DNA of 39,160 nt from Alphaproteobacteria bacterium (lineage in GTDB: Bacteria > Pseudomonadota > Alphaproteobacteria > Parvibaculales > Parvibaculaceae): assembly GCA_021775935.1 (NCBI GenBank), contig JAJFGY010000109.1, positions 1 through 39,160 of the forward strand, in the 5' to 3' direction. The position numbers were made by a program, and so were the translations under genes. The stretch's first letter is position 1; each line of letters opens with the position of its first letter. Shown here in pieces: positions 1-39,160 of the stretch. The notes below the pieces were generated by a model. It saw only the letters and a list, made by a program, of their open reading frames with translations. It was not told where the DNA came from and did not search any database.

Positions 1-35
1 GCTTCAAGCCTCAACTCAAGAGGCCCGGTCGCACC

Positions 36-63
36 TTGACTCCCCTGAGCCACCCTGTATCTC
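36..63 (+). promoter_or_regulatory. Possible fabD promoter
   Basis: TTGACT at 36-41 is followed after 16 bases by TATCTC at 58-63, about 70 bases before the fabD start. The -35 is good but the -10 is poor, so this is a weak call. It would fit the first gene of the fab cluster, since no gene is seen upstream on this strand within the window. Confidence 0.25.
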
Positions 64-134
64 TGTCCGCCTGACTTTGGCCCTATTTCAGGGGTTTTAA
101 GGGTCTTAAGAACAAAAGGCAGAAGCGGGGACGC

Positions 135-1091
135 ATGACACGGGCATTTACCTTTCCAGGACAGGGATCGCAGGCAGTCGGCATGGGCAAGGAACTGGCG
201 GATGCCTTTCCAACGGCCAAGGCTGTCTTTGATGAAGTGAACGACGCACTGGGACAGGATCTTTCTTCCCTCATGTGGGGTGGCCCTGAAGAAGAGCTGA
301 CTCTCACCGAAAACGCCCAACCGGCCCTGATGGCAGTGTCCGTCGCGGTTATGAGAACGCTGGAGAGCGAAGGCGGCTGGTCACTGGCAGACAAGGCAAG
401 TTTCGTCGCAGGGCACTCGCTGGGCGAATATTCAGCGCTGGCCGCTGCAGGAACCTTCACGCTGGCAGATACGGCCCGTCTCCTCAAAACCCGGGGCCGC
501 GCCATGCAGGCAGCCGTGCCCGTGGGCGAGGGCGCAATGGCAGCTATGCTGGGGCTTTCGTTTGAAGATGCCCAAATCGTTGCGAAGGAGGCTGTTGCTG
601 CGGAGGCTGCGGGCGAGGGGGTTTGCTCCGCCGCAAATGACAATGCAGACGGTCAGGTGGTGATTTCAGGCTCTAAAGCGGCAGTTGAACGCGCCGCGGT
701 GCTTGCTAAGGAAAAGGGCGCCAAGCGCGCCATGTTGCTGCCCGTCAGTGCACCCTTTCATTGTGCACTCATGCAGCCTGCCGCTGAGGCGATGGCAGAA
801 GCTCTTGGCTCCGTTGATATGAAAGCGCCGTGTGTGCCGGTCGTGGCGAATGTGACCGCATCCGCTGTGTCGGACCCTGATGAGATCCGCAAGCTCCTTG
901 TAGAGCAGGTGACCGGCATGGTGCGGTGGCGTGAAAGCGTTCAATATTTGGCGGCCCAAGGTGTCACCGAACTTGTGGAAACAGGAGCAGGAAAAGTGCT
1001 GACAGGGCTCACCAAGCGGATTGATAAATCGGTTGGTGGTGTGGCAGTGGGCACACCTGACGGAATTTCTTCGTTTCTCGAAACTCTTTAA
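135..1091 (+). CDS. fabD: Malonyl CoA-acyl carrier protein transacylase FabD
   Basis: Transfers malonyl from CoA to acyl carrier protein, the entry step of type II fatty acid elongation in the cytoplasm. The 318-residue protein has family length. It shows the N-terminal PGQGSQ motif (8-13), the nucleophile elbow GHSLGEYS with Ser95, Arg120, and the catalytic His209 in APFHC. The ATG at 135 follows a modest GGGGA and gives the usual N-terminus (TRAFTFPGQGSQ). It is the first gene of a fabD-fabG-acpP-fabF cluster, 39 bases ahead of fabG and probably co-transcribed. Nothing is missing or odd. Assignment is from directly visible motifs plus context. Confidence 0.97.
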   Translation: MTRAFTFPGQGSQAVGMGKELADAFPTAKAVFDEVNDALGQDLSSLMWGGPEEELTLTENAQPALMAVSVAVMRTLESEGGWSLADKASFVAGHSLGEYSALAAAGTFTLADTARLLKTRGRAMQAAVPVGEGAMAAMLGLSFEDAQIVAKEAVAAEAAGEGVCSAANDNADGQVVISGSKAAVERAAVLAKEKGAKRAMLLPVSAPFHCALMQPAAEAMAEALGSVDMKAPCVPVVANVTASAVSDPDEIRKLLVEQVTGMVRWRESVQYLAAQGVTELVETGAGKVLTGLTKRIDKSVGGVAVGTPDGISSFLETL

Positions 1092-1130
1092 TTTCAATAA
1101 GTTGAGCGCTCTAGCTCAAGGAGAACATTC

Positions 1131-1868
1131 ATGTTTGATTTGACCGGAAAAACGGCATTGGTAACGGGCGCATCAGGCGGGATCGGGTCCGCTGTTGCAA
1201 AAACGCTCCACGCACAGGGAGCCACCGTGGCGCTCTCAGGAACCCGGGTTGAGGCGCTCGAAGCGGTTGCTGCAGAGCTTGGGGAGCGCACGCATATCCT
1301 TCCCTGCAATCTGAGTGACAGTGCAGCTGTTGATGCACTGCCCAAGCAGGCTGAAGAAGCCATGGGCCAGCTCGATATCTTGATCAACAATGCAGGGGTG
1401 ACCAAAGACAATATCTTCATGCGCATGAAAGATGAGGAATGGGACACGGTCATGGCCGTCAATCTGACTGCCTCCTTCCGTCTCGCCAGAGCCTCCATGC
1501 GGGGCATGATGAAGCGTCGTTGGGGCCGCATCATCTCCATCACATCGGTCGTCGGCACCATGGGGAACCCTGGCCAGGCTAACTATGCCGCCTCCAAGGC
1601 GGGTGTTACAGGCATGACCAAATCCATCGCTCAGGAAGTCGCCTCACGCAATGTTACGGCCAACTGTGTGGCACCGGGCTTTATTGCGACAGCGATGACA
1701 GATGCTCTGGATGAAGGGCAGCAGGAAAGGGTCAATGGAATGATTCCTATGGGCCGTATGGGCTCTGGAGACGAAATTGCCGCCAGTGTGCTCTATTTGG
1801 CCTCGGAAGAAGCTGCCTACGTGACAGGCCAGACAATTCACGTAAATGGCGGCATGATCATGATCTAA
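1131..1868 (+). CDS. fabG: 3-oxoacyl-ACP reductase FabG
   Basis: NADPH-dependent reductase of 3-ketoacyl-ACP in fatty acid elongation. A 245-residue short-chain dehydrogenase with the cofactor loop TGASGGIG (12-19), NNAG (86-89) and the catalytic tetrad Asn111, Ser139, Tyr152 and Lys156 (YAASK). The C-terminus ends in the family-typical VTGQTIHVNGGM. AAGGAG at 1118-1123 lies 7 bases before the ATG. Other short-chain dehydrogenases share these motifs, but the position between fabD and acpP makes FabG nearly certain. Confidence 0.96.
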   Translation: MFDLTGKTALVTGASGGIGSAVAKTLHAQGATVALSGTRVEALEAVAAELGERTHILPCNLSDSAAVDALPKQAEEAMGQLDILINNAGVTKDNIFMRMKDEEWDTVMAVNLTASFRLARASMRGMMKRRWGRIISITSVVGTMGNPGQANYAASKAGVTGMTKSIAQEVASRNVTANCVAPGFIATAMTDALDEGQQERVNGMIPMGRMGSGDEIAASVLYLASEEAAYVTGQTIHVNGGMIMI

Positions 1869-2166
1869 ACATAAGGAAAATCAGCGCGTTAGGTACATAA
1901 CGGCTTGCAAGTTCCGACCCTGTCAGAACTGGCGCAGAGCAAAAAAGTGTGGTACCCAAGCGGCGATTTTTACTTGCGAAAGCGGCGCTAAGAGGCCAGA
2001 ACAGCCGCCAAGTGGCATCAGGGAGAAAAAGAGGCATCAATCCTCACCCGCCACACGAGTTTCCAAGCGCGTCTGCGCGAGGCCAGCCACCGGTACCGAC
2101 AAGGTACCAGCAAACAATCCCGGGCGAGAGCGCCGGGGAAGAACACGAAGGATCTGAGGACAGAAC
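1869..2166 (+). other. Long fabG-acpP intergenic leader
   Basis: This stretch of 298 bases has no convincing gene; a short open frame inside it has no recognisable product. It probably holds an independent acpP promoter, because ACP is needed in large excess over FabG, but I could not pick a good -35/-10 pair. A GGTACC pair (2092-2097 and 2103-2108) around GACAA could form a small hairpin about 60 bases before acpP. The ribosome-binding AGGA at 2157-2160 sits 6 bases before the acpP ATG. Confidence 0.4.
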
Positions 2167-2400
2167 ATGAGTGACATTGCAGAGCGCGTGAAGAAAATCG
2201 TTGTTGAGCATCTCGGTTGTGAAGCCGACAAAGTGCAAGAAAACGCAAGCTTCATCGATGACCTTGGCGCAGACAGCCTCGACAATGTCGAGCTGGTCAT
2301 GGCTTTCGAAGAAGAGTTTGGCGTGGAAATTCCAGACGATGCGGCAGAAACCATTCTGACCGTTGGCGACGCTGTTAAGTTCATCAGCGCGAATTCCTAA
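2167..2400 (+). CDS. acpP: Acyl carrier protein AcpP
   Basis: Small acidic carrier that holds growing acyl chains as thioesters on 4'-phosphopantetheine; it supplies fatty acid, lipid A and phospholipid synthesis. The 77 residues match the family length, with the prosthetic-group Ser37 in GADSLDNVE and strongly acidic helices ([14 protein letters not shown]). The start follows AGGA with 6-base spacing. A strong hairpin terminator lies just downstream, and a separate leader upstream suggests acpP can be expressed as its own unit within the fab cluster. Confidence 0.98.
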
Positions 2401-2416
2401 TCGCATTAACGATGTC

Positions 2417-2455
2417 GGGCGCTGCATCCAATGGATGCATGCGCCCGTCTTCTTT
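2417..2455 (+). terminator. Rho-independent terminator after acpP
   Basis: GGGCGC-TGCATCC (2417-2429), loop AAT, GGATGCA (2433-2439), one bulged T, GCGCCC (2441-2446), then the T-rich tail GTCTTCTTTT. The 13-bp stem with a T-rich tail starts 17 bases after the acpP stop. It would end most acpP transcripts and lower fabF expression relative to ACP. Confidence 0.85.
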
Positions 2456-2490
2456 TCCGAGTAGGTTAGGTTCCGGCCTGGAGGCCCTCA

Positions 2491-2508
2491 AGCTGGAAGT
2501 GTCCAGCT
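2491..2508 (+). repeat. Small hairpin in the fabF leader
   Basis: AGCTGGA (2491-2497), loop AGTG, TCCAGCT (2502-2508): a perfect 7-bp stem between the acpP terminator and fabF. There is no U-run after it, so a terminator is unlikely; it could be an mRNA leader structure or a binding dyad. Function unknown. Confidence 0.45.
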
Positions 2509-2510
2509 GA

Positions 2511-2543
2511 ATTTGACCAAAAGAATTTGGCCAAAAGATTTGG
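2511..2543 (+). repeat. 14-base tandem repeat before fabF
   Basis: ATTTGACCAAAAGA (2511-2524) is followed directly by ATTTGGCCAAAAGA (2525-2538), one mismatch, then a partial third unit TTTGG (2539-2543) that overlaps the fabF ribosome-binding GGAG (2542-2545). It looks like a local slippage duplication that reaches the translation start region. Confidence 0.6.
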
Positions 2544-2554
2544 AGTGTATGCGA

Positions 2555-3814
2555 ATGCGTCGTGTTGTTGTTACAGGATTGGGAATGGTCACGCCGCTTG
2601 GCTGTGGTGTGGATACCACCTGGAAACGCGTGCTGAACGGCGAGTCCGGCGCCGGCATGATCTCTAAATTTGATACAGACGATCTGCCCTGCAAAATCGC
2701 ATGCGAGGTTCCGCGCGAAGGCGAGGGTGCATTCATTCAGGATGATTGGGTTGCGCCCAAAGAAGCCAAACGGATCGACGAATTTATCATCTACGCTTTG
2801 TCGGCTGCCGAGCAGGCCATCAAAGACAGTGGTTGGGAACCCAAAACCCATGAAGAACAGTGCCGCACAGGTGTGATGATCGGGTCTGGTATTGGTGGTC
2901 TACCGGGGATTGAGGAAGCAGCCATTACACTGCGTGACAAAGGTCCGCGCCGCGTGAGCCCGTTTTTCATTCCAGGTCGTCTGATCAATCTGGCGTCGGG
3001 GTATGTCTCCATCAAATATGGCCTCAAGGGCCCGAACCACTCAGTCGTGACAGCGTGCTCGACAGGCGCACACGCGATTGGCGATGCATCCCGTCTCATC
3101 ATGTTTGGCGATGCAGATGTGATGGTGGCCGGTGGTGCTGAATCAGCGATCAGCCGCTTGGGCATTGCAGGCTTTGCCGCCTGTCGCGCGCTATCGACTG
3201 GCTTCAATGACACACCGGAAAAAGGATCCCGTCCTTACGACAAGGGGCGTGATGGTTTTGTCATGGGCGAAGGCTCTGGTGTGGTCGTGCTCGAAGAATA
3301 TGAACACGCGAAAGCACGGGGCGCCACCATCTATGCGGAAGTTGCAGGTTATGGCCTGTCAGGCGATGCCTATCACATCACCGCGCCAGCATCAGACGGC
3401 GATGGTGGCTTCCGCTCCATGCAGATGGCGCTTGGACACTCAGGACTGGGTGTTTCAGACATTGATTATGTGAACGCTCACGGAACTTCGACACCGCTCG
3501 GGGATGAGATTGAACTGGGTGCAGTTTCCCGTCTCTTTGACGGAGCGCTTAGCTCCATGTCCATGTCGTCAACCAAATCATCTATCGGCCACCTCCTGGG
3601 GGCGGCGGGTGCAGTTGAGGCAATTTTCTCCATCCTGGCCATGCGGGATAATGTTGTGCCGCCGACCATTAACCTGGAGGATCCGTCTATTGAGACGGAG
3701 ATGGATCTCGTGCCGCTGAAAGCCCGCGAAAAGGAAGTGAATGCGGTTCTCTCAAACTCCTTTGGATTTGGTGGAACAAACGCCTCCTTGGTCATGAAAA
3801 AAGTTGACGCTTGA
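2555..3814 (+). CDS. fabF: 3-oxoacyl-ACP synthase II FabF
   Basis: Condensing enzyme that extends acyl-ACP with malonyl-ACP. With the start at 2555 the protein is 419 residues. It begins MRRVVVTGLGMVTPLG and has the catalytic Cys168 in TACSTGAHA, His309 in NAHGTSTPLGD, Lys341, and His346 in SSIGHLLGAAG, the full KAS II set. The ATG at 2549 is also in frame, but GGAG at 2542-2545 leaves only 3 bases there and 9 bases to 2555. A longer frame from a TTG at 2513 would run through the tandem repeat and is not supported. The TGA stop overlaps the mltG TTG start. Confidence 0.96.
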   Translation: MRRVVVTGLGMVTPLGCGVDTTWKRVLNGESGAGMISKFDTDDLPCKIACEVPREGEGAFIQDDWVAPKEAKRIDEFIIYALSAAEQAIKDSGWEPKTHEEQCRTGVMIGSGIGGLPGIEEAAITLRDKGPRRVSPFFIPGRLINLASGYVSIKYGLKGPNHSVVTACSTGAHAIGDASRLIMFGDADVMVAGGAESAISRLGIAGFAACRALSTGFNDTPEKGSRPYDKGRDGFVMGEGSGVVVLEEYEHAKARGATIYAEVAGYGLSGDAYHITAPASDGDGGFRSMQMALGHSGLGVSDIDYVNAHGTSTPLGDEIELGAVSRLFDGALSSMSMSSTKSSIGHLLGAAGAVEAIFSILAMRDNVVPPTINLEDPSIETEMDLVPLKAREKEVNAVLSNSFGFGGTNASLVMKKVDA

Positions 3815-4929
3815 GCAGCACCCCGGAAGATCCAAAGCCTGACGTTTCAAAAGAAACGACTGCTGACGACAAGCCTGTCGACGGCAATTCCTCTGTTGGA
3901 GACAGCGCGCCTGAGCCTGCACCTGAGTCAAAGTCTCGGTCTTGGGTAAAGTGGCTTGTCATCACGTGCATTGTCGGGCTGTTGGCGGCTGGCGCTGTCG
4001 CCCTAGGTGCATTCTATTTTCTCAAAGATCAGTTTGAGCGGCCTGGCCCCAGCGACACCGACGCTGTCTTTTTGCTTGAGCGGGGAACGGGGCTCAATGC
4101 GACCGCCGCGCAGTTGGAAGCAGACGGCCTCATCAGCAACGCTCTTGTCTTTCGCGTCGCCCTTCAGGTGACGGAGAAGGGGAGTAGCTTGAAAGCGGGG
4201 GAATACCGGGTTCCAGCACGCGCCAGCATGGGCGAGATCGCCGGGATACTCCGCGAAGGCAAATCAATCCTCCACAAGCTCACGCTTGCAGAAGGGCTGA
4301 GCAGCTGGGAAGCCATTCAGGTCATTGCTGCAGACCCGGTCCTGATCGGCGACGTGCCTGATGTGCCGGTTGAGGGGGCGCTATTGCCCGAAACATACCT
4401 CTTCACCAGAGGTACAAGCCGCGCAGACCTAATTGCACAGATGGAGGCTGCCCACGCGGAAGTGATTGATCGCCTGTGGGAGGAGCGCGCTGAGAGCTTG
4501 CCGATTTCCTCGAAGGAAGAAGCTGTGATCCTCGCTTCGATCGTGGAAAAGGAAACTGGCCTCGCAGCCGAACGCCCCCGCGTCGCAGCAGTCTTCATCA
4601 ATCGATTGCGACGCGGTATTCGCCTTCAATCCGACCCGACGATTATTTACGGCATCACGGAAGGGAAGGGCCCCTTAGGTCATTCTCTACGTCGCTCCGA
4701 GATTGACCGGAAGACGGCTTACAACACCTATCAGATTGATGGTCTGCCGCCGACGCCAATTGCCAATCCCGGCGAAGCATCCATCGCAGCCGTGCTCAAT
4801 CCGCCCACAACAAATGAACTCTTCTTTGTGGCAGACGGCACTGGCGGGCATGTTTTTGCCGCAACTCTGGCGGAACATAACCGAAATGTCGCCAAATGGC
4901 GCCGGATTGAGCGTTCCCGTCGCCAGTAG
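3811..4929 (+). CDS. mltG: Endolytic murein transglycosylase MltG
   Basis: Inner-membrane lytic transglycosylase (YceG family) that cleaves nascent glycan strands and acts as a peptidoglycan chain terminator. 372 residues: a Pro/Ser/Glu-rich cytoplasmic tail (1-43), one transmembrane helix (about 46-71), then the periplasmic domain with LLPETY (191-196) and the catalytic Glu246 in ASIVEKET, followed by LQSDPTIIYG. The start is a TTG whose last two bases lie in the fabF TGA stop (TTGA, 3811-3814), with no clear Shine-Dalgarno. Translation probably depends on coupling to fabF. Any later start would shorten only the disordered tail. Confidence 0.93.
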   Translation: MSSTPEDPKPDVSKETTADDKPVDGNSSVGDSAPEPAPESKSRSWVKWLVITCIVGLLAAGAVALGAFYFLKDQFERPGPSDTDAVFLLERGTGLNATAAQLEADGLISNALVFRVALQVTEKGSSLKAGEYRVPARASMGEIAGILREGKSILHKLTLAEGLSSWEAIQVIAADPVLIGDVPDVPVEGALLPETYLFTRGTSRADLIAQMEAAHAEVIDRLWEERAESLPISSKEEAVILASIVEKETGLAAERPRVAAVFINRLRRGIRLQSDPTIIYGITEGKGPLGHSLRRSEIDRKTAYNTYQIDGLPPTPIANPGEASIAAVLNPPTTNELFFVADGTGGHVFAATLAEHNRNVAKWRRIERSRRQ

Positions 4930-5026
4930 GCTCGCTATGTTGATAATGTTGAGAGCAGAATCGGCTTAGTTGATTCTTCAATCAGTCAAAACAGCATTGA
5001 ATTTTCATTCCAGGAAGAACGCACGT

Positions 5027-5929
5027 ATGACACTTCAAAGCATGACTGGTTTTGCGCGGACCGAAGGACGTCATGGCACCTATCGCTGGCACTGGGAGAT
5101 CCGCAGTGTAAACGGCAAGGGACTTGATTGCCGTTTCCGGCTTCCCTCAGGATATGAAGGCATGGAAGCGACCCTTCGAGACACGCTTGCAGCGGCCATA
5201 AAGCGCGGCAATTGCCAGGCGGCCCTGCAAATGGATAAAGCCACAGCAGAAACAACACTCCGGGTGAATGACACCATGTTGCGCGATGTGCTGCTGGCAA
5301 GTAAGGCGGTTGCTGCCGCTGCGGCTGCGCAGGGCGTTGAGGTTGCCGCACCTTCGACAGATGGCCTGCTCGGCATCCGTGGTGTGCTCGAAACCGCTGA
5401 GATTGAAACCGACGATGCCGATCAGGCAGCGCTAGAAAAAGCGTTGATTTCATCTTTTGGCGAGGTAAGCGCTTTGCTTGCGAGCGCGCGCGGCGATGAA
5501 GGCCGCAAGCTTGACGAGATTGTTGGGGAGCAGATTAATCGTATTGAAGCACTGACCACTGAAGCGGTGGCCTGTCCTGCCGGAACGGCGGACGCCTTTC
5601 GGACGCGGTTAAAAGAACAGGTTGCAGAGCTGTTGGAAGCGTCCCCAGCACTCGGCGAAGACAGGCTGGCGCAGGAGGCGGCATTGCTTGCAACAAAAGC
5701 AGATGTGCGTGAGGAGCTGGATCGGCTGACGACCCATGTCGCCCAGGCAAGAGAGCTGCTTGCAAGCGGTGAACCAGTGGGACGGCGCTTTGATTTTCTG
5801 ACTCAGGAATTCAACCGTGAGGCAAACACGCTGTGCGCAAAAGCGGCCGACGCGGAGCTGACGCGGATCGGTCTTGATTTGAAAGCGGTGATCGACCAAT
5901 TGAAAGAACAGGTGCAAAACGTCGAATGA
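5027..5929 (+). CDS. yicC: YicC family endoribonuclease-like protein
   Basis: 300-residue YicC protein with the characteristic N-terminus SMTGFAR and the C-terminal DUF1732 region ending in TLCAKA, LDLKAVIDQLKEQVQNVE. Known family members are linked to stationary phase survival, and E. coli YicC has been reported as an endoribonuclease; activity here is inferred. The start at 5027 follows AGGAAG (5012-5017) with 9-base spacing; upstream in-frame codons lack family similarity. The stop overlaps the gmk ATG (ATGA 5926-5929), the usual yicC-gmk pairing and a sign of coupled translation. Confidence 0.9.
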   Translation: MTLQSMTGFARTEGRHGTYRWHWEIRSVNGKGLDCRFRLPSGYEGMEATLRDTLAAAIKRGNCQAALQMDKATAETTLRVNDTMLRDVLLASKAVAAAAAAQGVEVAAPSTDGLLGIRGVLETAEIETDDADQAALEKALISSFGEVSALLASARGDEGRKLDEIVGEQINRIEALTTEAVACPAGTADAFRTRLKEQVAELLEASPALGEDRLAQEAALLATKADVREELDRLTTHVAQARELLASGEPVGRRFDFLTQEFNREANTLCAKAADAELTRIGLDLKAVIDQLKEQVQNVE

Positions 5930-6564
5930 GCGAGATTGATATTCATCGTCGGGGGTTAATGCTGGTCCTGTCCTCGCCTTCAGGTGCAGGCAAAACGACC
6001 CTGTCGCGGCGGCTGCTTGAGAACGACGCCGAGATTACCATGTCGGTCTCTGCAACGACCCGGAAGCCGCGCCCCGGCGAGGAGAATGGTAAGGACTACC
6101 ACTTCCTCACCACGGAGGATTTTGGTGTCATGCGCAACCAGGATGAATTTCTGGAGCATGCAAAAGTTTTCGACAATTACTACGGTACGCCAAAAGGTCC
6201 TGTGGAGGAGGCACTTGCATCTGGCCGCGACGTCATGTTCGACATTGATTGGCAGGGCACCCAGCAATTGGAGGACAGCGCGTCCAACGATCTGGTCAAG
6301 GTTTTCATCCTGCCGCCGAGCGGTCACGAGCTGGAGAAGCGGCTCAACACGCGCGCCCAGGATCCGCCGGACGTTGTTGCGGCGCGCATGGCAGAGGCGT
6401 CTGCGGAGATCAGTCACTATGCCGAGTATGACTACATCATCGTCAATGATGATGTGGAAAAGGCGCTGCGGGAACTGACAGCGATCCTGGTTGCCGAGCG
6501 TGTGCGACGGGAACGGCGCATCGGATTGCGGACCTTCGTGCAGCAATTGCAGCAGGTGCTCTAG
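5926..6564 (+). CDS. gmk: Guanylate kinase
   Basis: Phosphorylates GMP to GDP with ATP. The 212-residue protein has the P-loop SSPSGAGKTT (16-25), the GMP-binding region SVSATTRKPRPGE and the YYGTPK segment typical of the family. It overlaps yicC by ATGA, so it is co-translated. Its TAG stop shares the palindrome CTAG (6561-6564) with the stop of the convergent glutathione transferase gene, leaving no intergenic terminator on either strand. Confidence 0.97.
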   Translation: MSEIDIHRRGLMLVLSSPSGAGKTTLSRRLLENDAEITMSVSATTRKPRPGEENGKDYHFLTTEDFGVMRNQDEFLEHAKVFDNYYGTPKGPVEEALASGRDVMFDIDWQGTQQLEDSASNDLVKVFILPPSGHELEKRLNTRAQDPPDVVAARMAEASAEISHYAEYDYIIVNDDVEKALRELTAILVAERVRRERRIGLRTFVQQLQQVL

Positions 6565-7205
6565 AAGCTCTCTTTGCCGATCAACTCGTCAAACGGCACC
6601 ATCACAGCCTGTTGGTAGGCCGGTCGGTCACGCAGACGGGCGTACCAGGCAGAAACGTTCGGCAGATCTGGGCGCTTGATAGCGTCCATTTCGAAAAAGC
6701 GATAGAGACAAGTCCCTGCTGGAATGTCCGCAACCGTGAAGCTGTTACCAACAAGATAGGGTCGGGTCGACAGCTCATCTTCCAGGATTGTGAGCCCGGC
6801 AAGGGTCCGCCTCAGAGCACCGTCGATGAAGGCAGCGTTCTGCTTTTCTTTCGGCATGCGCACACCACCCCAGAAAAGATCAAGTGCTGCTGGTAAGAGG
6901 TTGGTTTGTGCCCAATCCATCCATTGAGAAGCCAGCCCGCGCGCATGCACATCGCCTGGTAGCAGATCTGTCGCATATCGATCTGCGAGATAGCGGATGA
7001 TTGCCTGACTTTCCCAGAGGACAAAGCCATCATCATCAATGACCGGGATTCGCCCATTGGGATTGCGGGCGAGGAAGTCCGGGGTATCAAGGCCCCCATA
7101 ATCACCGCCCGCATCAATTCGTTCGTGAGGTTGACCCGTCTCCAACAAGGCCCAATAGGCCTTTTGAAGATTGAAAGCGCTGGCGCGTCCCCAAATACGG
7201 ATCAT
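6561..7205 (-). CDS. Glutathione S-transferase family protein
   Basis: 214 residues with an N-terminal thioredoxin-like domain (RASAFNLQKAYW near 7-18, cis-Pro54 in GRIPVI, Glu65-Ser66 in LWESQAIIRYL for glutathione binding) and a helical C-terminal domain containing the folding motif VGNSFTVADI. It is expected to conjugate glutathione to electrophiles, or to act as a glutathione-dependent reductase or isomerase; the substrate cannot be read from sequence. It lies 9 bases after the alcohol dehydrogenase gene, and its AAAGG ribosome-binding sequence starts inside that gene's stop (TAAAGG). The two form an operon, perhaps for aldehyde/alcohol detoxification (inference). Confidence 0.9.
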   Translation of the reverse strand: MIRIWGRASAFNLQKAYWALLETGQPHERIDAGGDYGGLDTPDFLARNPNGRIPVIDDDGFVLWESQAIIRYLADRYATDLLPGDVHARGLASQWMDWAQTNLLPAALDLFWGGVRMPKEKQNAAFIDGALRRTLAGLTILEDELSTRPYLVGNSFTVADIPAGTCLYRFFEMDAIKRPDLPNVSAWYARLRDRPAYQQAVMVPFDELIGKESF

Positions 7206-7214
7206 CTCAAGCCT

Positions 7215-8264
7215 TTAGGGTTTCAGAACGACCCGGCCCATGATGGAGCCGTTGCGCAGATCGTCCAGCGATTTGGTGGCTTGATCAAGCGGACGGGCTT
7301 CGACCGGAATGGGATCAATTTTGCCAGACTGAACCAGCGCCATCATTTCTTTTGTCTCGTCCAGTGACCCGACATAAGAGCCACCAATTGTAATGGCCCG
7401 CATGGGGAACATGGGGATCGGCATCGAGAAGCCGCCACCAAACATGCCCACAACCACTACCCGGCCACCTTTGCGCACAATTGATGTCGCAAACTTGAGA
7501 GAGGCCTCGGAGCCAACAAAATCAACAGCGGCAGGAACACCACCATCTGTATCTGCCAGAAGCTTCTTGATCGCTTCTTCGTCTTTTGGGTTGTAGACGG
7601 CGTGAGCGCCAGCGCCCATCGCAGCCTGCAGTTTGTTCTCATCAACGTCGACGCCAAGAGGTGCCGCCTCAAACATCGTTTTGGCAAATTGCAGGCCCAT
7701 CATACCCACGCCGCCAAGACCAACAACGGCGACGCGTTCTTCTGAACTGATGTCACCAAACTTCTTCAGTGCTGAATAGGCGGTGAGGCCAGAGCACATG
7801 TAGGTCGCAGCAAGGCCTTCAGGAACACCTGTATAGTCGAGCAGGTATTTAGGGTTGGGAACCATTGCATGGGTCGAATAACCACCCGCCACCTGAATGC
7901 CGAGGTTTTGCGGCCTGTTGCAGAGATGCTCTTCACCGCGATTGCAGGTTGGGCAGTCACCACAGCCGATCCACGGGAAGGCGACGCGCTGGTCACCAAC
8001 AGCAACGCCGGAGACATCGGGGCCGACTGCAACAACTTCGCCTTCAATCTCATGACCGAGCGTGAAAGGCAGCTTCCGGCCTTTGCTGACATCCAGCTTG
8101 TTCCCGCCACCTAAGTCGAAATGGCCATCGTGCAGATGCACGTCTGAGTGGCAGACCCCGCAATGGGTGACTTTAAGGAGGACTTGTGACCCTTCAGGTG
8201 TCGGCAATTCGCTCTCAACAGTCTGTAGGGGGGCTCCATATTCGACAATGGCTTCAGATTTCAT
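7215..8264 (-). CDS. Zinc-dependent alcohol dehydrogenase
   Basis: 349-residue medium-chain dehydrogenase. Catalytic zinc ligands are Cys35 (HCGVCHSD), His71-Glu72 (LGHEIEGEV) and Cys156; the structural zinc site is Cys101, Cys104, Cys107 and Cys115. The NAD(P) motif GLGGVG is at 182-187. A short insertion (GGGNKLDVSKGRKL) sits before the catalytic His. The ATG at 8264 has AGGGA 7 bases upstream; a GTG one codon earlier is less well placed. It oxidises alcohols or reduces aldehydes; substrate unknown. It lies 77 bases downstream of rsmA on the same strand and directly upstream of the glutathione transferase gene. The pair looks like an insertion between gmk and rsmA. Confidence 0.92.
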   Translation of the reverse strand: MKSEAIVEYGAPLQTVESELPTPEGSQVLLKVTHCGVCHSDVHLHDGHFDLGGGNKLDVSKGRKLPFTLGHEIEGEVVAVGPDVSGVAVGDQRVAFPWIGCGDCPTCNRGEEHLCNRPQNLGIQVAGGYSTHAMVPNPKYLLDYTGVPEGLAATYMCSGLTAYSALKKFGDISSEERVAVVGLGGVGMMGLQFAKTMFEAAPLGVDVDENKLQAAMGAGAHAVYNPKDEEAIKKLLADTDGGVPAAVDFVGSEASLKFATSIVRKGGRVVVVGMFGGGFSMPIPMFPMRAITIGGSYVGSLDETKEMMALVQSGKIDPIPVEARPLDQATKSLDDLRNGSIMGRVVLKP

Positions 8265-8344
8265 CACGCGTTCCCTGTTTGGCTCTGACCGGCTTGGCTG
8301 GCCTTATTCGTTGGGGCGCAATGTGGCATGGGCCGTGAGCGAGC

Positions 8345-9196
8345 TCAACTCTGTTTCATGGAAGAATACGCGCGGGCAAGAGCTGCAAATTCCTCAATGG
8401 TCAGCCTTTCAGCGCGGGAAGAGGCATCCACATTTGCTGCCTCACAGAGCGCGATAGGGTCCACATGCAGTGCTTTGAGACTTGCGCGCACCATCTTTCG
8501 CCGCTGGCCGAAAGCGGCCTTCACAACGTTCTGGAGCGCGTTTATATCGGCCTCTGCGAGTGGCTTGTCCCGCGGCTCCAAATGCACAATGGACGACGTG
8601 ACCTTAGGCGGGGGCGTGAACGCCATCCGGTCTACATCAAACACTTTCTGGGCGGTACAGCGCCATTGGGCAAGAATTGAGAGCCGCCCATAGGCTTTGC
8701 TGCCGGGCTCAGCCACGATGCGTTCGGCCACTTCCTTTTGAAACATAAGCGTGAGGCTCTTGAACCAGGGTGGCCAGGGTTCGGATTCTAGCCAGCCAGT
8801 AAGCAAAGGTGTCGCGATATTATAAGGCAGGTTCGCCACAACTCGCGTGGGTCCGGAGATCAGTCGCGAATGGTCAAGGTGCAGCGCATCACCTTCAACC
8901 AGCGTAAGCTGCCCAGGATATGCCTCTGAAACCTCCTGGAGAGCGGAGAGACATCGCTCATCCCGCTCAATCGCAACGACTTTCTGGGCACCTTCAGACA
9001 AGAGCGCCCGGGTGAGACCTCCAGGACCAGGTCCGATTTCCAGAACGGTAGCATCCTCAAGCGGGCCGGCTGCGCGCGCAATTCGCCCGGTAAGATTGAG
9101 ATCCAGCAGAAAATTCTGGCCCAGTGATTTCTTGGCATTTAGCTCGTGGGTCGCAATGACCTCACGCAAAGCGGGCAGGCCGTCTGCATCACTCAT
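8345..9196 (-). CDS. rsmA: 16S rRNA (A1518/A1519-N6)-dimethyltransferase RsmA
   Basis: Dimethylates the two adjacent adenines in the 3'-terminal helix of 16S rRNA late in 30S assembly (KsgA). 283 residues with KKSLGQNFL (22-30), the SAM motif [11 protein letters not shown] (52-62), the acidic residue in VAIERD and the catalytic NLPY (122-125), then a C-terminal helical domain beginning [10 protein letters not shown]. The ATG overlaps the pdxA stop as ATGA (9193-9196), so the gene is co-translated with pdxA. Loss of this enzyme gives kasugamycin resistance in known bacteria. Confidence 0.96.
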
Positions 9197-10215
9197 GTGA
9201 GAAGCGCCCTGTGGGCGGCAATGGCTTTCGCCTGACGAAGGGCTGCGATAAAGCTGTTCGGGTTCGCTTTGCCGGTGCCTGCAATGTCACAGGCGGTTCC
9301 ATGGTCTGGTGAGGTCCGTACAATTGGCAGTCCAAGCGTTGTATTGACCCCATTGTCAAAGTCGATTGTCTTAAGCGGGATAAGCGCCTGGTCATGATAC
9401 ATGGCAAGTACAGCGTCATACCCGCGTCGTGCATCCGCATGGAACAGGGTGTCAGCCGGGAAGGGGCCCGTCACGTCAATGCCATCGCCGCGCAGAATTT
9501 CAACGGCAGGCGAAATAATCTCATTTTCTTCCGATCCCAATGCCCCACTTTCGCCCGCGTGGGGATTGAGGGCCGCAACGGCAATACGGGGACGCGCGAG
9601 CCCGAAATCACGTTCCAGGGCATTCGCCAGGGTGCGGCCACGCGAGACGATAAGGTCAGGTGTCAGGAGACCCGACACGTCAGATAAAGGAACGTGGATG
9701 GTCACAGGGACAACCCTGAGGCCTGGGCAGGACAGCATCATGACAGGCGAGCCACCCGTGGCCTCCGCCAGAAACTCTGTATGGCCAGGATGCTCAAAAC
9801 CTTCAGCATAAAGGGTTTGCTTGTGAATGGGGTTGGTCAGAATGCCCGATGCCTCTCCGCGTACAGCAAAATCAAGTGCGTGGGCAAGTGACGCAATCAC
9901 TGAAGCAGCGTTACGTCCATCCAGTTCGCCGGGCGTCACAGGTACCTTGAGCGAGATCGGAAGAACGGGGAGCGCGTCTGGGAAGGTTGGCGTCGCCTCA
10001 GCTGCATCTGCGATTGTCTTCAGCGAGACAGTGAGACCTAACCTCTTGCCAAGCGCGCGTAACCGGTCAGGATCATCGACCACAAAAAAAGGCGGCAGGT
10101 CAGATGTGTGTCGCTGCACCCATGCGGACAGCAAAATATCGCCACCGATGCCAGCGGGTTCGCCCATCGTTACAGCAATCGGTGCGGGACCGTCCGGCCT
10201 GTCGGTAGATGTCAT
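9193..10215 (-). CDS. pdxA: 4-hydroxythreonine-4-phosphate dehydrogenase PdxA
   Basis: NAD- and divalent-metal-dependent enzyme of DXP-dependent pyridoxal phosphate synthesis. 340 residues: the N-terminal [10 protein letters not shown] substrate motif, metal-ligand histidines in HTEFLAE and [12 protein letters not shown], and the C-terminal [16 protein letters not shown]. The ATG at 10215 is chosen because GGAGG (10221-10225) precedes it by 5 bases; an upstream TTG at 10227 overlaps that site. It lies between surA and rsmA, the same surA-pdxA-rsmA order as in E. coli and many proteobacteria. Confidence 0.96.
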
Positions 10216-10245
10216 GAGGCCCTCCAAAAGGGCGGGTGCCGTGGC

Positions 10246-11574
10246 TTATCGGAACTCGACAACTGCATCACGACGAAGGTCGCGAAGGTGACGGCGCGAC
10301 ATCATGGAGACTTCCTGGTTGAAAAGAGTGTTCTCGATGGATTCCCGCGTGGGTTGATTGCCGACATCATCTTTTCGGTCACAAACAATCAGGGCCTCTA
10401 CACCGCGCTCAGTCCGTCCAATTGGAACAACGGTGCCAGCTTCAGTAGCCAACAGCTGATCGCGCATTGGGTTTCGTAGCTGCGCGGCCGTCAGCGTTGA
10501 CGGTTGGCTGATCCGTCCGCCTGGTATCGCACTGATTTGGTCAGGCGCTGCTGCGCAAGTTCGAAATTCCGAGCGAAACTTATTCGCCTGGGCAATCCGG
10601 GCCTGAACGGCGCGCTCTGGAGCATCTGGGCTGAGCTCGAACAGAACCTGCATGACTTCAAAACGGGTCTCCAGTGGATTAGGTCCAAGGCCTTCTCGCC
10701 TGGATCGCAACTGCATGATGTAAAAGCCATTCAGAGACCTGATCGGATCTGAAACAGTTCCAACATCCATGCGCGCAACGGCTGCAGCGATTTGCGGTGC
10801 AAGCTGTGTTTCCGACACCCAGCCAATATCACCACCTTTGGCCGCAGACGCGGCTTGGCTGAACTGCTGTGCGACGCTGGCAAACGGGGCACCAGCGCGC
10901 AATTGCTCCACAAGGCGCTGCGCACCCTGAGCCATTTCGCGTTCCTGATTTGGATTGTCAAAACCCAAATAGAGTTCTGCGAGCTGAAACTGGACCTGGT
11001 TCGCATCGTTGGCGATACGAATGAGGGTCTCGTCAATCTCGTCCTCGCCGATTTTTACCAGCGGCGCAAAGCGGGCGCTGATAACACGGTTCCAAGCAAC
11101 ATCTGCTGTGATCTGTGTTCTAAGCGCTGCTTCATTGATACCCGTTTCACCCAGATATTCCATGAGCTCTTCAAACGACATCCCGGCCCGCTGGGCAATG
11201 CCGGTGATTGACTCGTCAACTTCTTCGTCTTCAATTTCCAGCTCTAGGCGCTCTGCTTCCTGTAGCTGCAATTTTTCATCGACCAATGACCGAAGAACCT
11301 GTCCGCGAATGCGTTCAATATTCTCAGGTGTTGGCTGGATCCCAGATGTGGCAACGACAAGTCGGACCCGCTGATCCAGGTCGTATTTCGAGATTACGGC
11401 GTCATTTACGATTGCCGCGATGCCCAAAACTTCCCCGGCGGCCTGTGCAGCCCGAGGTGCCGCAGAAAAACAAAGGCCGAGAATTGCCAAAAAGGCGACG
11501 AAAGCCACCCCCTTTTTGGGTCGGGAATTCGTTTGATTTACGGACAGATCAGCATGCAGGGACACTTGGGTCAT
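10246..11574 (-). CDS. surA: Periplasmic chaperone / peptidyl-prolyl isomerase SurA
   Basis: Chaperones outer-membrane beta-barrel proteins, including LptD, through the periplasm. 442 residues: signal peptide with hydrophobic core GVAFVAFLAILGLCF and likely cleavage after AAQA (about 46), a SurA-N region starting IAAIVNDAVISKYDLDQR, and one parvulin domain (around residues 195-300, ending FYIMQLRSRREG). E. coli SurA has two parvulin domains; a single one is common in alphaproteobacteria. The ATG at 11574 has only a weak ribosome-binding site; an in-frame TTG at 11628 would lengthen the cytoplasmic part of the signal, so the start is uncertain. Confidence 0.9.
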   Translation of the reverse strand: MTQVSLHADLSVNQTNSRPKKGVAFVAFLAILGLCFSAAPRAAQAAGEVLGIAAIVNDAVISKYDLDQRVRLVVATSGIQPTPENIERIRGQVLRSLVDEKLQLQEAERLELEIEDEEVDESITGIAQRAGMSFEELMEYLGETGINEAALRTQITADVAWNRVISARFAPLVKIGEDEIDETLIRIANDANQVQFQLAELYLGFDNPNQEREMAQGAQRLVEQLRAGAPFASVAQQFSQAASAAKGGDIGWVSETQLAPQIAAAVARMDVGTVSDPIRSLNGFYIMQLRSRREGLGPNPLETRFEVMQVLFELSPDAPERAVQARIAQANKFRSEFRTCAAAPDQISAIPGGRISQPSTLTAAQLRNPMRDQLLATEAGTVVPIGRTERGVEALIVCDRKDDVGNQPTRESIENTLFNQEVSMMSRRHLRDLRRDAVVEFR

Positions 11575-11702
11575 CAAAATCTCAACCAGGGAAATAGCCT
11601 CAATCAAAGAAAGCGAAGGTCCAGCCAAATAGGTAGGGGACAGGCGCTAAGTTACTCACACACAATACAATTTTCGAGCGATGGATCAACCTGCCGCTGC
11701 TC

Positions 11703-13934
11703 TTAACTTCCAGATGGCGCACCCAAAGCGCTGGTGAACTGGGTTCCACCAAGATGTTTAAGAACGATCGAGAAGATGAGCGAGTTTTTCGGTTCGATAT
11801 CGCGGTCCCGCGTGAAGGATTGGGCAAAGCCAAGGCCGACCGTCAGGCATTCGTCTGCGTAGCCGATGTTTATTCCATTGTTTAATGTTTGCTTTCCCTC
11901 GATATCACGTCTTGTATATGCAGAGACGGTCCAATAGTCAGTTATTCCGTAAGCAGCGCTGCCTGTGAACTCTTCGCGTTCTCCAAGTGCTGCCGAGAGG
12001 CTTTGGTCAAAAAAGGCATATCCGAGGGTCGCAGATACAGGTCCCCATCTGCCTGTCGCATCTACTTCGTTCCGGCGGAACGTCAGATCGTCTTTGTCCA
12101 GCCGGAACCGATGGTCAACAGTGAAATTTTCTGAGGGGACAAGTGAGATGTGGCCCACATAGTCAGATTCCTGATCTCGGAGACCAGATGCATTATCGAA
12201 CGTATTGTTTTCACGCAATCGGAAGGTCTGACCAAACTCGAGCGAGGCTGACCCGCCGTCTTCACCATAAATCGATGCCCGGAAACCAACATTCGCACGA
12301 GCCCCACCTTCCCATCTGTCGAGCCCCGCAAACCGGCTGTCGTCGAACAGGTTGGAGGTATCAAATTCAAAACTGAGGGAATCTTCATCAGGGATTTCAT
12401 CCCGATCGCCCGTGTTAGGCGAGTAGATCAATTGAACAATAGGCTCCACAACCTGCCGGGTCGTCCCGCCCTCCCGGACCAGTGGCCAGCGCCATTCAGC
12501 ACCTACAGTGGGAAGGGCTCTGCCAATGGTTGCAGGGTCTGAGAACGTCCCATCGTCCAGGGTCACATTATCGGTGTGGTAAATATCGGCCCGCATGTTT
12601 GCGAAGAATGAGTAGACCTCACCGGTCGATGTCACAGTCTCTGAATCCCAGCCAAGGTCAGCGGAGAACCGTCGTGAATCAACACCGCTATTCCTGTTGA
12701 GGATCATGGCGTTTATATCAAGGGCAGTAGATCCACCAAAAATCTCGCCGCCAAACTCATGATGATAGTTGAGCAAAGGGGCAATCACGGGCGTTGTGCG
12801 CGGATTGTCGGTTGCAAGAAGGCCCTGGAAATAGAAGCCTTCAGCGGTGAAGAGGTTTCTCCCATTCTCCGCGTTCACGTAGACGGTACTTGTAAGGTCA
12901 GTCTCATCAGACAGGTTAAACCGACGCAGGAACGTATCATCGGTTGTTAGCTGGGTGTTAAAGCCCCAGCTCCAAACTTCATCCGAACGGAAATCCCCTT
13001 GCGCAAAAAGGCTGCCGCGAAAGTTTTCTTCAGCAGGTGTTCCGGTGATCTCATCGCTGTCAGGAAAAATAGCGGCGACATCTGCTTCAAAGGCACCACT
13101 TTCCAGTGCATGGCGATACTCTACCTCCAACAAAGTGCCTTCTTTGCTGAAATAGGTCGGCGCTATCGTGGCGTCGATATTATCATCAATGACCCAATAG
13201 TATGGGACCTGAAGAAATGTTCCCAGATCGCTTGAGTTGCCGAAAGAAGGGGCGAGCAGGCCAGACTGGCGCTCCACAGTTGGGTCTGGATGCGAAAAGA
13301 AGGGGATGTAGGCGATGGGGATGCCAAACAATTCAAAGAACGCATCCTCATAAATAATCCGCTGCTCTGCCTGATTGTGAACAACGCGGAAGGCTTTGAT
13401 CTGCCAAAGCGGTGTGGTTTTTCCTTCTTCCTCGCAGACATCACACGGGCTGAAGACGCCTTTATAAACGGAGGTCACGTTGCCATTGCGTCGTTGGGCT
13501 TCGTTCCCGGCCAGCCGGGACTTGTCAGAAAGAAGTACCTGCAACGTATCGACAATACCGTCGCGCAGTTCGTCGGAGAGTTCTGCCCGTTCTGCAAAGA
13601 TGACGTCGCCGCTTGGTTCTAGCAAAACGACATTGCCTGTCGCGATAACAACCCCAGTGGTTTCGTTATAGGTCATCTTGTCGGCAGTCATGACGCGCTC
13701 GCCATAAGCGACTTCAACATTGCCCGTTGCAGTGACCACCGTGGTATTCTGGTCGTAAGCAAGCTCGTCCGCCTGCATCAACACATCACCGCCAGGCTCG
13801 ATATCGGCAGCGACGGCGCTTTTGGGGGAGAGCAGGACAGCGACGACCAAAAGTAAAGCGTAAGGAAGCGTGCGCAGGTGCTGTCGCCGATTCACAATGT
13901 TCGTCCCCGCTCGTCGCAACTCAAACACCCCCAC
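11703..13934 (-). CDS. lptD: LPS-assembly outer membrane protein LptD
   Basis: Beta-barrel translocon that inserts LPS into the outer leaflet. About 743 residues: signal peptide (core YALLLVVAVLL, cleavage near AVAA), an LptA-like OstA domain (about 45-150, with GNVEV and GNVVLLEPSGD repeats), then the barrel ending at the C-terminus. Only three cysteines are present: Cys164 and Cys167 (CDVC) and Cys696 near the C-terminus, fewer than the four-cysteine E. coli protein. The GTG start at 13934 has an upstream AAGGGG; a second GTG at 13895 gives a tighter signal peptide and could be the true start. It sits between lptG and its chaperone gene surA. Confidence 0.92.
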   Translation of the reverse strand: MGVFELRRAGTNIVNRRQHLRTLPYALLLVVAVLLSPKSAVAADIEPGGDVLMQADELAYDQNTTVVTATGNVEVAYGERVMTADKMTYNETTGVVIATGNVVLLEPSGDVIFAERAELSDELRDGIVDTLQVLLSDKSRLAGNEAQRRNGNVTSVYKGVFSPCDVCEEEGKTTPLWQIKAFRVVHNQAEQRIIYEDAFFELFGIPIAYIPFFSHPDPTVERQSGLLAPSFGNSSDLGTFLQVPYYWVIDDNIDATIAPTYFSKEGTLLEVEYRHALESGAFEADVAAIFPDSDEITGTPAEENFRGSLFAQGDFRSDEVWSWGFNTQLTTDDTFLRRFNLSDETDLTSTVYVNAENGRNLFTAEGFYFQGLLATDNPRTTPVIAPLLNYHHEFGGEIFGGSTALDINAMILNRNSGVDSRRFSADLGWDSETVTSTGEVYSFFANMRADIYHTDNVTLDDGTFSDPATIGRALPTVGAEWRWPLVREGGTTRQVVEPIVQLIYSPNTGDRDEIPDEDSLSFEFDTSNLFDDSRFAGLDRWEGGARANVGFRASIYGEDGGSASLEFGQTFRLRENNTFDNASGLRDQESDYVGHISLVPSENFTVDHRFRLDKDDLTFRRNEVDATGRWGPVSATLGYAFFDQSLSAALGEREEFTGSAAYGITDYWTVSAYTRRDIEGKQTLNNGINIGYADECLTVGLGFAQSFTRDRDIEPKNSLIFSIVLKHLGGTQFTSALGAPSGS

Positions 13935-14014
13935 TCATGCCACCCCTTGTCTACCAGACAATGCCCTGGTCTTGCAGACCATCTGACTTCTTTTTTCAGC
14001 TGTTTTATTGTCTA

Positions 14015-15112
14015 TCAGCCATCTTCGAGATGGAAAAGTGCCGAAAGGCCCAGAAGCATCGCAATGAGTGCTGGCGCCCAGGCGGCCAAAATGGGCGGAA
14101 TGATCCCGGAACTGCCAAACGCAAGAGACAATCGGGTGAGGAAAAACAGCATGAATCCCGCGAAAATTGCGGCAACAACCAGCTGTCCGACACCGCCCAA
14201 GCGAGAAATCCTCATGGAGAAAGTCGCCGCCACCAGAACCATTGTGCAAAACAGAATCGGACTTGCGAGCAGAGAATGGAAGTGAATGCGGTGTTGTCTG
14301 GCTGAAAACCCTGCTTCTTCAGCAAGTTCAATAAATTCAGGAAGATCCCAGAAGGAAATCGTCTCCGGCCTGTTGAAGCTTTCATGCACGCGTTCGGGCT
14401 GAAGCTCTGTCGGCAACTGATAGGTATCATGAAATGTCGGTTGCCCGGTCGGCTCGGCGAGCCAGGCATCTGTCAGGTGCCAATAGCCTGGACGAAGAAC
14501 TGCTGTCGCTGCATCCAGCCGCCCCGAAAAAACATCGTCGACCGTGTAGCGGAAAATGATCACGTCCTGCAGCTCAATGCCATCCGTGCTGCTGCCGCGT
14601 AGGGCGTGGACAACTGATTTACCTGTTCCATCCGCTTCCCGCAGCCAGAAGCCTGTTTGGGCGACAGATAAAAGGCTTGCCCGTCCTTTAATGAATTTGG
14701 ATTCAAGCTGCCCGAATTGAGACACCATCGTTGCTGCGATCGGGTTGTAGACGGTCACGGCAATGACGCCGATGAAAAAAGCAACAAACACAGCGGGCAT
14801 CAGAAACTGCCAAACAGAGACGCCAGCTGCGCGCGCAACGACAAGCTCCTGGCTGCGATTGAGCCGGAGGAGAGAGGCCATCCCACCAATCAGAACCGCA
14901 AAAGGCAGGACTTCAGAACCAAGGCTTGGCAGGCGTAGCAATGCCATAGAGAGAACAATGCCGATGCCGACATCCTCTTTATCGGCAGTGCGTCGAAGCA
15001 GCTCGACAAAATCTGCGAGGAAAATAATTGCCAGGCAGATCAAAAAAGAAATCCCGACAGCGGAAAGAAACAGCCGACTAAAGTAGCGAGAAAACGTCCA
15101 GGAAAGATGCAT
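14015..15112 (-). CDS. lptG: LPS export ABC transporter permease LptG
   Basis: Inner-membrane permease that with LptF and the LptB ATPase extracts LPS from the inner membrane. 365 residues with the YjgP/YjgQ layout: transmembrane helices near 15-40 and 60-120, a large periplasmic beta-jellyroll (about 135-265), and three C-terminal helices (LLASPILFCTMVLVAATF, GVGQLVVAAIFAGFMLFF, GIIPPILAAWAPALIAM). The ATG at 15112 starts 4 bases after the lptF stop, with GGAG inside the end of lptF, so the two permeases are translated together. The second permease in an lptF-lptG pair is normally LptG. Confidence 0.93.
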   Translation of the reverse strand: MHLSWTFSRYFSRLFLSAVGISFLICLAIIFLADFVELLRRTADKEDVGIGIVLSMALLRLPSLGSEVLPFAVLIGGMASLLRLNRSQELVVARAAGVSVWQFLMPAVFVAFFIGVIAVTVYNPIAATMVSQFGQLESKFIKGRASLLSVAQTGFWLREADGTGKSVVHALRGSSTDGIELQDVIIFRYTVDDVFSGRLDAATAVLRPGYWHLTDAWLAEPTGQPTFHDTYQLPTELQPERVHESFNRPETISFWDLPEFIELAEEAGFSARQHRIHFHSLLASPILFCTMVLVAATFSMRISRLGGVGQLVVAAIFAGFMLFFLTRLSLAFGSSGIIPPILAAWAPALIAMLLGLSALFHLEDG

Positions 15113-15116
15113 GGGA

Positions 15117-16289
15117 TCAGCTGCTCCGCCTAGACATAATCGCATTGTTTGACGTCAGCGATCTGACCAGAGATTTAAACGGTGAAAGCAACCGACCAAA
15201 CCGCACACCGCTGATTGAAGCAGCAGCAAGGGCACACACACTCACAGGAAAGAGATACATTCCAAGAGCGACTTCAGTGTAAGTGACCGTGGCGCTGAAC
15301 AAGACGAGAGAGAGGAGGCGGGCACCAAGGGCGACGACCGCCGCCGCAGCTAAGCGAACGGCATATCCTCGACGGTTGAATTCCGCTGAAATCAGGCTTG
15401 CCAGTGCGATAAAAGTCAGCATGAAGGGATAGAAAATGCCCGCGAGCCTATCATGCGCCTCTGCCAGCAGTTTAGGCCGATAATTGGCGGCATAGACATC
15501 ATCTGGATCAGGCCAGAGTAGATCGCTTAAATAGCGTTCGCGTCCCTCATAAAATTCACCAGAGGGCCCTGATCCGAACTGGCTCAGATCGTAGGTGTAT
15601 TTGTCAAAATAGAGCAGGCTGAGCGAGTCGCCGCTATCGGTCTTGTTCGCGCGCTGAATGTTTCCGTTATACATGACAAGGCGCGGCCCCGAGTTTGAAA
15701 AGATCAGGTTCCCGGTCTCCGCCATGTAGGTCACGGGTTCCTTGGGGTCACGATTATCGTGAACGAGGATGCCTTCAATCTTTCCAGTCAATGTGCGGTT
15801 TCGAACATAGACTGTGAGGCCAGTGATGGGATTGTTAAAGGCGCCCTCACGGATCATCGCAGAGGCAAAATCAGCCCGTATCTCGTAAAGCCGTTTCTTG
15901 ACTTCTCGAAGGCCGGCAGGTGCGATGTAAATGTTCAAGCTGAGGATCACAACGCTGACAATGCCGGTGAGCATAAGCAGCGGCTTGGCGATGCCCCAGC
16001 GGCTGATGCCCGCAGAAAACATCACCACCAATTCGCTATCTGCATAGAGGCGATGAAGCGCATAGAGAACGCCGATAAACAAGGAAATCGGCAGGACAAG
16101 TGTCAAGAGGCTGGGGATGGAGAGAAGGGTGAGGAAAAAATAGGTACCAGCGCCTTGGCCCTGCGCAATGATGACATCAAGCAGGCGCAAGGCTTGGGTG
16201 AGCCAAATGATCCCCGTCAGCGCAAGCGTCGCGAGCAGAAAAGGGCCCGTTGCTTGCCAAAGAATATAGCGGGTGAAGCCGCTTATCAT
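15117..16289 (-). CDS. lptF: LPS export ABC transporter permease LptF
   Basis: Partner permease of LptG in the LptB2FG exporter. 390 residues in the YjgP/YjgQ family: N-terminal helices (about 10-120, including ITLVLPIS-like LLTLVLPISLFIG), the short motif FSAGISRWGI, a periplasmic jellyroll, and C-terminal helices. The ATG at 16289 has GAGGA about 10 bases upstream; a TTG 24 bases earlier is less likely. It is the first gene of the lptF-lptG-lptD-surA-pdxA-rsmA run and is divergent from pepA, so the operon promoter should lie in 16290-16478. Confidence 0.93.
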   Translation of the reverse strand: MISGFTRYILWQATGPFLLATLALTGIIWLTQALRLLDVIIAQGQGAGTYFFLTLLSIPSLLTLVLPISLFIGVLYALHRLYADSELVVMFSAGISRWGIAKPLLMLTGIVSVVILSLNIYIAPAGLREVKKRLYEIRADFASAMIREGAFNNPITGLTVYVRNRTLTGKIEGILVHDNRDPKEPVTYMAETGNLIFSNSGPRLVMYNGNIQRANKTDSGDSLSLLYFDKYTYDLSQFGSGPSGEFYEGRERYLSDLLWPDPDDVYAANYRPKLLAEAHDRLAGIFYPFMLTFIALASLISAEFNRRGYAVRLAAAAVVALGARLLSLVLFSATVTYTEVALGMYLFPVSVCALAAASISGVRFGRLLSPFKSLVRSLTSNNAIMSRRSS

Positions 16290-16379
16290 CCGCTCGTAAT
16301 CCTCAGTTCTCAAATTCGTGTGCGAAAAGGCGCTAGGCCCGCAAATCAGTCTAGGATAGCTTGCAGGGTAAGAATGAAT

Positions 16380-16397
16380 GGTTAATCCATTTTAACC
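16380..16397. promoter_or_regulatory. GGTTAA-N6-TTAACC dyad between lptF and pepA
   Basis: A perfect inverted repeat GGTTAA (16380-16385), TCCATT, TTAACC (16392-16397) in the divergent lptF/pepA region. It resembles the alphaproteobacterial CtrA box TTAA-N7-TTAA, but the spacer is 6, not 7, which argues against canonical CtrA binding. It may be a site for another dimeric regulator. A GCTATCC sequence on the minus strand about 20 bases beyond it could be the lptF -10. Confidence 0.35.
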
Positions 16398-16478
16398 TTT
16401 CTGGGAAGCGGCAGAATTCATCACGTTTCCAACAGAAAAGCGACTAAAAGAAAAGCAAATAACCGAGGGACGCGATCC

Positions 16479-17975
16479 ATGAATGTGACTTTTGCCGATT
16501 TTTCTACACCGAAAAGCGGCGCATTGGCCGTATTTGCAGCCGAAGGCAAACCTCTCAGCGGTCGGGCCGCGGAAATCGACAAAAAGACCGGGGGGGCTCT
16601 GAAGCGCGCCATCAAGGCAGCAGACTTCAAAGCATCCAAAGGACAGATGATCGATCTCCTGTCTCCCAAAGGCACCTCGGCCGCGCGGGTCGTGATCGTA
16701 GGCCTTGGCAAGCCTGAGAACCTTACGCCCGCGATTTATGAAACACTGGGTGGATCTCTTGTCGGCCATTTGGACAAGACGGCGGACAAAACGGTCGCTG
16801 TCGCAGTTGATCCAGTGAAGGGATCATCTGTTGAAGAAGAGGAAGCTGCAGCGCATCTCGGATTTGGCGCGCGGCTCCGGGGGTATAAGTTCGACAAATA
16901 TCATACCAAGAAAAAGCGCCCGGCACCGTCCAAGACAAAGCTCGGAAAAATGACAATCATGTGCGGTGCCACGCCACAGGCACGGCGACATTTCGGGCCG
17001 CTCGGCAAAATTGCTGAGGGCGTGTGCCTCGCCCGCGATCTGGTGAATGAGCCCGCTAATGTTTTGTTCCCGACAGAATTCGCCGCACGGGCAAAAGAAC
17101 TCACCAAACTGGGTGTGAAGGTCGAAGTGCTCGGCGAGAAAGCCATGGAGAAGCTCGGCATGGGCGCGCTGCTCGGTGTGGGCCAGGGATCTATCCGAGA
17201 AAGCCAGCTCGTCACCATGCAATGGATGGGAGGCAATAAGGGCGACGCGCCGGTTGCCTTTGTCGGCAAAGGCGTTTGCTTTGACACAGGCGGCATCTCG
17301 CTAAAGCCTGGAGGCGGCATGGAAGACATGAAGGGTGACATGGGCGGCGCGGCCTGTGTGACAGGCCTGATGCATGCATTGGCAGCTCGCAAGGCACCTG
17401 TGAACGCTGTCGGTGTCATTGGTCTTGTAGAAAATATGCCCGATGCGGGCGCGCAACGCCCAGGCGACATTGTCACGGCAGCAGATGGACAGACTATCGA
17501 GATCATCAACACAGATGCCGAAGGTCGTCTCGTCCTGGCAGATGCCCTTTGGTACACGCAAGACAAGTTCGATCCAAAATTCATGGTCGACCTGGCAACG
17601 CTGACAGGTGCCATCATGGTAGCTCTGGGGCAAGAATATGCCGGTCTCTTCTCCAATGACGATGAGCTGAGCGAACAGCTCACGGCGTCAGGATTGTCGG
17701 TGAACGAGAAAGTCTGGCGCCTGCCAATGGGTGCGCCTTACGATAAGATGATCAATTCCAAATTCGCCGACATGAAAAACACCGGCAGCCGATATGGCGG
17801 CTCGATAACAGCCGCGCAGTTTCTTCAGCGGTTTGTTGATGGGCGTCCATGGGCACATCTCGATATTGCCGGAACCGCAATGAACTCACCTGCAAGCGCG
17901 ATCAACGCGAGTTGGGGATCAGGCTTTGGCGTACGCTTGTTGAACAAGCTCGTCGTCGATCACTACGAAAATTGA
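16479..17975 (+). CDS. pepA: Leucyl aminopeptidase PepA (M17)
   Basis: Two-metal cytosolic aminopeptidase that removes N-terminal residues from peptides; in some bacteria PepA also binds DNA. 498 residues: N-terminal macro-like domain (1-165), then the catalytic domain with metal and catalytic residues Lys264, Asp269, Lys276, Asp287, and Asp346/Glu348/Arg350 in the signature [16 protein letters not shown] (16465-16470) lies 8 bases before the ATG. The TGA stop overlaps the TTG start of holC. pepA-holC is a conserved pair. Confidence 0.97.
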
Positions 17976-18421
17976 CCGAGGTTCTCTTTTATCATCTTCA
18001 GCAAACGCCGCTGGAGCAGGTCTTGCCCGCTTTGCTGGAGCGCAGTTTGGATCGCGGCTGGAAGGCCGTGGTTCAGATCGGCAATCCTGAACGACTGGAA
18101 GTATTGAACGGAACGCTTTGGACTTATCGGGATGACGCTTTTCTGCCGCATGGAACTGTCGAAGACGGACCATTGGATCAACAACCAGTTGCTCTGACCG
18201 TTGAGGCAGAAAATCCCAATGAAGCGCAGGTTCTGTTTCTGGTCGATGGGGCAACACCGACCGACATCGATCCCTATGAGCGCTGCGTGTTGATGTTTGA
18301 TGGGCGTGATGAAGAAGCTGTTGGTGCTGCCCGGGGGCATTGGAAAACCCTGAGCGGCGGTGGACATGATGTGACCTACTGGCAGCAGAATGATGCTGGC
18401 GGCTGGGAGAAAAAGGCCTGA
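17972..18421 (+). CDS. holC: DNA polymerase III subunit chi (HolC)
   Basis: Clamp-loader accessory subunit that links the replisome to SSB. 149 residues starting TEVLFYHLQ, with the chi-typical [13 protein letters not shown] and VLFLVDGA. The start is a TTG at 17972 that shares TGA with the pepA stop (TTGA 17972-17975). I prefer it because family similarity begins exactly there. An upstream in-frame ATG would add about 41 residues that only read the end of pepA in another frame. No Shine-Dalgarno is visible, so translation likely depends on ribosomes finishing pepA. Confidence 0.9.
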
Positions 18422-18450
18422 CAAGGGCATAAAGTTTGGGAGTGAAAAAT

Positions 18451-19365
18451 ATGAAAAAACTTGGTGCCGTCGTCTTGGCAATCCTCGTCCTTGGCGGACT
18501 TGGGTACTATATCGCTATCTTGCAGATGAGTGATGTAGACGAAACGCTTTATTCAATTGATATAGACAAAGTACGCGCGCTCGCGACCAGCATCGAGGGA
18601 CCGCTCCCCACCAAAATTAACACCGAAGCCCCTGTTGGCATCGAATTCCCCGGCGCGGCGGTCATTACCGGCTGGAGCTGGTCACCACACAAGCTGCCCA
18701 TCTATGCCTATCAGGTGATGTATCCAGACGGTCACATCATGATTGACGCTGCCATGAATGAAGAGCAGGCGGACCTTGGCGGTGGTGCTTCTTTCTTCGA
18801 CGCAGAATCTTATGGACGAATGACGGCGGCCCTGGGCAGCGCACGGAAAATCGTTTTTACTCACGAACATTATGACCATACAGGGGGTGCCGTGGCCCAC
18901 CCTGATGCAGTTGAATTGCTGAAAAACCAGATCGTTCTGACAGACCTGCAGCTGGCCTATCCAGAAAACTGGCTCGGTATTGGGTTTCCTGAGGATGCGC
19001 TCGACGAGTACGAACCGCTTTCCTATGACGGAATGATGGCCCTCGCGCCGGGCATTGTGTTGGTTGAGGCTGCAGGCCACACACCGGGAAGCCAGATCGT
19101 TTATGTACGTCGTGCGGACGGGCAGGAGTACTTTTTCATTGGGGACGTCGCCTGGACCTATGCAGGCATTGATCAGGTGCGCACCCGACCAAATCTCGTT
19201 TCCCGGGGCTTGTTAGGGGAGGACCGCGCGCGCACCCATGCGCAGGTTGCGGAACTAAAAGCCCTCGAAGCAGAAAACCCGACATTGGCGATCATCGTTG
19301 GCCACGACGCACCGCGCACAGGAAACCAGATCGCAAGTGGTCTGCTCGGCAATCAATTCGAGTAG
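18451..19365 (+). CDS. Membrane-anchored metallo-beta-lactamase-fold hydrolase
   Basis: 304 residues: an N-terminal hydrophobic segment (about 4-23, LGAVVLAILVLGGLGYYIAIL) that is a signal anchor, then a metallo-beta-lactamase fold. Metal motif HEHYDH (His138, His140, Asp142, His143), later AAGHTPGS, FIGDVAW with its Asp, and VGHDAP supply the remaining ligands. The fold covers lactonases, glyoxalase II-like thioesterases and others; the substrate is unknown. Export to the periplasmic face of the inner membrane is inferred. GGGAG (18438-18442) lies 8 bases before the ATG. It starts 29 bases after holC and may be read from the same transcript. A composite hairpin repeat begins 10 bases after its stop. 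Confidence 0.85.
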   Translation: MKKLGAVVLAILVLGGLGYYIAILQMSDVDETLYSIDIDKVRALATSIEGPLPTKINTEAPVGIEFPGAAVITGWSWSPHKLPIYAYQVMYPDGHIMIDAAMNEEQADLGGGASFFDAESYGRMTAALGSARKIVFTHEHYDHTGGAVAHPDAVELLKNQIVLTDLQLAYPENWLGIGFPEDALDEYEPLSYDGMMALAPGIVLVEAAGHTPGSQIVYVRRADGQEYFFIGDVAWTYAGIDQVRTRPNLVSRGLLGEDRARTHAQVAELKALEAENPTLAIIVGHDAPRTGNQIASGLLGNQFE

Positions 19366-19375
19366 GCGGCTCGGA

Positions 19376-19477
19376 GCGTTTCCAGGTGAAGTGGACCCGG
19401 TCCACCGTCCGGAAACGCGAAAAAAAGAGGGAACTAGAGCCGTGTTTTGATGGAAATCAAAACCGAAGAGGCTCTAG
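19376..19477. repeat. Composite double-hairpin (BIME-like) intergenic repeat
   Basis: Two adjacent nested palindromes. First: GCGTTTCC (19376-19383) pairs with GGAAACGC (19411-19418), enclosing GTGGACC (19391-19397) and GGTCCAC (19399-19405). Second: CTAGAGCC (19434-19441) pairs with GGCTCTAG (19470-19477), enclosing GTTTTGAT (19444-19451) and ATCAAAAC (19456-19463) around GGAA. The AAGTGGACnCCGGT core with flanking GAGCGTTTnC/GnAAACGC resembles, from memory, an abundant repeat in Hyphomicrobiales genomes. The last arm contains the stop codon of the convergent ABC-F gene. It may act as a two-way terminator or mRNA 3'-end stabiliser. Confidence 0.75.
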
Positions 19478-21399
19478 GCTTTTACAGACGCGATGGCATT
19501 CTTGGCTTTCTCATAAGCCTCGGACGCCTTCAGCCACCTGTCTTCGGCCTTGTCGAGTGACTTCTGGGCAGCACCGCGACCGCGGACGAGTTCCGCCGCC
19601 CGGTCTGGATCTGTGCGGTAGAGGCCACCATTTGCCAGGCGCGCATCGACCTTCTCGATAAAGGTGCGCGCTTTCTCAATGGCAGCTGTCGCCTCCTCAA
19701 TATCCTTTTTCAGAGGGGCGATGGAAGCACGCGCTTTGGCAGCGACCTGGCGTTGCTCCTTGCGTGTTGCTTCCGGGTCTTCGGGAACACCGCTCTCTTC
19801 CTCATCAATATGGGAGAGCGGCCCGGCCCTGCGCGCAGGATCAAGCAACCATTTTTGGTAATCTGTAAGATCACCTTCCCAGCGCGAGACACCTCCATCG
19901 GCGACAAGCCACAACCTGTCCGCAGTCATCTCAATCAGATGCCGGTCATGGCTGATAAGGATCACAGCGCCTTCAAATTCGTTCAGCGCCATGACGAGGG
20001 CTTCACGGGCCTGAATGTCCAAATGGTTGGTCGGTTCATCAAGGATCATCAGATGGGGCTTATGGAAAGTCGCAAGTGAAAACAGAAGCCGCGCTTTTTC
20101 CCCGCCGGAGAGTTTCCCCGCCAGTGTATCTGCTTTGTCCGACCCAAAACCCGCGGCACCTGTGCGCGCACGAACTTGGGCCTGTGTTGCATCGGGCATG
20201 AGTTCCCGGAAGTGATCATAGGCGCTCCAGTCCACATGAAGCTCATCAAGCTGGTGTTGCGCGAAATAGGCGACCCGCAGCTTTTTGGATTTGTAGAAGT
20301 GTCCGCGCTGGGTGCTCAGCTTGTTGGACAGGAGTTTGGCAAAGGTCGACTTACCGTTGCCATTGGCCCCCAGAAGCGCGATCCGGTCATCCTGGTCGAT
20401 CCGTAGATCCATGCCCGAAAGGACCGGTGCGCCTTCTTCATACCCAACAGCGGCATGTTCTAACCGGGCGATAGGCGAGGCAAGCGGGGTTTCAGCATTG
20501 GGAAAATGAAACGGCAGCATCCTGTCTGCCACAAGATCTGGAATGGGCTCAAGCTTCGCCAGTGCTTTCAAGCGGCTTTGCGCCTGACGGGCCTTGCTGG
20601 CCTTGTAGCGGAAGCGCTCAACAAACTTCTCCATATGCCGTTTGGCATCTTCCTGCTTGCTTTTCATGGCCATTTGCAGCGCTTGTTTTTCGCGCCGGGT
20701 GCGCTCGAACCGGTCATAGCCACCCTGATAAAAAGTGAGCTTCTGTTGGTCGAGATGGAGTATCCCCTGAACCGAGCGGTTCAACAGGTCCCGGTCATGG
20801 CTGACAATGATGACGGAATAGGGGTAGGTCTTGAGATAGTTCTCAAGCCAGATTGCCCCTTCCAGATCCAGATAGTTTGTTGGTTCATCCAGCAGAAGCA
20901 AATCAGGTTCAGCAAAGAGAACCGCTGCAAGGGCAACGCGCATACGCCACCCGCCAGAAAAATCTGAGCAGGGGCGTGCCTGAGCTTCTTCGTCAAACCC
21001 GAGACCCGCCAGAATGATGGCAGCACGAGCAGGAGCGGCATGTGCGTTCATATCTGCCAGACGTGTCTGGATATCCGCAATGCGGAGCGGGTCTGTGGCC
21101 GTTTCGGCCTCCTCCAGCAGGGCGGCGCGCTCTTTGTTGGCTGCCAGCACGGTGTCCAAAAGACTGATGGGCCCGGCAGGCGCCTCCTGAGCGACCGAGC
21201 CGATGATCGAACGCTTGGGCATCGAAATACTGCCGGTTTCTGGCTCAATTTGCTTCGTTATGAGCTTCAGAAGGGTTGATTTACCTGACCCATTGCGGCC
21301 TACAAGGCCCACCTTATGACCGGCGGGAATGGCAGCGGTTGCATGGTCAATGAGGAGGCGACCTTCAATCCGGTAGGTAATGTCGTTGATATGCAACAT
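19474..21399 (-). CDS. ABC-F family ATPase (Uup/YheS-like)
   Basis: Soluble twin-ATPase protein acting on ribosomes, with no membrane domain. 641 residues: first ABC domain with Walker [10 protein letters not shown] (34-42), signature FSGGWRMR (147-154), DEPTNYLD (171-178); a linker (about 235-290) rich in Arg/Lys (P-site tRNA interaction motif region); second domain with GANGNGKST (344-352), LSGGEKAR (430-437), DEPTNHLD (454-461); and a C-terminal coiled coil (about 545-641) as in Uup. The subclass is uncertain. The ATG at 21399 lacks a strong ribosome-binding site; a GTG four codons upstream is an alternative. Its stop lies inside the hairpin repeat, and it is divergent from ndk. Confidence 0.92.
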
Positions 21400-21476
21400 G
21401 GGGACACACAAGTGAGGTGATGGCGGGTATTGGAGAGGCCATCGAGCGGAAAAGCTGGCTATCTAGCACGGGCCGG

Positions 21477-21505
21477 TTGCCGACGCCACCAAGCCCGGCT
21501 ATAAC
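21477..21505 (+). promoter_or_regulatory. ndk promoter
   Basis: TTGCCG (21477-21482), 17-base spacer, TATAAC (21500-21505): a good sigma-70-type promoter in the divergent ABC-F/ndk region. It predicts transcription from about 21512 and a leader of roughly 67 bases before the ndk ATG. Confidence 0.55.
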
Positions 21506-21578
21506 CCGCGCCAAATCCAGCCCAATGCGGGCGCAAACCGGTCACATCCGGCAACTTACTGAATTTAAGGAACGCCAC

Positions 21579-22001
21579 ATGGCTCTCGAACGCACATTCT
21601 CGATCATCAAACCTGACGCGACCCGCCGCAATCTGACCGGTCAGATCATTGCTCGCTTTGAAGAAAACGGTCTGCGCATCGTGGCTTCCAAGCGTATTCA
21701 AATGAGCAAAGAGCAGGCCGAAGGATTTTACGGCGTCCACAAAGAACGTCCCTTTTTCAATGACCTTGTCTCCTTCATGACGTCTGGCCCTGTTGTAGTA
21801 CAGGTTCTGGAAGGCGAAAACGCCATCGCAAAAAATCGCGAAGTCATGGGCGCGACCAACCCGGCAGATGCTGCTGACGGCACAATCCGCAAAGATTTCG
21901 CTGAATCCATTGAAGCAAACTCAGTCCATGGATCAGACGCGCCTGAGACAGCTGCAGAAGAAATTAAGTTCTTCTTCGCCGACGCGGAACTTGTTGGCTA
22001 A
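21579..22001 (+). CDS. ndk: Nucleoside-diphosphate kinase
   Basis: Balances NTP and dNTP pools by phosphate transfer through a phosphohistidine. 140 residues, standard length, with Lys11 in [10 protein letters not shown], the active-site His117 in [12 protein letters not shown], and the C-terminal EIKFFFAD. The start at 21579 follows AAGGA (21567-21571) with 7-base spacing; longer upstream reading lacks family similarity. It is a single-gene unit with its own promoter and a strong terminator. Confidence 0.97.
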
Positions 22002-22022
22002 GCTCCAGATCGCAAATTTTGG

Positions 22023-22083
22023 AAACGGGCCTGCTCACCCCAACTCTTAGCCGAGGGGGGATTATTGAGCGGGCCCGTTTTTA
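22023..22083 (+). terminator. Rho-independent terminator after ndk
   Basis: AAACGGGCC-T-GCTCA (22023-22037) pairs with TGAGC-G-GGCCCGTTT (22066-22080) through one T-G wobble, with CCCC/GGGG possible inside the loop, then a T-run to 22082. The long stem and U-tail lie 22 bases after the ndk stop. The A-run on the other side lets it work in both directions. Confidence 0.85.
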
Positions 22084-22118
22084 GTTCTGATTCCAGCTTT
22101 GTTTGACTGTGGACAAGA

Positions 22119-22147
22119 CTGACACTGACCGCACTGGCTGGTACGAT
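22119..22147 (+). promoter_or_regulatory. Possible promoter of the VOC gene
   Basis: CTGACA (22119-22124), 17-base spacer, TACGAT (22142-22147). Transcription would start near 22154, leaving about 18 bases before the ATG at 22172. The gene lies after the ndk terminator and needs its own promoter. Confidence 0.35.
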
Positions 22148-22171
22148 GGTCCCACAAATGGGGGCAGACTG

Positions 22172-22525
22172 ATGGTCGTTAAACGCATCGTGACAAATGT
22201 AGCAGCGTCTTCTGTTGAAGAGGTGCAGAAGTTCTATTCAGACCTGTTCGATCTAAAATCCGTGATGGATCTCGGTTGGATCGCAACTCTTGCGTCGGGC
22301 GAAACCGCCCCAACCCAAATGAGCATCGCTGCAGAAGGCGGATCTGGGGCGCCGGTTCCAGACATGTCAATCGAGGTCGATGATGTGGACACCATCTATC
22401 AGCGCGCCAGAGAGTTAGGCTGTAAGATTGAATATGAACTGACAGATGAGCCTTGGGGTGTTCGCCGCTTCTATCTGGCCGATCCCACTGGAAAGCTGAT
22501 CAACGTCCTCGCGCACACCAAATAA
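22172..22525 (+). CDS. VOC family (glyoxalase/bleomycin-resistance-like) protein
   Basis: 117 residues with the beta-alpha-beta-beta-beta fold signature of the vicinal oxygen chelate family: an N-terminal strand and helix (VKRIVTNVAASSVEEVQKFYSDLFDLK), the central DMSIEVDDVDTIYQRARELG, and the C-terminal WGVRRFYLADPTGKLINVL, where the Glu normally found as a metal ligand in ...GxxxxxExxDPxG is not obvious (Asp/Pro/Thr/Gly present). It could be a small enzyme or a binding protein; the substrate is unknown. The start at 22172 has GGGG about 6-8 bases upstream; an earlier GTG lies in the presumed promoter. Single gene, no functional link to its neighbours visible. Confidence 0.8.
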   Translation: MVVKRIVTNVAASSVEEVQKFYSDLFDLKSVMDLGWIATLASGETAPTQMSIAAEGGSGAPVPDMSIEVDDVDTIYQRARELGCKIEYELTDEPWGVRRFYLADPTGKLINVLAHTK

Positions 22526-22532
22526 AAACCGT

Positions 22533-22550
22533 CTGTCTTGGACCAGACAG
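22533..22550. terminator. Possible weak terminator between VOC gene and purN
   Basis: CTGTCT (22533-22538), loop TGGACC, AGACAG (22545-22550), preceded by AAAACCG and followed by TTTCGG. The stem is short and the T-run is only three bases, so this is a weak candidate. Convergent genes on both sides make a two-way terminator plausible. Confidence 0.25.
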
Positions 22551-22586
22551 TTTCGGGATACTCTGCGACATCAGTGTCCTGTCAGG

Positions 22587-23234
22587 CTAGTCAAGTGCGG
22601 GAACGTAAAGCGGACCTGCTTCTGACTCTGTCATGCCCTGGATCACAACGCGCTCACCTTGTACGCGCGCCTTCCCGTCGGCCACCAGACGAATTGCCAT
22701 AGGGTAGATCTTGTGCTCAGCGACGAGCACACGCGCCGTCAATGTCTCGACAGTATCGTCAGGTTCTACCGGTACCGCGACCTGTGCCACGATGGGGCCT
22801 TCATCCATCTCATCTCGAACAAAATGCACAGTGGCCCCGGTCAGGCGGACGCCAGATTCAAGAACCCGGTCGTGAACATGCAGGCCCTTGAAGGCCGGTA
22901 GCAATGAAGGGTGGATGTTCAGCTGCCGATTATGCCAGTGGCTGACAAATCCACTCGTCAATATCCGCATAAAGCCAGCATTGCACACGAGCTCAACACC
23001 TGCGTCCCGCAAGGTTGCGTCGAGTGCGGCATCAAACGTGTCGCGATCTTCAAATTCCTTGTGATTGATTACCTGCACACGAACGCCAGCCGCTTCTGCA
23101 ATCGCAATGCCTTCGGCATCGGGATTGTTGGAAATCGCAATGGCAATCTCCGCCGGATAGTCTTCGTCTTTGCATGCTTCAATCAACGCGCCAAGATTGG
23201 TTCCGCGGCCTGAAAAAAGAACACCGAGTTTCAT
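22587..23234 (-). CDS. purN: Phosphoribosylglycinamide formyltransferase PurN
   Basis: Third step of purine synthesis: formylates GAR using 10-formyl-THF. 215 residues with the N-terminal [10 protein letters not shown], catalytic Asn106 and His108 in [12 protein letters not shown], and Asp144 in DEMDEGPI, at the same residue numbers as in E. coli PurN. The ATG overlaps the purM stop (ATGA 23231-23234), so purM-purN are translationally coupled. Confidence 0.97.
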
Positions 23235-24313
23235 GTGGCAGACCCGAGTTGACCGGTGATGACGACTTCGCCGGTTTCACCGTCACGAAGTGTTCCTATG
23301 CGCGACACTGTTTCGCCTTCTGCTTCCAGTGCAGCTGTCACCGCATCAGCGCTCCGGGCATCAACAACGACAACCATACCGATGCCGCAGTTGAAGGTTC
23401 GGCCCATCTCCGCATTGTCGATGCCGCCAAGCTCCGCGAGCCACTTGAAGACGGGGGGTTGAGACCAGCTCGCCCCATCAATTTCAGCGGCAATATTGTC
23501 AGGCAGGACCCGAGGCACGTTCTCTGTAAACCCGCCGCCTGTTATGTGAACAAGTGCTTTAATGCCATCAGTGGCTTTCATCGCAGCCAATAGCTGTTTC
23601 ACGTAAATCCGCGTTGGCGTGAGGAGGACATCCCCTACGGTTTCGCCTGACCCGCCGGGAAATGGCGCATCAAATCCAATCTTGTGATCGCTCAACAGGC
23701 GACGAACAAGCGAGAAACCATTGGAGTGAACACCACTCGAAGCAAGGCCCAACAGCACATCGCCTGGGCCCACATCCGGGCGGGGCAGCACGGCGTCGCG
23801 TTCAACAGCGCCTACCGAGAAGCCCGCGAGATCATAATCGCCTTCTGCATACATGCCGGGCATTTCAGCGGTTTCGCCGCCTATGAGGGCAGCGCCTGAC
23901 ATCTCACAGCCTTTGGCAATCCCGGCGATAACTGCTTCTGCTTCCTTGAGCTCAAGCTTGCCGGTGGCGAAATAGTCGAGAAAGAAGAGGGGCTCTGCAC
24001 CTTGCACAATGAGGTCATTCACACACATGGCAACGAGGTCGATACCGACCGTGTCATGTTTGCCGGTTTCGATCGCGATTTTGAGCTTGGTTCCGACGCC
24101 ATCATTTGCAGCAACCAGAAGCGGGTCCTTAAACCCGGCAGCTTTGGGATCAAAGAAGCCGCCAAATCCGCCAAGGCTCGCGTCTGCGCCGGCTCTGGCT
24201 GTGGCTCGGGCCAGCGGCGCGATGGCTTTTACAAGCGCATTTCCCGCATCAATATCCACGCCAGCGTCGCGGTAGGTGTAGCGATTGGGACGGTCATCAG
24301 AGGAGTTTGTCAT
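23231..24313 (-). CDS. purM: Phosphoribosylformylglycinamidine cyclo-ligase PurM
   Basis: Makes aminoimidazole ribotide (AIR) from FGAM with ATP. 360 residues with family motifs: [12 protein letters not shown] at the start, ATP/Mg region [10 protein letters not shown], the catalytic-loop [14 protein letters not shown], and [16 protein letters not shown]. The ATG at 24313 gives the usual N-terminus but has no strong Shine-Dalgarno. It is first in a purM-purN operon and is divergent from the DUF2066 gene across a 328-base gap. Confidence 0.97.
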
Positions 24314-24641
24314 GAGAGCTGGAGTGCCTTGCGTCTGGATAGGTGGAATCGACGAGGTTCAACCCCGAAATCCGCGCTCAAAACACCTCAAAACGTCCGT
24401 CGATGCAAGGCGAACTTTAAGGTGAATTAGCCCCATTTTGGCCCTCGTGGCGCTTCATGGTGGGCAATCAATGTTGTAAATTGCCTCGAACCAGCGCATC
24501 ACTACAGCGCTTTCAGGCGACGTGTGAGCGGTTCGCCGCCCGGGAAGCGCGTTAAAACAAACACTTAGGGCATTTTCAATGGCTCGATTTTGTTGGAAAT
24601 GCCCGAGGCCAAATCAGGCCAATTTCTGAAAAAGGGTGAGT
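24314..24641. other. Divergent purM / DUF2066 intergenic region
   Basis: No gene is recognisable in these 328 bases. Promoters for purM (minus) and the DUF2066 gene (plus) must lie here, but no -35/-10 pair stands out; on the minus strand TTGAAC followed by TATCCA has a spacer of only 15. The one clear structure is the hairpin at 24568-24604 in the DUF2066 leader. I see no riboswitch or purine-box motif that I would trust. Confidence 0.5.
24568..24604. repeat. 12-bp hairpin in the DUF2066 leader
   Basis: GGGCATTTTCAA (24568-24579) pairs with TTGGAAATGCCC (24593-24604) with a single T-G wobble; loop 13 bases. It ends 27 bases before the ribosome-binding AAGGG. There is no U-run after it, so it is more likely a repeat element, leader stabiliser or regulator site than a terminator. 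Confidence 0.55.
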
Positions 24642-25742
24642 ATGAGACAGCAAACCAGGAATATCGGCGGCAGGGCTCAGATCGGCGCCGTGTTGGGACT
24701 GGCTCTTTTGATTTTTGGTGCTGCCACGCCTACGCGTGCTGCAGATGTCTTCACAGTGACTGGCGTTTCTATTGATGCGACCGCTGAGACAGCGACGTTG
24801 GCGCGGAATGCCGCCGTCGGCGAAGGTCAGCGTCGCGCTTTGCAAATTCTGCTTAAGCGTTTGGCACTTCAAAGCGACTGGTCGCTCCTGCCCACCGTCG
24901 ATGTTGCGATGGCGGAAGGCATGGTGCGATCGTTCCAGGTGGCAAATGAGAAGCGTTCGGCGACGCGGTATCTGGCGACCCTTAGCGTAAAATTTCAGCC
25001 CGCTGCGGTGCGCAGTGTGTTTACCGCCCGGTCAATTCCGTTCTCTGAAAGCCGAGAAAGAACGGCAGTTATCGTACCGGTCCTGACTGATCAGAATGGC
25101 GACCGCCTTTGGGATGAGGGCAACGCCTGGACAGCCGCCTGGGCTGGTACGGATTTGGATAATATTTTGACCCCAATGGTCATGCCGCTGGGCGATATTG
25201 GTGACATGACAACGCTGAGCGTTGAACAGGCTCTGGGAGGGGACAGGCCTGCTCTATCGAACCTCGCCAATCGGTATGGGGCAAACAGGGTCATGGTCGC
25301 TCATGCGCAGACCGGTGATACGCCAGCAAGCCTCCGCGTCCGCGTTGTGACCTATCCTGTTGGGGATGGTTCTGCCAAAACCTGGTCTGGCAGCGAAACC
25401 AGTGCGCCTTCGCTACAAACGGCGGCCTATCGTTTGGCCGGACGTTTCGTCGATGCAACCCAGGCTGAATGGAAACGCGAAAGCACTGTTCGGTTCGCAG
25501 AGCGGGCCGTTCTCTCCGCATCGGTTGCATATGAATCCATCGGCGAATGGCAGATCATTCGAAATCGCCTCAATCAGATCCCACTGATCCAGAACATGAC
25601 GATCGTTGCGATCTCGACAGAGGGAGCCCAGGTTGAATTGGATTATGTCGGCAGCGTGGATACGTTGGAACTCAACATGGCGCAAAAAAGCCTCACCTTG
25701 AACAGCGTCGAAGGTTACTGGTACGTGGCAGCCGTCCGCTAA
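24642..25742 (+). CDS. DUF2066 domain-containing exported protein
   Basis: 366 residues: signal peptide (positively charged start, core GAVLGLALLIFGAA, cleavage near TRA/ADVF), then a DUF2066-type domain of unknown function (opening with VTGVSIDATAETATLARNAAVGEGQRRALQILLKRL). The ATG at 24642 has AAGGG (24632-24635) 6 bases upstream. In alphaproteobacteria this gene commonly stands between purM and perM/hdaA, as here; it is 63 bases before perM. A periplasmic or outer-membrane-linked role is inferred from the signal only. I can name the family but not a function. Confidence 0.75.
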   Translation: MRQQTRNIGGRAQIGAVLGLALLIFGAATPTRAADVFTVTGVSIDATAETATLARNAAVGEGQRRALQILLKRLALQSDWSLLPTVDVAMAEGMVRSFQVANEKRSATRYLATLSVKFQPAAVRSVFTARSIPFSESRERTAVIVPVLTDQNGDRLWDEGNAWTAAWAGTDLDNILTPMVMPLGDIGDMTTLSVEQALGGDRPALSNLANRYGANRVMVAHAQTGDTPASLRVRVVTYPVGDGSAKTWSGSETSAPSLQTAAYRLAGRFVDATQAEWKRESTVRFAERAVLSASVAYESIGEWQIIRNRLNQIPLIQNMTIVAISTEGAQVELDYVGSVDTLELNMAQKSLTLNSVEGYWYVAAVR

Positions 25743-25805
25743 CATCGGTCATTATTGCCGCCGCACAGCACACGGGCGATACGCTTTGAAGGAAGAGGAA
25801 AAATC

Positions 25806-26894
25806 ATGACCATCCAACGTCAGGCGCTGATTTGGATCGCTGGCTTCGTTGTTTTCATTTTCCTGACATGGTTGTTGAGTGGGGTCCTGCTGCCCTTCGT
25901 TGCGGGGCTTGCGGCGGCATACCTTCTGGACCCGGCTGCTGACAAACTTGAGGAATGGGGTCTGTCGAGGCTCGCTGCCACCTCTGTCATCACTGGCTTG
26001 TTCATCCTGCTGTTTTTCTCTTCACTTGTCGTGCTGATGCCAGTGGCCTTCGAGCAGACAGTGGCGCTCCTGGAGGCTGTGCCTCGGCTGGCGGAGCGTG
26101 CCAAAGGTTTGGCGATCAGCTTAAGCGAGGGACGCTTGGCCCAGTTGCTGGCTGGCGAAGGGACTGACGTTCAGGCTGCAATTAGCGAAGGCGCCAGCGG
26201 CATGCTGAACATGCTTCTGGGCTCGCTGGCAGACCTATGGCAGCGCGGGATCGCCATCATCGGACTTTTGTCGCTGCTCTTTGTCACCCCCATCGTCGCT
26301 TTTTACATGCTCTTGGATTGGGACAACATGGTCGCTCGCATTGACGGCCTTTTGCCACGAGATCATGTTGCCACCCTACGCGCGCTTGCCCGGGAAGTGG
26401 ATGAAGTGCTCGCTGGGTTCGTGCGGGGGCAGGGCGCGGTCTGCCTTCTCCTTGGCAGCTTTTACGCTATTGGCCTGACCCTGCTGGGTCTTGATTTTGG
26501 TTTTATCGTGGGCGTGGTCGCGGGTCTTATCAGTTTCATTCCCTATGTGGGCACAATCGTTGGCTTTGTGCTCGCCATGATTATTGCCGTCGTCCAGTTC
26601 TGGCCGGACTATGGCTGGATCATTGCTGTCGCCGCGATTTTTGGGGTTGGGCAGTTTGTTGAAGGAAATTTCCTGACGCCAAACCTCGTCGGGAACCGGG
26701 TCCGGCTTCATCCGCTCTGGGTGATGCTGGCTTTGTTCGCATTCGGCTCTCTGTTTGGCTTTGTGGGCATGTTGCTGGCGGTCCCCGTTGCAGCCGCCTT
26801 GGGGGTTCTGGTGCGTTTTGCCGCTGCCCGCTATCTCGTGAGTGCGCTCTACCAGGGTGAAACCAGTCCAAGCCCAGATAAGGACGCTCCGTGA
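25806..26894 (+). CDS. perM: AI-2E family transporter (PerM-like)
   Basis: 362-residue inner-membrane protein of the AI-2E/PerM family. It has paired N-terminal helices (about 8-45), helix 60-85, a soluble stretch (85-145), and a C-terminal helical bundle with the family hallmarks PIVAFYMLLDWD, GLDFGFIVGVVAGLISFIPYVGTIVG and LVGNRVRLHPLWVMLALFAFGSLFGFVGMLLAVPVAA-like ends. Family members have been proposed as autoinducer-2 exporters or sodium/proton antiporters; the substrate here is unknown. AGAGGA precedes the ATG. Its TGA stop overlaps the hdaA GTG start (GTGA 26891-26894). Confidence 0.9.
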   Translation: MTIQRQALIWIAGFVVFIFLTWLLSGVLLPFVAGLAAAYLLDPAADKLEEWGLSRLAATSVITGLFILLFFSSLVVLMPVAFEQTVALLEAVPRLAERAKGLAISLSEGRLAQLLAGEGTDVQAAISEGASGMLNMLLGSLADLWQRGIAIIGLLSLLFVTPIVAFYMLLDWDNMVARIDGLLPRDHVATLRALAREVDEVLAGFVRGQGAVCLLLGSFYAIGLTLLGLDFGFIVGVVAGLISFIPYVGTIVGFVLAMIIAVVQFWPDYGWIIAVAAIFGVGQFVEGNFLTPNLVGNRVRLHPLWVMLALFAFGSLFGFVGMLLAVPVAAALGVLVRFAAARYLVSALYQGETSPSPDKDAP

Positions 26895-27583
26895 CGCCAG
26901 CTCAGCTGCCCACCCAACTTCCTTTGGATCTGCCTCATAGGGCGGCGGTTGGGCGCGAAGATTTTCTAGTCGCCGACGCCAACAAGGCCGCGGTCGGGCT
27001 GGTCGACACCTGGCCAGACTGGCCAACCCCTGCTGCCATGCTTGTCGGCCCTCCTGGAGCTGGGAAAAGCCATCTGGGGGCTGTCTGGAAGACCGCGAGC
27101 GGTGCGGTCGCCCTGGATGCCAGCGAGCTTGAGGAAGCCCGTGTGCCCGCGCTCTGTGCGGCTAAGGCGATCCTTCTGGAAGATGTCGACGCGCTCTTAC
27201 CGGAGGCGGAGACCGCACTCTTTCATCTGATCAATCTGACGAAGGAGGAGGGAGCCCACCTTCTAATGACATCGAAGGTGGGACCTGCCGAATTGGACAT
27301 TCATCTGCCTGACCTCTCCTCCCGGTTGAGGGCAGTTGTCACCGCCGAACTGGGCACACCCGATGATGAGCTTTTGCGGGCTGTGCTCGAAAAACTGTTC
27401 CAGGACCGGCAATTGGTGGCACCTGAACCGGCGCTGCGATATCTCACCTCACATATGGACAGGTCCATCGAGGTTGCCCGAACGCTGGTCGCGGCCATAG
27501 ATCAGGCGGCATTGGCCGATAAACGGCGCATTACGGTGCCTTTGGTGGCCGAAGTTCTAAAGAGCGCCGCCCCATCGTCATGA
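26891..27583 (+). CDS. hdaA: DnaA regulatory inactivator HdaA
   Basis: DnaA-related AAA+ protein that stimulates DnaA-ATP hydrolysis with the sliding clamp, limiting replication initiation. 230 residues: an N-terminal clamp-binding motif QLPLDL (9-14), Walker A GPPGAGKSH (53-61), Walker B ILLEDVD, and an AAA+ lid domain (about 150-230). There is no DnaA domain IV for DNA binding, as expected for Hda proteins. The start is a GTG overlapping the perM stop. The perM-hdaA-ppk order is typical of alphaproteobacteria. Confidence 0.92.
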   Translation: MTPAQLPTQLPLDLPHRAAVGREDFLVADANKAAVGLVDTWPDWPTPAAMLVGPPGAGKSHLGAVWKTASGAVALDASELEEARVPALCAAKAILLEDVDALLPEAETALFHLINLTKEEGAHLLMTSKVGPAELDIHLPDLSSRLRAVVTAELGTPDDELLRAVLEKLFQDRQLVAPEPALRYLTSHMDRSIEVARTLVAAIDQAALADKRRITVPLVAEVLKSAAPSS

Positions 27584-27673
27584 CTCGGTTACATTTTTGA
27601 GTTAGATTTCAAAGGAATACCCGAAACTGCTGGTCCAACGCACGAAGCTGGACGCACCTGTGAGATCTGACGC

Positions 27674-29896
27674 ATGAGCACGCCACTGCCAACAGACGCC
27701 GCCAATGAGGACACGCAACTCAGAGAGATTGCGGAGGGCACGACCGATGCTGTGGCACCTATAGACCCGGAATCGCCTGAGCGATTTATGAACCGGGAGC
27801 TGTCCTGGCTGGCTTTCAACAAACGTGTGCTCGAAGAGTCCGACAATCGAAACCATCCTCTGCTTGAGCGCCTCCGTTTCCTCTCAATCTCCGCCAGCAA
27901 CCTCGATGAATTCTATATGGTTCGCGTCGCCGGGCTGCGCGGTCAGGTTAATGCTGGTGTGGAAACCCGCAGCCAGGACGGGCTGACGGCGGCCCAGCAG
28001 CTGGAACGGGTGAATGAGACGGCGTATCTCCTCATGGCCGAGCAACAGCGCCAATGGGAAGAGCTTCGCACTGAACTCAGGGCAGAGCATATCTCAGTCA
28101 TTGATGCGAACGAAGTCGCACCTTATGAGTTTTCATGGCTCGAAACCCGTTTCCTGGAAACCGTTTTCCCGGTTCTAACGCCGCTGGCGATTGATCCAGC
28201 CCATCCCTTTCCCTTTATCCCCAACTCCGGGTTTTGTCTTGCGCTTCAATTGCGCCGTGTGACAGATGGCAAGTTGATGAATGCCCTTCTCCCTGTCCCA
28301 CAGCAGATCGAGCGATTTATTCGCCTGCCGCCATCAGCAGATGCTGACGGGGAAATCCGTTTTCTGAGCCTGGAGAACCTGATCCGTCTGTTTCTCGACC
28401 GTCTGTTTCCAGGCTACGAAGTCATCGGCCAGGGCGCGTTCCGGGTTTTGCGCGACAGCGATATTGAGATTGAGGAAGAAGCCGAAGATCTGGTGCGCTT
28501 CTTTGAGTCTGCTCTTAAGCGCCGTCGGCGCGGAAGTGTTATCCGCCTGAAAATGGAAAAGAACACGCCCGAGAGCTTGCGCAAGCTTGTCATCCAGGAG
28601 CTGGAAGTTGGAAACAGCGAGCTTGTCCTGGTGGACGGGTTGATTGGGTTGGCCCAAACAGATCAGCTCATCGTTGATGATTTTCCAAAACTCAAATTCC
28701 CGCCTTACAACGCCCGTTTCCCCGAGCGGGTGCGGGATTTCGGGGGCGATTGTTTTGCCGCGATCCGGGCAAAGGATTTTGTGGTTCATCACCCCTATGA
28801 AAGTTTTGATGTTGTCTGCCAGTTCCTCCGTCAGGCAGCTGCTGACCCGGAAGTGGTGGCGATCAAACAGACGCTTTACCGGACCTCCAAAGACTCACCC
28901 ATTGTTCAGGCATTGATTGAAGCCGCCGAAGCCGGGAAGTCTGTAACCGCGCTGGTTGAACTGAAAGCACGCTTTGATGAGGCGGCGAACATTGTGTGGG
29001 CGCGTAACCTGGAACGCGCGGGCGTGCAGGTGGTCTTTGGCTTCATTGAACTCAAGACGCACGCCAAGATGAGCCTGGTCGTGCGCCGCGAGGGCGGTCA
29101 GCTTCGCTCCTATGTGCATTTGGGAACGGGGAACTATCACCCGATCACGGCGAAAATCTACACAGACCTGTCCATGTTCACCGACGACCCTGCTATTGGG
29201 CGGGATGTGGCCCAGGTGTTCAATTATCTCACAGGATATGCAGAGCCAGAACGCCTTGAAAAAATCGCCATGTCGCCAAAGAACCTGCGCGGACGTCTCT
29301 TAGGGCACATCCAAAAAGAGATGGAACATGCCCAGGCCGGACGCCCAGGCTCTATCTGGGTGAAAGTGAATTCCCTGGTCGACCCGATCATCATTGATGC
29401 GCTCTACGCTGCAAGCCGGGCGGGTGTGCAAATTGATCTGATCGTTCGCGGCATTTGCTGCTTGCGTCCAGGCGTCCCCGGTCTGTCAGAAAATATTCGG
29501 GTTAAGAGCATCGTGGGACGCTTTCTGGAGCATTCTCGAATCGTTTGCTTTGGCGATGGCCATGAACTGCCCTCAGACGAGGCGAAAATATATTTCTCGT
29601 CGGCGGACTGGATGCCCAGAAACTTGGACCGGCGTGTGGAAAACCTTGTATCGGTGACCAACCCCACAGTTCACGAGCAGATTCTCGACCAAATCATGGT
29701 TGCTAATGTAAAGGACAATGAGCAAAGCTGGTATATGTTGCCGGACGGTCGCTATCAGCGTATTGAGCGGCAAACTGGGGTGGAACCGTTTAACGCGCAC
29801 ACCTTCTTCATGAACAATGCGAGCTTGTCGGGCCGCGGCAAATCACTAAAGCGAAACGAACCTTCTTCAAGTGACCTCCCCCCCGCACAAAACTGA
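27674..29896 (+). CDS. ppk1: Polyphosphate kinase 1
   Basis: Makes polyphosphate from ATP through a phosphohistidine. 740 residues: N domain starting [19 protein letters not shown] (38-56) and [16 protein letters not shown] (76-91), H domain, then catalytic domains with His463 in [12 protein letters not shown] (the autophosphorylated His by family comparison), [19 protein letters not shown] and a second conserved His in EHSRIVCFG. The ATG at 27674 has a weak upstream GAG. A 90-base gap after hdaA may hold a promoter. The 3' end overlaps ppx by 26 bases. Confidence 0.96.
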
Positions 29897-31412
29897 CAGA
29901 TCTGACGCCAAGGGCGGCGGTGAGGTTTTGTTGGGTGCTAAGGGACGATTTGGAATAATTGACATCGGGTCGAACTCTGTTCGGCTGGTGATCTATGAGG
30001 GGGCAAAACGCAACCCGGTCCCCATATTCAACGAAAAGGTCATGGCGGGGCTCGGCGCCCGATTGAGCGAAACGGGCAAGCTCGACCCTGAGGGCGTGGA
30101 GCGTGCGCTCAATGCCTTGAACAGGTTCTCAGCACTGTTGGGCCAACTAGATGTTCAACACGTCGCCATGGTGGCAACAGCTGCTGTTCGTGATGCAACC
30201 GATGGTGCCGACTTCACGACGCAAGTAGAAGCGACAACAGGCTTAAGCATGCAGCTTCTCTCTGGTGAAGAAGAAGCAAAATATGCAGCTCTTGGCGTGC
30301 TATCGGGCATTCCCCAAGCAGATGGGATTGTGGGCGACCTGGGCGGGGGCAGTCTGGAGCTTGTCGATATAAAGCAGGGGAAAATGGGTCGGGGAGAGAC
30401 CCTGCCGCTCGGGCCATTGCGCCTTCTCGGAAGCGGCTTATCGCAGAAGGAAGTTTTGCGCGACGTCGACAAGGCGTTTGAAAAAGTAGATTGGCTTGGC
30501 GAGGGGGAAGGGCGCACCCTCTATGCTGTTGGCGGTGTCTGGCGAAACCTGGCCCGCATCCACATGGCGCAAAACGATTATCCGGTTCGCGTTCTCCACG
30601 ACTATGAAATCCCCGCCGCAGAAGCTGCAGATCTTGCAAAACTGATTGAGAAATTGGGGGCAAAGTCGCTTGCAAAAATTCCAGATGTCTCATCCAGGCG
30701 TGTCGGTGCGTTGCCCGTTGGTGCGCTCGTTCTCAACCGTCTGATAGCAACGACAAAAATAAAGAAAGTGGCAATCTCAGCTTACGGGCTGAGAGAGGGC
30801 GTGCTGTTTGATCAGCTTTCAGAGCAGGAACAGGCACGTGATCCGTTGCTGGCCGGGGCAAGTGACCTCGCCAGACGTCTCGTGCGGTTTCCCGAGCACA
30901 AACGCGAACTGGCGGACTGGACTGCCCCTCTTTTCGAGCAAAGCGGTTTGGGTGAAACGGAGAGCCAAAAGCGTCTGCGCCTGGCTGCTTGTAGTCTCGC
31001 GGACATAGGGTGGTATGTGCACCCCGACTATCGTGCGGCACACGCATTGGAGCAGACATTGCTAGCGCCACTGTCTGGTATATCGCACTCAGAACGTGTG
31101 TTCCTGGCCCGCACAGCCTTTCATAGGCATGAAGGGGCGGGGGAGCCTCTAGCTGTCAACGGACTAACACGTCTGCTGGCGGAAGAAGAACATCATCGTG
31201 CCAGCGTCATGGGACTTGGGTTTCGTCTTGCCTTTACACTTTGCGCTGCCAGCGTAGGTGTCCTGCCCTATACAAGGCTGGTCCTCACCAAAGGCGCACT
31301 GACCCTTAACGTACAACGCTCTCATCAGGCATTTTGTGGGGAAGTCGTCGAGAAACGTTTGGCTGCGTTGGCGCGCACGCTCGACTTAGAAGCCAAAACG
31401 CAAATCATCTAG
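29871..31412 (+). CDS. ppx: Exopolyphosphatase (Ppx/GppA family)
   Basis: Releases phosphate from polyphosphate ends and/or converts pppGpp to ppGpp. 513 residues in the ASKHA fold: phosphate motif [18 protein letters not shown] (27-44), then AAVRDATDG and [13 protein letters not shown], followed by a C-terminal helical domain of HD-like type. The GTG at 29871 lies 26 bases inside ppk1 and has no clear ribosome-binding site; a TTG near 29928 preceded by GTGAGG is an alternative that would remove about 19 poorly conserved residues. ppk1 and ppx are paired so that polyphosphate synthesis and breakdown are co-expressed. Confidence 0.93.
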
Positions 31413-31424
31413 GTCACGAAACAA

Positions 31425-31454
31425 AAAAGGCCACGTCGTCTGAAGCGGCCTTTT
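31425..31454. terminator. Bidirectional terminator between ppx and the chemoreceptor gene
   Basis: AAAAGGCC (31425-31432) pairs with GGCCTTTT (31447-31454) around a 14-base loop, 12 bases after the ppx stop. A-rich on the left and T-rich on the right, it can terminate both convergent genes. Confidence 0.75.
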
Positions 31455-31485
31455 GAGTATCTGGTGTCTTGGGACGGTCTCGACG

Positions 31486-33549
31486 TCAGGCAGCGCGAAT
31501 AGAGGCAACGAAGTCACCAACCTGCTTGCGCAGATCTACTGCCGTCTGGGAAAGCTCTTCAGCAGAGGTCAGAACCTTATTGGCCGCAGACCCGGTCTGC
31601 TCAGCTGCAGAGCGCACCGTTTCAACGCTGGAAGAAACGTTCCGGTTCATCTCAGCTGTTTCCTCAGCGCTCCGGGAGATTTCCAGTGTCGCAGAACTCT
31701 GCTCTTCAACTGCCGCAGAAACCGCAGAAGTTACCTGGTTGATCTCGTCAATCTTACTTGCAATGCCGGTCATTGCTTCAGCAGCGGTCCGGGTTTCTTC
31801 CTGAACCCGGTTCACGTGATCGGAGATTTCGCCCGTCGCTTTTGCAGTCTGATTAGCGAGATCTTTAACCTCAGAGGCAACGACAGCAAAACCCTTGCCT
31901 GCATCACCCGCTCGTGCCGCTTCAATCGTTGCATTGAGAGCTAGGAGATTTGTTTGTTCGGCAATTTCCTGGATCAACTCCATGACTGAACCAATTCGAT
32001 TGGCCGCCTCTGCCAGATTGTTCATCTGAACATCTGTCTGTTCTGATGCCGCGCGGGATTCTTGCGTCAGCGCCGCTGATACCGAGATTTGTTCCGTTAC
32101 TTCGCCAATTGCATTCGACAATTGGGTTGCAGCGGCAGCAACGGTCTCAACATTCTGAGTGGCCCCAGCGCTTGTATTGCTAACAGAGATAGCTTCGTCG
32201 TTGGTCGTGCCCGCGAGTTTACTCATGGAACGAGCGGTTTGCTCCAGCTCACCTGAGGAAGACGTCAGAGCATCAATCATCTGGCCGATGGACGTTTCCA
32301 GATCATCCGCCATCTTGTTCAGCTCTTCGCGCTTCTGTTGCGCGGCACGTTTCTCAGCGATCTGTTGTTCTTCTTTGGCGCGAACGCCAGCAGCCCCCTG
32401 ATCCCGGAAGACTTCGACTGCGCGGGCCATGTCCCCGATCTCGTCACGGCGGTTTTTCCCGGCAATTTCAATATCGAAAGCGCCGTCTGCGACCTCACCC
32501 ATGACATCCTGCAACCCAGCAAGCGGCTTGGTGATGGAGCGACCGACAATGTAGCAGGCAGCTCCGGCAACAATCAGAGAGCCGATTGAGGCGACGAGTG
32601 TCACCAGCAATGCCGTCCAGGCAGAGCTAAGCGCATGATCTGCGGAGCCAATGAGGCTCAAAGACACATACTCTTCGACCTGTTTGATCAGATTGATCTT
32701 CGCAGTGATGCCGTCGAACCACTGAATATCTGTGATGTCGTCATAGAGCATGTCGTAGCCGGCTTCGACAGCGATATCGCGCCAATACTCCACATCATCC
32801 ACTGCGGTACCGGCGACCGTTTCATCATAGAAGGCAACGGAAGCAGGTGATGCATAGGCGCGGAACACAGCGAGATAGGAATCCTGCTGACCGATGAGGG
32901 TCACAAAATCAGTATGGGTGAGAGAGTCAAAAGACTTGTTCCCGTAACCGCGGGTTCCCATGGCGCGTTCCAGACCGGCGCGCTCTTTGATTTCCAGCAG
33001 ACTTGTATAGGCAATGCTCTTGCCCTTGATTTCAGGGTCATTTGCCAGTGACGAAACAACTGAGACAATGTCGAGCAGCTGCCGGATCGTTTGAGTATAA
33101 TATTCTGAGGTGGCTTCGACGGTTGTCCGCATTGATTTCGTACGGTCACGGAAACCCTCCAGACGTTCGATCTCCGCGAGCGCAGCAGTGAGCTGGTCTT
33201 CGACCGTTGCCCCATATTTGGCAGCTGGGAAGGCTTGCAGATAGGGGAGGATTTCCGTCAGGACAGCATCAGAAGATGCAATCTGCTCATCAAGACGTGT
33301 CGCCCAGGCGCCGCTGCCACCCGTCGTAATGTAGGTCGACGAGAGCGCACGCTCGCTTTGAAGCTCATGCACCACAGAGCTGATTTTTGGGGAGACTGTT
33401 GCCAGCGTATGCAGCTGGCTGAGCGACGCATATCGGGAGAATTCAGCGCTGACAATATAGGCCGCAAACAGCGCGATACCGATGATAGGTACGATGGCAG
33501 CCACAAAAATGCGTTTGCCAATGCTGGCATTGAGAAGCCCTGAAAACAT
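31486..33549 (-). CDS. Methyl-accepting chemotaxis protein with NIT sensor domain
   Basis: 687-residue transmembrane chemoreceptor. Transmembrane helix 1 about 13-33; periplasmic helical sensor about 45-305 that resembles the NIT (nitrate/nitrite-sensing) domain, with [16 protein letters not shown] (59-74) and [14 protein letters not shown] (185-198); transmembrane helix 2 about 311-335; HAMP about 336-388; signalling coiled coil with hairpin tip [21 protein letters not shown] (528-548) and [15 protein letters not shown]. No C-terminal CheR-binding pentapeptide is seen. The ligand is inferred only from the domain type. It interrupts the ppx-rnd neighbourhood and has no che genes nearby. A CtrA-like box lies 53-68 bases upstream. 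Confidence 0.93.
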
Positions 33550-33601
33550 GATTGATCCCCGTCCCTGAATTACCCGTTACAGGCAGGATCGTGGGAGAAC
33601 T

Positions 33602-33617
33602 CTAAATTCTAGTTAAC
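33602..33617 (-). promoter_or_regulatory. CtrA-like box upstream of the chemoreceptor gene
   Basis: Read on the minus strand, GTTAA-CTAGAAT-TTAG matches TTAA-N7-TTAA with one mismatch (plus strand CTAA-N7-TTAAC). It ends 53 bases before the ATG. CtrA activates motility and chemotaxis genes in many alphaproteobacteria by binding such boxes near -35, so the site and position fit; binding itself is not shown. Confidence 0.45.
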
Positions 33618-33652
33618 ATGAGAAGCGGCAAACTCATAAGGTAAACAAGAGG

Positions 33653-34822
33653 TTACGAGCTTAAACTTTCGGACTGTATGCGGGTGACTTTCAGTTGGCG
33701 TCCCTGCGCGGATATCGCTAATTCCCCATTCTTTAGGGCTATGGCATCACGTCCAAAAATTTCATGACGCCATCCAGACAATGCTTTGACCCCTGCGTCC
33801 CTAAATGCCGCAATTTGCTCAAGGTCGGACACATTCGCGATCAGTTTTGGCGCAACATTGTGCTCCTCACTGCGCATTTTCAGGAGCACTTTGAGCAGTT
33901 CGACCAGAGGGCCGATGCCCGACGGGAGAGGGCGCGGATCTTCAATATCAGGCAGATCCGCTTCGTCGCGGTTGAGGCCCGTTTGGATGGCTTCAAGAAG
34001 ACTTGGTGCAGAGCGGCTGTTGGAGAAGCCACGCGGTACAGCGCGCAGATTGTCCAGACCTTTCAGGTCTTTTGGCTGCTGATTGGCGAGCTCAAACAAC
34101 GCGTCATCTTTCATGATGCGGTTGCGCGGCATGTTCCGCTCCTGCGCCTGGCGTTCGCGCCATGCAGCAACTTCCATCAGCACGCCAACCGCTTTGCGTC
34201 CTTTTACACGCATTTTCAGGCGTTTCCAGGCAGCCTCTGGCCTCAGGGCATAGGTCTCGGGATTTTGCAGGATCGCCATTTCTTCGCCAACCCAGGCAAC
34301 ACGCTCATTCTCGGCGATCTGGCGCGCAAGCACGTCGTAGATCTTGCGAAGATGTGTCACATCGGCAATGGCATAATTGAGCTGTTTCTCGGTAAGGGGG
34401 CGCCGGCTCCAATCTGTAAACCGGGATGATTTGTCGACTTTGCCGCTGGCCAGCTTTCGCACCAGGGTTTCGTAGCCCACAGATTCTCCAAAACCACAGA
34501 CCATAGCCGCAACCTGGCTATCGAAAAGCGGGTCCGGAATTGCCCGCGCCTCATGATAGAAAATCTCAATGTCCTGCCGCGCAGCGTGGAAAACCTTGAT
34601 CACGTCGCGGTTTGTCATCAACTCATAGAAGCGCGTGAGGTCAATACCCTCCGCAAGCGGGTCAATGATGTATTCGTGCCGTGGTCCAGCCACCTGGATC
34701 AGGCAGAGGATGGGCCAATAGGTCGAATCCCTCATGAACTCGGTATCGACAGTGATGTAGGAGGCCTTAGCCAGATGGCCGCATGCTGTTTCGAGCGCAG
34801 CCGTAGTCGTGATAATTTCCAT
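33653..34822 (-). CDS. rnd: Ribonuclease D
   Basis: 3'-5' exoribonuclease involved in tRNA 3' maturation. 389 residues with the DEDDy active site: Asp26 and Glu28 (VDTEF), Asp84 (ARQDIEIFY), Tyr150 and Asp154 ([10 protein letters not shown]), then HRDC-like helical domains (about 205-380). The ATG at 34822 gives the usual N-terminus and has AGGGG just upstream; a frame extending about 105 codons further would cross into the aspS leader and is not real. It is divergent from aspS, the common alphaproteobacterial arrangement. Confidence 0.95.
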
Positions 34823-34903
34823 GCCGCCCCTATACCGCAATCTGGACAATCTGTCGCCCCCCGGTTCACCACACCGCCAGACAAGGGGGGAGGCGCGAAG
34901 ACC

Positions 34904-34932
34904 TTGACAAATCACCTGTCCCATGCGCTTTT
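34904..34932 (+). promoter_or_regulatory. Possible aspS promoter
   Basis: A perfect -35 TTGACA (34904-34909) is followed after 17 bases by GCTTTT (34927-34932), which only partly fits the alphaproteobacterial -10 (GCTATA-like). It lies about 75 bases before the aspS ATG in the rnd/aspS divergent region. Confidence 0.4.
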
Positions 34933-35005
34933 CGGCTCCCAGAACCGGGCTCGGCGCCTGCCGCTCCGCCCAAAATTCCTGCCTTTTTTCAGGGTTGAAG
35001 CCAAA

Positions 35006-36823
35006 ATGCACCCTTATCGCAGCCATACGTGTGGCGAGCTCACGAAATCCAATGTTGACGAGACGGTCCGCCTTTCGGGCTGGGTCCATAGAAAGCGCGA
35101 CCATGGCGGTCTGCTTTTTATCGACTTGCGCGACCATTATGGTCTGACGCAGCTCGTTTTTGACCCGGACATGGGCGAGGGCTTTAAGGTGGCCGAGCAG
35201 GTGCGCGCAGAATCAGTACTGCGGATTGACGGGCCTGTCGTTGCGCGCGCGCAAGACACAGTGAACGCCAACTTGCCAACCGGTGCTATTGAGGTCCTGG
35301 TGAAAGACGCTGAGATCCTATCTGAGGCGCAAGAGCTGCCCTTGCCGGTTTTTGGGGAGCAGGAATACCCGGAAGAGATTCGCCTTCGGCATCGTTTTTT
35401 GGATCTGCGCCGCGATGGCATGCATGAGCGCATCGTACTGCGCTCCAAGCTGATCCGTGCCATGCGCAATTCTATGGAAGATCAGGGCTTCCTGGATTAC
35501 CAGACACCCATCCTGACCGCATCCAGCCCAGAGGGCGCGCGAGACTTTCTGGTGCCAAGCCGTCTACACCCTGGCAAGTTCTACGCATTGCCTCAGGCGC
35601 CACAGCAATTTAAGCAGCTGACAATGGTGGCGGGCTTCGACCGGTATTATCAGATTGCCGCCTGCTTCCGTGATGAGGATGCGCGCGCAGACCGCTCCGC
35701 CGGTGAGTTCTATCAGCTCGATGTTGAGATGAGTTTTGTGGAACAGGACGAAGTTTTCGCCGTGATGGAAAAGGTGGCTGAAGACACGTTCGGTACCTTT
35801 GCAAGTGCGATGGCGACGCCGCGTGTGGCCGACAAAGCCCCCTTCATCCGTATTCCCTATAAAGAGTCGATGCTGAAATATGGCAATGACAAGCCGGACC
35901 TTCGCAACCCGATTGAGATTGTCGACATCACAGAGTTTTTCACACCAGACGATGTGACGTTTAAGGCATTCAAGAACGTGATCGCGGGCGGCGGCATTGT
36001 GCGCGGCATTCCAGCACCGGGTGCTGGCGATCGACCGCGGTCGTTCTTTGACAAGCTCAATGACTGGGCGCGCAAAGATCAGGGGGCAGCAGGTCTCGGC
36101 TATATTGTTTTTGAAGAAGTGGACGGCGCGCTATCTGGCAAAGGTCCGATTGCGAAGTTCTTCCCGGCCGAAATTCTACAAGGCATGGCGGCAAAAGCAG
36201 GCGTCAAAGCAGGCGATGCGCTTTTCTTTGCCTGTGACAAGGAAGCTCCAGCAGCCGCACTCGCGGGCAACGCACGAACCCGAATTGGCACTGAACTAGA
36301 GCTGATTGAGAAAGATGTTTTCCGCTTCTGCTGGATTACCGATTATCCGATTTACGAGTTCAACGAGACGGAAGGCAGGATCGACTTCTCCCACAATCCG
36401 TTCTCCATGCCTGTTGGAGGGCTGGACGCGCTGAACACGCAAGACCCATTGGATGTTATGGGGCAGCAATATGACCTGGTCTGCAACGGCTACGAGCTTG
36501 GGTCAGGTGCCATCCGGAATGCAGACCCCGAGTGCATGCTCAAAGCCTTCGAAATCGCAGGCCATGCCCACGAGGATACGGAGAAAAACTTTGCCGGCAT
36601 GTTGAATGCCTTCCGCTTTGGCGCGCCGCCTCACGGAGGTATTGCGCTGGGTGTTGATCGCATTGTGATGCTGCTTGCCGACCAGGCAAACATTCGTGAA
36701 GTGACCATGTATCCGATGAACCAACAGGCAGAAGACCTGCTCATGGGCGCGCCGTCCGAGCCTGCCAATCATCAGCTGCGGGAACTGCACTTGCGCCACA
36801 TTCCACCTCCTGAGAAAAAATAG
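35006..36823 (+). CDS. aspS: Aspartyl-tRNA synthetase (Asp/Asn type likely)
   Basis: Charges tRNA with aspartate. 605 residues in the bacterial class IIb form: OB-fold anticodon domain (about 1-110, [20 protein letters not shown]), class II motif 2 [10 protein letters not shown] (221-230) with [11 protein letters not shown], a GAD insertion domain (about 295-420), and motif 3 [12 protein letters not shown] (545-556). Many alphaproteobacteria use a non-discriminating AspRS with GatCAB; that cannot be decided here. The ATG at 35006 has GAAG 5 bases upstream; the open frame continues upstream into antisense rnd, but family similarity begins at [12 protein letters not shown]. Confidence 0.96.
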
Positions 36824-36858
36824 GCGCTCACCCAGGGCGGGCTGACGACACAAAGGCT

Positions 36859-37413
36859 CTAGGGAGAAAGCCAGCCCGGCCGGGGGCCTTGTGGCACAAA
36901 CATCTCAACCATATCTTCTGCGAAGTGAGGGATGAGACGGTCGCCATATGCAAGCGCGCCAAGTGGCACCACGTAGACCATAGACCGCGTCGATCCATCC
37001 GAGGGTTCGACATAGGGTAAGGCGAGGCTCTCAAACTCCATCACCTCGCCGGCTCGGCTGTTAAGCCGACCGCTGACCCATCTGCCGAAGGGCGCGCCGC
37101 GTCCGTGCTCCCCATAGAAGCTGTCAAACGTCTCCCGCCTTTTGGTGGCATCAACAGCGGCCATGCTCTCTTCAAGATAGGTATGGGTGAGGTTCTCCCC
37201 AAATATGTCCACCAGACCCGTTCCAAAAAGAAGGCAGAACGAGCGCCCGTCCGCGTCTGTTTGATGCAAGAGGAGATTGGGCATAAAGGCTGCGAGACCG
37301 CGAAGGGGAAGATCTGATTTTCCAGGAATGGAGACATTGGCTGCTGCCCGCGCATCATACCAAAGCGACGCAAAGGCGATCATGGCTTTGGATTGAACGA
37401 TGATGGATGACAC
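36859..37413 (-). CDS. PAS_5 domain protein
   Basis: 184 residues resembling the alphaproteobacterial PAS_5 family: opening helix and LWYDARAAANVSIPGKSDLPL, then PNLLLHQTDADGRSFCLLFGTGLVDIFGENLTHTYLEE (the PAS core), and a C-terminal VYVVPLGALAYGD strand pair. There is no output domain and no membrane segment, so it is a small stand-alone sensor or adaptor whose ligand and partner are unknown. The start is a GTG preceded by a run of nine G (minus strand) that is itself the likely ribosome-binding sequence. An ATG at 37383 is in frame but lacks a good site. A minus-strand TATATT lies upstream. Confidence 0.8.
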   Translation of the reverse strand: MSSIIVQSKAMIAFASLWYDARAAANVSIPGKSDLPLRGLAAFMPNLLLHQTDADGRSFCLLFGTGLVDIFGENLTHTYLEESMAAVDATKRRETFDSFYGEHGRGAPFGRWVSGRLNSRAGEVMEFESLALPYVEPSDGSTRSMVYVVPLGALAYGDRLIPHFAEDMVEMFVPQGPRPGWLSP

Positions 37414-37417
37414 TTGA

Positions 37418-37426
37418 CCCCCCCCC
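37418..37426 (-). repeat. G9 homopolymer in the PAS_5 gene ribosome-binding region
   Basis: Nine consecutive C on the plus strand (G9 in the gene's sense), 4 bases upstream of the GTG start, forming AGGGGGGGGGTCAAGTG. Homopolymers of this length are prone to slippage, and length changes here would alter ribosome-binding strength or spacing. Confidence 0.6.
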
Positions 37427-37445
37427 TAAATGCAACTGGCGTTTT

Positions 37446-37451
37446 AATATA
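37446..37451 (-). promoter_or_regulatory. Possible -10 element of the PAS_5 gene
   Basis: Minus-strand TATATT (within CCTATATTAAAAC) would start transcription about 25 bases before the GTG. The -35 region 17 bases upstream (TGAACT) is poor, so the call rests on the -10 alone. Confidence 0.3.
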
Positions 37452-37642
37452 GGGTGGGCGCGATGTCCAGTTCAGCTCTGAGGGGGTCGGGGCCCGGACG
37501 CCTCAGAGGGGGGCAAAGCGAAGGAGAGCTTGTTAGGCCGTCGCAGAGGCGTTTTGCAGAAACGTCCAATCTGGTCTGACATCGGCGGCGTCAAACCTGT
37601 GGGTAGGAGCAGGACACCCACGTGCATTTTTGGGTCCTTCCC

Positions 37643-37930
37643 TCAAACCCCCGCTACGATGATTACATCATTCTCAGACGCGCCTTTGCGCTTTGCTTTA
37701 GCGGCTTGATATTCCGGTGAGTGGAAACATTCCCGTGCGGCCTCAACGCTTGGAAACTCAACCACAATGTGGCGCTCTTTCGCGCTGCCTTCCACCACGT
37801 CAAACGCGCCGCCACGCGTGAGGAATTTCGCGCCATACTTTTCAAACGGCGCAGCGACACCTGCTCGGTATTCGTCATATTTCGCCTGATCCGTGACGGT
37901 CGCGTGCGCGATCCAATATCCTTTGGGCAT
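37643..37930 (-). CDS. DUF1330 domain protein
   Basis: 95-residue ferredoxin-like-fold protein of the DUF1330 family, with the typical pattern GYWIAHATVTDQAKYDEYRAGVAAPFEKYGAKFLTRGG, then HIVVEFPSVEAARECFHSPEYQAAKAKRKGASENDVIIVAGV. These small dimeric alpha/beta proteins have no established reaction. AAGGA lies 9 bases before the ATG. It is separated from the PAS_5 gene by 229 bases containing no recognisable gene and is probably its own unit. Confidence 0.88.
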   Translation of the reverse strand: MPKGYWIAHATVTDQAKYDEYRAGVAAPFEKYGAKFLTRGGAFDVVEGSAKERHIVVEFPSVEAARECFHSPEYQAAKAKRKGASENDVIIVAGV

Positions 37931-37964
37931 CGATAGATTCCTTTGAGTTGCTGTTTCCCCATTC

Positions 37965-38063
37965 TGTCACTGCCGGACTTGTTCCGGCAATCCAGGGTTC
38001 CAAACGCAGGCTTCTATTTTGTAGCCCCTGGACCCCCGGAATAAATCCGGGGGTGACGGCTTC
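37965..38063. repeat. Palindromic repeat, copy A
   Basis: 99 bases aligning without gaps to 38982-39080, with about 17 differences. Terminal GTCAC (37966-37970) and GTGAC (38053-38057) are inverted; inside are hairpins TGCCGGA/TCCGGCA (37971-37989), TCCAGGG/CCCTGGA and ACCCCCGGA/TCCGGGGGT (about 38032-38054). It resembles the abundant GTCAT-nCCGG palindromic repeats of alphaproteobacterial intergenic regions. It lies upstream of the membrane-protein/XRE module. Confidence 0.8.
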
Positions 38064-38146
38064 TGTTGGGAGGCTCGGATGAGGCCAACCTCAGACAGGA
38101 CGAGCTGGGATCCAACCGGGTGGGGGGATAAGAAAGTAAAAATTTT

Positions 38147-38175
38147 TTGACTATAAGTCAGGTATTGCATACATA
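38147..38175 (+). promoter_or_regulatory. Promoter of the membrane-protein/XRE operon
   Basis: TTGACT (38147-38152), 17-base spacer, TACATA (38170-38175), in an AT-rich patch that stands out from the GC-rich surroundings. Transcription would start near 38182, about 65 bases before the first ATG. The -35 overlaps the palindrome at 38148-38160. Confidence 0.55.
38148..38160. promoter_or_regulatory. Operator-like palindrome over the -35
   Basis: TGACT-ATA-AGTCA is a perfect 13-base dyad overlapping the -35. Its core GACT-N3-AGTC equals the box described for restriction-modification controller (C) proteins, which are small XRE regulators of similar size to the one encoded just downstream. Autorepression by that regulator is the inference. 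Confidence 0.45.
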
Positions 38176-38246
38176 TTGTCCATCAGAGTAGACGTGGGGC
38201 GACGCGGATGTCCCACTAAATAGCGCGTCAGAAGGAGATCGACCCC

Positions 38247-38714
38247 ATGCCCCAATCCCTGTCTTTCAAAGAGAGAAACATCATCGCCTACCTCACCAGC
38301 ATGGTGCTGGTCTTCAGCACTTATGGCTGGGTTGTGTCTGGGCTGGTGGAGGCAGGGCGCTTTGAGGGACCGGACGCCTTGGCGCTGCTCGGCACCTGCA
38401 TTCTTGGACTGGTCGTGGCGACCATTGTGGTGACCTTCGTTCTGGTCATCGCCTTTAATATCGTGCTCACCAAGTTCGCAGGGGACCTGGAAGACGAGAC
38501 TGCCTACCTGATGGATGAGCGCGACCGGATGATTGAGCTAAAGAGCCTCAAAATCGCTCACTACCTCACCGGCACCGGGGTTGCTCTGTCCATGCTGGTG
38601 TTGGCATTCGGCGGAAGTGCCTTCCTCGTCTTTCACCTGGTGATGTTTTCTTTCGCAGGCGCGGACATCATTGCGTCCCTGGTTCAGTTCCGTTTTTACC
38701 GGAAGGGTGTCTGA
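38247..38714 (+). CDS. Four-helix inner-membrane protein paired with XRE regulator
   Basis: 155 residues: transmembrane helices about 11-32, 44-74 (long), 104-124 and 125-147, with a charged cytoplasmic loop (LEDETAYLMDERDRMIELKSLKI, about 81-103) between helices 2 and 3. The loop's DERDxxIExKs pattern resembles small membrane proteins of the DUF2178 type that are often encoded beside short XRE regulators; the family name is tentative. AAGGAG (38232-38237) lies 9 bases before the ATG. The XRE gene starts 3 bases after the stop, so the two are one operon. Function unknown; a sensor or inhibitor of the regulator is a possibility, not shown. Confidence 0.8.
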   Translation: MPQSLSFKERNIIAYLTSMVLVFSTYGWVVSGLVEAGRFEGPDALALLGTCILGLVVATIVVTFVLVIAFNIVLTKFAGDLEDETAYLMDERDRMIELKSLKIAHYLTGTGVALSMLVLAFGGSAFLVFHLVMFSFAGADIIASLVQFRFYRKGV

Positions 38715-38717
38715 GCA

Positions 38718-38954
38718 ATGGTGAATGCGAAGAGCAAAAAGACCCGCGTTGCCAACACCATTCGCCGTCTGCGTTTTGATCATGATGAAATGACGCAGAA
38801 GGAACTGGCCGAAAGGGTCGGTGTGACGCGCCAGACCATCGTCGCGATTGAGAAGGCGAACTATTCCCCCTCACTGGAATTGGCCTTCCTCATCGCCAAA
38901 GAGTTTGGCAGACCTTTGGAAGAGGTCTTCACTTATGAGGATGAGGAGACCTAG
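38718..38954 (+). CDS. Small XRE-family transcriptional regulator
   Basis: 78 residues, almost entirely one helix-turn-helix domain: MTQKELAERVGVTRQTIVAIEKANYSPSLELAFLIAKEFGRPLEEVF (about 25-71), with the recognition helix around TRQTIVAIE. The acidic tail YEDEET ends the protein. GGAAGGG (38701-38707) at the end of the upstream gene serves as ribosome-binding site. The single-domain form, and a palindromic operator over the operon promoter, suggest an autoregulating dimer. No restriction or methylase genes are near, so it is not evidently an R-M controller. Confidence 0.9.
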   Translation: MVNAKSKKTRVANTIRRLRFDHDEMTQKELAERVGVTRQTIVAIEKANYSPSLELAFLIAKEFGRPLEEVFTYEDEET

Positions 38955-38981
38955 GTTTCGGTGAGAAAATCAAAACTCTAC

Positions 38982-39080
38982 CGTCATGCCCGGACTTGTT
39001 CCGGGCATCCAGGGATGCAAACGCAGGCGTCAATTTTGTTGCCCCTGGACCCCCGGTATAAATTCGTAGGTGATGGCTTT
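38982..39080. repeat. Palindromic repeat, copy B
   Basis: Second copy of the element at 37965-38063, same orientation and length. Its first hairpin is ATGCCCGGA/TCCGGGCAT (38986-39008), a base-paired variant of copy A, and TCCAGGG/CCCTGGA is kept, while the third hairpin (ACCCCCGGT/TTCGTAGGT) has decayed. It starts 27 bases after the XRE stop. Loose similarity seems to continue some 30 bases beyond. The remaining bases to 39160 show no gene. Confidence 0.78.
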
Positions 39081-39160
39081 CATTCGGAGACGTGCTGAGC
39101 ACCCAAACGCCTCAGCTACACCCGCTCGTGCCGCCACACGTATCGCATTTCAGGCAGGTG

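Follow-up and report, generated by a model that had tools for sequence, protein, structure and literature searches.

The PAS_5 gene and its surroundings

The window, that is, the whole stretch of 39,160 nucleotides analysed here, carries at 36859–37413 on its minus strand a GTG-initiated gene for a 184-aa protein with a single PAS_5 domain, as recognised from the ORF call, Pfam and the orthologs. The match to PF07310 scores 22.2 bits in Pfam, barely over the curated cut-off of 22, and 22.6 bits in the genome search; no Pfam domain besides PAS_5 was found in the protein. The structure predicted by AlphaFold2 on an alignment of 31 sequences has a mean pLDDT of 90.9. Its closest solved structures are LOV and other PAS domains, so that the model is assigned to the PAS fold: the best Foldseek match is a LOV protein (E 1.9e-4, with 19 matches at E <= 0.001), and the best Z given by VIA is 7.7, a middling value which, by the tool's own note, may mean just a common arrangement. 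As judged from Pfam and this predicted PAS-like fold, the protein is a lone PAS domain without output domain, and to call it a sensor protein, as was done in the preliminary description, is reasonable. Each of seven genus members has 12 to 20 PAS_5 matches in its genome.

On the minus strand the GTG (37411–37413), which is common to the window and four close orthologs, is preceded by a 4-nt spacer, TCAA (37414–37417, read from the sequence), and the spacer by nine G's (37418–37426, CCCCCCCCC on the plus strand); the strand reads A-G9-TCAA-GTG, in the wider context CATTTA-GGGGGGGGG-TCAA-GTG, and no second copy of the exact 14-mer exists in the assembled genome. A purine run a few nucleotides before a true start is what defines a Shine-Dalgarno sequence, and this is the arrangement of G9, TCAA and GTG. 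The claim that a G9 tract lies in the ribosome-binding site of the gene thus holds, with nine G's (37426–37418) four bases before the GTG, and we treat the run as a putative Shine-Dalgarno sequence on the grounds of the sequence, the ortholog comparison and a pairing model.

Upstream of the leader lies a conserved block on the same strand (37442–37469), TGGACA-N14-TATTAAAA in the window, which resembles a promoter or an operator. A TAGACA-N14-TATTAAAA-like pattern, taken from these very leaders and searched with at most two mismatches in seven genomes, was found at the PAS_5 gene in the five genomes where this gene has 74–100% identity and at one further place, in G001; the reversed control gave three matches in the seven genomes. 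No match to the sigma-70 consensus was found between 36800 and 37700, a scan which the block at 37442–37469 did not fit, and the same region has three terminator-like sites where shuffles have 1.0 on average. Between 36800 and 39160 no Rfam family reaches its gathering score.

Four relatives share the gene order aspS, PAS_5 (convergent), DUF1330, small membrane protein and HTH gene; aspS was read from the sequence, without family search, and likewise the small membrane protein, which has no Pfam match. Between PAS_5 and DUF1330, three relatives (G002, G003 and G004) hold one or two extra PAS_5 copies or pieces, for which no hit was obtained in the window or in G001; the corresponding part of the window, 37431–37642, is just a short gap. 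The pair formed by the small membrane protein and the HTH gene is flanked by two copies, 82% identical, of an intergenic repeat of 107 nt (37966–38072 and 38983–39089), the arms of which are palindromic and of CCGGACTTGTTCCGG type. By eye, letters like those of this repeat also adjoin G9 runs in sister genomes (loci L047 and L049).

Translation starts at the GTG

The choice of GTG as start codon is confirmed by comparison: the GTG is kept in all four close orthologs, with nearly the same codons after it. Over codons 2–10 none of the ten species pairs differs at a second position, while first positions differ 0 to 5 times and third positions 0 to 8 times per pair. Translation must therefore start upstream of the ATG at 37383. 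A start at this ATG, far from the tract, had been named in the preliminary description as one case in which its proposal would fail; it was checked and is excluded, the codons 2–10 upstream of it being conserved as coding in five species.

In the window species an in-frame TAG directly precedes the G run, so that no in-frame start exists upstream, and an in-frame TGA lies within the leader of G001. As these two stops block upstream starts, GTG is the only start common to all five species. G002, G003 and G004 have an in-frame ATG just before their G5, and from the sequence their start is ambiguous: it may be either the GTG or this preceding ATG. A switch of the frameshift type operated by the tract was considered for the window species and rejected, the in-frame TAG standing directly before the run with no in-frame start upstream of it.

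Run length varies between species

Our protein search covered 61 genomes including the window's own, of which 31 had some match. Six genomes besides the window's belong to the same genus (G001–G006), each species being represented by one genome; the loci L032 and L004, which come from one public contig, were treated as a single locus in the counts. Orthologs at 74–75% identity occur in four of the six (G001–G004; G001 is the metagenome-assembled genome of the Rhodobiaceae bacterium FE80). In G005 and G006 the top matches are at 45–46% identity, and a GTG with a G5 run was not seen in them.

A G run is observed at the homologous place in all four close orthologs, each time shorter than the G9 of the window. 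The site is GGGGG followed by 5 nt in G002, G003 and G004, and GAGGGTCTGGGGG followed by 4 nt in G001, compared with G9 and 4 nt in the window. The expectation that the run would vary in length is thus borne out between species only. From this pattern we infer that the ancestral site was probably a G5 about 5 nt before the start, and that in the window species the run grew to 9 while the spacer shrank to 4 nt. Slippage would be the cause of the lengthening, a passage from G5 to G9 being what slippage with drift would leave.

How unusual is the run?

Nine identical bases in a Shine-Dalgarno region had been called unusual, and this has to be considered separately for the length and for the place of the run. 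Concerning the length, the G9 is the only G/C run above 7 in the window, where G/C runs of 7, 6 and 5 number 2, 7 and 37. Its two overlapping G8 hits are not significant (1.38 expected on average; 39 of 100 dinucleotide shuffles reach 2). The assembled genome (3.25 Mb in 297 contigs, 88% complete) has 18 distinct runs of at least 8, the two longest of which measure 9; it is thus not rich in long homopolymers, a richness which is common in phase-variable genomes and not strictly required. As the shuffles are non-significant and the tail of the genome is short, the run, regarded by its length, belongs to the ordinary tail.

What remains unusual is the position: when genes were crudely called in the 3 kb surrounding each of the 18 runs, only the G9 of the PAS_5 gene had a gene beginning at most 30 nt downstream of it. 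Short G runs at this position are nothing exceptional in the genus. In 400 kb of G002, crude calling gave 338 genes, of which 15 have a G5 or a G6 at positions -22 to -1 and none a longer run. With similarly crude calls, GGGGG is found at -20 to -5 of 15 out of 331 G002 upstreams versus 4 at -60 to -45; for GGGG the counts are 38 versus 17 of 331 and for GGAG 51 versus 11. Since G5 and G6 before starts are not rare in the genus, the G9 appears as the long extreme of a normal class.

Each of the six sister genomes has at least one run of nine; G004 has a G12, G006 two runs of 10, and G001 many runs, mostly near contig ends. We examined 16 loci with runs of at least 9; of the 12 distinct runs listed for G001 just one was included, the other 11 being for the most part close to contig ends. 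Two of the 16 are sense-strand G runs at most 10 nt from a start, namely the window and, provided that its ATG at 1519 is the start, the locus L039 of G004 described below. A rough expectation by hand for these 2 of 16 is about 0.1, for a hypothesis formed post hoc and with Shine-Dalgarno sites being G-rich anyway.

Predicted pairing with the ribosome

The tail of 16S rRNA is all pyrimidine over CCUCCUUUCU. We searched for the 3' end of 16S in five genomes and did not find it (one of the five yielded two 5' pieces), so that the tail used in our pairing model is the usual one, by assumption. Since both G-C and G-U pairs can form, the G run would have many possible registers on this tail, and the ribosome would still reach one that is suitably spaced from the GTG. 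Adding or removing one or two G's would then be tolerated, with a small graded change of output.

The model sums the registers, uses an assumed spacing term and leaves mRNA folding out. It gives ensemble energies of -8.0 kcal/mol for G5, -9.5 for G7, -9.7 for G8, -10.0 for G9, -10.9 for G10 and -11.3 for G11, and -6.1 to -7.8 kcal/mol for the four orthologs. Each G between G7 and G11 thus counts for 0.2–0.9 kcal/mol, from which only small graded changes are predicted: with an assumed slope of 0.45 per kcal/mol, applied by hand, G8 would be about 1.2-fold down and G10 about 1.5-fold up relative to G9. Below G5 the same model falls steeply (-3.0 kcal/mol for G4, -1.0 for G3), so that a large contraction would matter. 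An expression switch between G7 and G11 is not predicted, the modelled effect being at most about 1.5-fold per G. By folding alone, the predicted openness of the start codon stays at 0.34–0.55 over G5–G13, with no trend.

Altogether, these data suggest that the GTG of the small PAS_5 gene is served by an overlong Shine-Dalgarno site, the G9 run, predicted to be strong and slip-tolerant; we give this reading a probability of roughly three in four. The site would be overlong but probably ordinary.

Other explanations for the long run

The best of the other explanations is neutral drift: the site is real, any run of five or more works, and the extra length has no consequence. We place it a little short of even odds. 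It is compatible with the reading of the run as a slip-tolerant Shine-Dalgarno site, and the odds of the two overlap. In the distribution of run lengths the G9 belongs to the declining tail; if the shorter runs of G002 are extrapolated, about 5 runs of at least 9 are expected in that genome, where 2 are seen; and between G7 and G9 the energies of the pairing model hardly differ. Against drift, the same model predicts a stronger pairing here than in the orthologs.

Phase variation, the proposal first made for this tract, would mean here that replication slippage switches or tunes the translation of PAS_5 within a population and has been selected. A homopolymer G9 at a ribosome-binding site and a run length that differs between species are in its favour, and it has a precedent in espR of Mycobacterium tuberculosis, where the insertion of one G raises translation with the mRNA unchanged, according to the available part of the report (PMC11898584). 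Two other observations can be read in the same direction. By hand, a TTG at 37435–37433, without evident Shine-Dalgarno site, comes into the frame of the gene only with G8 or G11; and in G004 the gene of an MFS transporter has a G12 lying 6 nt before an ATG where its G002 ortholog has a G5. Several results argue to the contrary: in the assembled genome no run exceeds 9 and only two reach it, the four orthologs have no long run, mutS and mutL are over the cut-off in all five genomes examined (the mutS of G000 covers positions 2–788 of 840, at a contig end), and for a G9 that loses or gains one G the model predicts changes of just about 1.2-fold down or 1.5-fold up. Nothing here shows that the G run works as a genetic switch, and we consider phase variation as improbable.

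In another explanation, expression would be controlled by a hairpin of the leader: in the relatives an upstream CCUCC-type arm would hide the G5, and the window species would have escaped through a broken arm and a longer run. Such an arm is seen in the leaders L003, L004, L005 and L006, and the window has CGCC in its place. The predicted openness of the G5 is indeed 0.00, 0.00, 0.00 and 0.01 in the four relatives versus 0.33 for the G9, and 88.6% of the cells pair versus 37–58% when the partner is slid, the structure being taken from the same sequences. Yet no pair is changed on both sides, shuffles reach the observed covariation in 294 of 500 cases, and the leader energies of the relatives are not beyond those of shuffles (z from -1.16 to 0.26). 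Besides, a TATTAA immediately precedes the arm and may act as a -10 box, in which case the arm may be left out of the transcript. We therefore see such a control as hardly probable. The window leader itself is predicted to be less folded than its own shuffles (z 1.95).

Finally, a sequencing or assembly error, the true run being shorter or longer than G9, might be suspected in a draft genome of 297 contigs, 88% complete, given that homopolymers are error-prone in some read types, and it is unlikely because the tail of run lengths shows no excess (18 runs reach 8, two reach 9 and none reaches 10).

A second long run, near the start of a transporter gene

The G12 of G004 lies at 1501–1512 of L039, six bases before an ATG of the MFS transporter gene, which encodes 407 aa when read from this ATG at 1519. 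The G002 ortholog (L122) is 89.6% identical over 404 residues and has a G5 and then AAAACAAGGAC before its start; there the AAGGA may be the real binding site. In L039 the longest ORF call begins at a TTG (1423), and in-frame ATGs are present upstream of the G12. If one of these upstream ATGs is the start, the G12 is situated inside the reading frame and not in a binding site, in which case slippage would shift the frame.

One could further imagine that, in this genus, Shine-Dalgarno sites made of G runs expand and contract by slippage (from G5 to G9 for PAS_5, perhaps from G5 to G12 for the transporter) and form a graded, slip-tolerant rheostat of translation. If so, each added G would slightly raise initiation, and the levels of sensor or transporter would be graded in the population, with no frameshift. 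We regard this extension as a speculation with few chances of being right.

Comparison with known systems

Neisseria, Campylobacter and Helicobacter have contingency loci with homopolymers, and their genomes contain numerous long tracts, frequently within reading frames or promoters. The window shares with these loci a G/C homopolymer at a position that controls expression, and differs in that its genome is without tracts of 10 or more.

With ordinary G-rich Shine-Dalgarno sites it has in common a purine run a few nucleotides before the start, homologous to the G5 of three orthologs; the difference is in the nine identical bases, none of the 338 G002 genes exceeding G6. The case mainly shows that a ribosome-binding site can become a homopolymer, probably staying functional because the G run pairs with the ribosomal tail in many registers. 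If such runs slip often enough, they would provide a simple graded tuning of translation initiation outside the usual pathogens.

In the literature on homopolymers of ribosome-binding sites, as judged by titles and the beginnings of abstracts, only the espR paper came close. In the part of it that is available, the homopolymer belongs to the 5' UTR, 144 bp upstream, varies among clinical isolates and is thought to act via the folding of the leader (PMC11898584). In both cases a regulator gene is preceded by a run of G's, the length of which can affect translation in espR and might do so here; the run of the window differs in being the putative binding site itself, and its length differences are known between species only, as compared with this portion of the espR report (PMC11898584).

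As for the protein, MopJ of Caulobacter crescentus is described, in the accessible part of the report, as a single PAS_5 (PF07310) domain of 165 aa with no effector domain (PMC4432633). The window protein, a lone PAS_5 domain of 184 aa, is similar to it by domain content, within what this excerpt covers (PMC4432633); it differs in barely passing the PF07310 cut-off and in belonging to a genus with 12–20 PAS_5 matches per member.
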